From the NCBI RefSeq assembly GCF_900258035.1, contig NZ_OGTP01000008.1:1-64000 (forward strand): a DNA stretch of 64,000 nucleotides, in the 5' to 3' direction. The number at the start of each line of letters is the position of its first letter. Within the stretch, counting starts at the first letter, position 1. Below, in pieces: positions 1-64,000 of the stretch. This stretch comes from Caballeronia novacaledonica (GTDB lineage Bacteria; Pseudomonadota; Gammaproteobacteria; Burkholderiales; Burkholderiaceae). The notes under the pieces were generated by a model. That model worked only from the letters and a program-made list of their open reading frames with translations. It was not told the DNA's origin and searched no databases. A program made the position numbers and the translations under genes.

Positions 1-213
1 GATCTCCGGCGCGAGGCCTTTCGGCGCGGCGGCGGCTCGCGCGCCCGCGACTGCGCGCGGGGCCTGCTGCGGCCGGGGCGCCTGCACCTGCCGTTCGACG
101 AAGCGCTCGGTCAGCGCGCGCTCGCGCGTATGCAGGCCGCGCCGCCACAGCATGAGCGCCGCCGCCGCGCAGAGCAGCGCGAGCATCGCGATTAAGGCGA
201 CGGCTCTATACAT
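1..213 (-). CDS. tadB: TadB, Tad pilus inner-membrane platform protein (N-terminus only, cut by window edge)
   Basis: The first 71 codons read from an ATG at 213 and continue off the left edge. The visible part opens with one hydrophobic segment (roughly residues 5-23, AVALIAMLALLCAAAALMLW) followed by an Arg- and Ala-rich cytoplasmic stretch, which is how TadB proteins begin. The ATG lies inside the last codons of the upstream ATPase gene (8 bp overlap), so translational coupling is likely. Identity rests mainly on position: TadB normally follows TadA/CpaF in tad operons and forms the membrane platform with TadC. The diagnostic type II secretion F domain lies outside the window. Confidence 0.75.
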   Translation of the reverse strand, partial: MYRAVALIAMLALLCAAAALMLWRRGLHTRERALTERFVERQVQAPRPQQAPRAVAGARAAAAPKGLAPEI

Positions 214-1576
214 TGAAGCCTCCGCCGAAGCGGCCGGAATGACCGAAGCCCTCCGACAGCGCGACGCCGAGCGCCTGCCGGAACTTCGCGAGCTTCGGCG
301 AACTCGGATGGATGCCGAGCCAGGTCCAGCGGTCTTCTTCCTCGCCGTTCGCATCGACGGAAGGTTCGTAGCGATACAACTCCTGCATCGCGATGATGTT
401 GTCGGAGAGTCCGGTCACTTCGGTCACCGAGAGAATGCGCCGCCGCCCGTTCGAGAGCCGTCCGATCTGCACGATGAAATCGATCGCGTTGGCGATCTGC
501 CGTCTGAGGCTCGCCTCCGTGCCCTGAAAACCCGCGAATCCCGCGAGCATTTCGAGCCGGTAAAGACATTCGCGCGGCGAGCTTGCGTGGACGGTGCCCA
601 TCGAACCGTCGTGGCCGGTGTTCATCGCCTGAAGCATTTCGAGCACTTCGCCGCCGCGCACTTCGCCGACGATGATCCGGTCCGGCCGCATGCGCAGCGA
701 GTTGCGCAACAGATCGCGGATCGACACGACGCCCGCGCCGTCGAAGCCGCCGGGCCTGCTTTCGAGCCGCACGACATGCGGATGATTCAGCGACAACTCG
801 GCCGTGTCCTCGATCGTCACGACGCGCTCGTGCTTCGGGATGAAAAACGCGAGCGCGTTCAGCAGCGATGTCTTGCCCGAACTCGTCCCGCCCGACACGA
901 GCACGTTGCAGCGCGCGTCCACCGCCGCCTGCAGCAGCGCAGCGATGTCCTGATTGAACGTGCCGTTGGCGAGCAGATCGTCGGGGCGCAGCGGATCGCG
1001 CCTGAACTTGCGGATCGACACGACGGGGCCGTCGATCGACAACGGTTCGATCACCACGTTCACGCGGCCGCCGTCGGGCAGACGGGCATCGACCATCGGA
1101 TTCGATTCGTCGAGCCGGCGTCCGATCGGCGCGAGAATGCGCCGCACGATGCGCAGCAGATGCGCGTTGTCCGCGAAACGCACCGGGATTTTTTCGAGCA
1201 TGCCGTGGCGCGACACGTACACGTCGCTGTAACCGTTGATGAGCACGTCTTCGACGGCGGCATCGGCGAGCAGATCTTCCAGCGGACCGAAGCCCGCGAG
1301 TTCCTTCGTCAGCGCGGCGGCGACCAGCCGCACTTCGCTCTCGTTCAGCGGAACGCGCCGCAGACGCACGAAGCTGTCCATCTCCAGATCGACGAACTGC
1401 TGGATCGCCTGCCGCGACCATCGGCCGAACTCCGCGCCCAGTTCCTCGATGCGCGTGAGCAGATGCTCGTGCGCCGCCGTCGCCACATCCTGAAACTGCT
1501 GCGACTGCGCGAACGCGACGGCGTCTTCGGCCAGATCGTTCGCGAACGCGATGTCCTTGCTGAAGTCCTGAGCCAT
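206..1576 (-). CDS. cpaF: CpaF/TadA, Tad pilus assembly ATPase
   Basis: This 456-residue protein is a type II/IV secretion ATPase that powers Flp pilus assembly at the cytoplasmic face of the inner membrane. A helical N-terminal region (about 1-110) precedes the RecA-like core. The Walker A motif GGTSSGKT is at 229-236 and a Walker B-like [10 protein letters not shown] is near 301-310, followed by a [12 protein letters not shown] segment typical of the family. Length matches CpaF. It lies 3 bp downstream of cpaE and overlaps tadB by 8 bp, so it is part of one transcription unit. All nucleotide-binding motifs look intact. Confidence 0.95.
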
Positions 1577-1579
1577 CGT

Positions 1580-2839
1580 CTATGAACGCCTGAGAAAGTG
1601 GGGAAGAAGATGCGCGGCGTCGAGCGCCTTGCGCGCTGTGCGCCGCCCGGCACGCACTGCCGGCGCGTGCGCGGCCTCTTCGGGAAGCTCGCCATCGAGA
1701 CGCGCGACGAGCGGCGCGAGCGCGCGCACGTAGGGATCGCGCCCGGCGCAATCGGCGAGCAGCCGGCCCTGATTCACCGCGCGGCCCAGCGCCTGCGCGC
1801 GCTCCGGCAACACGCCGACGAGCGGCAGATTCAAACGCTGCGCCAACTGATCCGCGCCGAAGTTCAGCGCGGCGTCGAATTTGTTCACGACGAGGCCGAT
1901 CTTCGCGAGCGGCGTGTCTTCGTCGGCGGGACGCAGCGCGTCGAGCAGCGACATCGCCGATACCGCCGACGCGACGTTCGCATCGCAGACGAGCCATGCT
2001 TCGTCGGCGGCCTGCAACGTCTGCGTGACGAATTCCGCATTCGAGAAACCGCCCAGATCGACGATCTGATGATCAAAATACGCGCGCAGCCGGTTAAGCA
2101 GGCTCACCGCCGACGCGAACGAGATCGCGCGCATTTCCGCGAGATCGGCGGGCAGCGTCGTGAGCGCGAGGCCGCTCGCGTGACGCGCGAACGCGGTGTT
2201 CACGAAGGTGTCGTCGAAGCGGCGCAGGTTGCGCACGGCATCGACGAAATGCAGCTCGCAACGCATGTCGAGCAACAGCGCGCTGTCGGCGGCGGGCAGG
2301 CCGAGATCGAGCAGCGCCGTCGCGCGGCCCGCGTGCAGGCCGCGCCGTTGCAGGCTCACCGCGAGATTCGCGGCGAGCGTGCTCACGCCCACGCCGATGC
2401 GCGCGCCGAGCAGCACCGTCAGCTTGCCGTCGCGGCTTCGCGGCTCGCCGCATGAGCGCGGACGCTCGTCGATGAGACGTTGCGCGATCGCGCGGACGTC
2501 GCCGCTCGGGCCGTCGATGTCGGCGAAATCGCGCACGCCCGCGCGCAATGCCGCGAGCGCCGGAGCGGGCGTCGCCAGCGTGCCGAGCGCGACGATCGGC
2601 ACGTCAGGAAAGGCGTCGCGGGCGGCGTGTGCGAGCGTGCTCGCGTTGGCGGCCGCGCTGAAATCGACGAACACGATCGCCGGCGCGCTTTCACCGATGC
2701 GCGCGACGAGTCCCGCCGCATCGCACGGCGCCGCTTCGACCGCGCCCGCGCCCGCCAGCGTGCGTTGCAGCCAGTCGTGGCGCGCGGCGTCGGGGCTCGC
2801 GCAGAGAAAGCGTGACGGCGGCGCGGATGCGGCGCTCAT
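1580..2839 (-). CDS. cpaE: CpaE/TadZ, Tad pilus localisation protein with degenerate ParA-type P-loop
   Basis: The 419-residue protein has a receiver-like N-terminal half (about 8-120, with IVFVDFS) and a ParA/MinD-like C-terminal ATPase half. CpaE/TadZ places the Tad machine, often at a pole. The start at 2839 was chosen because its ATG overlaps the cpaC stop as ATGA; an upstream GTG at 2896 would intrude into cpaC. The P-loop reads GARIGVGVSTL (about 145-155), so both conserved lysines of the deviant Walker A motif (KGGxGKT) are missing. Weak P-loops are known in TadZ, but this one is unusually eroded and ATP hydrolysis is doubtful. Confidence 0.88.
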   Translation of the reverse strand: MSAASAPPSRFLCASPDAARHDWLQRTLAGAGAVEAAPCDAAGLVARIGESAPAIVFVDFSAAANASTLAHAARDAFPDVPIVALGTLATPAPALAALRAGVRDFADIDGPSGDVRAIAQRLIDERPRSCGEPRSRDGKLTVLLGARIGVGVSTLAANLAVSLQRRGLHAGRATALLDLGLPAADSALLLDMRCELHFVDAVRNLRRFDDTFVNTAFARHASGLALTTLPADLAEMRAISFASAVSLLNRLRAYFDHQIVDLGGFSNAEFVTQTLQAADEAWLVCDANVASAVSAMSLLDALRPADEDTPLAKIGLVVNKFDAALNFGADQLAQRLNLPLVGVLPERAQALGRAVNQGRLLADCAGRDPYVRALAPLVARLDGELPEEAAHAPAVRAGRRTARKALDAAHLLPHFLRRS

Positions 2840-4194
2840 CGCGAGAATCCCGGCGCGGCATCGGACGAGAGCGCCCCGCCGACGAATGAACGCCACACCG
2901 GACCGTCGCGCTGTTCGGATTGCTGGCCCGGCGTCGAAGGCAAAGCGGCATTCTTCGCGATCGGCGCGACGAGATGCGGCGTCACGACGATCACCAGCTC
3001 GCGGCCCTGCTGCGAGTACTGCAAGGTTTTGAAGAACGCGCCGATGATCGGCAGATCGCCGAGCAGCGGCACCTTGTTGACGTTGGACGCCGTCTCGCGA
3101 TCGACGAGGCCGCCGATCACGAAGCTCTCGCCGTCGCCGAGTTCGACGGCCGTTTCCGCGCGGCGCGTGGTGAGCGCGGGCACCGACACGCCGTCGATGG
3201 TGATCGCGTGCGCGAAGTCGAGCTGGCTCGCCTCGGGCGCGACCTTGAGCGCGATGCGCTCCGGCCCGAGCACCGTCGGCGTCAGCGAAAGCCCGATGCC
3301 GTAGGGCTTGTAGACGATCGTCGTCGTGCCGAGCGATTGCGGCACCGGCACCGGAATTTCGCCGCCCGCGAGAAAGCTCGCGCTCTGCCCCGACAACGCG
3401 ACGAGCGTCGGCTGCGCCAGCACGCGCGCGAGGTTATTGCTTTCGAGCAGGCTCAGGTTCGCGAACAGTCCGCGCGACGTCGAATTGAGCAGCAAGTTGA
3501 ACGCGGAGCCGATCGGCGACGTCGCGGTGACGGCAAGCGGACTGGTCGCGCCGCCCGTGACGCTCGTGAGCGCGCTCGGCGCGAACGTGCCGAACGCGAA
3601 GCCCGCATGATTCTGCGAAAACAGATTGAAGCCCGCTTCCTTGAGCACGGTCTTGCTGAACTCGACCACTTTCACATCGACCTGAACGACGCTTTTCGTC
3701 GCCACCGCCGATGCATCGACGAGCGCGCCATCCTTGCCCACCGCCGCGCGCGCCGCCGCGACCGCGCGCTGATGCGTGGCCATCGTCGGCGTCGTGCCGG
3801 TGAGCACGGCGGTCTTGCCGAGCACGCGCACCTGCGGCGCGGCGGCGTCGGCGAGCGCGGCGCTCACGTTCGCCGCGACCTCCACGGTGTACGACAGCGG
3901 CTCGTCGCGGCCGCGTTGCCACAGCATCAGGTTCGTCGTTCCGGCCGATTTGCCGACGAGCAGCACGCCGCCGCCCTTCAACACGTTCACATCCGCGACC
4001 GACGGATCGCCGAGCGCGACGCGCGTGATCGTCCGGCCGCGCGCGAGCGGTTTCTGCGCGCCGGCCGTGAGCGCGATGACACCCGCATCCGGTGCTTCGG
4101 ACGTTGCGGCGTACACATTGACTGCGAGCGCTGCCGCCGCACACGCGGCGAGCGCCGCTCTTTTCCATCGATCGAGTTGCCGGTTTCTTGTCAT
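2836..4194 (-). CDS. cpaC: CpaC/RcpA, Tad pilus outer-membrane secretin
   Basis: This 452-residue exported protein begins with a signal peptide (about 1-29, ending VNVYAA). The N-terminal part resembles the pilus-formation (RcpA N-terminal) domain, and a BON-like part covers roughly 110-165. The C-terminal half is the secretin core with SGQSASFLAGGEIPVPV and the closing block VIGGLVDRE...VPLLGDLPIIGAFFK...ELVIVVTPHLV. It forms the outer-membrane channel for the Flp pilus. It ends in an ATGA overlap with cpaE and starts 24 bp after cpaB. At 452 residues it is short for a secretin but normal for CpaC. Confidence 0.93.
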   Translation of the reverse strand: MTRNRQLDRWKRAALAACAAAALAVNVYAATSEAPDAGVIALTAGAQKPLARGRTITRVALGDPSVADVNVLKGGGVLLVGKSAGTTNLMLWQRGRDEPLSYTVEVAANVSAALADAAAPQVRVLGKTAVLTGTTPTMATHQRAVAAARAAVGKDGALVDASAVATKSVVQVDVKVVEFSKTVLKEAGFNLFSQNHAGFAFGTFAPSALTSVTGGATSPLAVTATSPIGSAFNLLLNSTSRGLFANLSLLESNNLARVLAQPTLVALSGQSASFLAGGEIPVPVPQSLGTTTIVYKPYGIGLSLTPTVLGPERIALKVAPEASQLDFAHAITIDGVSVPALTTRRAETAVELGDGESFVIGGLVDRETASNVNKVPLLGDLPIIGAFFKTLQYSQQGRELVIVVTPHLVAPIAKNAALPSTPGQQSEQRDGPVWRSFVGGALSSDAAPGFSR

Positions 4195-4218
4195 CGTTAT
4201 GGGTGGCCTGCTGTTCGT

Positions 4219-5142
4219 TCAATACGCGACGCGTTCCGCGCGGCCGCCGCGAATCACTTCGATCTCGTCGTGCGCCGGCGGGCGGGCGCTACGCGTCTTG
4301 TCGACGGAACGCGGCGCGGCGCGCGCGCCCGCAAGCGCGCCGAGCGAAATGCCTGCGACCGCGCGATCGGCGGCGCTGCCGGGCCGCGCCGACGCGTGGA
4401 GCGGCGCGAACGCGGGCGGCGCGGGAGCTTCGTCGTCGGCGGCATTGCGCAGCGCGAGCACGAGCCGGCCCGCGCTTTCCGCGAGCGTGAGCGCATCGAC
4501 GTCGGCGGTGCGGATCGCGAGCACGGCCGTGCGCGGGCTCGCCTGCGCCGCGCTTTTTCCCTTGTTCTCGTTCGATCCGAGCGACGCATCGCCCATGCTC
4601 AGCACCCGCACCTTCGACAACAGCAGCCGCGCCTGCGACGCCGCGATCTCGGCGTCGCCGCTCGCCGCGCCGCCCTCGCGCTTCAGCGTGAAGAACACGT
4701 CGACGAAATCGCCCGGACGCACGTGATTGCCGACCGCGTTCGTCTCGTCGATGCGCACGGCCACCGCGCGCTCGCCCGCCGCGACGACATCGGCGAGGCC
4801 GCTCGAGAGGGCGTCGGCGGTCAATGGCGCGCCCTTTTGCAGCGCCGCCAGCGGCACGCGTCCGATGAGCGCGGCGCTGTCGCCGAACGCGCCCGGCGTG
4901 GATTCGGCCTGCATGCGCACGGTGAGCGCGTCGGCGTCGAGCGGCTTGCCCGCAGGCAGATCGCGCGCCGCGACGACGACCGGCACGAGGCGCTGCGGCG
5001 TCGCCATCGCCGCTGCATGCGCGGGCGCGCGATCACGCTCCGGCGCGGGCGCGGGCTCGCGCGCGAGCATCACCGCGAAGACGCCCAGAACGAGCGCGAG
5101 CCCGAACAGCAGGATGGCGAGGGTGCGAGTGAGATGGGCCAT
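4219..5142 (-). CDS. cpaB: CpaB/RcpC, Tad pilus assembly protein
   Basis: The 307-residue protein has one N-terminal membrane anchor (about 6-25, LAILLFGLALVLGVFAVML) and then a SAF-type domain (VPVVVAARDLPAGKPLDADALTVR, about 52-75) followed by the RcpC/CpaB C-terminal domain with FVDVFFTLKR. CpaB is thought to act in the periplasm with the CpaC secretin. It lies between the tadE-like gene (33 bp gap) and cpaC (24 bp gap) on the same strand. The C-terminal tail is low in complexity and rich in Ala and Arg. Confidence 0.9.
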   Translation of the reverse strand: MAHLTRTLAILLFGLALVLGVFAVMLAREPAPAPERDRAPAHAAAMATPQRLVPVVVAARDLPAGKPLDADALTVRMQAESTPGAFGDSAALIGRVPLAALQKGAPLTADALSSGLADVVAAGERAVAVRIDETNAVGNHVRPGDFVDVFFTLKREGGAASGDAEIAASQARLLLSKVRVLSMGDASLGSNENKGKSAAQASPRTAVLAIRTADVDALTLAESAGRLVLALRNAADDEAPAPPAFAPLHASARPGSAADRAVAGISLGALAGARAAPRSVDKTRSARPPAHDEIEVIRGGRAERVAY

Positions 5143-5175
5143 GGCGTCAGGAAAAGTGGATGCGGACGCGCGCGC

Positions 5176-5634
5176 TCATAGCACGTTGTCCGGATCGAGT
5201 TGAACCATCGCGCGGGCGACGAGCGCGTCGGGCAGCGCAAGGTCGAAGAGCGGCAGCGTCGGCACGAGCGGCCGTTGTGCGTAGCCGTAATCGAGCGTGA
5301 CCTCGATGCAGCGCAGCGTCGCGTCGTACGCGCACGGCGCGGGCGCGGCGGTGCATTGCGCGAGGCCCGCGAGCCAGTTCGTCAAACTTTTCGCGGTCTC
5401 GCACGCGGCGGCGCCACGGCGCGCGAGGGCGTCGTCGACGCTTTGCGCGTTGGCCTGAAAGCGCAGCGCGGCGCGCGCGCCCTCTTCCGCCGCGAGCGTC
5501 AGCGACTGCTGCGCGACGAAGATCAGGCTGTAAGTGACGATCGCGTAGAAGATGACGAAGAACAGCGGAAACACGATGGCGAACTCGATCGCCATGTTGC
5601 CGCGCTGGGCGCGACGGCCAAGGCGGCGCGTCAT
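5176..5634 (-). CDS. TadE-like minor pilin / Tad assembly protein
   Basis: The 152-residue product carries the TadE signature near its N-terminus: RRAQRGNMAIEFAIVFPLFFVIFYAIV, with the Gly before the hydrophobic helix and Glu at +5 (G12, E17), as in prepilin-like proteins cut by the Tad prepilin peptidase. One membrane helix spans about 16-40. Four cysteines (78, 94, 101, 109) follow and could form disulfides in the periplasm. The ATG at 5634 overlaps the cpaA stop as ATGA; reading further upstream would only shadow cpaA. The family (TadE versus TadF) is not resolved here. Confidence 0.85.
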   Translation of the reverse strand: MTRRLGRRAQRGNMAIEFAIVFPLFFVIFYAIVTYSLIFVAQQSLTLAAEEGARAALRFQANAQSVDDALARRGAAACETAKSLTNWLAGLAQCTAAPAPCAYDATLRCIEVTLDYGYAQRPLVPTLPLFDLALPDALVARAMVQLDPDNVL

Positions 5635-6125
5635 GCGTGCGCTCCGCTCGCGAAGAGCGCGAGATGGCCGATCGCGGCGGCCGCCAGCAACGCGCCGTAC
5701 GGCGTGCTGTTGCGTCGGCGTTCTTCGAGCGTCGCCGTGTCGGGAAGATCGCGCAATGCGAACGCGGCGCGGCGGCGCGCGAGCAGCACGAGCGCATGCA
5801 CGAACGCCGCAAGACTCGCCGCGACCCAGATGCCGACGAGCGCGCGCGGCCCGCACCACGCGCCGAGCGCGGCGAACGCCTTGACGTCGGCGGCGCCCAT
5901 CATGCCGAGCGCATGAAACGGCACGAGCGCGACGAATCCCGCGCCGAGGCCGAAGAGCGCCATGCCGATGGAGGTATCGAAAGGAGAGATCCGCGCGGCG
6001 GCGAACGCGAGCGCGCACGCGCCGCCCGCGATAATGAGCGCATTCGGAATCAGCCTGCGCCGCCAGTCGAATAATACGATCGCGAGCGCCCAGGCGATAA
6101 ATATCGCGGATTTAATTGAAAACAT
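5631..6125 (-). CDS. cpaA: CpaA/TadV prepilin peptidase
   Basis: This small A24-type aspartyl prepilin peptidase (164 residues) is an integral membrane protein with about five to six helices. Both catalytic aspartates are visible: D20 in LFDWRRRLIPN and D80 in GMMGAADVKAFAALG. The second motif reads GAAD where most family members have GxGD, so one glycine is replaced by alanine while the Asp is kept. It should process the Flp pilin and the TadE-like pseudopilin. There is no N-methyltransferase domain, which is normal for TadV. It overlaps the tadE-like gene by 4 bp. Confidence 0.9.
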   Translation of the reverse strand: MFSIKSAIFIAWALAIVLFDWRRRLIPNALIIAGGACALAFAAARISPFDTSIGMALFGLGAGFVALVPFHALGMMGAADVKAFAALGAWCGPRALVGIWVAASLAAFVHALVLLARRRAAFALRDLPDTATLEERRRNSTPYGALLAAAAIGHLALFASGAHA

Positions 6126-6193
6126 GGCAAAGCGAATCCCTTCATCCGGATTAATACGGAAGCTCGATTAAAAACGCTTGACGACATCAATCC

Positions 6194-6218
6194 TCGCGCC
6201 GGAAATAAACCGGCGCGA
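6194..6218 (-). terminator. Hairpin between flp and cpaA (partial terminator or processing site)
   Basis: Perfect 9 bp arms TCGCGCCGG / CCGGCGCGA enclose a 7-base AAATAAA loop. It sits about 58 bp after the flp stop. No T-run follows directly, only TTTTT about 20 bases later on the minus strand. It probably attenuates or protects, giving more pilin mRNA than assembly-gene mRNA. Confidence 0.55.
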
Positions 6219-6276
6219 ATGACGAGGATTCGCCGATCAGGGGAGAAGCGACCGACGGCGAATACCGCTCATCGCC

Positions 6277-6453
6277 TTATGGCGCGGTTTTCGACAGTTC
6301 CGTCTTGATCGCCTGAAAAGTGCTTTTCAGTTGAGTGGCGACATCGCCGACCGCCGTCATGATGCCCAGTGCGAGAACACCGGCAATCAGCCCGTATTCG
6401 ATGGCGGTAATTCCCCGGCGATCGCGAATGAATTGCAGGATGTTGGCTTTCAT
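6277..6453 (-). CDS. flp: Flp-type pilin (prepilin), 58 aa
   Basis: A 58-residue ORF reads from ATG at 6453 to TAA at 6277. It has the Flp prepilin pattern: a short basic leader (MKANILQFIRDRRG), a cleavage site after G14, then ITAIEYGLIAG with Glu at +5 and Tyr at +6, followed by a hydrophobic helix and a short polar tail ending STFQAIKTELSKTAP. Processing by the adjacent CpaA would leave a mature pilin of about 44 residues. A GAGGG sequence lies 8 bases before the start. It is the first gene of the tad locus, where the major pilin is expected. Confidence 0.93.
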   Translation of the reverse strand: MKANILQFIRDRRGITAIEYGLIAGVLALGIMTAVGDVATQLKSTFQAIKTELSKTAP

Positions 6454-6647
6454 TCTTATGCCCTCGGTTTTTGGTGCCGCTTCTCTCTGGCCGCATATGC
6501 TTTTCCGCCGCGCGCCGGACAGGCGCGTGCAGCGTCCCGCCCGGCGCAGCGCACCGGATCAGCATTCCAACTCTGTTTTTTTGTCGCCCTGGTCTCTTTC
6601 GATCGCGCTCGCGAACGTTTGCTACGAGAAGAGGCGTCGGTAACGGA

Positions 6648-6676
6648 TTTATAACGCAAGCCTATCTCAAAATCAA
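6648..6676 (-). promoter_or_regulatory. Predicted sigma-70 promoter of the flp/tad operon
   Basis: On the minus strand TTGATT (6676-6671), a 17 bp spacer and TATAAA (6653-6648) form a good -35/-10 pair inside an AT-rich patch. Transcription would start near 6641, leaving a leader of roughly 190 nt before flp. Confidence 0.5.
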
Positions 6677-6817
6677 TTATTGTCTGATCGATTATTTAGC
6701 GGCGTCGCTCCGCAGGCTGCTTTATGCCAGCCGTATCCCGAATATCAGTAGAAGCAACTGTTTTGCGTGTTCCGGGAGAGCATTAATTTCCTGCCTGTCG
6801 GCAAGACGACGCGGTCG
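6677..6817. other. Intergenic stretch between divergent flp and repeat-lipoprotein genes
   Basis: This AT-rich, non-coding part of the 565 bp divergent intergenic region holds no credible ORF. The functional elements I can see are the flp promoter to its left and the CGTAACG sites and sigma-54-like promoter to its right, annotated separately. Confidence 0.5.
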
Positions 6818-6863
6818 CGTAACGCGTTGCGACGTAACGCCAATCGCCGTTCGTCACGTTACG
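6818..6863 (+). promoter_or_regulatory. Cluster of three CGTAACG elements (candidate activator sites)
   Basis: CGTAACG occurs at 6818-6824 and 6833-6839 and in inverted form (CGTTACG) at 6857-6863. The last two form an inverted pair flanked by TTGCG / CGCAA. They lie about 100-140 bp upstream of the -24/-12 motif, the usual distance for an enhancer-binding protein. The binding factor is unknown. Confidence 0.4.
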
Positions 6864-6958
6864 CAAGGCGTCTGGACCGTTTTCGCCTTTCGCGCCAATC
6901 CATGTAAGTCCTTGATGCAGGAAACCAAACGGTAGTGCCGGCGATTTTGTCCGTACGG

Positions 6959-6974
6959 TGGCACACCTAATGCA
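6959..6974 (+). promoter_or_regulatory. Putative sigma-54 (-24/-12) promoter
   Basis: TGGCAC, five bases, then ATGCA: this matches the RpoN consensus TGGCAC-N5-TTGCW except for one base, with the required 10 bp between GG and GC. The predicted start is near 6986, 33 bp before the lipoprotein ATG. Confidence 0.55.
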
Positions 6975-7018
6975 GTTAATCGCCCGCGGTTCGTTCAATA
7001 GAAGACATCGAGGGCCAA

Positions 7019-8707
7019 ATGAATACGAGGAATATCGGACGCGAAGTCCTGCGCAAAACAATCGTCGCGACGGCGGTCGCCAGCCTGCTCGCGCTCGGCG
7101 CATGCGGCGGGTCGGGAACGATGAGCAAGTCGGCAGGCTCCGGCGGCGGATCGGGCGCGATCACGACCGGCGACGGCGGCGGCTCGGGTTCGGGTGGCGG
7201 CAGCGGTTCGGGATCGGGAACGGGCTCCGGCGGCGGGTCGGGGACCAATACGGGCAGCACCGGTGGTGGCGGGGGGACCGGCGGCGGAAGCGGCGGAACG
7301 GGCAGCGGCACGACGGCCCAGCCCGTTGCGGCCGTCGCGGACAAGACCGGCAACGTGGTGTCCGCGGCCGGCGACACGGTATCGGGCGTCGGCACGGCGA
7401 TCGGCTCGACGACCGCGCCCGGCGTCGGCGCGGGCACCACGAAAGCCGCCGGCGATGTCGTATCGAACCTGGGCGGGGTCGTGTCCACGCTCGGCGATGG
7501 CGTCTCGGCCGGGCTCGGCACCATCGGCGCGAGTGCGAATCCGGTGGGCACGACGGCGGCGAGCCTTGGCGGTGTCGTCGAAAAGACGGGCGCGACGGTG
7601 TCGAGCGCAGGCACGCTCGTGTCGAGCCTCGGCGGCGGCGCGCTGTCGCCGCTTGCGCCGGTGACGACGCCGGTCGGCGGCATCGTCGGGATTGCGGGGA
7701 ACGTCGTCACACAGACGGGCGGCGTGCTCGGCCAGACGCTCACGAGCGCGCCCGTGCAGCAGCTCACGCAGTCGGTCAGCCAGGCGATCACGCCGATCAC
7801 CGCACTCGCCGGCTCGACCACGCAGACCGTCGGTGCGGCGACGGGACTGGGCACGCCCGTCAACAATCTGCTGACGACGCTCGGCGGCACGCTCGACAAC
7901 GCGGGCAAGAACATCGTCGCGACGGGCGGCAATCCGGTGACGGCGGGCGTCGGCAATCTCGTATCGACGACGGGGCAGACGGTGGCATCGGCGGGCGGGC
8001 TCTTGCACGGCGCACCGGGAACGAGCCCGCTTGCGCCGCTTACCGGCGTGCTTGGTGGATCGGGCGCGGGCGGCGTGCTCGCGCCGGTCACCGGCGTCGT
8101 CGGCGGATTGACCGGGGCGACGGGTGCAGGCGGCTTGCTCGCTCCAGTTACCGGCGTCGTCGGCGGATTGAGCGGCGCAACGGGCGCAACCGGCGTGCTC
8201 GCGCCGGTCACCGGCGTCGTCGGCGGATTGAGCGGCGCGACGGGCGCAACCGGCGTGCTCGCGCCGGTCACCGGCGTCGTCGGCGGATTGAGCGGCGCGA
8301 CGGGTGCAACCGGCGTGCTCGCTCCGGTTACCGGCGTCGTCGGCGGATTGACCGGGGCGACGGGCGCAACCGGCGTGCTCGCTCCGGTTACCGGCATCGT
8401 CGGCGGATTGACCGGGGCGACGAGCGCAGGCGGCTTGCTCGCTCCGGTCACGGGGATCGTCGGCGGATTGACCGGCGCGCCCGCAACCGCGCCGGGCTCG
8501 CCGGCCTCGTCGGGCGGCGCGGGCTCCGTGCTCGGCACCGTGACGTCGATCACGGGCGCGGTCGGCGTAACCGTCGCGACCAATCAAGGATCGACGACGA
8601 CAGCCGGCGCCGGCGCAGGTCTCTCGACGACCACCGGCAACAACAGCGGTTTGCTGGGCGCGGTGGGCTCGCTCGTCGGCGGCGTGTTGGGAGGCACGCG
8701 GCGCTAG
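7019..8707 (+). CDS. Gly/Thr/Val-rich repeat lipoprotein (collagen-like-repeat type annotation)
   Basis: The 562-residue exported protein has a basic N-terminus, a hydrophobic segment and a lipobox LALGAC, so it is probably lipidated at C28. A Gly/Ser linker (about 35-100) follows, then a long region of alternating Val, Gly, Thr and Ala (AVADKTGNVVSAAGDTVSGVG style). Seven near-identical 20-residue repeats of the type GVLAPVTGVVGGLSGATGAT cover about 351-490. There are no enzymatic motifs and almost no aromatic residues. It sits 120 bp upstream of a TpsB-type transporter on the same strand. Such proteins are sometimes labelled collagen-like, but strict Gly-X-Y triplets are not seen. Function unknown; a surface or adhesion role is an inference. 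Confidence 0.85.
   Translation: MNTRNIGREVLRKTIVATAVASLLALGACGGSGTMSKSAGSGGGSGAITTGDGGGSGSGGGSGSGSGTGSGGGSGTNTGSTGGGGGTGGGSGGTGSGTTAQPVAAVADKTGNVVSAAGDTVSGVGTAIGSTTAPGVGAGTTKAAGDVVSNLGGVVSTLGDGVSAGLGTIGASANPVGTTAASLGGVVEKTGATVSSAGTLVSSLGGGALSPLAPVTTPVGGIVGIAGNVVTQTGGVLGQTLTSAPVQQLTQSVSQAITPITALAGSTTQTVGAATGLGTPVNNLLTTLGGTLDNAGKNIVATGGNPVTAGVGNLVSTTGQTVASAGGLLHGAPGTSPLAPLTGVLGGSGAGGVLAPVTGVVGGLTGATGAGGLLAPVTGVVGGLSGATGATGVLAPVTGVVGGLSGATGATGVLAPVTGVVGGLSGATGATGVLAPVTGVVGGLTGATGATGVLAPVTGIVGGLTGATSAGGLLAPVTGIVGGLTGAPATAPGSPASSGGAGSVLGTVTSITGAVGVTVATNQGSTTTAGAGAGLSTTTGNNSGLLGAVGSLVGGVLGGTRR
8069..8488 (+). repeat. Seven tandem 60-bp in-frame repeats
   Basis: Seven copies of a 60 bp unit encode GGVLAPVTG(V/I)VGGL(S/T)GAT-type blocks. 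The middle copies (8149-8328) are nearly identical at DNA level, differing mainly at third positions. The unit is a multiple of three, so copy-number change would lengthen or shorten the protein without a frameshift. Confidence 0.95.
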
Positions 8708-8720
8708 ACACACGCTAGCC

Positions 8721-8753
8721 GGGGCGCGCGGTCGATGAACGGCCCCGCGCCCC
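8721..8753 (+). terminator. GC-rich hairpin after the repeat lipoprotein gene
   Basis: GGGGCGCG (8721-8728) pairs with CGCGCCCC (8746-8753) across a 17-base loop, 14 bp after the stop codon. No T-tract follows. It may be a Rho-assisted or partial terminator ahead of the TpsB gene. Confidence 0.35.
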
Positions 8754-8827
8754 GCATCTGACCGAAATCGCCAGCACACACGACGAAGAACGCGACGACG
8801 TTCTCGCAACCCTACGAGGGCATCACA

Positions 8828-10540
8828 ATGAAGATCCGTGAATGGACACGGGCGCTCATGCTCGCCGCGCTTGCGGCGCCCGTCGCATCGCATCATGCGC
8901 ACGCTCAGACTTCGCCCGCGCCGCGCGCGAATCCGGGCGGCAATCCGCTCGAAGCGCTCCCGCAGGTCAACGCGCCGCCCAAGGCGCCCGTCGCGGTGAA
9001 CGTCGCGCCGCCCGCCCCCGCGCTCGATGCGCTGCTCGCGCGTCATCTCACGCCGACGAAGATCGAGATCGAAGGCGTGAAGGCGCTGCCTTTCGCGCAA
9101 ATCGCGGCGCGCTTCACGCCTTTCGTCGGCAAGGACGTGACCATCGGCCAGTTGATCGAGGCGGCGAACGGCGTCACCGCGCTCTACAAGGAACACGGAT
9201 ACGCGCTCTCGTTCGCGTTCGTGCCGGCGCAGACGTTTCAGGACGGCGTCGTGCGCGTGACCGTCGTCGAGGGCTATATCGCGAAGGTCGTCGTGAAAGG
9301 GAACGCGGGCGCGGCTCAAAAGCGCATTCGCGCGGTCGCCGAGCGCCTGCAGGCGGACCGGCCGCTCACGCAGGCGAACTTCGAGCGCTACATCAACGTG
9401 CTCGGGATGATCCCCGGCGTGAAGACGAAGGCGAACGTCACGCCGCCGCAGAATACAGATGGCGCGACCGCGCTCGAACTCGATGTCGAACGCAAGCCGT
9501 TCAATGTCGGCACGGGCATCGACTTCAATCATCCGGGCGTGCAGGGCATTTTCAGCGCGACGGAAAACGACATGCTCGGGCTCGGCGAATCGCTGACAGC
9601 TTCCGCGTTGCTGCCCAAAGGCCGCGACGATCAGACGTATTACGCGCTGAACGGCCTGTTGCCCGTCGGCACCGACGGCTTCGCCGCCAAGATCGACGCC
9701 TCGCATTACCACGGCCATCCCGTCGACAATCCGGGGCTTCCTTCGTATATCGAGCGCACGGTCGTGAACGACAAGCTCGCGTTCTCCGGCGTGTATCCGT
9801 TCATGCTGAGCAATGCGCGCAGTCTCGTCGGCACGGCGACCGCGTATGCGTCGCACGACGAGGATCGCCTGAAGAACACGATCGCCGCGGGCAATCCGTA
9901 TCTGTCGCAGCGTTCGCAGATTCGCGTCGCGCAAGTTCAGCTCGATTACACCGGCAACGGCGCGGGCGTTATGCGGCGCGCGAGCTTCACTGTCGCGAAG
10001 GCGTTCGACGTGCTCGGTGCGTCGAAGAGCGTGCAGACCAATATCGCGGGCTACGCGCCGGTCAATCCGGTCTCGCTGACGTTCGTGCGCACCGGCGCGA
10101 CCTATACGCAAAGCAACGAATGGCCGTGGAAAATCGGTACGGTCGTTTCGATGACCGGCCAGTATTCGCCCGATCCTCTGCCGACTTCCGAGCAGATCTC
10201 GTTCGGCGCGCAGCGATTCGCGCTGGGCTATCAGCCGGGCGAGGCGTCGGGGGATTCGGGCTGGGGCGCGTCGTTCGAGGTGAATCGTCCGATCGCCATC
10301 GACACGACGTATCTCAAAAGCTTCTCGCCCTATGTGATGGTCGATGCCGCGCGCGTGTTCCTGCACGGCGGCACGGCGAATCCGCGCAGAATGTCGTCGG
10401 TGGGAATCGGCTTTCGCGTGTCGGATGCGAAGCACTACAGCGTCGATTTGTCGGTGGCGAAGGCCGTGGGCGACGCGCCGGTCGAAAGTGCGTCGCGCAG
10501 TCCGCGGATCAACGCGACGCTGTCGTATCAGCTCGATTGA
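8828..10540 (+). CDS. ShlB/FhaC/HecB-family two-partner-secretion outer-membrane transporter (TpsB-like)
   Basis: The 570-residue protein has a signal peptide (about 1-26, ending HHAHAQ), a Pro/Ala-rich linker, a POTRA-type region (about 70-225, with KIEIEGVKALPF and VRVTVVEGYIAKVVVKGN) and a C-terminal beta-barrel ending in SYQLD. Family members export a large TpsA protein across the outer membrane. The loop-6 motif, usually VRG(F/Y), reads ALGY here (465-468, in QRFALGYQPGEASGDSGW), so the conserved arginine is replaced by leucine. No TpsA gene with a haemagglutination-activity domain is adjacent; the neighbour is the repeat lipoprotein. Family membership is firm, the substrate is unknown. 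Confidence 0.85.
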   Translation: MKIREWTRALMLAALAAPVASHHAHAQTSPAPRANPGGNPLEALPQVNAPPKAPVAVNVAPPAPALDALLARHLTPTKIEIEGVKALPFAQIAARFTPFVGKDVTIGQLIEAANGVTALYKEHGYALSFAFVPAQTFQDGVVRVTVVEGYIAKVVVKGNAGAAQKRIRAVAERLQADRPLTQANFERYINVLGMIPGVKTKANVTPPQNTDGATALELDVERKPFNVGTGIDFNHPGVQGIFSATENDMLGLGESLTASALLPKGRDDQTYYALNGLLPVGTDGFAAKIDASHYHGHPVDNPGLPSYIERTVVNDKLAFSGVYPFMLSNARSLVGTATAYASHDEDRLKNTIAAGNPYLSQRSQIRVAQVQLDYTGNGAGVMRRASFTVAKAFDVLGASKSVQTNIAGYAPVNPVSLTFVRTGATYTQSNEWPWKIGTVVSMTGQYSPDPLPTSEQISFGAQRFALGYQPGEASGDSGWGASFEVNRPIAIDTTYLKSFSPYVMVDAARVFLHGGTANPRRMSSVGIGFRVSDAKHYSVDLSVAKAVGDAPVESASRSPRINATLSYQLD

Positions 10541-10556
10541 CGACGCGCCCGCCCGG

Positions 10557-10844
10557 TCACGGCGCCGACGCGGGCGCCGGCTTCCCGGCCTTCTGTGCGT
10601 TGATCTTCGCCTGCGCGTTCTGCAGATTCTGCGGATAGTTCGTCTGCTCGCCCGCCGGGTTGTAGCCGTTCTGCTCCAGTTGCTTCAGCTCGGCGTTCTT
10701 CTTCGCGCGCGCCTCCTTGCTCTGGGCTTTCTTGATCTGCTTCGGCGTGGATGCGGCCGTGTCCTGCGCCTGCGCGACGGGCATCGCGACGAGCGCGGCG
10801 ACCGACAGGGCGAGGACGGCCAGCGGTGCGGTGCGTGTGTTCAT
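10557..10844 (-). CDS. DUF4148 small periplasmic protein
   Basis: This 95-residue protein has a cleavable signal peptide (to about residue 26, VAQA) and a charged region. LKQLEQNGYNPAGEQTNYPQNLQNAQAKI (about 53-81) matches the DUF4148 pattern (AELxQLExxGYNP...YPxNxQxAExK), a family expanded in Burkholderiales. Function is unknown. It converges with the TpsB-like gene (16 bp between stops) and is transcribed away from the marR gene. Confidence 0.8.
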   Translation of the reverse strand: MNTRTAPLAVLALSVAALVAMPVAQAQDTAASTPKQIKKAQSKEARAKKNAELKQLEQNGYNPAGEQTNYPQNLQNAQAKINAQKAGKPAPASAP

Positions 10845-10974
10845 GATCGATCTTCTCCGGGTGGATGGGCGGCAGTCGACAACGGCGCTTGCGTGGATCC
10901 CGTCAGCAATCCGCGATCCATGCGCGGCACGTTAGCACGGTGCGCGCAAACCGGCAGCGAAGCTATCGCATCGG

Positions 10975-11418
10975 TCAGCGATCGACGATGCGGCTCAAAT
11001 TCCCGCGCACACGTTGCAGCAGCGCGATGAGTTGCTCGCTTTCCTGCTTGCTGAAGCCCGCGAGCGCCTCCGACGTGATCTCGTCGCCGACGCGCCGCGC
11101 CTTGTCGAGCGCCTTCTCCGCCTTCGCGGTCATGCGGACCTGGCGTTCGCGGCGGTCGTCGGGATTCAGGCGCCGCTCGATCCAGCCGCCCTCTTCCATG
11201 CGGTCGAGCAGGCGTCCGGCGGAAATCGGCGCGACTTCCAGCAGTCCGGCGAGCCGCGCCTGATTCACTTCGCCGTAATGCGAAAGGTAGGCGAGCACGC
11301 GGCATTGCGCGCGCGTGAGATTGAGCGATGACTTGGCCAACACGTCGAAACGATTGCCGCACAGGCGGTCCACGTCCGCGACGAGAAAGCCGAAGCGCTT
11401 GTCGAGTTGGGTTTCCAT
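10975..11418 (-). CDS. MarR-family transcriptional regulator
   Basis: The 147-residue regulator begins METQLDKRFGF. The winged helix-turn-helix is visible (LTRAQCRVLAYLSHYGEVNQARLAGLLEVAPISAGRLLDRMEEGGWIERR) with the MarR wing signature NPDDRRERQVRMT. The ATG at 11418 is preferred to a start at 11499 because the longer version would read through the promoter region. It is divergent from a drug-efflux gene, with a perfect 20 bp palindrome between them, so it probably represses both genes and responds to a small ligand. Confidence 0.9.
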   Translation of the reverse strand: METQLDKRFGFLVADVDRLCGNRFDVLAKSSLNLTRAQCRVLAYLSHYGEVNQARLAGLLEVAPISAGRLLDRMEEGGWIERRLNPDDRRERQVRMTAKAEKALDKARRVGDEITSEALAGFSKQESEQLIALLQRVRGNLSRIVDR

Positions 11419-11504
11419 CGCGCGATTATATGTAAGAGATTTCCGCGCGTGAACGTCGCGCGCGCCCGGTATTCGTCCGAATTGCGGCGCATCGCGCACG
11501 CCTT

Positions 11505-11524
11505 ATAATAAGCCTGCTTATTAT
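11505..11524. promoter_or_regulatory. Palindromic operator between marR-type gene and efflux gene
   Basis: ATAATAAGCCTGCTTATTAT has perfect 9 bp arms around CT. It is AT-rich against a GC-rich background and lies 40 bp before the efflux ATG and 87 bp from the regulator ATG. It is the natural candidate MarR-family binding site. Confidence 0.75.
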
Positions 11525-11563
11525 CACCCTACTTATGGATGCCGCCGGCGCGCGGCCACGTTC

Positions 11564-13105
11564 ATGTCCTCCGAAGTCTCCACGGAAAGCGCCGCGGCGC
11601 CTCTCAATCGCGGCATGCTGACCGTCTCGATCATGCTCGCGACGCTGATCCAGACGCTCGACAGCACGATCGCGAACGTCGCGCTGCCGCATATGCAGGG
11701 CAGCCTGTCGGCGTCGCAGGATGAAATTACGTGGGTGCTGACGTCCTACATCGTCGCGGCGGCGATCGCGACGCCGCTCACCGGCTGGCTCTCCGACCAG
11801 TTGAGCGTGAAGAAGCTCCTGTGCATTTCGATCGCGGGCTTCACGGTGGCGTCGGCGTTTTGCGGGCTGTCGGAGACGCTGGCGCAGATCGTCGCGTCGC
11901 GGCTGTTGCAGGGCGTGTTCGGGGCGTCGCTCGTGCCGCTGTCGCAGTCGATCCTGCTCGACATCAATCCGCGCGAGAAACAGGGCCAGGCGATGGCCGT
12001 CTGGGGCATGGGCGTGATGGTCGGGCCGATTCTCGGTCCGACGCTCGGCGGCTGGCTCACCGACAGCTACAACTGGCGCTGGGTGTTTTTCATCAACGTG
12101 CCGATCGGCGCGTTCGCGCTCTTCGGCGTGTCGACGTTCCTGCCTGCGCAAGCCGCGCGCCGCGCGGTGAAGTTCGACGCATTCGGCTTCGCGACGCTCG
12201 GCCTCGCGATCGGCGCGTTCCAGGCCATGCTCGATCGCGGCGAACAGCTCGACTGGTTCGGGTCGATGGAAATCCGCATCGAAGCGCTGCTCGCCGCGCT
12301 CAGTTTCGTCTTCTTTATCGCGCACACGGCGACGGCCGGCGCGCGCTCGTTCTTCAAATATCCGTTGCTGAAGGATCGCAACTTCGCGACCGGCACGTGC
12401 TTCATCTTCGTGATCGGCGCGGTCATGTACGCGACGCGCGCCTTATTGCCGCCGATGCTGCAGAACCTGATGAACTATCCCGTCGCGACGACGGGACTCG
12501 TCACGGCCCCGAGCGGCGCGGGCACGATGATCGCCATGCTCGTCGCGGGGCGGCTGCTGAAGCACATCGATGCGCGTCTGCTGTTGCTGTCGGGCTTTCT
12601 GATTTCGGCGCTGGCGCTCTGGCAGATGATGCATTACACGATCGTGCTGTCGGCGTCGGATATCGTGTGGCCGGGCGTGATTCAGGGCTTCGGGCTGGGG
12701 CTCGTATTCGTGCCGCTGTCGGCGCTGACGTTCTCGACGCTCACGCCCGAGCTGCGCGCCGACGGCACCGCGACCTACAGCCTCATGCGCAATATCGGCA
12801 GCAGTATCGGCATTTCGATCGTGCAGACGCTGATGACGCGCAACACGCAGATCGCCCACGCGGACCTCGCCGCGCAGGTGACGCCGTTCAATCCGGCGAT
12901 GCAGCCGATCCTGTCGGGCGGCTCCATGCAGGACATGGCGATGCTCAATCAGAGCATCACGCAGCAAGCGTCGATGATCGCGTATCTCAACGATTTCAAG
13001 CTGATGTTCGTCGCGACGTTGCTGGTGGTGCCGCTGTTGCTGCTGATCCGGCCGGCGCGTCAGGCTTCCGGGGAGGAAACGGTCGCGCATGCGGCGATGG
13101 ATTGA
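11564..13105 (+). CDS. DHA2-family (EmrB/QacA) multidrug efflux MFS transporter
   Basis: The 513-residue membrane protein has about 14 predicted helices. DHA2 features include LIQTLDSTIANVALPHMQGSL (helix 1, about 28-48), the loop GWLSDQLSVKKLL and motif C-like GPILGPTLGGWLTD (about 151-164). It should export drugs or other toxic organics by proton antiport. No emrA-like adaptor or outer-membrane channel gene is adjacent. The divergent marR-type gene and shared palindrome suggest substrate-induced expression. Confidence 0.9.
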   Translation: MSSEVSTESAAAPLNRGMLTVSIMLATLIQTLDSTIANVALPHMQGSLSASQDEITWVLTSYIVAAAIATPLTGWLSDQLSVKKLLCISIAGFTVASAFCGLSETLAQIVASRLLQGVFGASLVPLSQSILLDINPREKQGQAMAVWGMGVMVGPILGPTLGGWLTDSYNWRWVFFINVPIGAFALFGVSTFLPAQAARRAVKFDAFGFATLGLAIGAFQAMLDRGEQLDWFGSMEIRIEALLAALSFVFFIAHTATAGARSFFKYPLLKDRNFATGTCFIFVIGAVMYATRALLPPMLQNLMNYPVATTGLVTAPSGAGTMIAMLVAGRLLKHIDARLLLLSGFLISALALWQMMHYTIVLSASDIVWPGVIQGFGLGLVFVPLSALTFSTLTPELRADGTATYSLMRNIGSSIGISIVQTLMTRNTQIAHADLAAQVTPFNPAMQPILSGGSMQDMAMLNQSITQQASMIAYLNDFKLMFVATLLVVPLLLLIRPARQASGEETVAHAAMD

Positions 13106-13149
13106 GGTTTTTTGTGTTTGCGGCGCGTTGAAACGCCAGGCCAAAGCAC

Positions 13150-15219
13150 TCAGGCATCGACCACAGCCTTCTCCAGCATCACCCCGAACGCATCGGCGGA
13201 AAGCGGCATCGCCAGCAAGAAACCCTGCATCTCGTCGCACATCATGTCCTGCAGCCGGTCGAGCTGCGAGCCCGTCTCGACGCCTTCCGCGACCACGTCC
13301 ATATCGAGCGAATGCGCCAGCGCGATGATCGCCGACACGATCGCGCGTCCTTCCTGCCCGTTCTCGTCGAGTCCGTTCGTGAAGAAACGGTCGATTTTCA
13401 ACTGCTTCGCGCGAAAACGCTGCAAATAGGCAAGGCTCGAATAGCCGGTCCCGAAATCGTCGATGGCGATCTCGAAACCGTTGTCCTGAAACGCGCGGAT
13501 CATCTCGATCGTGCGCGGCGCGTCCTGCATCGCCACCGTCTCGGTGATCTCGAACATGATCTGATCGCTTTCCACGCCCTCGTCGCGCAAGATCTTCATG
13601 ATGTTCGCGACGAGATCCCCTTCGTGCAATTGCCGCGGCGACAGGTTGATCGCCACCTTCACCGGCGGCCGCCCTTCCGCTCGCCAGCGCGCGAGATGCC
13701 GGCAGGTCTCGCACACGACCCAATAGCCGATCTGCACGATCTGGCCGGAACGCTCCGCGATCGGAATGAATTCGAGCGGCGTCAGCGTGCCGATCTCCGG
13801 GTGATCCAGCCGGATCAGCGCCTCCGCGCCCGCCAGCTCGCCGCTCTTGCCGCGAAACTTCGGCTGGAACAGCAAATAGAAATGGCCGCCGTTCAGCGCC
13901 TCGTGCAGCGCCTGCTGTATCTGCAGGGTCCGCACCGCCGCCTCGTTCATGCTCGCCTCGAAGAAGCGATACGTGGCGCGCCCGCCGCGCTTCGCCTCGT
14001 ACATCGCCACGTCCGCGTGCTTGAGCAGCGATTCGACGCTGTCGCCGTCCTGCGGAAACAGCGCAATGCCGATGCTCGGCATCACCTGCAACGGATGATT
14101 GCTGACGAGCAGGCCCTGTTTCATCGCGTCGAGAATGCGCTCCGCCATCTTCTCGGCATCGGTCGGCGCATGCAGATTTTCCAGCATCACGACGAACTCG
14201 TCGCCGCCCAGACGCGCCACCGTGTCGCCGCCGCGCACGCATTCCTGCAGGCGGCGCGCGAACGCCTTCAGCACCTCGTCGCCGACCGTGTGGCCGAGGG
14301 AATCGTTGATGGTCTTGAAGCCGTCGAGGTCCATGAAGAGAATCGCGAAATGGCTGCGGTGATGCTTCGCGTGTTTGATCGCGCGGTCGATGCGCTCGTT
14401 CATCGTGCGGCGGTTCGGCAGGTCCGTGAGCGTGTCGAAAGTCGCCATGCGCACGATCTGGCCGTTCAGCCGCGACACCGAGCCGGCCAGGAGCGCCGTG
14501 CGCGCATCGAAGCGCGACAGCACGAGCGTGATGATCAGGATCGCCAGCGTGAAGAGCACGATGGTCGTCGCGAGCCAGCGCACGTCGACGTCATTGGCCG
14601 CGCCGCAGATCGAGCCCGGCAGGAACTCCGCCGCCGCGTTGCCCGTGTAGTGCATGCCGGTGATCGCGAGGCCCATCACCAGCGCCGAACCCGCGCGCTT
14701 GGCGAGCACGTTCGTCTGGTTCGCGTCCGAGAGCGTGTGCGCGATCCACAGCGCCGCACCCGACGCGATCACCGCGATCGCGATCGATGCCGCGAAAAGT
14801 GCCGGGTCGTAGACGATCGCCGGCTGCATGCGCATTGCGGCGTCGCCGGTATAGTGCATCGTCGCGATGCCCGCGCCCATCAGCAGGCTGCTCGCGACGA
14901 GGCGCCGCGCCGTCAGCCGCCTGCTCGTGATGACGTGCAGCGCGAAGAACGACACGAGCACCGCGATGCCGAGCGACCCGGCCGTGATCTTCAGATCGTA
15001 GCCGAGCGGAATCGGCAATTCGAAGGCGAGCACGCCGATGAAATGCATCGACCAGATGCCGATGCCCATCGACGCCGCCCCGCCCGCGAGCCAGGCGTTG
15101 CGCATGCGCGATTGCGAAAGCGAGGCGATGCGGCCCGAAATGTCGAGCGCGGTATACGAGGCGAGCGTCGCGACCATGAGCGATGCCGCGACCAGCCAGA
15201 GGTTGTAGGTGCCGTGCAT
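13150..15219 (-). CDS. MHYT-GGDEF-EAL membrane cyclic-di-GMP enzyme
   Basis: This 689-residue protein starts at MHGTYNLWL (15219). The N-terminal seven-helix MHYT sensor (about 1-240) holds three repeats, SMHFIGV, TMHYTGDAA and GMHYTGNAA, whose Met and His residues are proposed to bind copper or sense gas. A GGDEF domain follows with intact GGDEF (338-342), then an EAL domain with intact EAL (466-468) and DDFGTGYSSL. Both cyclase and phosphodiesterase activities look possible. A longer reading to 15399 adds no known domain. No clear ribosome binding site precedes the chosen start. Confidence 0.92.
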   Translation of the reverse strand: MHGTYNLWLVAASLMVATLASYTALDISGRIASLSQSRMRNAWLAGGAASMGIGIWSMHFIGVLAFELPIPLGYDLKITAGSLGIAVLVSFFALHVITSRRLTARRLVASSLLMGAGIATMHYTGDAAMRMQPAIVYDPALFAASIAIAVIASGAALWIAHTLSDANQTNVLAKRAGSALVMGLAITGMHYTGNAAAEFLPGSICGAANDVDVRWLATTIVLFTLAILIITLVLSRFDARTALLAGSVSRLNGQIVRMATFDTLTDLPNRRTMNERIDRAIKHAKHHRSHFAILFMDLDGFKTINDSLGHTVGDEVLKAFARRLQECVRGGDTVARLGGDEFVVMLENLHAPTDAEKMAERILDAMKQGLLVSNHPLQVMPSIGIALFPQDGDSVESLLKHADVAMYEAKRGGRATYRFFEASMNEAAVRTLQIQQALHEALNGGHFYLLFQPKFRGKSGELAGAEALIRLDHPEIGTLTPLEFIPIAERSGQIVQIGYWVVCETCRHLARWRAEGRPPVKVAINLSPRQLHEGDLVANIMKILRDEGVESDQIMFEITETVAMQDAPRTIEMIRAFQDNGFEIAIDDFGTGYSSLAYLQRFRAKQLKIDRFFTNGLDENGQEGRAIVSAIIALAHSLDMDVVAEGVETGSQLDRLQDMMCDEMQGFLLAMPLSADAFGVMLEKAVVDA

Positions 15220-15325
15220 AGTTGCGAATAGTCCGAAGACTCGATTGCGTGAGCGTCTTATCGGCTTACGCCCGGCGATCTTTAGACCCGGATGAGAAAT
15301 ATTCGCAATGCGCTGCACGCAAGCG

Positions 15326-16597
15326 TCAAAGCTGCGAATCGAGCAGCGCGACGGCGCGCTCCACCAGCTTTTCGGCGAGCGGGCGGCGGCGCCAGTCATC
15401 GAGCGTGATGCGTTTCGCGTGGGCGACGTCGTCGTCGAAAATCGCCGTCTGCCGGCGCGCGAATTCGCGATCGTAGATATTCAGGTTGGCCTCGTCGTTG
15501 AGCTTGAACGAGCGGCTGTCGAAGTTGGTCGAGCCGACCGACACCAGAAATTCGTCGACGACGATGAGCTTGCAGTGGAACATCGTCGGCTGATATTCGT
15601 ACATTTCGACGCCCGCCGCGAGCAAGTCGCCCCAGCACGCGCGCGATGCCTCGCGCACCGTGTGCGTGTCGATATGCTTGCCCGGCGTGATGATGCGCAC
15701 CCGCACGCCGCGCTTCGCCGCCTCGACGATCGCGTTGATGGTCAGCTTGTCCGGCACGAAGTACGCGCTCGACAGATGGATGGAGTGCGTCGCGGCGGTA
15801 ATGGCCATGAGGTACATCAACTGCATGTCGTCGCTGCCGCCGGACGGCGAACTGCTGAACATATGGGCGCAGCCTTCGCCCGCGGCCTCGATATCCGGAA
15901 AATAGGACGGGCCGTGCAGCACATTGCCCGTCGCCTTGATCCAGTTGTCCATGAACACGGCCTGCATCTGCCCGACGGCCGCGCCCTCGACGCGAAAATG
16001 CGTGTCGCGCCAGTGCTTTTCGTCCTGCGCGTGCCCGGTCCATTCCTCGGCGATGCCGACGCCGCCCGTGAAGCCGATGCGCCCGTCGATCACCAGCAGC
16101 TTGCGGTGAGTCCGGTCGTTCATGCGCCCGAGCCCCGTCCAGTGCGGCTTGTGATACTGAATGACCTCCGCGCCCGCGTCGCGCAGCATGTGCAGATAGC
16201 GCTTGTCCATTTTCGACGAGCCGACCCAGTCGAGCAGCACATGCACCGCGATGCCCGAGCGCGCCTTGTCGGACAGCGCGCGGGCGATCTCCTCGCCGAT
16301 CTCGCCCGACCAGTAGATGAACGTCTCGAACGTGATCGTCTCTCGCGCCGCGCGAATGCCTTGCAGCATCGACGGAAAAATCTCGTCGCCGTTCACGAGC
16401 ACGTCGAAGCGGTTGCCGCCGACGACGGGCGGCCCAAGCAGCAGGCCCATCGAGCGGATGAACTGCGGATCGTCGCTCGCGTAGAGCCGGTCGATCTTGT
16501 GCTCGATCTTCTTTTCGCCGCTCGTCAGATTCGCGATCAGCAGCACGATGACGAGGGTCACCACAACGGTCAGGACAATCAGGGCAATCGTCGGCAT
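15326..16597 (-). CDS. Cardiolipin synthase-like phospholipase D protein
   Basis: The 423-residue protein has an N-terminal membrane segment (about 3-24) and two phospholipase D HKD motifs: H164-R-K166...D171 (HRKLLVID) and H341-C-K343...D348 (HCKLIVVDEFLVSVGSTNFDSRSF). Two intact HKD motifs and one anchor fit a bacterial cardiolipin synthase, which condenses two phosphatidyl units at the inner membrane. At 423 residues it is somewhat shorter than ClsA and close to ClsB/ClsC. It is oriented like its neighbours but separated by about 90-110 bp on either side. Which Cls type it is remains open. Confidence 0.88.
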   Translation of the reverse strand: MPTIALIVLTVVVTLVIVLLIANLTSGEKKIEHKIDRLYASDDPQFIRSMGLLLGPPVVGGNRFDVLVNGDEIFPSMLQGIRAARETITFETFIYWSGEIGEEIARALSDKARSGIAVHVLLDWVGSSKMDKRYLHMLRDAGAEVIQYHKPHWTGLGRMNDRTHRKLLVIDGRIGFTGGVGIAEEWTGHAQDEKHWRDTHFRVEGAAVGQMQAVFMDNWIKATGNVLHGPSYFPDIEAAGEGCAHMFSSSPSGGSDDMQLMYLMAITAATHSIHLSSAYFVPDKLTINAIVEAAKRGVRVRIITPGKHIDTHTVREASRACWGDLLAAGVEMYEYQPTMFHCKLIVVDEFLVSVGSTNFDSRSFKLNDEANLNIYDREFARRQTAIFDDDVAHAKRITLDDWRRRPLAEKLVERAVALLDSQL

Positions 16598-16684
16598 GCG
16601 GGGGCTCGCAAAGCGAACATTCGTCCGGAATCATAGTGCAAGCAGGTTCCGGGCCGCGCATGGTTCGCGTCAGCGGCGCTTCGA

Positions 16685-17482
16685 TCAGCTCTTCGCGGGC
16701 ATCCATCCCTGCGCCTGGCCGAGCTTGACGATCTGTTTCGCGATGGCGTCGCCGAGACGCTTCTCGTCCGACGACACGCCCGCGTGCTTCGTCTCCGACA
16801 CGGCGTGCAGCCCGCCCGACACCACGAGCGAACTCGCGACATGCCCCGCCGCCGCGCCGATGCCCGCCATCTCCGCGACGCCCGGCGCGTGGCCGCTGTC
16901 GGCCTTCGCGTCGAACTGTTCGAGCAGTTGCGGCGCGCCGTTCGCGGGCTTGAAGACGAGTTGCACTGTCGCGCCGGCCTTGCTTTCGCCCGCGCCGAGG
17001 CCGATCACCATGCGGCGGCGGCGATTGCCCGCGTCGATCGTATCGATGCGGCCTTCCACGACCAGCACGTTCTGGTCTTGCGGCGGCGGCACGTCGGCGC
17101 GGATTGCGCGAAGGCCCATCGACTGTAGCTTCGCGACGATCTCGTTCGCCACTTCCTCGCGCGCCGCGACGGCGTCCTGCGCCTGCTTTTGCGCCTGCGA
17201 ATCGCCGGACATCGCGGAGCCGATCTTCGAGATCAGCCCGTGATTGTCGAGCTTGACGTCGCTTGCATCGCTCGCGAAAGCGTAGACGTAGATGTTGTCG
17301 GGACGCACGGCGGGCGACGCCGCAACGGTCTGCACGTATTGGCCGCATTGGCCGGATGCCTGTGCGGGATTGCTCGCGCAGCCGGCGAGCAGCGCCGTGC
17401 CGACGACAAAACCGGCGAGCGCCGCACCGCGCACTTTCTTGAAGACCGCATTGAGCGACGAGAATTTGATCGAGCTGGACAT
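16685..17482 (-). CDS. DUF4410 lipoprotein
   Basis: The 265-residue protein starts at MSSSIKFSSL, with GGAGG well placed 7 bases upstream of the ATG at 17482. A hydrophobic segment ends in a lipobox LLAGC, so it is likely a lipoprotein. The rest matches the DUF4410 pattern: RPDNIYVYAFASD, a helical QAQKQAQDAVAAREEVANEIVAKLQSMGLRA segment, and VVEGRIDTIDAGNRRRRMVIGLGAGES. Members are periplasmic proteins of unknown function. It is divergent from the dehydrogenase gene across a 403 bp gap. Confidence 0.82.
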   Translation of the reverse strand: MSSSIKFSSLNAVFKKVRGAALAGFVVGTALLAGCASNPAQASGQCGQYVQTVAASPAVRPDNIYVYAFASDASDVKLDNHGLISKIGSAMSGDSQAQKQAQDAVAAREEVANEIVAKLQSMGLRAIRADVPPPQDQNVLVVEGRIDTIDAGNRRRRMVIGLGAGESKAGATVQLVFKPANGAPQLLEQFDAKADSGHAPGVAEMAGIGAAAGHVASSLVVSGGLHAVSETKHAGVSSDEKRLGDAIAKQIVKLGQAQGWMPAKS

Positions 17483-17885
17483 GTTGCACCTCCGTGCCGG
17501 CCGCGCCGGGAATCGTGAATGGATGGATGCGTGATACGTCTCTCGGTTCTCGCTGCTGCGTTCGTTCCCGATCACGCTGGCGCAACTATGAAGGATGACC
17601 ACGCGGGAAGCCATCGGGCATTTATGTCGCGAGGTTTCACCGGTCGCGAAGGCATGCGGGACAAGGCTCCAGCGGGTTTTTCCGCTACGGGAAGCCGCCG
17701 CATTCGGCGCGTTGTGCAGCACGGATTTTTTGATCCGTCATCCTAACTAGATTGCTCAAAATTTGGCCGCTGCAATTTCGATGACGTGCATGAACCATGC
17801 AAAGCGCGCCGCTTCTGGTTACCATCCCCGGAACCCGTCGCGCAGGCGCGCCGACGCAACCTCAACCTCGTTCGAAGGAGCAGAG
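17483..17885. other. 403 bp divergent intergenic region
   Basis: The region between the DUF4410 gene and the dehydrogenase gene has no convincing ORF. It holds the ribosome binding sites of both genes and a small hairpin, ACGGAT (17721-17726) pairing with ATCCGT (17733-17738), beside an AT-rich patch TAACTAGATTGCTCAAAATTT that may be the plus-strand promoter. Confidence 0.5.
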
Positions 17886-18674
17886 ATGGATCTCAAGATC
17901 GCCGACAGGCTCGCGCTGGTTTCCGGATCGACGAAAGGCATCGGTCATGCCATTGCCGTGGCGCTGGCGCGTGAAGGCGCGCGCGTGATCGTCAACGGCC
18001 GTTCGCAGGCGTCCGTCGATGCGGCGCTCGCCAAGCTGCGCGAACTCGTGCCGAACGCGCAGGCCGAAGGCTTCGCCGGCGACGTCTCGGACGCCGCGCA
18101 GGTCGACGGACTCGTGAAGCGCTTTCCGCACGTCGATATTCTCGTCAATAACATGGGCATCTTCGATCCGAAGCCGTTCGAGGAGATTCCCGACGAGGAA
18201 TGGCTGCGCTTCTTCAACGCCAATGTGATGTCGGGCGTGCGGCTGTCGCGCGCGTATCTGCCGAAGATGAAGGAGAAGAACTGGGGCCGCGTCGTGTTCA
18301 TCAGCAGCGAAAGCGGCATCCAGATTCCCGTCGAGATGATTCATTACGGCATGACGAAATCGGCGCAGATCTCGCTCGCGCGCGGCCTCGCGGAAACCTG
18401 CGAGGGCACGGGCGTCACGGTCAATTCGGTGCTGCCGGGGCCGACGAGTTCCGAAGGCGTCACCGATTTCGTCGAAAAACTGTCAGGCGGCAAGAGCTTT
18501 CACGAATTCGAGACGCAGTTCTTCGAAGAAGCGCGGCCGACGTCGATTCTCAAGCGGTTCATCACGCCCGAGGAAATCGCGAACATGGTGGCGTATGTGT
18601 GCTCGGATCTGTCGTCGGCGACGAACGGTGCGGCGTTGCGCGCGGACGGCGGCGTGATTCGCGCGGCGTTCTGA
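17886..18674 (+). CDS. Short-chain dehydrogenase/reductase
   Basis: The 262-residue Rossmann-fold oxidoreductase starts at MDLKIADRL, with AAGGAG six bases upstream. The cofactor motif reads GSTKGIGHAIA (TGxxxGIG-type, about 14-24), then NNMG, the catalytic Ser in VFISSES, and YGMTK carrying the catalytic Tyr and Lys. NRS in the VNGRSQ position suggests NADP(H). The ending LRADGGVIR is the usual SDR C-terminus. Substrate cannot be told. It stands alone, ending 2 bp before the convergent repair operon. Confidence 0.9.
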   Translation: MDLKIADRLALVSGSTKGIGHAIAVALAREGARVIVNGRSQASVDAALAKLRELVPNAQAEGFAGDVSDAAQVDGLVKRFPHVDILVNNMGIFDPKPFEEIPDEEWLRFFNANVMSGVRLSRAYLPKMKEKNWGRVVFISSESGIQIPVEMIHYGMTKSAQISLARGLAETCEGTGVTVNSVLPGPTSSEGVTDFVEKLSGGKSFHEFETQFFEEARPTSILKRFITPEEIANMVAYVCSDLSSATNGAALRADGGVIRAAF

Positions 18675-18676
18675 TC

Positions 18677-20092
18677 TCATGAGCCGATGAGTTCGCGCGC
18701 CCTTTCGAGCGCCTCGACGATGGCCGCGACGGTTCGCTCGCGCGCGGCTTCGTCGTTCTGCCGCAGCGCATACGACGGGTGATACGTCGCGACGACCAGC
18801 TTGTCCCGATACGGTACGACGCGCCCGATATGCGCCGCCAGCGTCGCGCGTCGTCCGAACAGCGCCGCCAGCGCCGTGGCGCCGAGCGTCACGATCACGC
18901 GCGCGCCGACGTCGTGCAATTCCTGTTCGAGCCAGTACGAGCACGCTTGCACTTCCTGCTGCGCGGGCGTCTTGTGCAGACGCCGCTTGCCGCGCGGCTC
19001 CCACTTGAAATGTTTCACCGCGTTGGTCAGATAGACCTGCTCGCGCGGCATGCCGGCGCGCTGCATCGCGTCGTGAAGCAGTTGTCCCGCCGGGCCGACG
19101 AACGGCTCGCCCTTCAAATCCTCCTGATCGCCGGGCTGTTCGCCGAGCAGCATGATGCGCGCGCCGGACGGACCCGCGCCGGGCACCGCCTGCGTCGCGT
19201 TGCGCCACAGATCGCAGCGGCGGCAATTGTCGAGCGACGTGGGCGCATCGCGTTCGGGCTGCGCGTCCTGCGCTTCTACCTGCACCGGCTTGCCGACGAG
19301 CGCGCCCACGCTTTGCGCCTGCGCGACGCGCCGTGCGCCGCCGCGCGCGTCGCTCACGAGCTGCGGAATCAGCGCGCCTTCCGGCAGCCCTTTCCAGAAA
19401 CGCACCGGCATATGCTGTTCGAGCGCGGATTCGTTCAGGCGCGCGGGGTTGAAAATGCTGCGGTAGTAGGTCATCCAGAGCGCTTCGGCGGCGTCGGGCG
19501 TATCGACCGCATGATCCGATGCCAGCGCGCGGCGGCGTTCCAGTTGCAGGCGCTCGCCGTCGAACATCGCGGCTGCGTCGGGCGTCGCGATGAGCCACGT
19601 CGAGCGTCCCATGCGCGCCGCGAAATGCTCCGCGGCCCAGGCGAGCACGTCGTGGCCCGGCTCGTACCAGGCCACGTATTCGGGCGCGCCGAGCGATGCC
19701 TCGCGCTGGCGGAACCGCACGTAGGCAATCATGTCGTGCTGTGCCCGGCGCACCGCCTTGGCCATCTTGTAGAGGCGCGCGCCGTCTTCATCGGCGGGCG
19801 ATGCAACCGAACGGTCACCCTGCGCCCAACGCCAGAGCACGCGATAGAGAAAGCTCCAGCGGCGCGGATCGCGGAAATGCGCGGCGTCCTTCAGAAGCGA
19901 TGCAAGTTCTCGCGAGACGCGGATGTGCGGCGCGTCCGCCGCGCCGGCCGGCGATGCCGCTTCGCCGAACAACGCCGGCTCCGCTTGCGCCGTGCGCCAG
20001 TCGATCGATTCGGGCGTGAGTTGTTGCGCGAGGGCATCGAGCGCGGCGGCGCGCCAGGCGTCGAAATCGTCGTCGATGATGATGACGCGCAT
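18677..20092 (-). CDS. DUF4130-UdgX fusion: uracil-DNA-binding/cross-linking repair protein
   Basis: The 471-residue protein joins two parts. Residues about 1-250 match DUF4130 (TIGR03915-like DNA metabolism protein, e.g. FLYRVLWRW, EYVAWYEPGHDVL). Residues about 280-471 are a UdgX-type uracil-DNA glycosylase-fold domain with GEQPGDQED (317-325), FVGPAGQLL and KRRLHKTP (369-376), plus the family HPS at 438-440. In mycobacterial UdgX the His of KRRIHK makes a covalent bond to the abasic site after uracil removal; the equivalent here is H373. Cys290, Cys293 and Cys384 probably ligate an iron-sulfur cluster. The start ATG shares one base with the upstream stop (TGATG). It is co-transcribed with the radical SAM gene under a LexA box. 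Confidence 0.9.
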   Translation of the reverse strand: MRVIIIDDDFDAWRAAALDALAQQLTPESIDWRTAQAEPALFGEAASPAGAADAPHIRVSRELASLLKDAAHFRDPRRWSFLYRVLWRWAQGDRSVASPADEDGARLYKMAKAVRRAQHDMIAYVRFRQREASLGAPEYVAWYEPGHDVLAWAAEHFAARMGRSTWLIATPDAAAMFDGERLQLERRRALASDHAVDTPDAAEALWMTYYRSIFNPARLNESALEQHMPVRFWKGLPEGALIPQLVSDARGGARRVAQAQSVGALVGKPVQVEAQDAQPERDAPTSLDNCRRCDLWRNATQAVPGAGPSGARIMLLGEQPGDQEDLKGEPFVGPAGQLLHDAMQRAGMPREQVYLTNAVKHFKWEPRGKRRLHKTPAQQEVQACSYWLEQELHDVGARVIVTLGATALAALFGRRATLAAHIGRVVPYRDKLVVATYHPSYALRQNDEAARERTVAAIVEALERARELIGS

Positions 20093-21303
20093 CAGATCAG
20101 CGAAAGCTGCACAGGCCCGGTGGCGAGCGCGCGCCGAAGATTTTCCGACGGCGTTTCGCCCAGCGGCGGCCGGTAATCCGCCGTGACCACGAACGGCTTC
20201 ACCTTGTCCATGCCGCAGCGCAACTGCACGAGATCCTGATAGCGCACGCGCCGCGCGCGCCGCAGTTCGACGATGCGCTTCGCGTTGCGCATTCCGATGC
20301 CCGGCACACGCGCGATCACGCGCGCGGGCGCGGCGTTCAGATCGACGGGAAAGCGGTCGCGATGCGCGAGCGCCCACGCGAGCTTCGGATCGACATCGAG
20401 CGGCAGATTGCCGGCATCGCCGAGCAGTTCGGCGGCGGCGAATCCGTAGCCTCGCATCAGAAAATCCGCCTGATACAGCCGATGCTCGCGCAACAGCGGC
20501 GGCGCTTTCGACGGCACGCCCGACGGGCTGTCGGGAATCGGACTGAACGCCGAGTAATACACGCGCTTCAACTGATACGAGCCGTACAGCGTTTCGGCGG
20601 TGCCGAGGATCGTGCGATCGTCGGTTTCGTCGGCGCCGACGATCATTTGCGTGCTCTGCCCGGCCGGCGCGAAACGCGGCGCGCGCGGCTCCGCTTCCGA
20701 CTCCTCGCGCGCGACGCGGATATTGCCCATCGCCAGCTTGATCGTGCGGCCGCTTTTTTCGGGCGCGAGACGTTCGAGACTGATTTCCGTCGGCAACTCG
20801 ATGTTCACGCTCAGGCGGTCGGCGTAGCGTCCCGCTTGCGCGATGAGTTCCGGGTCGGCGTCGGGAATCGTCTTCAGATGGATATAACCGCGAAAATGGT
20901 GCTTCTCGCGCAGCGTCCTCGCGACGAGAACGAGCTGCTCCATCGTGTAGTTCGACGAGCGAATCACGCCGGAGCTGAGAAAAAGCCCGTCGATGTAATT
21001 GCGGCGATAAAAATCCAGCGTCAGTCCGACGACTTCTTCCGGCGTGAAGCGCGCGCGCGGCACGTTGCTCGAACGCCGGTTGATGCAGTAGCGGCAGTCG
21101 TAGAGACAAAAGTTCGTCAACAGGATCTTGAGCAGCGAGACGCAGCGGCCGTCCGGCGTGAAGCTGTGACAGATGCCTGAGCCGGTGCTGGCGCCGAGGC
21201 CGTCGATGCCGCGCGACTCGCGTTTCGGCGCGCCGCCGCTCGCGCATGACGCGTCGTATTTGGCGGCGTCGGCGAGGATTTCGAGCTTTTCGGAGAGATC
21301 CAT
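20092..21303 (-). CDS. Putative DNA modification/repair radical SAM protein
   Basis: The 403-residue protein has the radical SAM cluster motif C66-x3-C70-x2-C73 (NFCLYDCRYCINR) and a C-terminal helix-hairpin-helix DNA-binding segment (RVIARVPGIGMRNAKRIVELRR, about 317-340), the layout of the TIGR03916 family. The chemistry is unknown. The start was set at 21303 (MDLSEKLEIL) because any longer version would read through the LexA box at 21315-21334. The leader would be very short, so weakly initiated or near-leaderless translation is possible. Family members usually sit beside DUF4130/UdgX genes, as here. Confidence 0.9.
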   Translation of the reverse strand: MDLSEKLEILADAAKYDASCASGGAPKRESRGIDGLGASTGSGICHSFTPDGRCVSLLKILLTNFCLYDCRYCINRRSSNVPRARFTPEEVVGLTLDFYRRNYIDGLFLSSGVIRSSNYTMEQLVLVARTLREKHHFRGYIHLKTIPDADPELIAQAGRYADRLSVNIELPTEISLERLAPEKSGRTIKLAMGNIRVAREESEAEPRAPRFAPAGQSTQMIVGADETDDRTILGTAETLYGSYQLKRVYYSAFSPIPDSPSGVPSKAPPLLREHRLYQADFLMRGYGFAAAELLGDAGNLPLDVDPKLAWALAHRDRFPVDLNAAPARVIARVPGIGMRNAKRIVELRRARRVRYQDLVQLRCGMDKVKPFVVTADYRPPLGETPSENLRRALATGPVQLSLI

Positions 21304-21314
21304 CTTGAGTATGA

Positions 21315-21334
21315 TACTGTATGTATATACAGTA
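21315..21334 (-). promoter_or_regulatory. LexA (SOS) box of the radical SAM/UdgX operon
   Basis: TACTGTATGTATATACAGTA has the CTGT-N8-ACAG core and differs by one base from the classical TACTGTATATATATACAGTA. It lies 11 bp upstream of the radical SAM start codon and would cover the promoter. This is strong evidence for LexA repression and DNA-damage induction. Confidence 0.9.
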
Positions 21335-21419
21335 CTGCAGGTGAGGTGGGGAGTCAAACGCAAATGCGTTTGCGCACGCTTCGCGCCTGCCCGCGAGACA
21401 TCAATCCCGGAGCCTTTTT

Positions 21420-21641
21420 ATGCGATTCGACTACAAGACGTTTCACATCGATTGCACCGCGCGTCACGACCCGGACGGAAGCTACTACGCCCGCGCGAAG
21501 ATCACGCATTCGCCGGACGAACACACGGCGCATGTGGAAGTTTTCGAATCCGGCGAACTCGACGCATTCACGAGCGAATCGGACGCCGTTCATTGCGCGC
21601 GCGCCTGGGCCATCGAATGGTGTGACGAGGCGTTGGCGTAG
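21420..21641 (+). CDS. Small conserved-looking hypothetical protein, 73 aa
   Basis: The 73-residue protein (MRFDYKTFHIDC...) is not recognised. It has no signal peptide or membrane segment, is acidic, and reads like a compact alpha/beta domain (ARHDPDGSYYARAKITH, then HVEVFESGELDAF, then an amphipathic helix). It is divergent from the SOS operon, and its start lies 86 bp from the LexA box. Codon use looks like that of real neighbours. Small soluble proteins of this style recur in Burkholderiales, but no function can be assigned. Confidence 0.65.
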   Translation: MRFDYKTFHIDCTARHDPDGSYYARAKITHSPDEHTAHVEVFESGELDAFTSESDAVHCARAWAIEWCDEALA

Positions 21642-21756
21642 TCATCGCGCTGCCGCGTACTCCCGAGCGGCACGGCGATTGCGCAAGTCTAGCGGCGAGG
21701 CCGCGGCATTGTGCGAGCCCGCGGGCATCGAAACCATCGATCAACGGGAGGACATC

Positions 21757-22044
21757 ATGAAAAACGCGAAGAGAAGTCTGCTTGTTTCGGCCATGATTCT
21801 GGGTCTGTCGGGCGCAGCGTTCGCGCAAGGCGGCGGCGCGGGCGGCGGAACGGCAGGAGGCAACGGCGCGGGACAAGGCGGCACCGGTATGGGCACGCCG
21901 AATAGCAATGGCGTGACAGGCTCGACCTCGGGCGCTTCGGGCGCAAACACCATGGGCTCGTCGAGCAGCAGCAAGATGCACAAGAACAAGAAGAGCAGTT
22001 CGAACTCGGGTACGTCGAGCGGCGGCGCCGCGAAGTCGTACTAA
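21757..22044 (+). CDS. Small secreted Gly/Ser-rich protein, 95 aa
   Basis: The product starts MKNAKRSLLVSAMILGLSGAAFAQ, a clear signal peptide with cleavage after about residue 23, and has GGGAG 8 bases upstream. The mature part is Gly-rich, then Ser/Thr-rich, with a basic patch KMHKNKKSSS near the C-terminus. It has low complexity, no cysteines and no recognisable domain. Proteins like this are common, poorly understood periplasmic proteins in this family. It is not obviously linked to its neighbours. Confidence 0.7.
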   Translation: MKNAKRSLLVSAMILGLSGAAFAQGGGAGGGTAGGNGAGQGGTGMGTPNSNGVTGSTSGASGANTMGSSSSSKMHKNKKSSSNSGTSSGGAAKSY

Positions 22045-22102
22045 GTTTGGTGTCATCGCGCGTTCGGGCGTTTCAAGAGTTCGAACGCGCCCCCACCAAC
22101 GC

Positions 22103-22121
22103 ATCCCTACGAAGTAGGGAT
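22103..22121 (+). terminator. Hairpin after the Gly/Ser-rich gene
   Basis: ATCCCTAC (22103-22110) and GTAGGGAT (22114-22121) pair perfectly across a 3-base GAA loop, followed by TTCTC. A second small hairpin TCACC-GTAA-GGTGA lies at 22138-22151. The first may terminate the upstream gene or act as an operator; a T-run is weak. Confidence 0.4.
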
Positions 22122-22258
22122 TTCTCACACTCCCGCTTCACCGTAAGGTGATCGTTGAGCGCTATTCACTGCGCTCGATTCCCATCCATCGAAAAGCTGC
22201 AAGGAGTCCGAGAATTGTGTTCCCGGCTGCTTGTGCATTCGTTTCAAGGAGCTGGAGC

Positions 22259-22570
22259 ATGAAGTCGAAAGTCAGTCCAAAACGCTTCGCCATGGTCGCC
22301 GCGTGCGCGCTCGTCGCCAACGTTGCCACTCTCGGCGCGGCGCACGCTCAAGGCATGCCCGCCGACGCGCAGCAACTCGTTCAGACGATGCGCCCGATGT
22401 TCATGTCGCAAGCCACGCCCGAACAGAAGCAGACCGCCGCAACGCCCGCCGCCCAAACAGACGATGCCGCATACGGCGGCATGGCCGCCGGCGTGAGCGC
22501 ATCCGCGAGCGGCCGCGCTCAGAGCGGCTGCCGCGCCATGCCCCGCTGCGACGTCTTCTTCGGTCAATAA
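22259..22570 (+). CDS. Small exported hypothetical protein, 103 aa
   Basis: The product starts MKSKVSPKRFAMVAACALVANVATLGAAHAQ, a typical signal peptide, with AAGGAG about 8 bases upstream. The mature part is about 72 residues, rich in Ala, Gln and Met, and ends with two cysteines (GCRAMPRCDVFFGQ) that could form a disulfide. No domain is recognised. It converges with the aldose epimerase gene 12 bp away. Confidence 0.6.
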   Translation: MKSKVSPKRFAMVAACALVANVATLGAAHAQGMPADAQQLVQTMRPMFMSQATPEQKQTAATPAAQTDDAAYGGMAAGVSASASGRAQSGCRAMPRCDVFFGQ

Positions 22571-22582
22571 GCCGACACAGTC

Positions 22583-23515
22583 CTACCCGAAGCGAGTCGT
22601 CCACGTGAACGACGCGGTGACCGATTCGCCCGGTTCCAACACCGCGCCGCCCTTCAGCGCGTGATCGGTATCGAGATTGACCCAGTCCGCCACGTTGCTC
22701 ACCGGCTCCACGCAGAGCAAATCGGGATGCGACGCGGGCGCGTACACCACCATGTGATCGAACGGCGCTTCTGCGGCGAGCGTGATCGCGCGCGCTTCGT
22801 CGGGCCAGGCGATCGTCGCCGTGCGCGACCAGCCGGCGAAGTTGTTGTCGAGATCGAAGGCATCGGCGGACATGCCTTCTTGCGACGCCATCGCATCGAC
22901 GCACGGATGCGGTCCCGCATGCGTCGGCAGCAGATCGGGCGTGCTATGCCACATCGCCGCGACGCGCGCGTGGACGCGTGTGTTTCGCGTGCGCGGATAG
23001 TATGGATGATGTCCCATGCCGAAGGGCATCGGCCGATCGGACAGGTTGCGCGCGGAGATCGCGACCGTTAGCGTGTGTGCATCGAGCGCGAAATCCTGCG
23101 TCGCTTCGTACGCGAACGGCCAGTGATGCGCCGCCGCGCGCGAAGGTTCGTGCAAAAAATGCAAACGCGCGCGCGACGCCGACACGTCGCCCACTCGCCA
23201 CGGCAAGCGCCATGCGTTTCCATGAAGCGCATGGGCGAAGGCATTGCCGTCGCCGGACAGATCGACGAGCGCACCGTCGAATTCGAAGCGCGCATCCCGG
23301 ATACGGTTGCAGTACGGCAGCAGCGGAAAGCTCGCCATGCCGAGCGGGTCGCGCGCGGCGAGCGCGGACGGCGTCGCGGCACGCAGCCAGTCGAAGGAAC
23401 GGCCATCGCGTATTTCGTCGAAGGCCGCGATCGCGCCGCCCACGTGCGGCGCGAGCAGCACGCGCCGGGCGCCGTGACGCAACTCGACGAGCGTATCGGA
23501 AGGCGCGGCGCTCAA
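22583..23515 (-). CDS. Aldose 1-epimerase family protein (first of two)
   Basis: The 310-residue mutarotase-fold protein converts alpha and beta anomers of an aldose. Family elements are PLLPYCNRIRDARFEFDG, HALHGNAWR (catalytic-type His), FGMGHHPYYPR and CVEPVSNVADWVN. The likely start is TTG at 23515, overlapping the dioxygenase stop as TTGA, which suggests translational coupling; no ATG or GTG fits between the coupling point and the first conserved residues. It probably conditions the sugar handled by the ABC importer of this locus. It is only distantly similar to the second epimerase at 41305. Confidence 0.82.
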   Translation of the reverse strand: MSAAPSDTLVELRHGARRVLLAPHVGGAIAAFDEIRDGRSFDWLRAATPSALAARDPLGMASFPLLPYCNRIRDARFEFDGALVDLSGDGNAFAHALHGNAWRLPWRVGDVSASRARLHFLHEPSRAAAHHWPFAYEATQDFALDAHTLTVAISARNLSDRPMPFGMGHHPYYPRTRNTRVHARVAAMWHSTPDLLPTHAGPHPCVDAMASQEGMSADAFDLDNNFAGWSRTATIAWPDEARAITLAAEAPFDHMVVYAPASHPDLLCVEPVSNVADWVNLDTDHALKGGAVLEPGESVTASFTWTTRFG

Positions 23516-24312
23516 TATGCGAACTGCCGGTAGCTTTCGTCGAAGGTGCGCGCCGTTTTCTCGACGAGCGGATTGAAGCGCAGCAGACGCCGCGCGCGCG
23601 CGGGCAGGTCGGCGAACACGTCCCGCGGCACGTCGATATGCACCTCGGGACGGAAATACCACGCGCGGCTATAACCGATCACGACCATCGGGCGCGGCTC
23701 GCCGCTCAGATTCGGCGTACCGCGATGCAGCCCGCGCACATCGCGGATCATCACGTCGCCGACTTTCATCGGCACTTGCTCGGCGGCGAATCGCCCGGCC
23801 TCAAGACCCGCGAGCGCTTCGTCCCGCGACATGCGATGCGTGCCGCGCGTTGTTTCGAGCGGACCGTTGCGCTCATCGACATCGACGAGCGGGAAATTCA
23901 CCGCAAGCTGGAATGAAGGCGTTTCGGGCGCGTCGTCGAAAAGCGGCGGCGTATCGCGATGCCAGTCCTGGTAACCGGAGCCGGCCACGGGCGTATCGGT
24001 GGCGAGCTGACACATCACCGGATCGCACCCGGCCACGCGCTCGACAATGCCGACGATGTCTTCATCGCAAAAGATCGACGGATCGGCGAATTCGCCTTCG
24101 AACGGCAGCGTGACGTAATAGCGGCCCGCTCCGCGATTGCCGCTCGCCGATGCGTCGCGCGCGGCATCGACATGCGGTTGCAGAAGCGGCGCGAATGCAT
24201 CGCGCCACGCTTCGAGCACGGCACGCGGGAAATGGTCGCGCAGCAGCACGAAGCCGTCCCGTTCGAACGCTTCGGCGAACGCGTTTCGCGTGCTCTCGTC
24301 GTATTTGCCCAT
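23512..24312 (-). CDS. Phytanoyl-CoA dioxygenase (PhyH) family Fe(II)/2-oxoglutarate oxygenase
   Basis: The 266-residue protein starts at MGKYDESTRN, with GAGGAG about 7 bases upstream. It has the double-stranded beta-helix metal site: HxD in QDWHRDTPP, the distal His in RGLHRGTPN, and the Arg of GEPRPMVVIGYSR that would bind 2-oxoglutarate. The substrate is unknown. It is divergent from the LacI-type regulator and coupled to the epimerase, so it probably belongs to the same carbohydrate regulon, a less usual context for PhyH proteins. Confidence 0.85.
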   Translation of the reverse strand: MGKYDESTRNAFAEAFERDGFVLLRDHFPRAVLEAWRDAFAPLLQPHVDAARDASASGNRGAGRYYVTLPFEGEFADPSIFCDEDIVGIVERVAGCDPVMCQLATDTPVAGSGYQDWHRDTPPLFDDAPETPSFQLAVNFPLVDVDERNGPLETTRGTHRMSRDEALAGLEAGRFAAEQVPMKVGDVMIRDVRGLHRGTPNLSGEPRPMVVIGYSRAWYFRPEVHIDVPRDVFADLPARARRLLRFNPLVEKTARTFDESYRQFAY

Positions 24313-24367
24313 GCGCGATCTCCTCGTTGCGAGTGCGAGAGCAGAATCGCACGCGTGTAATCCGTTC

Positions 24368-24388
24368 GTCAATATTATTAGTAATAAC
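24368..24388. promoter_or_regulatory. AT-rich candidate operator 1 (phyH-like/lacI-like intergenic region)
   Basis: GTCAATATTATTAGTAATAAC lies 56 bp upstream of the dioxygenase start. It shares the TAATAATATT core with the palindrome at 25592-25606. Confidence 0.45.
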
Positions 24389-24445
24389 CGGTGAAAACCC
24401 TGATCAGAAATGCCCAATAAACCCGTGCTTTCCGCGTCATTCATC

Positions 24446-24457
24446 ACTAATATTAAC
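24446..24457. promoter_or_regulatory. AT-rich candidate operator 2
   Basis: ACTAATATTAAC contains the 8 bp palindrome TAATATTA, 67 bp upstream of the LacI-type start. The shared core suggests autoregulation. Confidence 0.4.
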
Positions 24458-24523
24458 GGCAAGTTACTCCGGCCCACGCCACTTGATCCGCGGAAGAAAC
24501 ATACGCCGCATGCGCTACACACA

Positions 24524-25612
24524 ATGAAGAAATCGACGCAACGCCGCCCGACGATGACCGACATCGCGAAACTCACCGGAGTCTCGCAATCGACGGTCTC
24601 GCTCGTGCTGAACAACGCGAGCGGCGCGAAGTTTTCCGACACCACGCGCGACAAGGTGCTGCGAGCCGCGCAGGAACTCGGCTATCGCATGACGCAGCGC
24701 GAGCCGGTCGCCGCACTGGAGAGTCAGGGCGAGCGCAATCTGATCGTCTATCTCGCCGACGAAATATCGACGAGCCCGCACCCGGTCGTCAGCATCGACG
24801 GCGCGCGCGATGCCGCGTTCGCCAACGGCCGCATGCTCGCGGTCTATTCGACGCACGGCAACGCGGAAATCGAGGCGCGCGTGCTCGACGCGACGCTTGG
24901 CAATCCGAACGTGCTCGGTGTGATCTACGCGACCGTCTACACGCGCCGCGTGACGTTGGCCGCCGTGCTCGCCAAAGTTCCGACCGTGCTGCTCAACTGC
25001 TATACGAGCGATGCGAGCGTGTCGTCGGTCGTGCCCGCGGAAGTCGCGGGCGGTCACACCGCGACGGATCATCTGCTGGCCGCGGGCCATAAGCGCGTCG
25101 GTTATATCAACGGCGAGCCGTGGCAGGACGCGGCGCGCGATCGGCTCAAGGGTTATAGAACCGCGCTCGCGACGGCCGATCTCCCCTTCGCGCCGGAACT
25201 CGTGCGCGAAGGCGACTGGAGCCCGGACACCGGCTTCGAACAAACGCTCTCGCTGATGCGCGAGCCGAATCCGCCGACCGCGATCTTCTGCGCGAACGAC
25301 CTGATGGCGCTCGGCGCGATCGAGGCGCTGAAGCAGCTCGGCCTGCGCGTGCCCGACGATGTCTCCGTACTCGGCTATGACGATCAGGAGATCGCGCGGC
25401 ATACGCATCCGCCGCTTTCGACGGTCGTGTTGCCGAACTACGAGCTTGGTCGATGGGCGGTCGAAACGCTGCTGCAGGAAGAGGAAAACCGCGCGGCAGG
25501 GGCACCAGTAAGACGCCGTACCGTGAAACTCGACGGACCGCTGATCGAGCGCGGCTCGGTCAGGGAAATCACCGAAGTCAGACAGCTCGCAGCTAATAAT
25601 ATTAGCGATTGA
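24524..25612 (+). CDS. LacI-family transcriptional regulator of the sugar locus
   Basis: The 362-residue regulator starts at MKKSTQRRPTMTDIAKLTGV. The LacI helix-turn-helix (MTDIAKLTGVSQSTVSLVLNN, about 11-31) is followed by a periplasmic-binding-protein-like sensor (LIVYLADEISTSPHP..., GHKRVGYINGEPW..., PTAIFCANDLMALGAIEAL..., VLGYDDQEIARHTHPPLSTV). A longer frame to 24410 would read through a candidate operator. It lies between the dioxygenase/epimerase pair and the ABC importer and probably represses both until an inducing sugar binds. Confidence 0.92.
   Translation: MKKSTQRRPTMTDIAKLTGVSQSTVSLVLNNASGAKFSDTTRDKVLRAAQELGYRMTQREPVAALESQGERNLIVYLADEISTSPHPVVSIDGARDAAFANGRMLAVYSTHGNAEIEARVLDATLGNPNVLGVIYATVYTRRVTLAAVLAKVPTVLLNCYTSDASVSSVVPAEVAGGHTATDHLLAAGHKRVGYINGEPWQDAARDRLKGYRTALATADLPFAPELVREGDWSPDTGFEQTLSLMREPNPPTAIFCANDLMALGAIEALKQLGLRVPDDVSVLGYDDQEIARHTHPPLSTVVLPNYELGRWAVETLLQEEENRAAGAPVRRRTVKLDGPLIERGSVREITEVRQLAANNISD
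25592..25606. promoter_or_regulatory. Perfect palindromic candidate operator upstream of the ABC operon
   Basis: GCTAATAATATTAGC has 7 bp arms around a central A and lies in the last codons of the regulator gene, about 135 bp before the binding-protein start. LacI-family operators are palindromes of this kind, usually with a central CG; this one lacks it. Confidence 0.5.
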
Positions 25613-25740
25613 ACGTTAATAAAACGCGATGAAACAATCGCCAAAGTCGCAATACGCATGACCCCTCTCGCAGAGGAAGACCGGGCAACACAAGCATCGG
25701 CACTACTAGAAAAAAGGTAAACCATCCTATGGAGGAAGAC

Positions 25741-26748
25741 ATGCTGTCGCTAGAGAAGAAATCGCGCATGGGCCTGCGCCCGCTCGTCGCCGCACTGACC
25801 GCCCTGACACTCGCGGCCGGCTTCACCGCCGCCCACGCCGCCGATGACGGACTGCCGAAAATCCCGAACAAGAAGCCGTTGAAGGTCGGCTTCGCGCAGA
25901 CGGAGAGCAACAACCCGTGGCGTCTCGCGGAAACCAAGAGCTTCAAGGACATCGCCGCGAAATGCGGCTGGCAGATGGTCATGACCGATGCCAACAGTTC
26001 GGCGGCCAAGCAGGTCTCGGACATCCAGAGCATGATCGCGCAGCACGTCGATCTGCTGGTGTTCCCGCCGCGTGAAGAGAAGCCGCTCGTGCCCGTCGTG
26101 ATGCAGGCGAAGAAAGCGGGCATTCCGGTGATTCTCGTCGATCGCAACATCGATCAGTCGATGGCGAAGGCGGGCAAGGACTACATCACGTTCATCGGCT
26201 CGGACTTCATCGATCAGGGCCACCGCGCCGCCGACTGGCTCGTGAAGGCGACCAACGGCAAGGCGACGATCATCGAACTCGAAGGCTCGACGGGCGCGTC
26301 CGCCGCGAACGATCGCAAGAAAGGCTTCGACGAAGTCATCGCGAAGAATGCGGGCATGAAGATCGTCGCGTCGCAAAGCGGCGACTTCGCGCGTGACAAG
26401 GGCCGTCAGGTGATGGAGACGCTCTTGCAGGCGCATCCGGATGTCACCGCCGTCTATGCGCACAACGACGAAATGGCGCTCGGCGCGATCGCCGCGATCA
26501 AGGCGGCGGGCAAGCAGCCGGGCAAGGACATCGTCCTCGTGACGATCGACGGCACCAAGGGCGGCCTCGAAGCGATCAAGGCAGGCGAGCTGGGCGCGAG
26601 CGTGCAGTCGAGCCCGTTCTTCGGGCCGCTCGCATGCGATGTCGCGCAGAAGTACGCGAAGGGCGAGACGATTCCGCCGTGGGTCAAGGTCTCGGACCGG
26701 TTCTACGACAAGAGCAACGTCGACGCGAGCATGCAGTACGGGTACTGA
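25741..26748 (+). CDS. ytfQ: Sugar ABC transporter substrate-binding protein (YtfQ-like)
   Basis: The 335-residue periplasmic binding protein has a signal peptide (to about residue 34, AAHA). The sequence TQTESNNPWRLAETKSF-like start (FAQTESNNPWRLAET), DLLVFPPREEKPL, DRNIDQ and GQVMETLL/AHNDEMALGAI pattern match YtfQ, the galactofuranose-binding protein of E. coli. The start at 25741 is preferred because GGAGG at 25731-25735 lies at the right distance; an in-frame ATG at 25729 overlaps that site. It is first in a four-gene importer operon and presumably the most highly expressed. Confidence 0.9.
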   Translation: MLSLEKKSRMGLRPLVAALTALTLAAGFTAAHAADDGLPKIPNKKPLKVGFAQTESNNPWRLAETKSFKDIAAKCGWQMVMTDANSSAAKQVSDIQSMIAQHVDLLVFPPREEKPLVPVVMQAKKAGIPVILVDRNIDQSMAKAGKDYITFIGSDFIDQGHRAADWLVKATNGKATIIELEGSTGASAANDRKKGFDEVIAKNAGMKIVASQSGDFARDKGRQVMETLLQAHPDVTAVYAHNDEMALGAIAAIKAAGKQPGKDIVLVTIDGTKGGLEAIKAGELGASVQSSPFFGPLACDVAQKYAKGETIPPWVKVSDRFYDKSNVDASMQYGY

Positions 26749-26818
26749 GCGGAGTGTGTGTGCCTTGCGGGCGCCTGATCGAAGGCGCTCGCTTTTTCTT
26801 TTCGAAGGACAGCACGGC

Positions 26819-28381
26819 ATGGCTCAGACTCCCCTTCTCGACATGCAGGACATCGACATCGCGTTCGGCGGCGTTGCTGCGCTGAAGCGCGCGCGCCTCT
26901 CGGTCGCGGCGGGCGAAGTGCATGCGCTCATCGGCCAGAACGGCGCGGGCAAGTCCACGCTCATCAAGATTCTGACGGGCGCTTATCGCAAGAGCGCGGG
27001 CACGATTCGCTTCGATGGCCGCGAGGTCGATTTCCGCACGCCGAAAGACGCGCGCGCAGCAGGCATCAGCACGATCTATCAGGAGATCAATCTCGTGCCG
27101 TTCCGCTCGGTCGCCGAGAACATCTTTCTCGGACGCGAGCCGCGCCGTTTCGGTCTTATCGACTGGAAGACGGTGCAGCGTCGCGCGGCGGATCTGCTCG
27201 AATCGTTCGGATTGCGAATCGATGTCAGAAAGCCGGTGCGCGAATACTCCACCGCAATCCAGCAGATGGTCGCGCTGGCGCGGGCGGTGTCGTCGGATGC
27301 GAAGCTCGTCATCATGGACGAATCCACCTCCTCGCTCGACGAACGCGAAGTCGAACTGCTCTTCACCGTCGTGCGACGTTTGCGCGACGACGGACGCGCG
27401 GTGATCTTCGTATCGCATCGGCTGGACGAACTGTATGCGCTGTGCGATCGCGTCACCGTGATGCGCGACGGCCAGACCGTCGCCGAAAATGCGATGCAGG
27501 AGATGGACAAGCTGAAGCTCGTCACGACGATGCTCGGCCGCACGCTCGCCGCCGTCGTGCACGAAGACAGCGCGGTGAAAGAAGCGAATCTCGCGAAGCG
27601 CGGGCCCGTCGCACTCTCCGCGCAGAGCCTCGCCGCGGGCGCGAAAGTCACGGACGTCTCGCTCGACGTGCATGCGGGCGAAGCCGTCGGTCTCGCGGGC
27701 CTGCTCGGCTCGGGACGCACGGAAACGATGCGCCTTCTCTTCGGCGCGGACCGCCCGTCCAAGGGCGCGCTCGCCGTCGGCGGCGAGAACGCCGCGTTCA
27801 AATCACCGAAAGACGCGATCGCGCGCGGCATCGCTTATCTGACGGAAGATCGCAAGGCCGAAGGCATCGTGCCGGAGCTATCCGTGCGCGACAACCTCAC
27901 GCTCGTGTGCCTGCCTGCATTGACGAAGAGCGGCGTGATCGATATCGCGAAGCAGCGCGAAATCGTCGATGGCTTCGTCGAATCGCTCGGCATCAAGCTG
28001 CGCTCGCCGGATCAGCCGATACGCGAACTCTCCGGCGGCAATCAGCAGAAGGTACTGCTCGCGCGCTGGCTCGCGACGCACCCGCGCCTCTTGCTGCTCG
28101 ACGAACCCACGCGCGGCATCGATGTCGGTGCGAAGGCCGATGTCGCGAAGATCGTGCGCGAGTTGCGCGACGCGGGTCTTGCGGTGCTGCTGTCCGCATC
28201 GGAACTGGAAGAACTCACGGCCGTGGCCGATCGCGCAGTCGTGATTCGCGACGGCGAAACGGTCGCGCAACTCGACGGCGCGCAGATGAACGAGGCATCG
28301 ATCATGGACGCGATCGCCTACGGCGCGGGCGCGGAATCGACGCTTGCCGAAGCGGTGGAGGAAGCGAAACATGATCGATGA
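26819..28381 (+). CDS. ytfR: Sugar ABC transporter ATPase, two-domain (YtfR-like)
   Basis: The 520-residue protein carries two ATP-binding cassettes, as usual for sugar importers of the CUT2 type. The first has Walker A GQNGAGKST (about 39-47) and VIMDESTSSLD; its signature is weak (EYSTAIQQMVALARA). The second has a degenerate Walker A (GLLGSGRTET) but a good signature LSGGNQQK and LLLDEPTRGIDVGAK. This split of functions is typical of the family. It starts 70 bp after ytfQ and overlaps the first permease gene by 11 bp. Confidence 0.92.
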   Translation: MAQTPLLDMQDIDIAFGGVAALKRARLSVAAGEVHALIGQNGAGKSTLIKILTGAYRKSAGTIRFDGREVDFRTPKDARAAGISTIYQEINLVPFRSVAENIFLGREPRRFGLIDWKTVQRRAADLLESFGLRIDVRKPVREYSTAIQQMVALARAVSSDAKLVIMDESTSSLDEREVELLFTVVRRLRDDGRAVIFVSHRLDELYALCDRVTVMRDGQTVAENAMQEMDKLKLVTTMLGRTLAAVVHEDSAVKEANLAKRGPVALSAQSLAAGAKVTDVSLDVHAGEAVGLAGLLGSGRTETMRLLFGADRPSKGALAVGGENAAFKSPKDAIARGIAYLTEDRKAEGIVPELSVRDNLTLVCLPALTKSGVIDIAKQREIVDGFVESLGIKLRSPDQPIRELSGGNQQKVLLARWLATHPRLLLLDEPTRGIDVGAKADVAKIVRELRDAGLAVLLSASELEELTAVADRAVVIRDGETVAQLDGAQMNEASIMDAIAYGAGAESTLAEAVEEAKHDR

Positions 28382-29351
28382 CACGCAACGCGCCGCGCCG
28401 ATCGTGCAGGCACCCGCGAAGAAGAAACGCGCAATCGCGATTCAGCGCGAAGTCGCCGTGCTGCTCGCGATGATCGTCTTCAATCTGATCTTCACGCAGC
28501 ACTTCCTTTCGCTGCAGACGTTCAACGTGAATCTCACGCAAGTGGTGACGATCGTGATCGTCGGCATCGGCATGACGCTGGTCGTCGCGACGGGCGGCAT
28601 CGATCTGTCGGTCGGTGCGTCGATGGCGATTGCCGGTGCGCTCGCGCCGATGCTCTTCATGAACATCGACGGGCCGCTCGGCATCGTGCTCGCGTTCACG
28701 TTGCCGATCGTCGCCGCGGCGGCATGCGGCATCTTCAACGGCTTTCTCGTGACGCGTCTGAACGTGCAGCCGATCGTCGCGACGCTGGTGCTTTTCATAG
28801 CAGGACGCGGCATCGCGCAGGTCGTCACCGATGGCAGCCTGCAGGCGTTCAACAATCCCGCGTTTCAGTGGATCGCGCTCGGCAAGGTCGCGGGCGTGCC
28901 CTTCCAGATCCTGTTGATGCTCGCGCTCGTTGCCGTGTTCACGTGGATCGTGCGCAAGACGCTCTTCGGCAAATACCTGCTCGTGACGGGCGGCAACGAG
29001 GATGCCGCGTATCTCTCCGGCATTCCGACCGCGCGCGTGAAGATGATCGCGTACACCGTCTGCGCGGCGCTCGCCGGACTCGCGGGGCTCATATCGATTT
29101 CGGTGAATTCGTCGTCGGATGCGAACGTGGTGGGCCTCGGCGTCGAACTCGATGCGATCGCGGCCGTCGCGGTCGGCGGCACGGCGCTGACAGGCGGCAA
29201 GGCTTATATCACGGGCACGCTGATCGGCGCGCTCATCATTCAGTTGTTGCGTTACACGCTGCTCGCGCACGGCATTCCGGATGCCGCCGCGCTCGTGCTC
29301 AAGGCCGCGATCATCATCGCCGCGGTGTACGTGCAACGCAAGCGAGGCTGA
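28371..29351 (+). CDS. ytfT: Sugar ABC transporter permease (YtfT-like)
   Basis: The 326-residue inner-membrane permease has about nine helices and the CUT2 signature VVATGGIDLSVGASMAIAGAL. The start at 28371 (MIDDTQR) follows GGAGGAAG and overlaps the ATPase stop, implying coupling. NEDAAYLSGIPTARVK is the cytoplasmic loop that contacts the ATPase. With the second permease it should form the heterodimeric channel of the importer. Confidence 0.9.
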   Translation: MIDDTQRAAPIVQAPAKKKRAIAIQREVAVLLAMIVFNLIFTQHFLSLQTFNVNLTQVVTIVIVGIGMTLVVATGGIDLSVGASMAIAGALAPMLFMNIDGPLGIVLAFTLPIVAAAACGIFNGFLVTRLNVQPIVATLVLFIAGRGIAQVVTDGSLQAFNNPAFQWIALGKVAGVPFQILLMLALVAVFTWIVRKTLFGKYLLVTGGNEDAAYLSGIPTARVKMIAYTVCAALAGLAGLISISVNSSSDANVVGLGVELDAIAAVAVGGTALTGGKAYITGTLIGALIIQLLRYTLLAHGIPDAAALVLKAAIIIAAVYVQRKRG

Positions 29352-29356
29352 TTGTC

Positions 29357-30310
29357 ATGAAGAAGAACCTGCCCATTCTGATCGCGCTCGTCGCGTTGCT
29401 CGTGCTTGGCGTGACGCGTTACGAGCATTTTCTGTCGGCGTATAACGTGACGTCGTTCTGGCGATACAACTCGATGTTCCTGTTGATATCGATCGGCATG
29501 GCGTTCGTCATCATCACGGGCGGCATCGATCTGTCGGTCGGTGCGGTGGCTGCGCTCGCGAGCGTCGTATCGGCGCTGGCGAGTCCGTACGGCGCGTGGG
29601 CGGGCGTGCTCGCGGGAGCGTTCGCGGGGCTTGCGGTCGGCGTGTTGAACGGGCTCGTCATCACGCACATGCGCATTTTGCCGTTCATCGTCACCTTGGC
29701 GACGAGTCTCGGCGCGCACGGGCTCGCGCTTCTGCTCGGTCATAACGACGCGGTGGCGATATCGTCGGATATGAACTTCGCCGCTTTCGGGCAAGGCGAT
29801 TTTCTGGGTCTGCCGATTCCGGGGATCGTGTGCGCGGCGGCGGCGGTGATCGGGTGGATCGCATTGCGCAGCTCGCGCTTCGGGCGCCATGCGCTCGCGA
29901 TCGGCGGCAGCGAAGAGGCTTCGCGGCTGATGGGCCTGAACGTCGATCGCACGCTCGTCTTCGTGTATGCCGTTTCGGGCTTGCTCGCGGGCATCGCCGG
30001 CGCGATTCTGGCCGCGCAGTTCGGCGCCGGACAGCCGAACGAAGGCGTCGGCTGGGAGTTGTTCGCGATCTCGGCGGTGGTGCTCGGCGGGACGCGTTTG
30101 ACGGGAGGCGAAGGTTCAATCGCGATGACGATCGCCGGTGTCGCGCTGCTCGGGCTCGTGTTCAATCTGCTGAACTTCGAGAACGGGCTGGGGTATATCT
30201 CGCTGTCGGCGTATTGGCAATCGGTGATTCGCGGGTTGTTTCTGTTGCTCGTGATCGTGTTGCAGGCGCGGGTTTTGGGGGCGAAGAAGGCGATGAGGGT
30301 GGCGCGTTGA
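29357..30310 (+). CDS. yjfF: Sugar ABC transporter permease (YjfF-like)
   Basis: The 317-residue inner-membrane permease starts at MKKNLPILIALVALLVLGV, 5 bp after the first permease. It has the conserved FVIITGGIDLSVGAVAALAS and the loop SEEASRLMGLNVDRT. Its order after YtfT and its sequence start (KKNLPILI) resemble E. coli YjfF of the galactofuranose importer. It is the last gene of the operon, and a strong hairpin overlaps its stop codon. Confidence 0.9.
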   Translation: MKKNLPILIALVALLVLGVTRYEHFLSAYNVTSFWRYNSMFLLISIGMAFVIITGGIDLSVGAVAALASVVSALASPYGAWAGVLAGAFAGLAVGVLNGLVITHMRILPFIVTLATSLGAHGLALLLGHNDAVAISSDMNFAAFGQGDFLGLPIPGIVCAAAAVIGWIALRSSRFGRHALAIGGSEEASRLMGLNVDRTLVFVYAVSGLLAGIAGAILAAQFGAGQPNEGVGWELFAISAVVLGGTRLTGGEGSIAMTIAGVALLGLVFNLLNFENGLGYISLSAYWQSVIRGLFLLLVIVLQARVLGAKKAMRVAR

Positions 30311-30324
30311 GATGCGCCACCCTC
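30295..30324. terminator. Bidirectional hairpin between convergent yjfF-like and MFS genes
   Basis: GAGGGTGGCGC (30295-30305) and GCGCCACCCTC (30314-30324) form a perfect 11 bp stem with an 8-base loop. The stem begins inside the last codons of yjfF. No U-tract is present, so it may act as a barrier or be Rho-assisted. Confidence 0.6.
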
Positions 30325-30344
30325 ACAAGAGCGAACAATCCCCC

Positions 30345-31739
30345 TCAAGCGTGCCGATGCTCCGCCAACCCTTCATGCGCGACTTCCCCGGCACGCGTCG
30401 CTGAATTTGCCTTCGCCCCGGGAATCTCCCTTCCGCGCAACGAACACCCGACCGTCTCCGTAACGAACACCAGCGCAATCGCGCCGACCGCGCAAGCGCC
30501 CATCATGTAATACGCCGGCACCAGCGTGCTGCCTGTGCGGCCGATAAGCCAGTCGGTAACCATCGGCGCGGTGCCGCCGAAAATCGACGTCGAAACGTTA
30601 TAGGCGATCGCCATGCCGGCATAACGCGCCTGCGTCGGAAACATGGCGGGGAACATCGCCGAGATGCTCGCGAGTTGCGGCACGTAGAGCAGCCCGAGCA
30701 CGCCGAGGCCGATCAGCGCGCCGGCGATGCCATGCGACATCAGCGTGAACATCGGCACTGCCGCGACGAAGATGCCGGCGAGCGAAAGCCACCACACCTT
30801 CTTGCGTCCGATGCGATCCGACAGCGCGCCCGCGAACGGCAGCAGCACCATCATCGACAGCATGCCGATCAAGGGCAGCAGCAGCGAAAGGTTGTCGCTC
30901 ATGCCGAGTTCCTTCTTCATGAACGTGGGCATATACGCGAGCAGCACGTAGTTCACGACGTTCAGCGCGACGACCAGCCCACCCAACTGCAGCAGCGGCC
31001 TCCAGTAGTTCGCGAAGAGTTCGCGCAGCGGCACGCCCGCATGATGTTCGCGCTCCGACGCTTCGGCGCACTCGCGGAACACGGGCGTGTCCTCCATCTT
31101 CGAGCGCAGATACAGACCGATGAGACCGAGCGGCGCCGCGACGAGAAACGGCAGGCGCCAGCCCCACGCGTGCATCGCGTCGTTGCCGAGAAGCACCGAG
31201 CAGCCGAGCATCAGAAATGCGCCGAGCGAGAAGCCCGCCAGCGTGCCGAACTCCAGAAAGCTGCCGCAAAAACCGCGTTTGTGATCGGGCGCGTACTCCG
31301 CCATGAAGGTCGCCGCGCCGCCGTACTCGCCGCCCGTCGAGAAGCCCTGGATCATCCGCAGTGCAACGAGCGACGCGGGCGCCCACAAGCCGACGCTCGC
31401 ATACGACGGCAGAAGGCCGACGAGCAACGTCGCCATCGACATGATGAGGATGGTCAGCGCGAGCACATGCTTGCGGCCGAGCCGGTCGCCGAGCGGTCCC
31501 CAGAACAGTCCGCCGAGCGGCCGCACGAGAAAGGAGATCGCGAACGTCGCGAGCGCGAAGAGCGTCGCCTGCGCGGTGCTGCCCGGAAAGAGCGCGGCGG
31601 AAATATAGGTCAGGCCGTAACTGTAGATGCCGTAGTCGAACCACTCGGTCGCGTTGCCGATGGCCGAAGCCGCCATCGCGCGTCTGATCGGCGCGCGCGA
31701 CTGCGCGTCTTGCCTCGTGAATGCTTGCACGTCACTCAT
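30345..31739 (-). CDS. MFS metabolite:proton symporter (ProP/KgtP-like)
   Basis: The 464-residue protein has 12 predicted helices. The start ASAIGNATEWFDYGIYSYGLTYIS, the loop GPLGDRLGRKHVL and the segment RMIQGFSTGGEYGGAATFMAEYAP are hallmarks of the metabolite:H+ symporter family that includes ProP (osmolytes), KgtP (2-oxoglutarate) and ShiA. LSDRIGRKKVW marks the second half. It lacks the long C-terminal coiled coil of E. coli ProP. The substrate cannot be fixed; an organic acid or betaine is likely. Confidence 0.88.
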   Translation of the reverse strand: MSDVQAFTRQDAQSRAPIRRAMAASAIGNATEWFDYGIYSYGLTYISAALFPGSTAQATLFALATFAISFLVRPLGGLFWGPLGDRLGRKHVLALTILIMSMATLLVGLLPSYASVGLWAPASLVALRMIQGFSTGGEYGGAATFMAEYAPDHKRGFCGSFLEFGTLAGFSLGAFLMLGCSVLLGNDAMHAWGWRLPFLVAAPLGLIGLYLRSKMEDTPVFRECAEASEREHHAGVPLRELFANYWRPLLQLGGLVVALNVVNYVLLAYMPTFMKKELGMSDNLSLLLPLIGMLSMMVLLPFAGALSDRIGRKKVWWLSLAGIFVAAVPMFTLMSHGIAGALIGLGVLGLLYVPQLASISAMFPAMFPTQARYAGMAIAYNVSTSIFGGTAPMVTDWLIGRTGSTLVPAYYMMGACAVGAIALVFVTETVGCSLRGREIPGAKANSATRAGEVAHEGLAEHRHA

Positions 31740-31971
31740 AGTCGTTGTCCGGATGCGTCGGTGATCCGGTGCTGCGCCCGAATTCGCGCGCCACGCACCG
31801 CCTTGAGATCAAGATACAGACGCATGCCGCACGCCTCGCATGTCCTAGGACGATCAATCCGCTGGGGTTTTCCCCGAAGCGCGAGCGATTCTTGCCGATC
31901 GACAGCGGATACCGCGAGCGTTCTTACCGCATGGCTCGACGCGTCATAGGACATTCGATGCCGACGCGCAA

Positions 31972-32238
31972 TCAAGGCTCCGGATTGGCAATATCCGCCG
32001 TGACGATGCGTCTGCCGAGCGCTTCGGCGGCATGTCGCGCATCGTCGCTGGATTCGAACGGGCCGATCGTCTCGCAGCCATCGAACGGATAGAGCACGCG
32101 CTTGTCGCGCTTGCGGACCACCTTGAGCGTGCCGATGTGCATGCCCGTCGCGTTGACCACGTACGACGCGTAGATATCGAAGCCTTCGTAGATTCCTGCT
32201 TCGGAAGTGAGTGTGGTTCTGGGCATCGGTCTGGACAT
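31972..32238 (-). CDS. Small hypothetical protein, 88 aa
   Basis: The predicted soluble protein starts MSRPMPRTTLTS (an internal ATG at 32226 is equally possible). GFDIYASYVVNATGMHIGTLKVVRKRDKRVLYPFDGCETIGPF reads as a small beta-sheet domain, followed by an amphipathic helix DDARHAAEALGRRIVTADIANPEP. Similar small proteins are, to my recollection, widespread in Burkholderia, but I cannot name a function. No signal peptide or membrane segment. It is divergent from the large kinase gene. Confidence 0.65.
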   Translation of the reverse strand: MSRPMPRTTLTSEAGIYEGFDIYASYVVNATGMHIGTLKVVRKRDKRVLYPFDGCETIGPFESSDDARHAAEALGRRIVTADIANPEP

Positions 32239-32513
32239 GTTCTCGAACGTCGTGGCGGCGTGAGTACGCAATGTGCTTGTGCTGGCATCGGTTTAGCAAA
32301 ATGCGTTCCGAACGCCCGCGACGTCCCGTCTGACGATCCAGGGAAGCCTCGTCGCGTTTTGCGGGCGACACGATCCAAAGCGTTTTCCGTGCGAGAATTC
32401 GACATTGTCCGCGCCGTGAAAACCCGGGCGCGCAAGCGATTCGAATCTCAATACGGGCATTGCCGGCACAGGACGTCGCCGAATCGAAAGACGGGCGAGG
32501 AGACCAAGCGTCG

Positions 32514-35500
32514 ATGAAAGCTGACAATCTGATCGCGGACACGAGAATGCACGGGCTCGACCCGAGCTTCCTTCTGGGCGGCGGCGAAATGGGCGCGCTC
32601 ATCCGCGAGGTCGATTGGACGCAAACGGCGCTCGGCTCGCCCGCGCACTGGCCGCAAAGTCTCAAGACGGCCATCCGCATCATGCTGACGTCGCGCCAGC
32701 CGATCTGGGTCGGCTGGGGGCCCGACCTCCTCTTCTTCTATAACGACGCGTACAAGTCGATCATCGGCGGCAAGCATCCGCAGGCGCTCGGCCGGCCGAC
32801 TTCGGTCGTGTGGCGCGAAATCTGGAACGAGATCGGCCCGTTGCTCGACACCGCGCTCGCGGGCGTCGAAGGCACCTATGTCGAACAGAAGCTCCTCGTC
32901 ATGGAGCGCAACGGCTTCCCGGAAGAAACGTATTACACGTTCTCGTATAGCCCGATTCCCGACGATCGCGGCGGCGCGGGCGGCATCATCTGCGCGAACA
33001 GCGACGACACGCAGCGCGTGCTCGGCGAGCGCCAGTTGAACGCGCTGCGCGAACTGGCGGCATCGACCGCCGACGCGCGCACGTGGCGCGAAGCGTGCGA
33101 ACGTTCGATGAGCGCGCTCGAGATCGCGTCGCGCGACTTGCCCTTCGCGCTGCTCTATATGGTCGAGCCGGGCGGCGACACGGCGACGCTCGTCGGCGCG
33201 TGCGGAATCGGGCCGGAGCATCGCGCCGCGCCCGCGATCCTGCACGCGGCGCACCCGAACCCGTGGCCCTTTCAGGATGCGCTGCGCGACAACGAGGCGC
33301 GCATCGTCGCGAATCTGGATCGTCTCATCGACGCGCCGCTGCCCGCCGGCGCATGGAACGTCGCGCCGTCGCGCGCCGTGATCGTGCCCATCGCGCCGTC
33401 GGGAGAAACCGGCCGCGCGAGCGTGCTGATCGCCGCGCTCAATCCCTATCGCCTGTTCGACGAAGGGTATCGCGCGTTCGTGAATCTGGTCGCGGGCCAG
33501 ATCGGCGCGGCGATCGGCTATGCGCACGCCTACGACGAAGAGCGCCGCCGCGCCGAAGCGCTCGCCGAAATCGACCGCGCGAAGACCACGTTCTTCTCCA
33601 ATATCAGTCACGAGTTCAGAACGCCGCTCACGCTGATGCTCGGCCCGCTCGAAGAACTGCTCGCGAGCCCCGGCCGCGTGAGTCCGGAGGACATGCGGAT
33701 CGTCGAGATCATGCATCGCAACGGCCTGCGGCTCCTGAAGCTCGTCAACGCGCTGCTCGACTTCTCGCGCATCGAGGCCGGGCGCATCGACATTCACCGG
33801 CAGCCGACGGACATCGCCGTGTTCACCGCCGAGCTCGCGTCGCTCTTTCGTTCGGCGATCGAAACGGCCGGCCTGCGCTTCGAGATCGACGTCGGATCGG
33901 CGCCCGTGATCGCGAACATCGACCGCGACATGTGGGAAAAGATCGTGATGAACCTGCTGTCGAACGCGTTCAAGTTCACGTTCGACGGCGTCATCGGCAT
34001 ATCGCTGCGCGTGAACGCGGAGCACGGCATCGAGTTGTGCGTGCGCGATACCGGCATCGGCATTCCGGAGCCGGAACTGGTGCGCGTGTTCGAGCGCTTT
34101 CATCGCGTCGCGGGCGCGGCGGGGCGGTCGATGGAAGGCAGCGGCATCGGTCTCGCGATGGTGCAGGAGCTCGTCAAGCTGCACGGCGGCACGATCCGCG
34201 TGGACAGCACGCCCGGCGACGGCGCGTGCTTCGTCGTCACGTTGCCCGCGCTGCGCGACTCCGCGCTCGCGGAAGATGACGCGCCGCATGCCGAAGCAAG
34301 CATTCGCGCCCGCTCGTATGTCGATGCCGCCATGCGCTGGATGCCCGACGCCCACGAGCAGCACGTCGTCGAAAGCGAGGAAGACACGCCGCTTTCCGTG
34401 AACGCCACCGACGAGCCGGCGCCCGCCGACGCCCGGCCGGGCCGCGTGCTCGTGGTCGACGACAACGCGGACCTGCGCGACTACATGCGCCGCATGCTGG
34501 CCGCGGCGGGCCACGACGTGAGCGTCGCCGCCGATGGCGAAGCCGCGCTCGCGAGCGCGCGGACGGTGCATCCCGAAGTGATCGTCTCCGATGTGATGAT
34601 GCCGCGCCTCGACGGCTTCGGCCTCCTGCGCGCCTTGCGCGAGGACGAAGCGCTGCGCGAGACGCCGGTCGTGCTGCTGTCCGCGCGCGCGGGCGAAGAA
34701 GCGCGCGTCGGCGGTCTCGAAGCGGGCGCGGACGATTATCTGACCAAGCCCTTCGCCGCCCGCGAACTGCTCGCGCGCGTGGCGAGCAATCTGCGCCTCG
34801 CGCGGCTGCGTCACGCGACCGAACAAAAGCTGCGCGACGAATCGCGCACGCTGGAGATTCTCAACCGCGTCGGCACGGCGGTCGCGGGCGAGCTGGACCT
34901 GAGCCGCGCGGTGCAGGTCGTCGTCGATGCCGCGACCGAGCTGACGGGCGCGGCCTTCGGCGCGTTCTTCTACAACGTGGTCGACGACAAGGGCGCGCAC
35001 TATACGCTCTACACGCTGTCGGGCGTGCCGAAGGACACGTTCGCCCAATTCCCGATGCCGCGCAACACCGCCGTATTCGGTCCGACGTTTGGCGGCGAAG
35101 GCATCGTGCGCTCGGACGACATCACAAAAGATCCGCGCTATGGGCACAACGCGCCGCATCACGGCATGCCGAAGGGCCATCTCGCCGTGTGCAGCTATCT
35201 CGCCGCGCCGGTCGTCTCGCGCGACGGCGAAGTGCTCGGCGGGCTCTTCTTCGGCCATCCCGCGCCGGGCGTCTTCACGGAGCGAGCGGAGCGGATTCTT
35301 ACGGGCATTGCATCGCAGGCGGCGATCGCCATCGACAATGCGCGGCTCTTTCAGGCGGCGCAAGACGAAATCGCCGAACGCACGAAGGCGCAGGACGCGC
35401 TGCACGATCTGAACGAGACGCTGGAACGCCGCGTGGCGGATGCCGTCGCGGACCGCGACCGTCTGTGGGATTTGAGCGAGGATCTGTTTTTCGTCGCGAG

Positions 35501-37388
35501 CTTCGAGGGTGCGCTGTTGCGCGTGAGTCCTTCATGGACGACGCTGCTCGGCTTCGATTCGCAGCGCCTGCATTCGCACACGGTCACGGACCTCGTGCAT
35601 CCGGACGATGCGCACGCCGCCGCCGCCGAACTCGGCAAGCTGCGCGCGAGCGGCGCGCCGGTGCGCTTCGACTGCCGGCTGCGCCGCTCGGACGGCGGCT
35701 GGCGCTGGATCGCGTGGACGGTATCGCTCGATCCGCGCACGCGGCGCATTCACGGCGTGGGCCGCGACGTCACGGCGGACCGCGAAACCGCCGACGCGCT
35801 GCGTCACGCCGAAGAAGCGTTGCGCATGGCGCAGAAAATGGAAGCGATCGGCAAGCTGACGGGCGGCGTCGCGCACGACTTCAATAACCTGTTGCAAGTG
35901 ATCGGCGGCAATCTGCAATTGCTCGCGAAGGACGTCGCCGGCAAGGACAAGCCGGAACAACGCGTAAAAAATGCGCTCGCGGGCGTCGCGCGCGGCGCGA
36001 ATCTCGCGTCGCAATTGCTCGCGTTCGGCAGACGTCAGCCGCTCGCGCCCAAAGTCGTGAATCTGGGCCGCTTCGTGCGCGGCCTCGACGACATGTTCCG
36101 CCGCGCGCTCGGCGACGGCATCGAGATCGAGACCATCGTGTCGGGCGGCTTGTGGAATACGCTCGTCGATCCGTTTCAGGTCGAGAACGCGCTGCTCAAT
36201 CTCGCGATCAACGCGCGCGATGCGATGAACGCTCACGGCAAGCTCACGATCGAAGCGGGCAATGCCTCGCTCGACGAAACCTACGCGATGCGCAACGCCG
36301 ACGTTTCGCCCGGCCAGTACGTGATGGTCGCCGTGACGGACACGGGCTCGGGCATGTCGCCCGAAGTGCAGGAACGCGCGTTCGAGCCGTTTTTCACGAC
36401 CAAGCGCGAGGGCCAGGGCACGGGCCTCGGGCTCTCGATGGTGTACGGCTTCGTCAAGCAATCCGGCGGGCACGTGAAGGTGTACAGCGAGGAAGGACAC
36501 GGCACGACGGTGCGTCTCTATCTGCCGCGCGCGCGTGAGGAAGAAGACCTGGAAATCAATATCGACGCCGGCCCGGCGAAAGGCGGCAGCGAAACCATTC
36601 TCGTCGTGGAGGACGATGAGGAAGTGCGCGCGACGGTCGTCGAACTGCTTGCCGATCTCGGTTATCGCGTGTTGCGGGCGAAGGATGCGCAGAGCGCGCT
36701 CGCGATCGTCGAGAGCGGCGCGCCGATCGATCTGCTTTTCACCGACGTCGTGATGCCCGGGCCGCTGCGCAGCACGGAACTCGCGCGCAAGGCGCGCGAA
36801 CGCGTGCCGGGTATCGCGGTGCTGTTCACGTCCGGCTATACGGATAACGCGATCGTGCATGCGGGACGGCTCGACGAAGGCATCGATCTGTTGAGCAAGC
36901 CTTATACGCACGAGGCGCTGGCGCGCAGAGTGCGGCATGTGCTCGGGCAATCCGCGCAGGTATCGGCGCCGGCTGCCGCGAACGGCGATTCGAGCGTGCC
37001 GCATGTCGCCCAGGACGACGCGCTGACGCGCATGCGCGTGTTATTCGTCGAAGATGACGAACTCGTGCGCACCAGCACCGCTGAACTGTTGCGCACGTTC
37101 GGGCTGGATCTGGCCGACGCGGGCAGCGTCGATGAAGCGCTCGCGTTGTTGCGCGAGCATCGCTTCGACTTGTTGCTGACGGATGTGGATCTCGCCGGGC
37201 AATCCGGCGTGGAACTGGCGATTGCCGCCTGTCGCGAGATGCCGGAACTGGGCGTCGTATTCGTGACCGGCTACGATCTCGCGCTCAGCGACGACGAGCG
37301 CCGCGCCCTGCCGAAAGCCGTTCAGGTGCGCAAGCCTTTCGATCCGCTGGCGCTGGTCAATGCGTTGAATGCGGCGGTGGCGCGGTAG
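32514..37388 (+). CDS. Giant hybrid sensor with two histidine-kinase cores and three receiver domains
   Basis: This 1624-residue, apparently soluble protein reads: PAS-like N-terminus (about 15-160), GAF-like region (about 175-335), HisKA with ISHEFRTPLT (phospho-His H366) plus HATPase (GIGIPEPEL, GSGIGLAMVQ), receiver 1 (VLVVDDN, phospho-Asp D693), GAF (about 760-940), PAS (about 975-1090), a second HisKA of NtrB type with GGVAHDFNNLL (H1121) plus HATPase (GTGLGLSMVYGF), receiver 2 (D1411) and receiver 3 (D1557). All phospho-acceptors are present. It could run an internal phosphorelay. There is no output DNA-binding domain or Hpt domain. The start follows GAGGAG loosely spaced. Confidence 0.92.
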   Translation: MKADNLIADTRMHGLDPSFLLGGGEMGALIREVDWTQTALGSPAHWPQSLKTAIRIMLTSRQPIWVGWGPDLLFFYNDAYKSIIGGKHPQALGRPTSVVWREIWNEIGPLLDTALAGVEGTYVEQKLLVMERNGFPEETYYTFSYSPIPDDRGGAGGIICANSDDTQRVLGERQLNALRELAASTADARTWREACERSMSALEIASRDLPFALLYMVEPGGDTATLVGACGIGPEHRAAPAILHAAHPNPWPFQDALRDNEARIVANLDRLIDAPLPAGAWNVAPSRAVIVPIAPSGETGRASVLIAALNPYRLFDEGYRAFVNLVAGQIGAAIGYAHAYDEERRRAEALAEIDRAKTTFFSNISHEFRTPLTLMLGPLEELLASPGRVSPEDMRIVEIMHRNGLRLLKLVNALLDFSRIEAGRIDIHRQPTDIAVFTAELASLFRSAIETAGLRFEIDVGSAPVIANIDRDMWEKIVMNLLSNAFKFTFDGVIGISLRVNAEHGIELCVRDTGIGIPEPELVRVFERFHRVAGAAGRSMEGSGIGLAMVQELVKLHGGTIRVDSTPGDGACFVVTLPALRDSALAEDDAPHAEASIRARSYVDAAMRWMPDAHEQHVVESEEDTPLSVNATDEPAPADARPGRVLVVDDNADLRDYMRRMLAAAGHDVSVAADGEAALASARTVHPEVIVSDVMMPRLDGFGLLRALREDEALRETPVVLLSARAGEEARVGGLEAGADDYLTKPFAARELLARVASNLRLARLRHATEQKLRDESRTLEILNRVGTAVAGELDLSRAVQVVVDAATELTGAAFGAFFYNVVDDKGAHYTLYTLSGVPKDTFAQFPMPRNTAVFGPTFGGEGIVRSDDITKDPRYGHNAPHHGMPKGHLAVCSYLAAPVVSRDGEVLGGLFFGHPAPGVFTERAERILTGIASQAAIAIDNARLFQAAQDEIAERTKAQDALHDLNETLERRVADAVADRDRLWDLSEDLFFVASFEGALLRVSPSWTTLLGFDSQRLHSHTVTDLVHPDDAHAAAAELGKLRASGAPVRFDCRLRRSDGGWRWIAWTVSLDPRTRRIHGVGRDVTADRETADALRHAEEALRMAQKMEAIGKLTGGVAHDFNNLLQVIGGNLQLLAKDVAGKDKPEQRVKNALAGVARGANLASQLLAFGRRQPLAPKVVNLGRFVRGLDDMFRRALGDGIEIETIVSGGLWNTLVDPFQVENALLNLAINARDAMNAHGKLTIEAGNASLDETYAMRNADVSPGQYVMVAVTDTGSGMSPEVQERAFEPFFTTKREGQGTGLGLSMVYGFVKQSGGHVKVYSEEGHGTTVRLYLPRAREEEDLEINIDAGPAKGGSETILVVEDDEEVRATVVELLADLGYRVLRAKDAQSALAIVESGAPIDLLFTDVVMPGPLRSTELARKARERVPGIAVLFTSGYTDNAIVHAGRLDEGIDLLSKPYTHEALARRVRHVLGQSAQVSAPAAANGDSSVPHVAQDDALTRMRVLFVEDDELVRTSTAELLRTFGLDLADAGSVDEALALLREHRFDLLLTDVDLAGQSGVELAIAACREMPELGVVFVTGYDLALSDDERRALPKAVQVRKPFDPLALVNALNAAVAR

Positions 37389-37404
37389 AGTTCCGTCGAG
37401 GCGG

Positions 37405-39207
37405 TTACATCACGCCCGCATCGAACTCCGCGAGTTCGAGCACCGCGAACCCGCTCGCATGCTCCTTGGCCCACCGCTTGGCCACGGCGGCGACGGTGCT
37501 CACATGCGCACTGCCGCGCGCCGCGCCCGGCTCGATGCACACCGCCCCCGCCGACAACCTCACGAACCCATAGAACGTCGGACGCGCCAGCCGGTCTTCA
37601 CCGTGGATGCCGCCCGCGATCCGCTCCACCGGCGCATAAAAGCGCTTCACGAGTTCGTTGAACGTTTCCATCGCCCGCTCGACGCGCTCGCGCCAGTCGT
37701 CGCTCTGAAAGAGCACCAGAAAATCATCCCCGCCGACGTGACCCAGAAAATCGCGTGTCGGTTCGCAAACCGAGGCGAGCGTATTGCCCGTCGCCTTCAG
37801 CACTTCATCGCCTTGCCAGTAGCCGTATCGATCGTTGAAGGGTTTGAAGTGATCCAGATCGAAATAACACGCGACGAACGCGGAGCCATTCGCGATCAGC
37901 CTGTCGATATGCGAATTGAGCGGGACATTTCCCGGCAAAAACGTCAATGGATTCGCATAGCGCGCCGCTTCGACGCGCACTTCGGTGACCGCGCGCACCA
38001 TGCTCGCGCCCGTCGCGAGTCCCGCGTAAACGCCGCCATCCGTGACGACGAAGCCATCCGACAGATCGCGCCGATCGTCATCGGCGAACAGCCGCGCGAT
38101 CTGCTCCAGCGTCGAACCGCGCTCGACCACGAGCGGCGTCAGATTGGCGAACTGCATGCACGGCCGCTTGCCGAACACCTCGCGGTGATACGGCAGCGCG
38201 TATTGATCCATGAACGAGCGGCGATTGATGAGCGCGACCGGCCTGCCCGCGTCGACGATCGCGACCGCGTGCAGCGAAGGCATCGCGTTGAAGAGGCGCA
38301 CGACATCGTCGTTGCGCGACTTCACCGAGAGCGTCGGCGCTTCGACGAGCATGCGTTCGAGCAGCACCGCGTTCATGTCGGCGGTTGCGCTCGTGCGCGT
38401 GCGCGCCGGATACACCGAAATCTGCTCCGAGCGCAGCGCGTTCGCGACCGCTTCGGGCAGGCGCGCGTCGGGATCGGCCGCGGGCCGGCCGAGCAGATAG
38501 CCCTGCGCGCACGCAATGCCGAGATCGCGCACGATTTCCAGATCCGCTTCGGTCTCGATGCCCTCCGCGATCAGCAACGCGCCGCTCGCCTCGGCGAACG
38601 AGACCATCGCCTTCACGGCTTCGAACTTGAGCGGATCGCGGGCGATATCGGCGACGAAGAAGCGGTCGATCTTCACGTAGTGCGGAGCGAGCCGCACCCA
38701 CAGATTCATCGACGCATTTGCGCTGCCGTAGTCGTCGAGCGCGAATTGCGGACCGGACGCACGCAGCGCGCGCACTCTCGCGCCGAAGCGCTCGGCATCG
38801 GCGATCACGCTTTGCTCCGTCAACTCGACGACGAGCCGCTTCGCGTCGAGCCCGCCTTCCCGCGCGAGATCGCCCGGCGCTTCGCATTCGTCGATGCCCG
38901 ATTCGAGCGCGGCCGCGCTGAAGTTCACGAAGAGAAGCCCGGTGCGCGCGAGCCGCGCGAATGCGGCGATGCAGGCCCGCGCCGCCGCCTGTTCGAGCGC
39001 GATGCTGTGCCGCTCGTGCGCGGCCTGCTCGAAGAGCGCCGCGGGCGATTCGAGCGCGGTGCCGGCAGGCCCGCGAATCAGGCCTTCATAGCCGATGATC
39101 TCGCCATCCACGAGACGCACGATAGGCTGAAACACCGCCGTCAACGCATTCGCTGCAATGAGCTGCCGGATGCTGCAAGTCTCGGGGACGCATAGGCTGA
39201 GGGACAT
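37405..39207 (-). CDS. EAL-CBS-GGDEF cyclic-di-GMP signalling protein
   Basis: The 600-residue soluble protein has the reversed order: EAL domain (about 10-250), a linker with a CBS-pair-like region (about 285-415) and a C-terminal GGDEF domain (about 430-590). The EAL signature reads YEGLIRGP, an EGL variant that many active phosphodiesterases tolerate; ELTEQSV, DDYGSANAS, KIDRFF and AEGIETEADLE are kept. The cyclase motif reads GGDDF, an allowed form. CBS domains bind adenylates, so nucleotide control is possible. It converges with the giant kinase gene (16 bp between stops). Confidence 0.9.
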   Translation of the reverse strand: MSLSLCVPETCSIRQLIAANALTAVFQPIVRLVDGEIIGYEGLIRGPAGTALESPAALFEQAAHERHSIALEQAAARACIAAFARLARTGLLFVNFSAAALESGIDECEAPGDLAREGGLDAKRLVVELTEQSVIADAERFGARVRALRASGPQFALDDYGSANASMNLWVRLAPHYVKIDRFFVADIARDPLKFEAVKAMVSFAEASGALLIAEGIETEADLEIVRDLGIACAQGYLLGRPAADPDARLPEAVANALRSEQISVYPARTRTSATADMNAVLLERMLVEAPTLSVKSRNDDVVRLFNAMPSLHAVAIVDAGRPVALINRRSFMDQYALPYHREVFGKRPCMQFANLTPLVVERGSTLEQIARLFADDDRRDLSDGFVVTDGGVYAGLATGASMVRAVTEVRVEAARYANPLTFLPGNVPLNSHIDRLIANGSAFVACYFDLDHFKPFNDRYGYWQGDEVLKATGNTLASVCEPTRDFLGHVGGDDFLVLFQSDDWRERVERAMETFNELVKRFYAPVERIAGGIHGEDRLARPTFYGFVRLSAGAVCIEPGAARGSAHVSTVAAVAKRWAKEHASGFAVLELAEFDAGVM

Positions 39208-39339
39208 GGGCCTTTTATTCGCTTGAACGGGCTATCGGCACATTAACGGCCCGCTCCGCGACAACTTGAATGAAGCTTTTGTGAAGCGATGCACTCTCCT
39301 GGTGCTTCGCTCGCGCCCCTCGCTTCGACGCCGCGTCGG

Positions 39340-40473
39340 TCAGCCCGCGCGACGCTTTCTCACCGCTTGCGCAAGCAGTTCGAGCACCGGCTCGCTCTGC
39401 GTCCAGCCGAGGCACGCGTCGGTGATCGACACGCCGTGCTTGAGCGGCACGCCCGGCTGCAAATCCTGGCGACCCTCTTCCAGATGACTTTCGATCATCA
39501 CACCGGTGATGCGCCGCTCGCCCGCTTCCAGTTGCCGCGCGATGTCCTGCGCGACATCCACTTGCCGCAGATGCGACTTGTTCGAATTGGCGTGCGAGCA
39601 ATCGACCATCACCTGCTCGCGCTGGCCGAGCTTGGCCAATGCGCCGCACGCCGCCGCGACGCTTTGCGCGTCGTAGTTCGGCCCGTTCTTGCCGCCGCGC
39701 AGGATGACGTGGCAATCGTCGTTGCCGCGCGTTTCGAAGATCGCGGCCATGCCCATCTTCGTCATGCCCATGAACGCGTGACTCGCGCGTGCCGCGACGA
39801 TCGCATCCGCCGCGACCTGCACGCCGCCATCGGTGCCGTTCTTGAAGCCGATCGGACACGAGAGACCCGAGGCAAGCTGACGATGGCTCTGGCTCTCCGT
39901 CGTGCGCGCGCCGATCGCGCCCCACGCGATCAGATCGGCGATGTATTGCGGGCTCAAAAGATCGAGAAATTCCGTCGCGGTCGGAAGGCCCATGCCGCTG
40001 ATGTCGAGCAGAAGCTCGCGCGCGCGGCGCAGGCCCTCGTTGATGCGGAAGCTGCCGTCGAGACGCGGATCGTTGATATAGCCTTTCCAGCCCACCGTGG
40101 TGCGCGGCTTTTCGAAGTACACGCGCATCACGACGAAGAGATCGTCGCGCAAGCGGTCCGCGACTTTCTTCAGGCGCTGCGCGTATTCCATCGCCTGATC
40201 GTGATCGTGGATGGAACACGGGCCGACGACCACGACGAGCCGGTCATCGCGGCCATGCAAGATGTTGGCGATGGCCGCGCGGCTATCTTCGACCAGCGTC
40301 TGCACGGCGGGCGTCACGGGCAGTTCGTCGAGCAGCAATGCCGGCGAGATCAGCGGACGCACGGCGCCGATGCGCGTATCGTCGATGCGGGTCGTGTCCT
40401 GCGTGGAGTCGGCCACGCCAGCCTCCTGATCGCGGGAGGGATTGTCGATGCGGGTCAAGATAAGCTCCGTCAT
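39340..40473 (-). CDS. aroG: 3-deoxy-7-phosphoheptulonate (DAHP) synthase, class I
   Basis: The 377-residue enzyme condenses phosphoenolpyruvate and erythrose 4-phosphate, the first step of the shikimate pathway. Motifs are VVVGPCSIHDHDQAMEYA, MRVYFEKPRTTVGWKGYINDP, SQSHRQLASGLSCPIGFKNGTDGG and the metal-site VDCSHANSNK. The N-terminus (about 40 residues before PLISPALLLDELP) is longer than in E. coli AroG, the part that governs feedback by aromatic amino acids. The ATG at 40473 is used; a TTG at 40488 is less likely. It stands alone. Which isozyme (AroF, G or H) it equals is uncertain. Confidence 0.93.
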   Translation of the reverse strand: MTELILTRIDNPSRDQEAGVADSTQDTTRIDDTRIGAVRPLISPALLLDELPVTPAVQTLVEDSRAAIANILHGRDDRLVVVVGPCSIHDHDQAMEYAQRLKKVADRLRDDLFVVMRVYFEKPRTTVGWKGYINDPRLDGSFRINEGLRRARELLLDISGMGLPTATEFLDLLSPQYIADLIAWGAIGARTTESQSHRQLASGLSCPIGFKNGTDGGVQVAADAIVAARASHAFMGMTKMGMAAIFETRGNDDCHVILRGGKNGPNYDAQSVAAACGALAKLGQREQVMVDCSHANSNKSHLRQVDVAQDIARQLEAGERRITGVMIESHLEEGRQDLQPGVPLKHGVSITDACLGWTQSEPVLELLAQAVRKRRAG

Positions 40474-40626
40474 GCGTGATTGATGCAAAATTCAGGGACT
40501 TTGTGCGTGGATTCCGCGACACATCCCGTGCGCGGCGCAAACATCCATTATCGCACCTGAGGCGGTCCGCTCGCCCGATCGTGCGTATGATGAAGTCACT
40601 TCGGCACACTCAAAAGGGAGCGGAAC

Positions 40627-41301
40627 ATGCGCATCGAAACGTCATTCCTGTTCGACCTGGACGGCACGCTCGTCGATAGCGTGTATCAGCACGTGCTCGC
40701 GTGGAAGGAAGCGCTCGACGCCGAAGGAATCGAACTGTCCGTGTGGCGCATCCATCGCAAGATCGGCATGAGCGGCGGCCTCTTCACCAATCAGTTGCTG
40801 CGCGAGACGCATGGCGAAATCAGCGCGGATCGCGTCGAGCGGCTGCGACAGTTGCATGCGGAAGCGTACAAGCGGCTGCGCGCGCAGGTCTGCCCGCTGC
40901 CGGGCGCGCGTGAGTTGCTCGCCGCGCTGACGCAAGCCGGCACCAAATGGGCCATCGCGACGAGCGGACGCATGGAAACCGCGCAGGTCAATCTCGAAGC
41001 GTTGGGGGTCGATCCGTCGAAGCAGGTGGTCATCACGCGCGACATGGTCAAGTACGCGAAGCCCGATCCCGATCTCTTCCTCGCGGCGGCCGCGAAACTG
41101 AATGTGCCGATCGAGCATACGGTCGTCGTCGGCGACAGCATCTGGGACATGCTGGCCGCGCGTCGATGCCGTTCGCTCGGCGTCGGCCTGCTGTCGGGCG
41201 GCTATGGCAGCGACGAGCTGGAGCGCTCGGGCGCCTTGCGCGTGTATGAAGATCCGGCGGACCTGCTGCTGCATCTCGACGAAGTCGCGGCGCGCCCTTG
41301 A
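40627..41301 (+). CDS. HAD-superfamily phosphatase (phosphoglycolate-phosphatase-like)
   Basis: The 224-residue hydrolase has all HAD motifs: FDLDGTLVDS (Asp10 nucleophile and Asp12), ATSGRM with the Ser/Thr of motif II, K in KYAKPDPDLF and VVGDSIWDMLAAR with the acidic pair. The helical cap lies between about 16 and 85 (subclass I). The natural substrate is unknown; sugar phosphates or phosphoglycolate are likely. It follows AAAGGGAG and lies 3 bp before the second epimerase gene, so a sugar role is plausible. Confidence 0.9.
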   Translation: MRIETSFLFDLDGTLVDSVYQHVLAWKEALDAEGIELSVWRIHRKIGMSGGLFTNQLLRETHGEISADRVERLRQLHAEAYKRLRAQVCPLPGARELLAALTQAGTKWAIATSGRMETAQVNLEALGVDPSKQVVITRDMVKYAKPDPDLFLAAAAKLNVPIEHTVVVGDSIWDMLAARRCRSLGVGLLSGGYGSDELERSGALRVYEDPADLLLHLDEVAARP

Positions 41302-41304
41302 AGC

Positions 41305-42360
41305 ATGCCGACTCGTGAGATGATCGCGCGCATGACTTCCTCGACTTCCATCGGCGTTCGTCCCTGGGGCGACGCGCATCTCTACACGTTGCGCAATGCA
41401 TCGGGCATGCGCATCGAAATCAGCGATCTGGGCGCGACGCTCGTTTCATGGCTCGCGCCCGACCGCGAAGGCCGTTTCGCCGATGTGCTGCTCGGCCACG
41501 ACGCGCCCGCCGATTATCTGAACGGCAGCGCGTTCATGGGCGCGATCATCGGGCGCTGGGCCAATCGCATCCGCGACGGGCGCTTCGTGCTCGATGGCAT
41601 CGCGCATCAGATCGAGCGCAACGAAGGCGCGAATCATCTGCATGGCGGCTCGGCGGGTTTTCATCGGCAGATGTGGAACGTGCGTGCAGCCGATGACGCG
41701 CTCGTCATGACGCTGCATTCGCCCGCGGGCGCGGCGGGCTTTCCCGGCAATCTGGACGTGACCGTGCGCTATGCACTCGACGACGCCGGCACGTTATCCA
41801 TCGACTACGAAGCCCGCACCGATGCGCCCACGCCCGTCAATCTGACGAATCACGCGTACTTCAATCTGGGCAACGACGCGAGCATTCGCGATCACGAAAT
41901 ATCGATTGCGTCGGATACTTATTTCGCGATCGACGCAACGTCGATTCCCGTCGCACGCGAAGCGGTCGCGAACAGCGTGTTCGATTTGCGCGAGTCCGCA
42001 TCGATCGGTGCGCGTCTGGATGCATCGCATCCGCAATTCGCGCTCGCGGGCGGCTTCGATCATTGCTATGCGTTGCACGAAAGCGCGAACGAACCGCGCA
42101 CGGCCGCCGTGCTGTTCGATCCATCGAGCGGACGCGAACTGAGCGTCGCCACCGATGCACGCGGCTTGCAGTTCTATTCGGGGAATTATCTGGAGGGCGT
42201 GAGCGCGCGCAATGGCTCGCGCTATCGCAAGCACGCGGGGCTGTGTCTCGAAGCAGGCGGCTTTCCCGACGAGATCAACATGGACGGCGGCGAGCGCGCC
42301 GTCCTGCGTCCTGACGCGGTGTATCGTCAGCGCACGCGCTACACGTTGCGCGTGCGCTGA
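41305..42360 (+). CDS. galM: Aldose 1-epimerase (mutarotase, GalM-like)
   Basis: The 351-residue protein has the full GalM motif set: IGRWANRI (substrate-binding Arg), NHLHGGSAGFHRQMW, NLTNHAYFNLGND with the catalytic-acid His, DHCYAL and the C-terminal CLEAGGFPDEIN with the catalytic Glu. It interconverts alpha and beta aldoses in the cytoplasm. The first ATG after the HAD gene is 41305; 41332 (MTSSTSIGV) is a possible alternative and would give a more typical length. It converges with the porin gene, 7 bp apart. Confidence 0.92.
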   Translation: MPTREMIARMTSSTSIGVRPWGDAHLYTLRNASGMRIEISDLGATLVSWLAPDREGRFADVLLGHDAPADYLNGSAFMGAIIGRWANRIRDGRFVLDGIAHQIERNEGANHLHGGSAGFHRQMWNVRAADDALVMTLHSPAGAAGFPGNLDVTVRYALDDAGTLSIDYEARTDAPTPVNLTNHAYFNLGNDASIRDHEISIASDTYFAIDATSIPVAREAVANSVFDLRESASIGARLDASHPQFALAGGFDHCYALHESANEPRTAAVLFDPSSGRELSVATDARGLQFYSGNYLEGVSARNGSRYRKHAGLCLEAGGFPDEINMDGGERAVLRPDAVYRQRTRYTLRVR

Positions 42361-42367
42361 CGCGCGA

Positions 42368-43504
42368 TCAGAAGAGGTTGCGCAAGCCCACCGACACGCC
42401 CGTCTGATTCGAGCGGCCCGGCAATTCGACATCGGCTGCGCCCGTCACCTTGTTGAAGTCGACGGTGCCATACACTTCCGTGCGCTTCGACAGCGCATAT
42501 TCCGCCAGCGCGACGCCCGTGTAGCGATTGCCGCTGCCCGTCGCGCCGCCGCCGATGGCCGCGTTCTTCATGTGGTCGTAGTAGAACGCGCCCGTGAGCA
42601 ACAGCGCCGGCGTGACCTGATACGTGATGCCAGCGAACGGACCGTCGTCGCGGCGGCCCGAGCCCTTCAGGATATCCGTGCCCGACACGAGGCCGCGCTG
42701 CTGCAGGATGCTGTCGACGAAACCGGTGTCGTCGGTCGAATGCAGATAGCCGGCATAGAGCTTCACCGCGCCGATGGTATAGACCGCGTTCGCGTTCCAG
42801 ATCTTCTGCTTGTTCGACGCGTTGTCGCTGTTCTGCTGATAGCCGCCGCCGATGGACAACGGACCCATCGCATACGACGCCGTGAAGCCGTACATGTTGC
42901 CCGCGCCCATGTGGCCCGGCACCTGACCCGAGAAACCGCCCGCGCCGGTCGACGTGTAGTTCGTGCCGAACGAGTACATCGCGCCGAGCGTCAGGCCCGC
43001 GAACGTGCCGCTGTACTTCACCGCGTTATCCGCGTAGAGACCCGCGCCCAGTGCAACGGGCAGCCATGCGTTCTCGAAGTAGTTGCCGACCGTGAGCGGA
43101 TCGTAGGTGTCGCCGAGCATGTCGAAGAGCGGTGTCTTCTGGCGGCCGAGCGTCAGCGTGCCGAACTGGTTCGACAAACCGACATACGCTGCGCGGTTGA
43201 ATGCGCGCGCGCTGTCGGCGTACTGGCCGTTCTCCAGTTCCACGCCGCTTTCCAGCCGGAAGATCGCCTTCAGGCCGCCGCCGAGATCTTCCGTGCCTTT
43301 GAAGCCGATACGGCTGTTGGTGATCGCGCCGTTGGTCATGAACACCTTGCCGTCGTTATTGGCGTTGGCGTTCGTGAGATAACGCACGCTGACGTCGGCG
43401 ACGCCATAGAGCGTGACCGAGCTTTGCGCGAAGGCGGACTGACAGGCGAGCGCGATGACCGATGCACCCATCCCTGCAATGGCGCGCGATGTAATTGTCT
43501 TCAT
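42368..43504 (-). CDS. Gram-negative porin (trimeric general porin family)
   Basis: The 378-residue outer-membrane protein has a signal peptide (about 1-26, ACQSAFAQ) and opens with SSVTLYGVADVSVRYLTN, the typical betaproteobacterial porin N-terminus. It continues with NSRIGFKGTEDLGGGLKAIFRLE, RAAYVGLSNQFGTLTLGRQ and ends with VGLRNLF, with the terminal Phe needed for outer-membrane assembly. It should form a 16-stranded trimeric pore for small solutes. It is monocistronic; a 203 bp gap upstream holds its promoter. Confidence 0.93.
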   Translation of the reverse strand: MKTITSRAIAGMGASVIALACQSAFAQSSVTLYGVADVSVRYLTNANANNDGKVFMTNGAITNSRIGFKGTEDLGGGLKAIFRLESGVELENGQYADSARAFNRAAYVGLSNQFGTLTLGRQKTPLFDMLGDTYDPLTVGNYFENAWLPVALGAGLYADNAVKYSGTFAGLTLGAMYSFGTNYTSTGAGGFSGQVPGHMGAGNMYGFTASYAMGPLSIGGGYQQNSDNASNKQKIWNANAVYTIGAVKLYAGYLHSTDDTGFVDSILQQRGLVSGTDILKGSGRRDDGPFAGITYQVTPALLLTGAFYYDHMKNAAIGGGATGSGNRYTGVALAEYALSKRTEVYGTVDFNKVTGAADVELPGRSNQTGVSVGLRNLF

Positions 43505-43707
43505 GATGTGTTGGAACGTCTATTTATTAGCGATTTTTCGGACTTCGATGCGTCGCCTTTCAGTTCGCTGTCTCAATGGAAGCAGCATCGGCGTGACGCA
43601 GGAAGGCACGCGTTTTTTAACACATCAATTGCCGCGTTGCGCGGTTCGTGCAATACGTGTGGTGTTTTACGCAACAGCGCTCGCTGTTTGGTTGCGCGAG
43701 GCACGCC

Positions 43708-45222
43708 TCATGCTCTCGCCCGCAGCCCCTCCGCGGGCTCGGACGGCACCGCTTCGAGAAAGCCGCGTCCCATCTCCTTTTCGAAGCGTGACGGACTGCC
43801 TTCCCACACGATGCGCGCATGTTCCAGCACATAGACCCGGTCCGCATGCGGCAGCGCGAACGTGACGTTCTGCTCGCCGAGCAGCACGGTGATCGGCGTG
43901 GTCTTCTGCATCAGTTCCATCGCCTTCGACAGTTGCTCCAGAATCACCGGCGCGAGGCCGAGCGTCGGCTCGTCGAGAATGAGGAGCTTCGGCTGCATCA
44001 TCAGCGCGCGAGCGATGGCGAGCATCTGCTGTTCGCCGCCCGAGAGCGTGCGCGCCGTCTGCTTCTCACGCGATTCGAGAATCGGAAAGAGTTCGAAGAG
44101 CCACTTGAGCTGATCGGCGCGCTGCTTGTCGGAGAGATGGTAGCCGCCGAGATCGAGGTTCTCGCGCACGGTCATGTCGCCGAAAAGCTCGCGCGTTTCC
44201 GGGCATTGCACGATGCCCCCGCGCGCGATCGCCGCGCCGCTCATGCCCTTCAGATCCTTCGAGCCATAACGAATGGTCCCTTCGTAGGGCACGAGTCCCG
44301 AGATCGCGTTGAAGAGCGTCGTCTTGCCCGCGCCGTTCAATCCCACGACCGACACGAACTCGCCTTCGCGCACATGCAGGTTCACGCCGTCGAGCGCGCG
44401 CGCCTTGCCGTACAGCACGCCGACATCATCGACTTGCAGAATCGCGGGCTTGCTGCTCGCCACTTCCGCGCCGCGCTCGCGCGCCTCGATCTTGCCGCCG
44501 AGATAGACGCGCCGCACGGTTTCGTTTTGCATCACCTCGTCGGCGGTGCCTTCTGCGACGTACTCGCCGAGATACATCGCGAGCACGCGATCCGCGAGCG
44601 CGGCGAGGCTCTTCACGTTGTGATCGACGAGCAGCACTGCGCGCCCTTCCGCGCGAAAGCCGCGAATCAGTTCGGAGAAGGTTTCCGACTCGGCCTGCGT
44701 GAGTCCCGCGAAAGGCTCGTCGACGAGCACGACGCGCGGGTCGCGCGCGATCGCCTTCGCCATTTCCATGCGGCGCAGATCGGCGAAGGGCAAGGTCGCG
44801 GGATGACGATGCATCACCTTGCCGAGACCCACGCGATCCGCAATTTGCCGCGCGCGCCGATTGACATGCGGATCGGCGGCGAGCTTCACGAGCGAATCGG
44901 GCAGCAGCGCGAGCTTGATGTGCTCCAGCACCGTTTGCCGATGCAACGGCCGCGAATGCTGAAACACGATACCCACGCCCGCGCGCGCGATGCGATGCGG
45001 CAGCCAGCCGGCCATCTCGACGCCATCGACCTTGATCGATCCCGCATTGGGCCGCTCGATGCCCATGATGAGCTTCATCACCGTGGACTTGCCCGAGCCG
45101 TTCGGGCCGATCAGACCGAGTATCTCGCCGGGCCGGATATCGAAGCCGATGTCCTTCACCGCGACGAGCCCGCCGAAACGCTTCGTCAGCCCGCGCACGG
45201 AGAGCAGAGGTGAGTCGTTCAT
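43708..45222 (-). CDS. Fused LivG-LivF-type ABC ATPase
   Basis: The 504-residue protein joins two cassettes that are usually separate genes in branched-chain amino acid importers. The LivG-like half has Walker A GPNGSGKST (about 39-47) and VVLVDEPFAGL, but its signature reads LPFADLRRMEMAKA instead of an LSGGQ/LSYGQ form. The LivF-like half (from about 262) has GLNGAGKTT, a normal LSGGEQQMLAIARAL and LLILDEPTLGLAP. It starts in an ATGA overlap with the livM-like gene. The fusion looks genuine, since the reading frame is continuous through the VASSKPAILQVDDVG linker. Confidence 0.92.
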   Translation of the reverse strand: MNDSPLLSVRGLTKRFGGLVAVKDIGFDIRPGEILGLIGPNGSGKSTVMKLIMGIERPNAGSIKVDGVEMAGWLPHRIARAGVGIVFQHSRPLHRQTVLEHIKLALLPDSLVKLAADPHVNRRARQIADRVGLGKVMHRHPATLPFADLRRMEMAKAIARDPRVVLVDEPFAGLTQAESETFSELIRGFRAEGRAVLLVDHNVKSLAALADRVLAMYLGEYVAEGTADEVMQNETVRRVYLGGKIEARERGAEVASSKPAILQVDDVGVLYGKARALDGVNLHVREGEFVSVVGLNGAGKTTLFNAISGLVPYEGTIRYGSKDLKGMSGAAIARGGIVQCPETRELFGDMTVRENLDLGGYHLSDKQRADQLKWLFELFPILESREKQTARTLSGGEQQMLAIARALMMQPKLLILDEPTLGLAPVILEQLSKAMELMQKTTPITVLLGEQNVTFALPHADRVYVLEHARIVWEGSPSRFEKEMGRGFLEAVPSEPAEGLRARA

Positions 45223-46145
45223 TCGCGCTCCCTCACGCGCAGGATGTTGCCGAGCAATCCATCCGGGAAGAACAGGATGACCGCGAGCGCGACGGCCGCG
45301 ACCACGAACGTGTTGATCTGCCCGAGCGGCCTAAGGAACTCGCCCGCGACGATGAGAAAGATCGAGCCGAGCACCGCGCCGAGAATCGTGCGCCGTCCGC
45401 CGAGCACGGCCGCGATGATGATCTGCACGCCGATGCCGATATCGACCACCGTGCTTACCGACGCCGTGCCCTGATAGAACACGAGCATCGCGCCCGCGAC
45501 GCCGGAGAACACCGCGCTGATGCAGAACGCCGCGAGCTTGTGCTTCACGACGTTGAAGCCGAGCGCCTGCGCGCCGACCGTGTCCTGCCCGCTCGCCTGC
45601 AGAATGAGACCGATCGCCGAGCGCGACAACCCGAACAGGATGATCGCGCAGACGATCAGGAACGCGAGCGCGATCCAGTAGTTGTTGCCTGCATCGACGG
45701 ACATCACATCGGGCACCATCATGCCGATCTCGCCGCCCGTGACGCCCGCGAAGATCACGATCGCGTTCTGCAACAGCAGGACGGCGACGAGCGTGACGAG
45801 ACCGAAGTACGGTCCGCGCAATCGCAACGCGGGCACCGCGAGCAGCAAGCCGCCGACGAGCGCGACGAGGCCGCCCGCCATCACGCATACCGGTATCGGC
45901 GCGGCGGCGTGCGCGTTCAGTATCGCGGCGGAATAGGCGCCGAGACCGATCAGGAAGGTCGGCCCGAAGTTGACCTCGCCGGCGAAGCCGAAGAGCAGGT
46001 CCCACGACATCGCGAAGACGCCGAAGTAATACGCGACGGTCAGCACGCCGAGGATATATCCCGTGAGCCACCACGGCAGCGTCGCGGCGATGATTGCGAG
46101 CAGGATCGCGGAGATCGTCAGACGCGAGCGAGCGATGTCTTTCAT
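45219..46145 (-). CDS. livM: LivM-type ABC permease
   Basis: The 308-residue permease starts at MKDIARSRLTISAILL (46145), 2 bp after the livH-like stop; longer frames shadow livH. It has about eight helices with the LivM-type block AMSWDLLFGFAGEVNFGPTFLIGLGAY and the cytoplasmic loop SGQDTVGAQALGFNVVKHKLAAFCISAVFSGVAGAM. Together with LivH it forms the channel for an amino acid or amide substrate. The stop overlaps the fused ATPase start (ATGA). Confidence 0.92.
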   Translation of the reverse strand: MKDIARSRLTISAILLAIIAATLPWWLTGYILGVLTVAYYFGVFAMSWDLLFGFAGEVNFGPTFLIGLGAYSAAILNAHAAAPIPVCVMAGGLVALVGGLLLAVPALRLRGPYFGLVTLVAVLLLQNAIVIFAGVTGGEIGMMVPDVMSVDAGNNYWIALAFLIVCAIILFGLSRSAIGLILQASGQDTVGAQALGFNVVKHKLAAFCISAVFSGVAGAMLVFYQGTASVSTVVDIGIGVQIIIAAVLGGRRTILGAVLGSIFLIVAGEFLRPLGQINTFVVAAVALAVILFFPDGLLGNILRVRERE

Positions 46146-46147
46146 GA

Positions 46148-47023
46148 TCAGCGCCGTCCGAGAAAGCCTTGCGGCCGCACATACACGACGAGCACGAGCA
46201 GCAGCAGCGCGGGCAGCGGCCGCAGCGTCGGCGCGATGAGGTACGCGGTGACGGTTTCCAGGTAGCCCACGACATACGCGGCCATCAGCGAACCCGAGAC
46301 GCTCCCGAGACCGCCCAGCACGACGATGGAAAACGCGCTCGCCGTGAGCTGCCCCGTGTTGTTCGTGCTCACGCCGAGGAACGACGCGAGCAGCACGCCC
46401 GCGATGCCCGCGAGCACGCCGTAGAGCGTCCACGCGAGCAGATAGATGCGCGACAACTCGAAGCCGAGCAGCGTGAGTCCGCGCGGATTCATCGATGCCG
46501 CGAGCAGCGCCTTGCCCGCTTTCGTGCGATTCACGAAGAGCCACAACAAGCCGATCACGACCCAGCACACCACGGCGATCATGATTTCGTTGTACGGCAC
46601 GCGCACGCCCGCGATGCTCGCCACGCCGGGTATCAACGGGCGCATGGTGATGGGGTTGTCGGAGAAGAGCCAGGCCATGCCCTGCTGGATCATGATGCCC
46701 CAGAGCAGCGTGCCCGTCAGCACGAAGATTTCCTTCTCTTCACGCGGAATCGCGGCGGAACGTTGAATGGGCCGCACCACCATGAAATACGTGATGTATG
46801 CGGCGATCATTCCGCAGATCACGCCGAGCGGCGTGCCGAGGTACGTGCCCAGTCCCGCTTCGCCGGCGAGCGCCCAGCCGAGCAGCGCGGCGATCAGCAT
46901 CACGCCGCCGTGCGCGAGATTGAGCACGCCGGAGACGCCGAAGATCAGCGTGAAGCCGATCGCGCCGAGCGCATAGAGCGAACTGATCGCGAAGCCGTCG
47001 ATGAGTATCTGCAATGGCAACAT
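46148..47023 (-). CDS. livH: LivH-type ABC permease
   Basis: The 291-residue permease has about eight helices. LIDGFAISSLYALGAIGFTLIFGVSGVLNLAHGGVMLIAA is the diagnostic LivH N-terminus, and NPRGLTLLGFELSRIYLLAWTLYGVLAGIAGVL is the ATPase-contact region. It lies 61 bp after the binding-protein gene and 2 bp before livM, all on the minus strand, so the order is binding protein-livH-livM-livGF. Confidence 0.93.
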   Translation of the reverse strand: MLPLQILIDGFAISSLYALGAIGFTLIFGVSGVLNLAHGGVMLIAALLGWALAGEAGLGTYLGTPLGVICGMIAAYITYFMVVRPIQRSAAIPREEKEIFVLTGTLLWGIMIQQGMAWLFSDNPITMRPLIPGVASIAGVRVPYNEIMIAVVCWVVIGLLWLFVNRTKAGKALLAASMNPRGLTLLGFELSRIYLLAWTLYGVLAGIAGVLLASFLGVSTNNTGQLTASAFSIVVLGGLGSVSGSLMAAYVVGYLETVTAYLIAPTLRPLPALLLLVLVVYVRPQGFLGRR

Positions 47024-47084
47024 GGCGGCCTCTTATGTCGATGGCTACGTGGAAACGGTCCCCGCAACATGCGCCGGAATGCGT

Positions 47085-48353
47085 TCAGTTCGCCGCCGCC
47101 TGCACCTTCACGAAGGCCGGAAACTTGAGCTTCCCGTTCGCCACCGATTTCGGCCAGATCGCCACTTGCTTGCCGTTCTGCCATTGCAGGTTGATGCCGG
47201 TGATATAGCCTTCGCCGTACTTCAACGCATGCGTGAACTGATCGTTCTTGCCATAGAACTGCCAGCGTCCGATCGTGCCGACATAGTCGGTCTTCTCCAG
47301 TGCATCGACCATCTTGTCGGGATCGGTCGAGCCCTGGTTGCGATGAATCGCATCGGCGATGATGTACACGAGGTCATAGCTCGTGAAGCCGTCATAAGCG
47401 GGCGAGACGCCGGCAAAATGCTTCTGATACGACTCGACGAAGGGCACGGTCTTGGGCGTCATCGCCACGCCCGGCGCCGCCGCCGATGCCGTGATGACGC
47501 CTTCGGTCGCGCCGTTAGTGTCCTTCCAGAAGCTCGTCGTCGTGGCTTGCGAGCTTTGGCCGGACATCGGAATCGGCACTTGCTGATCGTGCCATTGCAC
47601 GGTCGGCTGAACGCCTACATGGCTGATGCCCGTGGTGATCGTGTCCGGATGCTTCGCCTCGATCTGGTTGAAGATCGGCGTGAAGTCCGACGTGTCCGGA
47701 TTGAAGCGGATGTGATCCAGCACTTTCAGGCCCGCTTTCGGCAGGCATTCGAGGTAGCGTTCGTCGAGCGGCTTGGTCCACGCAGCGTCTTCGCTCATCA
47801 CCACGGTCGTCTTCATCTTGAACTCGCCGACGAGCACGTCATGCGAGAAATCGCAGATCGATTGCGCGATGAACGCCGAGGTCATCCAGCCGTGGAAGGT
47901 GTACTTGTAGTTGGCGTAGTCGTCGTGAACGCGCTTCGAGATTTCGTTGCTCGCCGCGCCCGGCGTGATGAACGGCATTTTCAGGCGTGCGGACCAGGGC
48001 TCCATCGCGAGCGCGACTTCGCTGATATAGCTGCCGATGATCGCGACCACCTTGTCCTGACTCGCGGCCCGCTGAAACGCGCGCACGCCGTCCGAGGCCG
48101 ACGAGTGATCGTCATACGCGATGATCTGGATCTGCCGGCCATCGACGCCGCCCTTCGCGTTGATCTCTTCCGCGGCGAGCTGCGCGGCCTTGCTGATCGA
48201 AGCGCCGGCCACGGCGGACTCTTCGCTGATGACGCCGATCTTGATCGGCTCCCCTGCTGCGTGCGCCGCGCCTGAAAGACCCAGCCCCGCCAGCACCGTG
48301 CCCGTTGCTACGACGGAACGCATGTCCCGCCGCGACTTGTCCTTTGACATCAT
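47085..48353 (-). CDS. Branched-chain amino acid-type ABC substrate-binding protein
   Basis: The 422-residue periplasmic protein has a signal peptide with AGLGLSGAAHA ending near residue 31. EPIKIGVISEESAVAGASISKAAQLAAEEINAKGGVDGRQIQIIAYDD is the start of a Peripla_BP_6 (Leu/Ile/Val or amide-type) domain. The start is fixed by AGAGGAG just before two ATG codons (48353, 48350). It is first in the importer operon. The true ligand is unknown; leucine-type, urea or short amides are possible. Confidence 0.9.
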   Translation of the reverse strand: MMSKDKSRRDMRSVVATGTVLAGLGLSGAAHAAGEPIKIGVISEESAVAGASISKAAQLAAEEINAKGGVDGRQIQIIAYDDHSSASDGVRAFQRAASQDKVVAIIGSYISEVALAMEPWSARLKMPFITPGAASNEISKRVHDDYANYKYTFHGWMTSAFIAQSICDFSHDVLVGEFKMKTTVVMSEDAAWTKPLDERYLECLPKAGLKVLDHIRFNPDTSDFTPIFNQIEAKHPDTITTGISHVGVQPTVQWHDQQVPIPMSGQSSQATTTSFWKDTNGATEGVITASAAAPGVAMTPKTVPFVESYQKHFAGVSPAYDGFTSYDLVYIIADAIHRNQGSTDPDKMVDALEKTDYVGTIGRWQFYGKNDQFTHALKYGEGYITGINLQWQNGKQVAIWPKSVANGKLKFPAFVKVQAAAN

Positions 48354-48509
48354 CGGTCTCCTCTTTGTAATCGCTAATCGATCGTGGAGCGACGCCATGC
48401 AGCATTTAAGGATTTGCCGACAAACAGTAGCACTCGCGTTTCATGCGCTAAATCGGTACTAACGATAAAGACGGTCATGCGAAAAGATCATCAATGATTC
48501 GCAATGCTT

Positions 48510-49406
48510 TCAGACAGCTTGCGCGATGAAGTCACGCAGCCACCGATGCGCCGGATCGCGATGCACGCGTTCGTGCCAGTACATCGACATCTCGTAGCCG
48601 GGCACTTCGACGGGCGGCGCCACGCATCGCATTTCGGGCCAATGCTTCGCGAGCCTGAGCGGTTGCATCGAGACGAGATCGGTCGTCGCGAGCACGGAGC
48701 GCACGAACAGGAAGTGCGGCACCGACAGCGCCACATGCCGCTTCATGCCGAGCGCTGCGAGCGCGGCGTCGGTGGGTCCGGAAAACCCGCCGCCATCGGG
48801 CGACACGATCACGTGATCGAGCGCGCAGAACTGCGCGAGCGTAGGCCGGCGTTTCAATCGCGGATGATCCTTGCGTCCCACGAGCACATAGCTTTCCGTG
48901 AAGAGCACGCGCTCATGAAAGCCCGCGGTCTCGGGCGATGTGATGTGAAACGCGAGATCGATCTCGCCGTTCTCTGCCTGCTTCGCGAGCCGCGGCGGCA
49001 TGATCTCCAGCACCGCGATGCGCGTATGCGGCGCGGCCGCGCGCAAGCCGCTCAACGCGGGCAGCAGCACGGTCGATTCGGTGTAGTCGGTGGCGGCGAT
49101 GCGCCATGTGTTGTGCGCGGTCGCGGGATCGAATGCGGCTTCCGGCGACACCGCGCGCTCCAGCGACATCAGCGCTTCACGCAAGGGCTCGCGCAGACTC
49201 TCGGCGCGGGCGGTCGGCCGCATGCCGCGCGGCCCCGGCAGCAACAAGGGATCGCCGAAGATATCGCGCAGCTTGGCGAGATGCACGCTCACGGATGGCT
49301 GCGAGAAATGAAGACGCTCGGCGGCGCGCGTGACGTTCTGCTCGGCGAGCAGGACGTCGAGCGTGACGAGCAGATTGAGATCGAGCCTTCGCAAGATATT
49401 ATTCAT
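48510..49406 (-). CDS. LysR-family transcriptional regulator
   Basis: The 298-residue regulator starts MNNILRRLDLNLLVTLDVLLAEQNVTRAAERLHFSQPSVSVHLAKLRDIFGDPLLL, a clear LysR winged helix-turn-helix. The effector domain follows, of the NodD/PcpR-like subgroup by its PHTRIAVLEIMPPRLAKQAENGEIDLAFH pattern. It is divergent from the quinone reductase gene (91 bp apart) and upstream of the ABC operon on the same strand (156 bp). LysR proteins usually control the divergent gene, so the reductase is the likelier target. Confidence 0.92.
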   Translation of the reverse strand: MNNILRRLDLNLLVTLDVLLAEQNVTRAAERLHFSQPSVSVHLAKLRDIFGDPLLLPGPRGMRPTARAESLREPLREALMSLERAVSPEAAFDPATAHNTWRIAATDYTESTVLLPALSGLRAAAPHTRIAVLEIMPPRLAKQAENGEIDLAFHITSPETAGFHERVLFTESYVLVGRKDHPRLKRRPTLAQFCALDHVIVSPDGGGFSGPTDAALAALGMKRHVALSVPHFLFVRSVLATTDLVSMQPLRLAKHWPEMRCVAPPVEVPGYEMSMYWHERVHRDPAHRWLRDFIAQAV

Positions 49407-49497
49407 GGCAATGCCTGCAATTTCAGTTATTTATTTCCAATATACCCGCGCGGACTTTAAGCTGGCCATCATTCCTGAATCGAACTGGAGATGCCAG

Positions 49498-50286
49498 ATG
49501 AAAGTGCTGATTGTGTATGCCCATCCCGAACGCCGCTCGCTGAACGGCGCCATCAACGCATTCACCGTCGAGCGCCTGCGCGCCGGCGGCCACGAAGTGC
49601 AGGTCTCCGACCTGTACGCGATGAACTGGAAAACCTCGCTCGACGCGAACGATGTGCGCGAGCGCAGGAGCGACGCGCCGTTTCACGCGAGCCTCGATTC
49701 GAAGCACGCATACGAGAACGGCCTGCAAAGCCGCGATATCGAAATCGAGCAGGACAAGCTGCGCTGGGCCGACGCCCTGATCCTGCAATTCCCGATGTGG
49801 TGGTTCTCGATGCCCGCGATCATGAAGGGCTGGGTCGAGCGCGTGTATGCGTATGGTTTCGGCTATGGCGTAGGCGAGCACTCCGACACGCATTGGGGCG
49901 ACCGCTACGGCGAAGGCCTGATGGCGGGCAAGCGCGCGATGATCGTGGTCACGACGGGCGGCTGGGAATCGCATTACAGTCCGCGCGGCATCAACGGACC
50001 GATCGACGACATCCTGTTTCCGATCCAGCACGGCGTGCTGTTCTATCCCGGCTTCGACGTGCTGCCGCCTTTCGTGCTCTACGAGACGCATCGCATGGAT
50101 GAAGCGCGTCTGCACGCCACCTACGATGCGCTCGGCCAGCGGCTCGACCGCCTTTGGGACGACGCGCCCATCGCGTTTCGCAAGCAAAATCATGGCGATT
50201 ATGCGATTCCGCATCTCATGCTGCGCGATGAACTCGCCGTGGGACGGACGGGATTTGCTGCGCACGTCGAGTCTTCGAGGGTTTGA
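49498..50286 (+). CDS. NAD(P)H quinone oxidoreductase / flavodoxin-fold family
   Basis: The 262-residue protein starts at MKVLIVYAHPERRSLNGAINAF, with GGAGAT just upstream. It has the flavodoxin_2 fold: the FMN/FAD phosphate-binding loop HPERRSLN (about 9-16), LQFPMWWFSMPAIMKGWVERVYAYGFGYG and TTGGWESHYSPRG. Family members reduce quinones with two electrons or nitroaromatics. The divergent LysR gene suggests inducible expression, and two glutathione S-transferase genes further downstream fit a detoxification theme. Confidence 0.9.
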   Translation: MKVLIVYAHPERRSLNGAINAFTVERLRAGGHEVQVSDLYAMNWKTSLDANDVRERRSDAPFHASLDSKHAYENGLQSRDIEIEQDKLRWADALILQFPMWWFSMPAIMKGWVERVYAYGFGYGVGEHSDTHWGDRYGEGLMAGKRAMIVVTTGGWESHYSPRGINGPIDDILFPIQHGVLFYPGFDVLPPFVLYETHRMDEARLHATYDALGQRLDRLWDDAPIAFRKQNHGDYAIPHLMLRDELAVGRTGFAAHVESSRV

Positions 50287-50307
50287 GTGAAACTTGCTTT
50301 CGTGTCG

Positions 50308-50412
50308 GTTTATTGGCGTTGCCCCTGTGCGGGGCAGCAGTCACTTTCTTTGCTGCTGCAAAGAAGGCAGCTTTTATCGCGCGCGGCGCGGGGGCGTTCT
50401 GAGGCTTCGAGG
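50308..50412 (+). repeat. Palindrome unit L1
   Basis: It contains GCCCCTGTGCGGGGC and the hairpin TTTCTTTGC-TGCT-GCAAAGAA (about 50343-50365), then GGCAGCTTTTATCGCG. It matches the reverse complement of unit R2. A 23-base flank just before it (50285-50307, overlapping the reductase stop) matches the outer flank of R1. Confidence 0.85.
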
Positions 50413-50431
50413 GTTTTCGCCGGATCCCGTA

Positions 50432-50517
50432 TTCGCGTCGGTCTATTAGCGTTGCCCCTGTGCGGGGCGGCAGTCACTTTCTTTGCTGCTGCAAAGAAAG
50501 TAACCAAAGAAAGCAGC
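50432..50517 (+). repeat. Palindrome unit L2
   Basis: It contains a perfect 11 bp-arm hairpin, ACTTTCTTTGC-TGCT-GCAAAGAAAGT, at 50476-50501 preceded by GTTGCCCCTGTGCGGGGCGGC. It is nearly identical to the reverse complement of R1 and a direct repeat of most of L1. Confidence 0.9.
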
Positions 50518-50581
50518 TTTTCAGGCCCGCGGTCACACGCAACTTGGCCAATTTTCTCCCTCAAGTTGGCACTCGCCTAAA

Positions 50582-50626
50582 GAGTGCCCTCATCACAATC
50601 ACCGGGCCTGGCTCGCGCACGGTCTG
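50582..50626 (+). repeat. Inner left arm of the palindrome
   Basis: This 45-base arm (GAGTGCCCTC...GGCTCGCGCACGGTCTG) pairs with 50843-50887; the outer 10 and the inner 18 or so bases match almost perfectly. Confidence 0.8.
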
Positions 50627-50842
50627 CCGCACCACATGTTTTAGCGCGCTGGTTCAGCACGAAATAGCATCGGCACAGCGCTTCGCGCTGCCGCCGGGTC
50701 TACATGGGAAACCAACGAAAAGCGAATGCAGTGAGATGGCAGCGTTCGGACGGAAGCGCACGCAGACCCGATTGACCGGTCGGCCGCGAAGCGGGCCGGA
50801 GCTATTTGGTGCTGAACCAGTTTGTTATGTGATGCGATGGTT

Positions 50843-50887
50843 CAGACCGTGCGCGAGCCAAGCCCCGTGAGTTTTGTGAGGGCACTC
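50843..50887 (-). repeat. Inner right arm of the palindrome
   Basis: CAGACCGTGCGCGAGCCAAG...GAGGGCACTC, the reverse complement of 50582-50626 with a few mismatches in the middle. Confidence 0.8.
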
Positions 50888-50954
50888 GCTACTCTGGGGG
50901 CCATTCGGTCAATCGCCTGTGCCGCGGTCGGCATGAAGTGCTTAGGCTGGGGAT

Positions 50955-51040
50955 AGCTGTTTCTTTGGTTACTTTCTTTGCAGCAGCAAAGAAAGTGACT
51001 GCCGCCCCGCACAGGGGCAACGCTAATAAACCGACGCGAA
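50955..51040 (-). repeat. Palindrome unit R1
   Basis: It holds the perfect hairpin ACTTTCTTTGC-AGCA-GCAAAGAAAGT at 50971-50996 and GCCGCCCCGCACAGGGGCAAC. Beyond it, AAGCAAGTTTCACTC copies the flank of L1 in inverted form. Confidence 0.9.
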
Positions 51041-51057
51041 AGCAAGTTTCACTCACA

Positions 51058-51162
51058 CCTTCGAAGCCTCAAAAAGCCCCCGCGCCGCCCGCGATAAAAG
51101 CTGCCTTCTTTGCAGCAGCAAAGAACGTAACTGCCGCCCCGCCCAGGGGCAACGCCATAAAC
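51058..51162 (-). repeat. Palindrome unit R2
   Basis: The inverted partner of L1, with hairpin TTCTTTGC-AGCA-GCAAAGAA at 51106-51125. It ends 106 bp before the glutathione S-transferase start. Confidence 0.85.
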
Positions 51163-51267
51163 CAATATCCGGCGGACAAAAAAGCCCAAGCGCAGCGAAA
51201 CTCCCCGACTCCCTCTAAGATTGACTTCTTCGACCCGCAACGCGACACAACAAAAGGAATACATCGA

Positions 51268-51894
51268 ATGCTGACGATCTGGGGCAGAGCCAACTCGGTC
51301 AATGTGCAAAAAGCGCTGTGGTGCTGCGATGAACTGGGGCTCGCGTACGACCGTATCGACGCGGGCCTGCAGTTCGGGCGCAACAACGAACCCGGCTATC
51401 TCGAGATGAACCCGATGGGCCGCGTGCCCACGCTCGTCGACGGCGATTTCGTGCTGTGGGAATCGAACTCGATCATCCGCTATCTCGCGATGCAATACGG
51501 CGCGAACAGCACGCTCTACCCCGCCGAGCCGAAAGTCCGCGCAAGCGCGGATCGCTGGCTCGACTGGGCGCTTTCCACACTGCAACCCGCCGAGCGTCCG
51601 GTCTTCTGGGGCTATATCCGCACGAGCCCGGCGGATCGCGACGTCAAGCCGCTCGCCGCCGCCGCGAGCGAAGTCGAGAAGCTCTGGCGCGTCATCGATG
51701 CGCATCTGAAAGGCCGCGACTATCTCGAAGGCAACACGTTCACGCTTGCCGATCTCGTCATCGCCGCGTATGCGCGCCGCTGGTTCGGCATCGCCGAGCT
51801 CGTGCGGCCGGCGCTGCCCGAACTCGAACGCTGGTACGCGAGCATCACGCAGCGCCCGGGCTTTCAGCGTTATGTGTCGCCTGCACTGACCTGA
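51268..51894 (+). CDS. Glutathione S-transferase family protein (first)
   Basis: The 208-residue protein starts at MLTIWGRANSVNVQKALWCCDELGL, with AAAGGAA upstream; longer frames run into the repeat palindrome. The thioredoxin-like N-terminal domain has NPMGRVPTLVDGDFVLWESNSIIRYLA, with the cis-Pro and the ES motif that binds glutathione. The C-terminal helical domain has LEGNTFTLADLVIAAYA, the usual N-capping box with Asp. It is 16 bp before a second family member and probably co-transcribed with it. Substrate unknown. Confidence 0.9.
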   Translation: MLTIWGRANSVNVQKALWCCDELGLAYDRIDAGLQFGRNNEPGYLEMNPMGRVPTLVDGDFVLWESNSIIRYLAMQYGANSTLYPAEPKVRASADRWLDWALSTLQPAERPVFWGYIRTSPADRDVKPLAAAASEVEKLWRVIDAHLKGRDYLEGNTFTLADLVIAAYARRWFGIAELVRPALPELERWYASITQRPGFQRYVSPALT

Positions 51895-51910
51895 AGCGGA
51901 ACGCCTCGCC

Positions 51911-52546
51911 ATGACCATCGAACTGCATACCTGGAACACGCCCAACGGACGCAAGATCAGCGTCGCGCTGGAGGAAATGCAACTGCCCTACACCGTGAAG
52001 ACCGTGAACATCACGAAGGGCGAGCAGCACGCAGCCGATTTTCTGCGCATCAGCCCGAACAACCGCATTCCGGCGATCGTCGATCCGGACGGTCCCGGCG
52101 GCCAGCCGATCAGCATCTTCGAATCCGGCGCGATCCTGCTCTATCTCGGCGAGAAAACCGGCGAGTTCCTGCCCGCGAGCATGCGCGAGCGCGTGCCCGT
52201 GCTCGAATGGCTGATGTGGCAGATGGGCGGCTTCGGCCCGATGCCGGGACAAGTGCATCACTTCCGCATGGTCGAGGCGGAATGCGACCGGCGCTATGCA
52301 CTCAAGCGTTATTCCGATGAAACGCGGCGTCTCTATGGCGTGCTCGACAGGCGCCTCGCGCAGGTGGAATACGTGGCGGGCGCGTTGTCGGTGGCCGATT
52401 TCGCGATTCTCGGCTGGGCGTGGCGGCACGAACGTCATCAGGTTTCGCTCGACGATTTCCCCAACGTCAAGCGCTGGTACGAAGCGCTTTTCGCGCGTCC
52501 GGGCGTCAGGCGCGGCTTCGACGTCAAACTCGACGACCTCGCCTGA
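51911..52546 (+). CDS. Glutathione S-transferase family protein (second; YfcG/YghU or Nu-class-like)
   Basis: The 211-residue protein starts MTIELHTWNTPNGRKISVALEEMQLPY. The TPNGRK stretch and NPNNRIPAIVD-like SPNNRIPAIVDPDGPGGQPISIFESGAILLYLGEKTG are typical of the Nu-class/YfcG group, which acts as a disulfide reductase rather than a classical transferase. QMGGFGPMPGQVHHF and SVADFAILGW fit the same group. It differs clearly from the preceding paralogue, so this is not a recent duplication. Confidence 0.9.
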   Translation: MTIELHTWNTPNGRKISVALEEMQLPYTVKTVNITKGEQHAADFLRISPNNRIPAIVDPDGPGGQPISIFESGAILLYLGEKTGEFLPASMRERVPVLEWLMWQMGGFGPMPGQVHHFRMVEAECDRRYALKRYSDETRRLYGVLDRRLAQVEYVAGALSVADFAILGWAWRHERHQVSLDDFPNVKRWYEALFARPGVRRGFDVKLDDLA

Positions 52547-52666
52547 TCAGGGCAAACCATGAGCGGCAGCGTCAGGCTAACGTAAGTTGCGCGCGTGATA
52601 ACGATCTTCTAATTAACATGAACGACACTGACGCTATTCAATGGATGCGCGCGTGAGGAGATGACC

Positions 52667-54310
52667 ATGACCGCCAACATGTACGACGAAGGCCTTCCCA
52701 AGACGGCCGCCAACTTCGCGGCGCTGACGCCGCTCAAATTCATCGAGCGTGCGGCGTCCGTTTATCCGGCGCACACCGCTGTCGTGCATGGCGACGTGCG
52801 GCGCAACTGGGCCGAAACCTATGCGCGCACGCGGCGGCTCGCGTCCGCGCTCGTCGCGCGCGGCATCGGCGCCGGCGATACGGTGGCCGCGATGCTGCCG
52901 AACACGCCGGAAATGGTCGAAGCGCACTTCGGCGTGCCGATGACGGGCGCCGTGCTCAACGCGCTCAACACGCGGCTCGACGCCGGCACGCTCGCCTACA
53001 TGCTCACGCATGGCGAAGCGAAGGCGGTGCTGGTCGACCGCGAGTTCTCCGAGGTGATGAAGAAGGCGCTGAAAGACGTGCCGCAAAACGTGCTCGTGAT
53101 CGATGTGGACGATCCGCAGTACGCGGGCGCGGGCGAACGCATCGGCGCCATCGAATACGAGGCGCTGCTCGAGAGCGGCGATCCCGCATACGAATGGTCG
53201 CCGCCGTCGGACGAATGGAACGCGATCTGCCTGAACTACACGTCGGGAACGACGGGCAATCCGAAGGGCGTCGTGTATCACCATCGCGGCGCGTACACGA
53301 ACGCGATCAGCAATATCCTCGAATGGGACATGCCGACGCACGCCGTGTATCTGTGGACGCTGCCGATGTTCCATTGCAACGGCTGGTGCTTCCCGTGGAC
53401 CGTCGCGGCGCGCGCGGGCGTGAACGTGTGCCTGCGCAAGATCGACGCCAAGACCGTCTTCGATTTGATCCGCAAGGAAGGCGTGACGCACTATTGCGGC
53501 GCGCCGATCGTGCAGAACCTGCTCATCAACGCACCCGATGAAATGAAGGCCGGCATCGGCCAGAAAGTCTATGCGATGGTCGCGGGCGCCGCGCCGCCCG
53601 CCACGATGATCGAAGGCATGGAGCGCATGGGCTTTCACCTCACGCACGTGTACGGGCTGACCGAAGTCTACGGACCGGCCACCGTCTGCGCGCATCAGGA
53701 CGAATGGAGCGGGCTCGACGTCCACGAACGCGCGCGGCTCAATGCGCGGCAAGGCGTGCGCTATCACCTGCAGGATGCCGTGTGCGTGCGCGATCCGCTT
53801 TCGATGGAATGCGTGCCAACGGACGGCGAGACCATCGGCGAGATCATGTTTCGCGGCAACATCGCGATGAAGGGCTATCTCAAGAACCCGGCCGCGACGG
53901 AAGAAGCGTTTCGCGGCGGCTGGTTCCATACGGGCGATCTGGCCGTCGCCTATCCGGACGGCTACGTGCGCATCAAGGATCGCAGCAAGGACATCATCAT
54001 TTCGGGCGGCGAGAACATATCGAGCATCGAAGTGGAAGACGTGCTGTATCGCCATCCCGCCGTGCTCGCGGTGGCCGTCGTCGCGAAGCCCGATGCGCGC
54101 TGGGGCGAAACGCCGTGCGCGTTCGTCGAACTGAAGCCGGGCGCGCAAGCGAGCGCGGAAGAACTGATCGCGCATTGCAGGTCGCAGCTCGCGGGCTTCA
54201 AGGTGCCGCGCGCAATCGAGTTCTGCGAGTTGCCGAAAACCTCCACCGGCAAGATCCAGAAATTCGAGTTACGCAAGATCGCGAACTCGGTCGCGGCGAT
54301 CGACGTTTGA
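52667..54310 (+). CDS. AMP-binding acyl-CoA synthetase
   Basis: The 547-residue ligase activates a carboxylic acid with ATP and joins it to CoA. Motifs are LNYTSGTTGNPKGVVYHHRG (P-loop), HVYGLTEVYGP, GGWFHTGDLAVAYPDGYVRIKDRSKDIIISGGENISSIEVE and the C-terminal catalytic Lys in PKTSTGKIQK. GAGGAG at 52655-52660 is too close to the ATG at 52661, so the ATG at 52667 is preferred. It resembles medium-chain or methylthioacrylate-type (DmdB-like) ligases. An ECHDC3-like gene follows after 13 bp. Confidence 0.92.
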   Translation: MTANMYDEGLPKTAANFAALTPLKFIERAASVYPAHTAVVHGDVRRNWAETYARTRRLASALVARGIGAGDTVAAMLPNTPEMVEAHFGVPMTGAVLNALNTRLDAGTLAYMLTHGEAKAVLVDREFSEVMKKALKDVPQNVLVIDVDDPQYAGAGERIGAIEYEALLESGDPAYEWSPPSDEWNAICLNYTSGTTGNPKGVVYHHRGAYTNAISNILEWDMPTHAVYLWTLPMFHCNGWCFPWTVAARAGVNVCLRKIDAKTVFDLIRKEGVTHYCGAPIVQNLLINAPDEMKAGIGQKVYAMVAGAAPPATMIEGMERMGFHLTHVYGLTEVYGPATVCAHQDEWSGLDVHERARLNARQGVRYHLQDAVCVRDPLSMECVPTDGETIGEIMFRGNIAMKGYLKNPAATEEAFRGGWFHTGDLAVAYPDGYVRIKDRSKDIIISGGENISSIEVEDVLYRHPAVLAVAVVAKPDARWGETPCAFVELKPGAQASAEELIAHCRSQLAGFKVPRAIEFCELPKTSTGKIQKFELRKIANSVAAIDV

Positions 54311-54323
54311 GGAGCGCATCGAC

Positions 54324-55112
54324 ATGAGCGAACTCGTACTGATCGAGCGCAATGCTTTCGGCGTCGATGGCGCCGTCAAGCTGACGCTGAACCGGCCCGA
54401 TGCGTTCAACGCGTTATCCGAAGCGCTGCTCGACGCGCTCGAAGGCGCGCTGAAGGACATCGCCGGATCGGATGCGCGCGTCGTCGTGCTCGCGGGCGCG
54501 GGGCGCGCCTTTTGCGCGGGCCACGATCTCAAGGAGATGCGCGCGGAACCCGCGCTCGATACTTATCGCGAGCTTTTTGCGCGCTGCTCGCGCATGATGC
54601 TGACGATCCAGCGCATGCCGCAGCCGGTGATCGCGCGCGTGCATGGCATCGCGACCGCGGCGGGCTGTCAACTGGTCGCGATGTGCGATCTCGCGGTGGC
54701 GTCGAGCGAAGCGCGTTTCGCCGTATCGGGCGTGAATCTCGGGCTCTTCTGCGCGACCCCGGCCGTGCCGCTGTCACGCAACGTCTCGCGCAAGGCGGCG
54801 TTCGAGATGCTCGTCACCGGCGATTTCATCGATGCGGCGACCGCGCGCGAACGCGGCCTCGTGAATCGCGTCGCATCGCCAGGCGAACTCGACGATGCCG
54901 TGCGCCTCTTTGCCGCGGCCATCGCCGCCAAGCCGCGCGAAGCGGTCGCGGCGGGCAAGGGTTTGTTCTATCGTCAACTCGAAACCGGCATCGAAGCTGC
55001 ATATGCACTCGCATCGGAAACGATGGCCTGCAACATGATGCAGGACGTCACGCTCGAAGGCACGCAGGCGTTCATCGAGAAGCGTCCGCCGAAATGGAAT
55101 CGAACGTCTTAA
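54324..55112 (+). CDS. Enoyl-CoA hydratase/isomerase family protein (ECHDC3-like)
   Basis: The 262-residue crotonase-fold protein has the first oxyanion-hole loop AGRAFCAGHDLKEM and RVHGIATAAGCQLVAMCDLAVAS. In classical hydratases one catalytic Glu lies in a PEIxLG loop; here this reads SGVNLGLFCATPAVPLSRN, with no Glu, while the second Glu (FEMLVTGDF) is kept. The loop matches the ECHDC3 subgroup, whose reaction is not settled. It forms an operon with the acyl-CoA synthetase. Its stop overlaps that of the convergent DUF779 gene by 4 bp. Confidence 0.88.
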   Translation: MSELVLIERNAFGVDGAVKLTLNRPDAFNALSEALLDALEGALKDIAGSDARVVVLAGAGRAFCAGHDLKEMRAEPALDTYRELFARCSRMMLTIQRMPQPVIARVHGIATAAGCQLVAMCDLAVASSEARFAVSGVNLGLFCATPAVPLSRNVSRKAAFEMLVTGDFIDAATARERGLVNRVASPGELDDAVRLFAAAIAAKPREAVAAGKGLFYRQLETGIEAAYALASETMACNMMQDVTLEGTQAFIEKRPPKWNRTS

Positions 55113-55498
55113 CTCACGTGCTCGACCGGATGCTTGTCCAGCCACGCGTTCTCTTCGTCGCTGTATAAACGCGAGCGCGTGAGAAAGCGCAAACCCGACG
55201 GACGTTCCAGCGAAAACATGCCGCCATTGCCCGGCACGGCATCGATGATGAGCTGCGTGTGCTGCCAGTACTCGTACTGCGATTCGGTCATGTAGAACGG
55301 CACGCCGCCGATTGCGCCGAGCTTCACGTCCGAGCCGCCGACCATGAATTCGTTGACCGGAAAGCACATCGGCGCGCTGCCGTCGCAGCATCCGCCGGAT
55401 TGATGGAACAGCACCTCGCCGTGCTCGGTCTTGAGCTTTTCGATCAAGTCGATCGCGGCGGGCGTCGCGGTCACGCGCTGCACTTCCTGTTCGCTCAT
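55109..55498 (-). CDS. DUF779 protein downstream of aldehyde dehydrogenase
   Basis: The 129-residue protein fits DUF779: VLFHQSGGCCDGSAPMCFP with the paired cysteines, then VPFYMTESQYEYWQHTQLIIDAVPGNGGMFSLE. DUF779 genes typically follow aldehyde or alcohol dehydrogenase genes, as here (56 bp after the dehydrogenase, same strand). Function unknown; the cysteine cluster suggests metal or redox chemistry. Confidence 0.9.
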   Translation of the reverse strand: MSEQEVQRVTATPAAIDLIEKLKTEHGEVLFHQSGGCCDGSAPMCFPVNEFMVGGSDVKLGAIGGVPFYMTESQYEYWQHTQLIIDAVPGNGGMFSLERPSGLRFLTRSRLYSDEENAWLDKHPVEHVS

Positions 55499-55554
55499 GA
55501 TGTCCCCGTCGTTCGAAACGGCCGCCGCCGGAAAACGCGGCGGCCTTGCAGGCC

Positions 55555-57075
55555 TTAGAAGAAGCCGAGCGGCTTGTCGCTATAGCTGACGAGCATGTTC
55601 TTCGTCTGCTGATAGTGATCGAGCATCATCTTGTGATTCTCGCGTCCGATGCCCGACTGCTTGTAGCCGCCGAACGCCGCGTGCGCCGGATACGCGTGAT
55701 AGCAGTTGGTCCACACGCGTCCCGCCTGAATCGCGCGGCCGAAGCGATAAGCCCGCGTGCCGTCGCGCGTCCACACGCCCGCGCCGAGACCGTAGAGCGT
55801 ATCGTTCGCGAGTTCGAGCGCCTCTTCCTCGGTCTTGAAGGTCGTCACCGACAGCACCGGCCCGAAGATTTCCTCCTGGAAGATGCGCATCTTGTTATGG
55901 CCTTTGAAGACCGTCGGCTTGATGTAGTAGCCGTTCTTCAACTCGCCGTCGAACGCGGCGCGCTCGCCGCCGGAAAGGCATTCCGCGCCCTCCTGCTTGC
56001 CGAGATCGATGTACGACAGGATCTTCTCCAGTTGCTCCTGCGAAGCCTGCGCGCCGATCATCGTCTTCGTGTCGAGCGGATGGCCCTGCGCGATCGCCGC
56101 GACGCGCTTCAGCGCGCGTTCCATGAAGCGCTCGTAGATCGATTCCTGCACCAGCGCGCGCGACGGGCACGTGCACACTTCGCCCTGATTCAGCGCGAAC
56201 ATGGTGAAGCCTTCGAGCGCCTTGTCGAAGAAGCTGTCGTCGGCGTTCAGCACGTCGTCGAAGAAAATGTTCGGGCTCTTGCCGCCCAGTTCCAGCGTCA
56301 CGGGAATCAGGTTCTGGCTCGCGTACTGCATGATCAGGCGGCCCGTCGTGGTCTCGCCGGTGAACGCAATCTTCGCGATGCGCTTGTTCGACGCGAGCGG
56401 CTTGCCCGCTTCGAGACCGAAGCCGTTCACGACGTTGAGCACGCCCGGCGGCAGAATGTCTTCGATCACTTCGAGCAGCACGAGAATCGACGCGGGCGTC
56501 TGCTCGGCCGGCTTCAGCACGACGCAGTTGCCGGCGGCGAGCGCGGGCGCGAGCTTCCACACGGCCATCAGAATCGGGAAGTTCCACGGAATGATCTGCC
56601 CGACGACGCCGAGCGGCTCATGGAAGTGATACGCGACCGTATCGTGATCGATCTCGGAGATGCCGCCTTCCTGCGAACGCGCCGCGCTCGCGAAATAGCG
56701 GAAGTGATCGATCGCGAGCGGAATGTCGGCGGCCATGGTCTCGCGTAGCGGCTTGCCGTTGTCGATGGACTCGGCCACCGCGAGACGCGACAGATTCTGC
56801 TCCATGCGATCCGCGAGTTTCAGCAGCAGGTTCGCGCGATCGGTGACGGAGGTCCGGCCCCACGCGGTCTTCGCGGCGTGCGCGGCATCGAGCGCGGCTT
56901 CGATATCCGCTTCGCGCGAACGCGGGATCGACGTGAAGGGCTCGCCGGTGATCGGCGAGATGTTGTCGAAATACTCACCGCCCACGGGCGGCACCCACTT
57001 GCCGCCGATGAAGTTGCCGTACTGCTTCTTGTACGGGTATTCGGTGCTCAGGAACTGCATCTCCGCGTGATTCAT
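55555..57075 (-). CDS. Aldehyde dehydrogenase (ExaC/AldB/AcoD-like)
   Basis: The 506-residue NAD(P)-dependent dehydrogenase oxidises aldehydes to acids. The catalytic Cys is C301 ([11 protein letters not shown]) and the general-base Glu is E262 (LELGGKSPN); [11 protein letters not shown] and FTGETTTGR mark the cofactor site. The family is the class of AldB, ExaC and acetaldehyde dehydrogenase AcoD, linked to ethanol or acetoin use. GAGGAG lies about 10 bases before the start. Its 521 bp upstream gap is shared with a divergent transporter gene. Confidence 0.93.
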
Positions 57076-57596
57076 TTCTATGTGCTCCTCGCATGTCGAC
57101 GTGAACGGGCCGGCACTGTCGATATCCGGCGCCGGACGCTCTTGATTGCGAGTTCCATGCCATCGAGTGCGCGGCGTTCCTAGCGGCGTGCGAGCCTCGT
57201 CGCGATGCGGGTTCGGGACGCATCGCGAGGGTTTCTACGAGGTCGATGTGATCTGTTCACATTCAGCACACGTGCCCCGCGCTGTAGCGATGCGGCACAG
57301 CGCGCCGCCGTCCGCGCGGGCATGAATCGCTTCGGGCAAACGCTTATGGCACGAGTGTTCATATTGCAAAGCCCTACGCAGTTGTCTATGGTCATGCCAG
57401 CCGTGGCAAAGCGTCGCACTTATATGTCGGTTGATCGCATGTTTGGGTGGCGTGAAATGGCCTTGCGAACTTGAGATGCAAACCGCATCGACGCTCGCAT
57501 GACCACGGCGGGCTGCTTGCACCGGCGACCCCGGCGCGGCACCTCAAGCAAACGATGCGCGCGCACGTGCATGCATGACGCGCCACGGAGACCACA
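57076..57596. other. 521 bp divergent intergenic region
   Basis: It lies between the aldehyde dehydrogenase and the OFA transporter. No real gene is seen; long frames are shadows. An AT-richer patch around 57340-57440 contains TGGCACGAGTGTTCA, a poor sigma-54-like match lacking the GC of the -12 element. Both promoters must lie here, but I cannot place them securely. Confidence 0.5.
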
Positions 57597-58994
57597 ATGA
57601 ACAGCACCATCAATCAAGGGGCCGCGCACGGCCCCACAAACTTCTTTTCCAAAGAGGCGACCATCGCCCGGCCCGGTTTCACGCGCTGGATGGTGCCGCC
57701 GGCCGCGCTGGCTGTTCACTTGTGCATCGGGCAAGCGTATGCGTTCTCGGTGTTCAATGCGCCGCTGACGAAGATCATCGGCATCACGAAGTCCGCGCCC
57801 GATGACTGGTCGCTGACGACGCTCGGCTGGATCTTCTCGCTCGCGATCGTGTTTCTCGGCTTGTCCGCCGCGTTCGCCGGGAAGTGGCTGGAGAAGGTCG
57901 GCCCGCGCCGCACGATGTTCACCGCGGCCTGCTGCTTCGGCGGCGGTTTTCTCGTTTCGGCGCTCGGCGTTCATCTGCATCAGATCTGGCTGCTGTATCT
58001 CGGTTATGGCGTGATCGGCGGCATCGGGCTCGGCCTTGGCTATGTGTCGCCGGTATCGACGCTCATCCGCTGGTTCCCGGACCGCCGCGGCATGGCGACG
58101 GGCATGGCGATCATGGGCTTCGGCGGCGGCGCGATGATCGCGGCGCCCGGCTCCGTCGCGCTGATGAACCACTTCAAGAGCGCGACGAGCGCGGGCGTCG
58201 CCGAGACCTTCGTCGTGCTCGGCGTGCTCTACTTCATCTCGATGACGATCGGCGCACTCGTGATCCGCATCCCGCCGGCGGACTGGAAGCCGGCTGGCTG
58301 GACACCGCCCGCGACCGCCAGCAAGATGATCACGAAGAACCACGTGCATATCGATCAGGCGCTGAAGACGCCGCAGTTCTATCTGCTGTGGCTCGTGCTG
58401 TTCCTGAACGTGACGGCGGGCATCGGCGTGCTCGGCCAGGCATCGGTGATGATTCAGGAGAGTTTCAAGGCGTCGATCACGGCGGGCGCGGCGGCGGGCT
58501 TCGTCGGGCTGCTGTCGCTCTTCAACATGGGCGGGCGCTTCGTGTGGGCGTCGGCGTCGGACTGGATCGGGCGCAAGAACACCTACTTCGCGTTCTTCGC
58601 GCTGGGCGCGGTGCTGTACTTCCTCGTCCCGCAGTTCGCGGGCGCGGGCAATATCGCGCTGTTCGTGCTGGCGTACGGCATCATCCTGTCGATGTACGGC
58701 GGCGGCTTCGCGACCATTCCCGCGTATCTCGCGGACATGTTCGGCACCGCATTCGTGGGCGGCATTCACGGCCGGCTGCTGACCGCGTGGGCGGCGGCGG
58801 GTGTCGCGGGTCCGGTGCTCGTCAACTACGTGCGCGCGTATCAGGTGGCGCATGGCGTCGTCGGCGCGGAGGCGTACACGATGACGCTGCACATCATGGC
58901 GGTGCTGCTCGTGATCGGCTTCATCTGCAATCTGCTCGTGACGCGCGTGCATGAGAGGCATCACATGGACACGTCGGCGCAAACGGCAAACTAA
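57597..58994 (+). CDS. OFA-family MFS transporter (oxalate/formate antiporter type)
   Basis: The 465-residue protein has 12 helices. MVPPAALAVHLCIGQAYAFSVFNAPLTKIIG is the OFA-type helix 1, followed by GKWLEKVGPRRTMF, GGIGLGLGYVSPVSTLIRWFPDRRGMATGMAIMGFGGGAMIA and IGRKNTYFAFFALGAVLYF. Despite the family name, substrates vary (oxalate, pyruvate, other small acids). It is followed by a 45-residue membrane peptide that usually accompanies such transporters. The neighbouring aldehyde dehydrogenase makes a small carboxylate plausible. Confidence 0.9.
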   Translation: MNSTINQGAAHGPTNFFSKEATIARPGFTRWMVPPAALAVHLCIGQAYAFSVFNAPLTKIIGITKSAPDDWSLTTLGWIFSLAIVFLGLSAAFAGKWLEKVGPRRTMFTAACCFGGGFLVSALGVHLHQIWLLYLGYGVIGGIGLGLGYVSPVSTLIRWFPDRRGMATGMAIMGFGGGAMIAAPGSVALMNHFKSATSAGVAETFVVLGVLYFISMTIGALVIRIPPADWKPAGWTPPATASKMITKNHVHIDQALKTPQFYLLWLVLFLNVTAGIGVLGQASVMIQESFKASITAGAAAGFVGLLSLFNMGGRFVWASASDWIGRKNTYFAFFALGAVLYFLVPQFAGAGNIALFVLAYGIILSMYGGGFATIPAYLADMFGTAFVGGIHGRLLTAWAAAGVAGPVLVNYVRAYQVAHGVVGAEAYTMTLHIMAVLLVIGFICNLLVTRVHERHHMDTSAQTAN

Positions 58995-59015
58995 AAGTCA
59001 AAGAGGAGATTGGCG

Positions 59016-59153
59016 ATGAATACCCGCATCGATACTCAGGAAGCGCACCCCGCGAACAAAGGGCTGCTTCTGCTGTTCTGGGCGTATGTGCTGATTCCGC
59101 TTGCGTGGGGCGTCACGAACACGCTCACGCAGGCGATCAAGCTGTTCCAGTAA
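59016..59153 (+). CDS. MFS transporter small subunit (OFA-associated), 45 aa
   Basis: A 45-residue peptide (MNTRIDTQEAHPANKG...) follows GAGGAG at a 7-base spacing, 21 bp after the OFA gene. A charged N-terminus is followed by one membrane helix, LLLLFWAYVLIPLAWGV, and a short amphipathic tail TNTLTQAIKLFQ. Small subunits of this type are known to follow OFA transporters in proteobacteria. It was too short for routine ORF calling. Confidence 0.8.
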   Translation: MNTRIDTQEAHPANKGLLLLFWAYVLIPLAWGVTNTLTQAIKLFQ

Positions 59154-59263
59154 TTCGATAACCGCTGTTTCCCGCGCGCCGGATCGCCGATATGACTATC
59201 GGCTCACGGCGCGCGGTCCTGATGCGGCCTGGATGAGCGTTCTCCCAGGCAGCATGTCTGTTC

Positions 59264-59383
59264 TCAGTGGCCGCGATCCTCCACCCTGTTCAAGCTGCGG
59301 CGCGCGAGCACGCTCATGAAAAGCGTGCCGCACACGAGCGCCGCCATATACACGCCAGCCATCATCCAGTCCAGATCACTCAC
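59264..59383 (-). CDS. Small single-helix membrane protein, 39 aa
   Basis: A 39-residue ORF reads from GTG at 59383, with AAGGAG placed six bases before it. The sequence VSDLDWMMAGVYMAALVCGTLFMSVLARRSLNRVEDRGH has an acidic N-terminus, one hydrophobic helix and a basic tail, so N-out or N-in membrane insertion is likely. No homologue is recognised. It faces the OFA small subunit on the opposite strand. The ribosome binding site is the main support. Confidence 0.5.
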   Translation of the reverse strand: MSDLDWMMAGVYMAALVCGTLFMSVLARRSLNRVEDRGH

Positions 59384-59697
59384 GGTGGTTCTCCTTCGAA
59401 TTGAGCCGCGGCCGGGGCGCCGCGGGGTTGATTCACGCAATTTCAAACACGTTCTGGCCTGATTTACGGCACGTTTGCGCAAAGGTTTAGCGCGGCGCGA
59501 TGAACGACGTTGGCATCACGTTGCGGGAGAATGCGAAAAGCGGCCTCGAAAAAACCGATCGCGCGTTCGATTTCGCAAACGTGTGGCACGGCAAGCGCGG
59601 CGATTCGGGCAAGGCGGCGTGCGTCGGCGTATCGTTCGATTAGCGCCCCGAGAGCGCACGACGACATTCCCCGCAGACAAGAAAACGGTCCACGACA
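59384..59697. other. 314 bp upstream of the HiPIP gene
   Basis: No secure gene is seen. A 47-codon plus-strand frame starts at 59500 (MNDVGITLREN...) and a 67-codon minus-strand frame spans 59464-59667; neither has a convincing ribosome binding site. The HiPIP promoter probably lies in this stretch. Confidence 0.4.
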
Positions 59698-60003
59698 ATG
59701 AACACGTCCCGCCGCAGCTTCATGGTTGTCAGCATCGGCATGGGCACGGCGCTATGGCTCACGCGAGCCCGCGCCGATGCGCCGCACTTGAGCGAATCCG
59801 ATCCGGCGGCTGCCGCCGTCGGCTACAAGGAGGACGCGACGAAGGTCGACAAAGCGAAATACCCCAACTTCGCGGCAGGACAGACATGCGCGAACTGCTC
59901 GCTGTACGAGGGTAAATCGAGCGATGCCTGGGGCGGCTGCTCGCTTTTCAACGGCAAGCTCGTGGCCGGCAAGGGCTGGTGCGCGTCGTACACGAATATG
60001 TGA
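59698..60003 (+). CDS. High-potential iron-sulfur protein (HiPIP)
   Basis: The 101-residue protein has a twin-arginine signal (TSRRSFMVVSIGMGTALWL) with cleavage after ARA near residue 26. The mature part has the four HiPIP cysteines in the usual spacing: C-ANC-SLYEG, GGCSLFNG and GWCASY, which hold one [4Fe-4S] cluster. HiPIPs are periplasmic electron carriers that donate to terminal oxidases or photosynthetic reaction centres. The cluster is loaded in the cytoplasm, so Tat export fits. Confidence 0.93.
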   Translation: MNTSRRSFMVVSIGMGTALWLTRARADAPHLSESDPAAAAVGYKEDATKVDKAKYPNFAAGQTCANCSLYEGKSSDAWGGCSLFNGKLVAGKGWCASYTNM

Positions 60004-60033
60004 CGCTGGTTCAACGCACCGCCGAGGCTAACC

Positions 60034-60906
60034 ATGCGACTCGTCGACTGGAACATTCAATGGGGACGCGGCGTCGATGGCCGCGTCGATCTCGCGCGCA
60101 TCGTCGCGGAAGCGAAAGCGCTGCACGATTTCGACATCCTGTGTCTGCAGGAAGTGACGCGCGGCTTCCACGAAAGCGAACAGGCGGGCGGGCTCAAAGG
60201 CCACCCCGCCGCCGATCAGTTCGCGGAGCTCGAAGCGCTGATCCCCGGCGCGACCGTCATCGACGGAATCGGCTCCGATCTGCCGCCCGTTGGCGGCGGC
60301 GTCGCGCGCCGTCAATTCGGCAACGCGATCGTCAGCCGTCTGCCGGTGCGTCAGGTTCTGCGCCATTCGCTGCCCTGGCCCGCCGATCCCGCGAAGCCGT
60401 CGATGCTGCGGGTCGCGCTCGAAGCCGTCATCGACACCGATGCCGGTCCGTTGCGCATCATCAGCACGCATCTGGAGTTTTATTCGGAGAAGCAGCGGCT
60501 CGCGCAAGTCGCGCGCCTGCGCGAACTGCACGCCGAAGCATGCGCGCACGCGCGCCGGCCCGCGAAGGCCGAAAGCCTGGCAAGCCCGTTCGCCGACACA
60601 GCACGGCCGGTTTCCGCGATCATCTGCGGCGATTTCAACAGCGCGTTCGACGACTCGGCGTATCGCGCGATGCTCGAACCGGTCGACGATGCGCCCGCGT
60701 TCGTCGATGCCTGGACCTGCGCGCATCCGAACGAGCCGCGCGCCGCGACCGTCGGCCTGTACGATCACGATCAATGGCCCGACGGCCCGTTCGCGTGCGA
60801 CTTCATCTTCGTCACCGAAGATTTGAAGCCGCGCATCGCGGGATGCGAAGCGGATCAGTCGAGCCGGTCATCGGATCATCAGCCGATGTGGCTCGAACTG
60901 CGTTAA
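60034..60906 (+). CDS. Endonuclease/exonuclease/phosphatase-family protein
   Basis: The 290-residue cytoplasmic protein has the EEP fold motifs: LVDWNIQWGRG, DILCLQEVTRG (metal-binding Glu), ISTHLEFYS, ICGDFNSAFDD and the C-terminal SSDHQPMWLEL (catalytic Asp-His). The family includes AP endonucleases, DNase I, sphingomyelinases and inositol phosphatases, so the substrate cannot be told. No signal peptide or DNA-binding extension is seen. It lies 30 bp after the HiPIP gene, and its stop overlaps that of the convergent DUF2817 gene. Confidence 0.88.
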   Translation: MRLVDWNIQWGRGVDGRVDLARIVAEAKALHDFDILCLQEVTRGFHESEQAGGLKGHPAADQFAELEALIPGATVIDGIGSDLPPVGGGVARRQFGNAIVSRLPVRQVLRHSLPWPADPAKPSMLRVALEAVIDTDAGPLRIISTHLEFYSEKQRLAQVARLRELHAEACAHARRPAKAESLASPFADTARPVSAIICGDFNSAFDDSAYRAMLEPVDDAPAFVDAWTCAHPNEPRAATVGLYDHDQWPDGPFACDFIFVTEDLKPRIAGCEADQSSRSSDHQPMWLELR

Positions 60907-61976
60907 TCGCCCGCTTCGCGCGACAGGCCGTATAGCGCCTGCAACACCGCCGCCCGCGCCTGACCGACGATCATCCCGCGCCAGATATCGTCATCGATGT
61001 AGAACGCCGCGCGGATCTGGCGGCGAATGTCTGCCTTCAGCGCATCGGGCGCGTCCGGGTGATGGCGCACCCAGACATCCGCGCGCAGCATGTCGAGCAT
61101 GTCCGTGAGCGGCACGGTGCCGTACTCGATCGCAATCGATGCAATCGCGGCATGCGCGCACGTCTGCCGCAAGGTATCGAGCAAAGGCCCGGCGACATCC
61201 GCCGCGATCGACGTGCCGTCCGACGGGCTCGTCACGTCCGCGCCCCACCAGCGCCGCGCGCGCTCCACATCGCCGACGCAGATCTTCGCGCCGAAGCCGC
61301 TCGGCCCGAGTCCCGTATGAAAATCGATCCAGCCGATCGCCATGCACGTCTCGCCGTATTCCGCGAGCAGATTGCGCATCGTGCGCGTGCTCCACGCCGT
61401 CTCGCCGCCGCCGTAGAACATGCCCCGCGCGTGCGTGTACTGGCCCGTCGTCACCGCTTGCTGATACGCCCATTGCCCGCGCGTGTCGATATAGTCGCGA
61501 ATCGCCGCCGCGTTCGCTTCGTCGGGCGGCCAGTTCGCCGGAACCAGCAGGTCATGCAGTTCGGCGTAGCCGGGGTTTTGCGGCAACGGCCCGCCGAAAT
61601 CCACGCTGTTGCGATTCAGATCGACATTGCCTTCCGTCGTGCGGCTCAGATACGAGAAGCCATACGGATTGATGGCGTGAACGAGCAGCATCGCGACGCC
61701 GAGTTGCTCCATCAGCGCGGGCAATGCTTCGTCACGCATCAACGCGATCTGCGCGCCCGAGCCGCAAAAGCCTTCGACACCATGCGTCGCGGACGTGAGC
61801 ACGAGCAGGCGCTTCGCATCGGCCCGACCCGGACCGATACGCACGACGTCCGTCGCGAGCGTCTCGCCTTCGAGACCATCGACGCCTTCGAGCACGCGCG
61901 TATCGACGGCAAGTTGCCGGGCGGCGGCGGTATCGAGAAATCGCCGACGCGCCTCGCGATATGTCGATGAAAACAT
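60903..61976 (-). CDS. DUF2817 (M14-like carboxypeptidase fold) protein
   Basis: The 357-residue protein starts at MFSSTYREARRRF after GAGGAGAAGG. SATHGVEGFCGSGAQIALM, NPYGFSYLSRTTEGNVDLNRN and IDFHTGLGPSGFG match DUF2817, a family related to M14 zinc carboxypeptidases; the His-x-x-Glu (HGVE), NRN and DFHTG blocks hold the likely metal and substrate residues. It starts 10 bp after the M20 amidohydrolase gene, so both are probably one operon for peptide or amide breakdown. Confidence 0.85.
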   Translation of the reverse strand: MFSSTYREARRRFLDTAAARQLAVDTRVLEGVDGLEGETLATDVVRIGPGRADAKRLLVLTSATHGVEGFCGSGAQIALMRDEALPALMEQLGVAMLLVHAINPYGFSYLSRTTEGNVDLNRNSVDFGGPLPQNPGYAELHDLLVPANWPPDEANAAAIRDYIDTRGQWAYQQAVTTGQYTHARGMFYGGGETAWSTRTMRNLLAEYGETCMAIGWIDFHTGLGPSGFGAKICVGDVERARRWWGADVTSPSDGTSIAADVAGPLLDTLRQTCAHAAIASIAIEYGTVPLTDMLDMLRADVWVRHHPDAPDALKADIRRQIRAAFYIDDDIWRGMIVGQARAAVLQALYGLSREAGD

Positions 61977-61986
61977 GTCCTTCTCC

Positions 61987-63180
61987 TCACGCACGCGCGA
62001 GAAACGCTTCGACCAGGCGCACCCAGTATGTCGAGCCGAGCGTGAGCACGTCGTCGTTGAAATCGTAGCTGCTGTTGTGCAGCATGCACGGCCCGATTCC
62101 ATGACCGTGATCGCGATGCTCGCCGCGCCCGTTGCCGATATACGCGTAGCAGCCTGGCCGCTCCAGCAGCATGAACGAGAAGTCTTCGGCGCCCATCGTC
62201 GGATCGATGTTCGTCTCGACCTTGTCCACGCCGGCGACTTCGCGCATCACGCCGAGCGCGAACTGCGTTTCCGCTTCGGTGTTCACCGTCGGCGGATAGT
62301 TGCGTACGAAACTAACTTCGGCCGTGCACCGATAAGCCGACGCCGTCGCCGCGACGATCTCCCTCATGCGCGTCTCGATCAGATCGAGCACGTCGACGGA
62401 AAACGTGCGCACGGTGCCGGCCAGCGTCGCGGTGGCCGGGATCGCGTTGATCGCGTGACCCGCCTGCATGCGCGTGATCGACAGCACGGCGGCGTCGATG
62501 GGCCGCTTGTTGCGCGTGACGATGCTCTGCAAGCCCGTGCCGATCTGCAACGCGGTGAACACGGGATCGACGCCGTCGTGCGGAATCGCCGCATGCGCGC
62601 CCACGCCTTCGATGCGAATCTCGAACTCGTTGCTCGACGCCTGCGTCGCACCGACGCGCGCGCCGAATTCGCCCGCCGCCATGCCCGGCCAGTTGTGCAG
62701 CGCGAACACGGCATCGACGGGAAAGCGCTCGAAAAGTCCGTCTTCGATCATCGCCTTGGCGCCGCCGCCGCCTTCCTCTGCGGGCTGAAAGATGAAGACG
62801 ACCGTGCCGTCGAAGTCGCGATGCTGCGCGAGATATCGCGCGGCGCCGAGCAGCATCGCCGTGTGGCCGTCGTGGCCGCACGCATGCATCTTGTTCTCGT
62901 GACGCGACGCATGCGCGAACGTGTTCAGCTCGGGAATCGGCAGCGCGTCCATGTCGGCGCGCAGGCCGATCGCGCGCTTGCCCGCGCCTTTGCGCAACAC
63001 GCCGACGACGCCCGTCTTGCCGAGCCCGCGCGTCACTTCGATATCCCAGCTTGCGAGCGTTTGCGCGACCAGTTCGGCCGTGCGCGCTTCCTCGTAGCAG
63101 AGTTCGGGATGCGCGTGAATATCGCGGCGAATGGCCTGAATCTCGTCGCGCGACGCGGCGATCTCGGGAATGATCGACAT
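61987..63180 (-). CDS. M20-family amidohydrolase (hippurate-hydrolase/aminoacylase-like)
   Basis: The 397-residue metallohydrolase removes acyl groups from N-acyl amino acids or related amides. Metal-site motifs are MHACGHDGHTAMLLGAA, FIFQPAEEGGGGAKAMIEDG, the dimerisation-domain ending VSFVRNYPPTVN and MGAEDFSFMLLERPGCYAYIGNG. The catalytic Glu pair is EE in PAEEGG. Substrate is unknown: hippurate, indole-3-acetyl amino acids or others. It is divergent in no sense from the LysR gene: both are on the minus strand, 96 bp apart, with LysR upstream. Confidence 0.92.
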   Translation of the reverse strand: MSIIPEIAASRDEIQAIRRDIHAHPELCYEEARTAELVAQTLASWDIEVTRGLGKTGVVGVLRKGAGKRAIGLRADMDALPIPELNTFAHASRHENKMHACGHDGHTAMLLGAARYLAQHRDFDGTVVFIFQPAEEGGGGAKAMIEDGLFERFPVDAVFALHNWPGMAAGEFGARVGATQASSNEFEIRIEGVGAHAAIPHDGVDPVFTALQIGTGLQSIVTRNKRPIDAAVLSITRMQAGHAINAIPATATLAGTVRTFSVDVLDLIETRMREIVAATASAYRCTAEVSFVRNYPPTVNTEAETQFALGVMREVAGVDKVETNIDPTMGAEDFSFMLLERPGCYAYIGNGRGEHRDHGHGIGPCMLHNSSYDFNDDVLTLGSTYWVRLVEAFLARA

Positions 63181-63276
63181 GCTTGCCTCGTGTGTGATTG
63201 AGTGACCCGCAGCATTGTCGATGGCCGCAAATAATCGCGAAAGCTGATATTTTTTGTCCGTGACTTAAGAAAAGCT

Positions 63277-64000
63277 TTAGCTTTCCCGCGACGGAAACGC
63301 GCCCTGCGAACGCATGCGGATGCGTTCCTGCACGACGCTCATCACCGCGTGGCGGTCGTGAATCTTGCGCTCCAGCATGCCGACGACGCGGCGCGGCGTG
63401 TTCTTCGCGAGCGGCAGCACGCGCAATGCCGGATCGCTCGCCCACGAGCCGTATTCGAGCAGCGGCACGACCGACACACCCGCATCCTGCCGCACGAGTT
63501 CGACGATCACTTCGAGCGAATTCAGTTCGAGGAACTCGTTCACCGCGAGCCGGTTGTGCTTCAGCGCGCGATCGATCAGCGCGCCGGTGCGCTGCGCGCG
63601 ATCGAAACGCAAGAATGGCCGGCTCGCGAGCATCTCGGCGGCGCTGGCGGGCGCGCTCGCGGGCGTGCCAATTGCCACGAGCGGCTCCGAATAGAGCGGC
63701 GTCCAGTTGAGGCTCGCCGGCGTCTTGCCCGCCATCTCGACGATCACCGCCGCGTCGATCTCGCCCGCTTCCACTTGCGGCGCGAGCGCGAGCGCCTTGC
63801 CGGTGAAGAGCCGCACATCGAGCCGCGGATACTGGCCTTTCAGTTCGGTGACGACGGATGCGAGCGCGCCCATCGCCGAATCGACCGCGCCGATGGCGAC
63901 CGATCCGGCGATTTCATCGTCGAGGCCGGTGAGACGCATGCTGTCGTACAGCGCGACGATCCGCTCCGCCTGCGGCAAAACCTGCTTGCCGATACTCGTC
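63277..64000 (-). CDS. LysR-family regulator, effector domain (5' end beyond window)
   Basis: The frame is open to the right edge; the visible 240 or so residues cover the end of the linker helix (SIGKQVLPQAERIVALYDSM) and the whole effector-binding domain (GSVAIGAVDSAMGALASVVTELKGQYPRLDVRLFTG..., VEAGEIDAAVIVEM...). The helix-turn-helix lies outside. It is upstream of the M20/DUF2817 genes on the same strand and may control them. Confidence 0.85.
   Translation of the reverse strand, partial: TSIGKQVLPQAERIVALYDSMRLTGLDDEIAGSVAIGAVDSAMGALASVVTELKGQYPRLDVRLFTGKALALAPQVEAGEIDAAVIVEMAGKTPASLNWTPLYSEPLVAIGTPASAPASAAEMLASRPFLRFDRAQRTGALIDRALKHNRLAVNEFLELNSLEVIVELVRQDAGVSVVPLLEYGSWASDPALRVLPLAKNTPRRVVGMLERKIHDRHAVMSVVQERIRMRSQGAFPSRES

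Follow-up and report, generated by a model that had tools for sequence, protein, structure and literature searches.

Genes and families at the locus

The stretch of DNA that was analysed (the window; 64 000 nucleotides of a Caballeronia novacaledonica contig) carries on its minus strand a radical SAM gene (20092..21303, 403 aa) followed by a gene for a DUF4130-UdgX fusion protein (18677..20092, 471 aa). The two share one base, the A of a TGATG overlap. Profile searches assign the radical SAM protein to TIGR03916 (COG4277-type; 541.9 bits, cut-off 343.5), the DUF4130 part (19379..20080, minus strand) to TIGR03915 (204.6 bits, 206.8 in the genome search; cut-off 112.25) and to Pfam DUF4130 (123.8 bits), and the UdgX part (18704..19372, minus strand) to TIGR03914 (249.8 bits, cut-off 189.95). 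Reading frames and family profiles agree with an earlier note on this DNA, made from the sequence alone, which had described the two overlapping genes in these terms. All three families of the known TIGR03916/TIGR03915/TIGR03914 set (the COG4277-COG1573 operon) are above their curated cut-offs here; the operon belongs to a gene family that is already known.

A LexA box before the operon

The sequence TACTGTATATACATACAGTA lies upstream on the minus strand (21315..21334, read from 21334 to 21315), separated by 11 bases from the radical SAM ATG at 21303. It has one mismatch to TACTGTATATATATACAGTA, the LexA consensus used for scoring, and both half-sites are exact; mismatch count and spacing are as the earlier note gave them. 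Exact TACTGTN8ACAGTA occurs at 4 sites in the 6.78 Mb genome, and 7 more sites have one mismatch. Eight of these 11 lie in front of genes resembling imuA, uvrA, lexA, recA, dinB and PA0069, in front of the operon itself or in front of a further DUF4130 gene; the names come from ORFs judged by eye, with a family search for the operon, the second DUF4130 gene and lexA. The genome encodes its own LexA (218.3 bits), and TACTGTATAAAAATACAGTC precedes lexA.

A reversed control pattern, allowing up to one mismatch, gives 4 sites in the same genome. A site with one mismatch can therefore arise by chance when taken by itself, and an isolated box like the present one might be read in that way. Against this stand its exact half-sites, the exact core found in 30/30 family loci (own included) and the lineage-typical motifs found elsewhere. 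The probability of a chance match is in our judgement close to nil, and conservation across loci, as read from sequence, refutes it in practice. In all 30 family loci, 9-17 bp separate the end of the core from the start of one and the same conserved N-terminus; a longer true N-terminus running through the box, which would have undone the earlier note's reading, is therefore unlikely. The box is the only conserved element in the 30 family promoters, and a strict pattern scan upstream found no sigma-70-type promoter.

Predicted SOS control across relatives

TIGR03916 was above its cut-off in 84 of the 398 genomes drawn from Pseudomonadota, and at 74 of these 84 loci the LexA core typical of the lineage is found without mismatch directly upstream of the gene (about 0.2 in shuffles). 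Outside the window's class the core is GTTCN7GTTC, exact in 54/54 loci (shuffle mean 0.16); within the class it is CTGTN8ACAG, exact in 20/30 (shuffle mean 0.05). Neither core occurs in coding windows of the same 84 loci. An exact core is missing from the other 10 of the 30 loci of this class. Nine of these ten offer a candidate site that is weaker or of another type. L080 (genome G696) carries the core with one mismatch.

A named set of 80 loci, which are best matches and no random draw, has the exact core in 63 (15 CTGTN8ACAG and 48 GTTCN7GTTC), the 17 without it being L148, L149, L151, L154, L156, L157, L161, L163, L173, L183, L184, L190, L200, L205, L211, L212 and L214. TTAGN6TACTA, the Xanthomonad-type pattern, and TGTTCN4GAACA, the Verrucomicrobia-type one, were each found in 0/80 named loci and 0/84 TIGR03916 loci. 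GTCTCAN5TGAGAC is absent near lexA in the three genomes of genus g64, so it is a putative LexA-type site. In genome G500 the stretch before the radical SAM gene is one base from GAACGAACGTTC; GAACGAACGTTC is absent near the G500 lexA, and another 18-mer is common to the radical SAM upstream region and the lexA region.

The earlier note had proposed LexA control of the pair and a search for the box upstream of TIGR03916 genes in other genomes; the lineage-specific motifs kept at these genes bear the proposal out at the level of predicted operators, and by the same evidence SOS control of the gene pair is conserved across lineages. Such control is not new: PMC8565304 places the COG1573-COG4277 operon of Bacteroidetes under predicted SOS control and refers to earlier accounts of the same for a system of this kind in Verrucomicrobia and Alphaproteobacteria. 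The window operon differs from these cases in having a canonical LexA box in Caballeronia.

Pairing and distribution

All 84 TIGR03916 genomes also have TIGR03915 (Fisher p 4e-82, kinship ignored), and both are present in the window genome. In 2 of the 84 (G376 and G388) the radical SAM and DUF4130 genes are about 3 kb apart. A second draw, with more genera of the window's class, had the pair above cut-off in 3/185 genomes. No genome sampled for the two families had the radical SAM gene without DUF4130. Caulobacter vibrioides matches TIGR03916 and, above the cut-off, TIGR03915.

The UdgX domain is absent from 20 of the 84 pairs, and those 20 genomes give no TIGR03914 match above cut-off. Such UdgX-less pairs, which occur in Pseudomonas loci, have the exact LexA core in 13 cases and CTGTN8CCAG in 5 more. 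Conversely, DUF4130-UdgX is present where TIGR03916 was not found in 4 of 150 family genomes (G013, G034, G051 and G091) and in G364 from the phylum draw, many assemblies being fragmented; TIGR03915 occurs without detected TIGR03916 in G348 and G431. The pattern of occurrence suggests a core made of the radical enzyme and a helper domain, DUF4130, with UdgX as an optional add-on. DUF4130 as the shared part is new as far as the literature was searched; that search returned no paper combining 'UdgX' and 'radical SAM', nor any that deals with the orphan or with pairs lacking UdgX.

Ten 'phage' records match, and a viral contig search gave 2 loci. A phage origin was rejected: the best annotated 'phage' record, CAKLQH020000003.1, has the genes glyS, glyQ and aroE; it resembles a bacterial contig filed in error.

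The UdgX domain and its orphan copies

Published catalytic residues, taken from PMC10359453, were mapped onto the domain by motif. E318, Q319, N357, R371, H373, H438 and R444 are invariant in 42/42 sequences (alignment A3). Motif A, GEQPG, is present at 317-321 in 42/42, and the R-loop KRRxH is present as KRRLH, with R371 and H373 likewise in 42/42. The published motif B, HPS(S/A)(L/V)(L/V)R, reads HPSYALR here: H438, P439 and R444 are present and invariant, and the differences fall at two variable positions, namely Tyr where the motif has S/A and Ala in place of the first L/V. With the catalytic residues of that source in place, the UdgX domain is, by sequence criteria, real. The H373 codon (18974..18976, minus strand) corresponds by motif and alignment to H109 of MsmUdgX. 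The earlier note had the right residue, 373, but gave its context as KRRIHK, the loop reading KRRLHK; KRRIH is the form in MsmUdgX. MsmUdgX chains are the closest among solved proteins (256.7 bits vs 160.7 for family 4 UDG), and the window UdgX differs from them in its position: it follows DUF4130 in a fusion protein whose gene shares an SOS operon with a radical SAM gene. The C290/C293/C384 ligands are missing from some of the operon-borne UdgX copies. PMC10359453 calls the physiological role of UdgX largely unknown.

The window genome has a second, orphan DUF4130-UdgX gene with its own LexA-type box, and sequence comparison shows its cross-linking loop to have diverged; this combination is new as far as the literature was searched. 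Exact CTGTN8ACAG accompanies the orphan gene in 19/19 examined, a further candidate (G098; broken, in two pieces) having been left out. Loops of orphan variants read EERAH, ERPL and ERVQ, the last two without the His. In the loop comparison four further family copies are truncated at the locus end, and L027, whose second ORF was taken in the wrong frame, is an outlier.

The radical SAM protein

The CX3CX2C cluster motif (C66, C70, C73; 21085..21108, minus strand) is present in 112/112 aligned sequences, one locus (L030 = L138, genome G089) being counted twice. In the same 112, with the same duplicate, C20, C45, H46 and C54 are invariant (stretch 21142..21246, minus strand), and they recur in 5/5 further sequences, four 49-51% identical and one (L299) 60%. 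This invariance is new as far as the literature was searched, and the stretch is a possible second metal site. The AlphaFold2 model has a pLDDT of 85.8, falling below 50 over residues 20-42, so it offers no geometry for C20/C45/C54. Lipoyl synthase has the N-terminal auxiliary-cluster motif CX4CX5C; membership in that family was rejected, the spacing here being C20-X24-C45-X8-C54.

The helix-hairpin-helix (HhH) motif that the earlier note saw in this protein (residues 320-351; 20251..20346, minus strand) is borderline: the PF12836 match has an E-value of 9.7e-6, but its 26.0 bits are just under the cut-off of 27. Structure matches of the model indicate a radical SAM fold, with lipoyl synthase, HydE, biotin synthase and PFL-activase at the top and the RNA-modifying RlmN and MiaB also among them. 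The enzymes at the top act on proteins, cofactors or small molecules. SplB is not among the 50 fold matches listed, which excludes nothing. The TIGR03916 family profile has no match to solved proteins at E 1e-3.

Proposed function and alternatives

We lean slightly towards an SOS-induced DNA-repair operon in which the radical SAM protein and DUF4130 would act on damaged DNA and UdgX, where fused, would trap uracil sites. DNA as the radical's target we infer from the HhH motif, SOS control and the UdgX fusion only. Points that count against this reading are the borderline HhH score, the kinds of substrate used by the top fold matches, the two genomes with the genes about 3 kb apart, the ten loci short of the exact core and the UdgX copies missing C290/C293/C384. 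DNA damage would lift LexA from the operator, the HhH motif would bring the radical SAM protein, with its partner DUF4130, to DNA, and the 5′-deoxyadenosyl radical would alter a damaged base or sugar or undo the damage. DUF4130 may be a shared hub through which the radical enzyme is coupled to the lesion, as UdgX would be in other loci; the fused UdgX would remove uracil formed at these lesions or close to them and cap the abasic site by a covalent bond via H373, which would keep the site from breaking until recombination.

The operon might instead release its own trap, the radical SAM protein freeing or reversing the covalent UdgX-DNA adduct as the earlier note had suggested. The common operon and overlapping genes invite this idea, but the 20/84 pairs without UdgX, in genomes with no TIGR03914 above cut-off and 13 of them with the exact box, disfavour it, as do the orphan UdgX copies where the radical SAM partner was not found; we hold it to be highly improbable. 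Another reading takes spore photoproduct lyase as the model: the radical SAM protein would undo pyrimidine lesions caused by UV or oxidation, with deaminated cytosines then exposed as uracil and captured by UdgX, or left to other glycosylases where UdgX is missing. That would account for the fusion, for the SOS control and for pairs that do without UdgX; it is unlikely all the same, given a family profile that matches no solved protein at the above threshold and a PA0069-like radical SAM gene (by eye) with an SOS-type box in the same genome, which could be the photoproduct enzyme.

The radical SAM protein might mature or activate DUF4130, say by introducing a radical or a modified residue into it, and DUF4130 would do the DNA work; we rate this as quite unlikely, for while the strict pairing (84/84) and the presence of PFL-activating enzyme and lipoyl synthase in the fold lists speak for it, orphan DUF4130-UdgX is kept where TIGR03916 was not found, so that form at least needs no maturase, and the HhH motif points to DNA. 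Were C20/C45/C54 to hold a second cluster, the protein could insert sulfur or another group and so modify DNA bases instead of repairing them. Their C-X24-C-X8-C spacing, unlike that of lipoyl synthase, and the low pLDDT of the stretch, whose residues may bind zinc or nothing, make this very unlikely.

Returning to the repair operon, a fuller version of it is plausible, if rather more doubtful than not. The radical SAM protein and DUF4130 would carry out a repair reaction of their own, SOS-induced under LexA despite an operator that varies by lineage, and DUF4130 would serve as a lesion-handling hub for which two effectors evolved: one is a covalent trap for uracil/abasic sites, the other a radical enzyme whose residues C20/C45/H46/C54 form a second metal site. 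In the orphans the trap would have been remodelled, some losing the nucleophilic His and becoming turnover glycosylases or plain lesion binders. In one lineage after another the predicted operators tie the gene pair to SOS; its minimal system would be the pair without UdgX, as in the Pseudomonas loci. UdgX gains a damage-response setting, and the orphans supply natural loop variants.

Spore photoproduct lyase and the PA0069-like SOS proteins are likewise radical SAM proteins tied to SOS and DNA repair (PMC8565304 and PMC3765255), but belong to COG1533, as against COG4277 for the window family (PMC8565304). The ImuA-ImuB-DnaE2 mutasome shares this type of LexA box, which in the window genome stands in front of an imuA-like ORF (by eye); its proteins are unrelated to those of the window operon and act in translesion synthesis.

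LexA box of the window operon

The operon, on the minus strand, is preceded by a LexA-type box, TACTGTATATACATACAGTA (21334..21315), one base off the classical LexA consensus. Eleven bases separate the box from the ATG of the radical SAM gene (20092-21303, 403 aa; TIGR03916, 541.9 bits, over the curated cut-off), and the TGA of this gene shares one base, in TGATG, with the ATG of the DUF4130-UdgX gene (18677-20092, 471 aa; TIGR03915, 204.6 bits, and TIGR03914, 249.8 bits, both over curated cut-offs). Reading of the sequence confirmed this layout, which an earlier note had described. Pfam gave Radical_SAM, DUF4130 and UDG in the operon proteins, with HhH slightly under its cut-off. Among plasmid records the closest radical SAM relatives are from Caballeronia (top identity 96.5% across 403 aa), which makes Caballeronia the probable source of the window. 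A 73-aa ORF (about 21420-21641, plus strand) diverges from the box at a distance of 85 bp, so the LexA site may control it too.

In the source genome (6.78 Mb), which encodes LexA (218.3 bits), TACTGTN8ACAGTA matches exactly at four sites and with one mismatch at seven more; the reversed control pattern, allowing one mismatch, gave four. Eight of the 11 sites precede imuA-, uvrA-, lexA-, recA-, dinB- and PA0069-like genes, the window operon and a second DUF4130 gene (ORFs read by eye); another adjoins a helicase-like ORF, one exact site sits between a CsbD-like ORF and a 118-aa ORF, and the last is unassigned. The box at G000:C52:4450-4469 (L041), with one mismatch, lies by eye ahead of a PA0069-like radical SAM gene. 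A second LexA-like gene (L287, G000:C18:10200-10745) scored right at the family cut-off, 110.9 bits.

Conservation of the box

TIGR03916 was present in 30 of 150 genomes of the window's family, and all 30 loci have an exact CTGTN8ACAG in -130..+15; the box, whose core lies 9-17 bases ahead of the start codon, is the only conserved element of these promoters. Among 398 Pseudomonadota genomes drawn, 84 had TIGR03916 above cut-off; a second draw of 185, which covered more genera within the window's class, yielded only three. Two of these (G000, the source genome, and G172) were shared with the first draw, and the third, locus L080, shows the CTGTN8ACAG core with a single mismatch. The search upstream of other TIGR03916 genes that the earlier note had proposed returned, for the 84 loci of the first draw, the exact lineage-typical core as follows: GTTCN7GTTC in either orientation, the alphaproteobacterial LexA motif, in 54/54 loci outside the window's class, and CTGTN8ACAG in 20/30 within it, although the loci are related and these are therefore not counts of independent events. 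Shuffle means were 0.16 and 0.05 for these motifs in their own groups and 0.06 and 0.13, respectively, for the opposite motif; coding-part windows of the same loci held no exact core. In a named best-match set, 63 of 80 loci have an exact core and 17 have none, three of the latter (Xanthomonas, Stenotrophomonas, Pseudoxanthomonas) showing GTCTCAN5TGAGAC by eye. Judged by sequence, LexA control of the operon is close to certain.

In a gut-metagenome relative (L296), two near-matches to CGAACN4GTTCG, the Gram-positive LexA type, were seen by eye before the radical SAM start, upstream of position 3001.

Loci without the exact core

Ten loci of the window's class lack the exact core. A regular expression found CTGTN8CCAG in five, and three more (genus g64) have a GTCTCAN5TGAGAC-type palindrome, found by search with one mismatch in G445 and by eye in G243 and G532. 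In G445 this palindrome occurs at 12 sites with at most one mismatch (L237-L248) versus none for the control, three of them adjoining uvrA-like, imuA-like and helicase-like ORFs (named by eye); it was not found near lexA of that genome, and is possibly a damage-response motif. In G500, 16 of 18 bases are common to the region before the radical SAM gene and the upstream region of its own lexA, a match reached by 1 of 500 shuffles. The G223 upstream region has no recognisable candidate LexA site. When 13 genomes were tested with the lexA profile, 11 were above cut-off; the exceptions were G500 at 99.6 bits and G223, where just the peptidase half matched, at 62.8 bits. The sole locus without a candidate site thus falls in a genome that lacks a recognisable full-length LexA. 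The G223 radical SAM protein shares 61% identity with that of an Acinetobacter record.

UdgX as an optional part

TIGR03915 was found in all 84 TIGR03916 genomes; four genomes (G220, G348, G364, G431) have TIGR03915 without TIGR03916 above cut-off, the G220 match being weak with an internal stop. The two genes are about 3 kb apart in G376 and G388. Twenty of the 84 pairs stop after DUF4130. A TIGR03914 search of 24 genomes found none above cut-off among the 20 with such pairs; the three above cut-off were G376, G388 and G303. Of the UdgX-less pairs, 13 have an exact core, five have CTGTN8CCAG, and G500 and G223 have neither; LexA control thus goes with the radical SAM-DUF4130 pair, to which UdgX is a common addition. 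The earlier reading is partly supported: LexA control stands and extends across relatives, but the suggested release of the UdgX adduct by the radical SAM protein fits poorly with these 20 pairs. Radical SAM and DUF4130 likely work as one unit; that DNA is the target of the radical chemistry we put at about an even chance. Cross-linking by the operon UdgX protein is likely.

A small hemerythrin-like (HHE) gene was seen by eye to adjoin the radical SAM gene downstream in six loci (L181, L210, L217, L091, L098, L299), and in several loci it lies between the radical SAM and DUF4130-UdgX genes. Also by eye, the operon UdgX of L169 and L191 lacks the C290/C293/C384 ligands, as if the Fe-S cluster were lost, and has Gln for H361.

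Orphan DUF4130-UdgX genes

The second DUF4130-UdgX gene of the source genome (L045:3716-5215, G000:C39, minus strand) has no TIGR03916 neighbour; it is preceded by its own LexA-type box, CACTGTATGGATATACAGTA on its coding strand, and its R-loop has diverged to EERAH. Relatives within the genus often carry such orphans as well, and four family genomes (G013, G034, G051, G091) have an orphan and no TIGR03916 match. Every one of the 19 orphans in the family sample, the source genome's included and a twentieth, broken copy in G098 left out, is preceded by an exact CTGTN8ACAG at 39 to 153 bases from the start used (one start codon is ambiguous). Motif A, GEQPG, is retained in 19/19 and the KRR of the R-loop in 0/19. 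The cross-linking His is substituted in four (Leu twice, Gln twice), R371 in one and Asn357, by Tyr, in three, whereas R371 and H373 are constant in all 42 UdgX proteins of our alignment A3. PMC10359453 reports that MsmUdgX mutated at H109 no longer forms the covalent complex and acquires the activity of an ordinary UDG; on that basis, orphans without this His are not expected to cross-link. G364 has no TIGR03916 match, and its DUF4130-UdgX lies behind GTTCATGATATGTTC; congeneric genomes carry the identical 15 bases ahead of their radical SAM gene, which looks like loss of the first gene with retention of the operator in G364.

Relation to published work and other records

PMC8565304 predicts that the SOS response controls the COG1573-COG4277 operon in Bacteroidetes and cites reports, for Verrucomicrobia and Alphaproteobacteria, of a uracil-DNA-glycosylase repair system under SOS control; the gene pair and its SOS control were thus already known in outline. 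In the literature searched, no paper had 'UdgX' and 'radical SAM' together and one had COG4277. A core in which UdgX is optional, the orphans, and the invariant residues near the N-terminus of the radical SAM protein, not met in print there, seem new. One record filed as Acinetobacter phage (CAKLQH020000003.1, L269) carries the radical SAM-DUF4130 gene pair; given its glyS, glyQ and aroE, it looks like a bacterial contig, and we rejected a phage origin.
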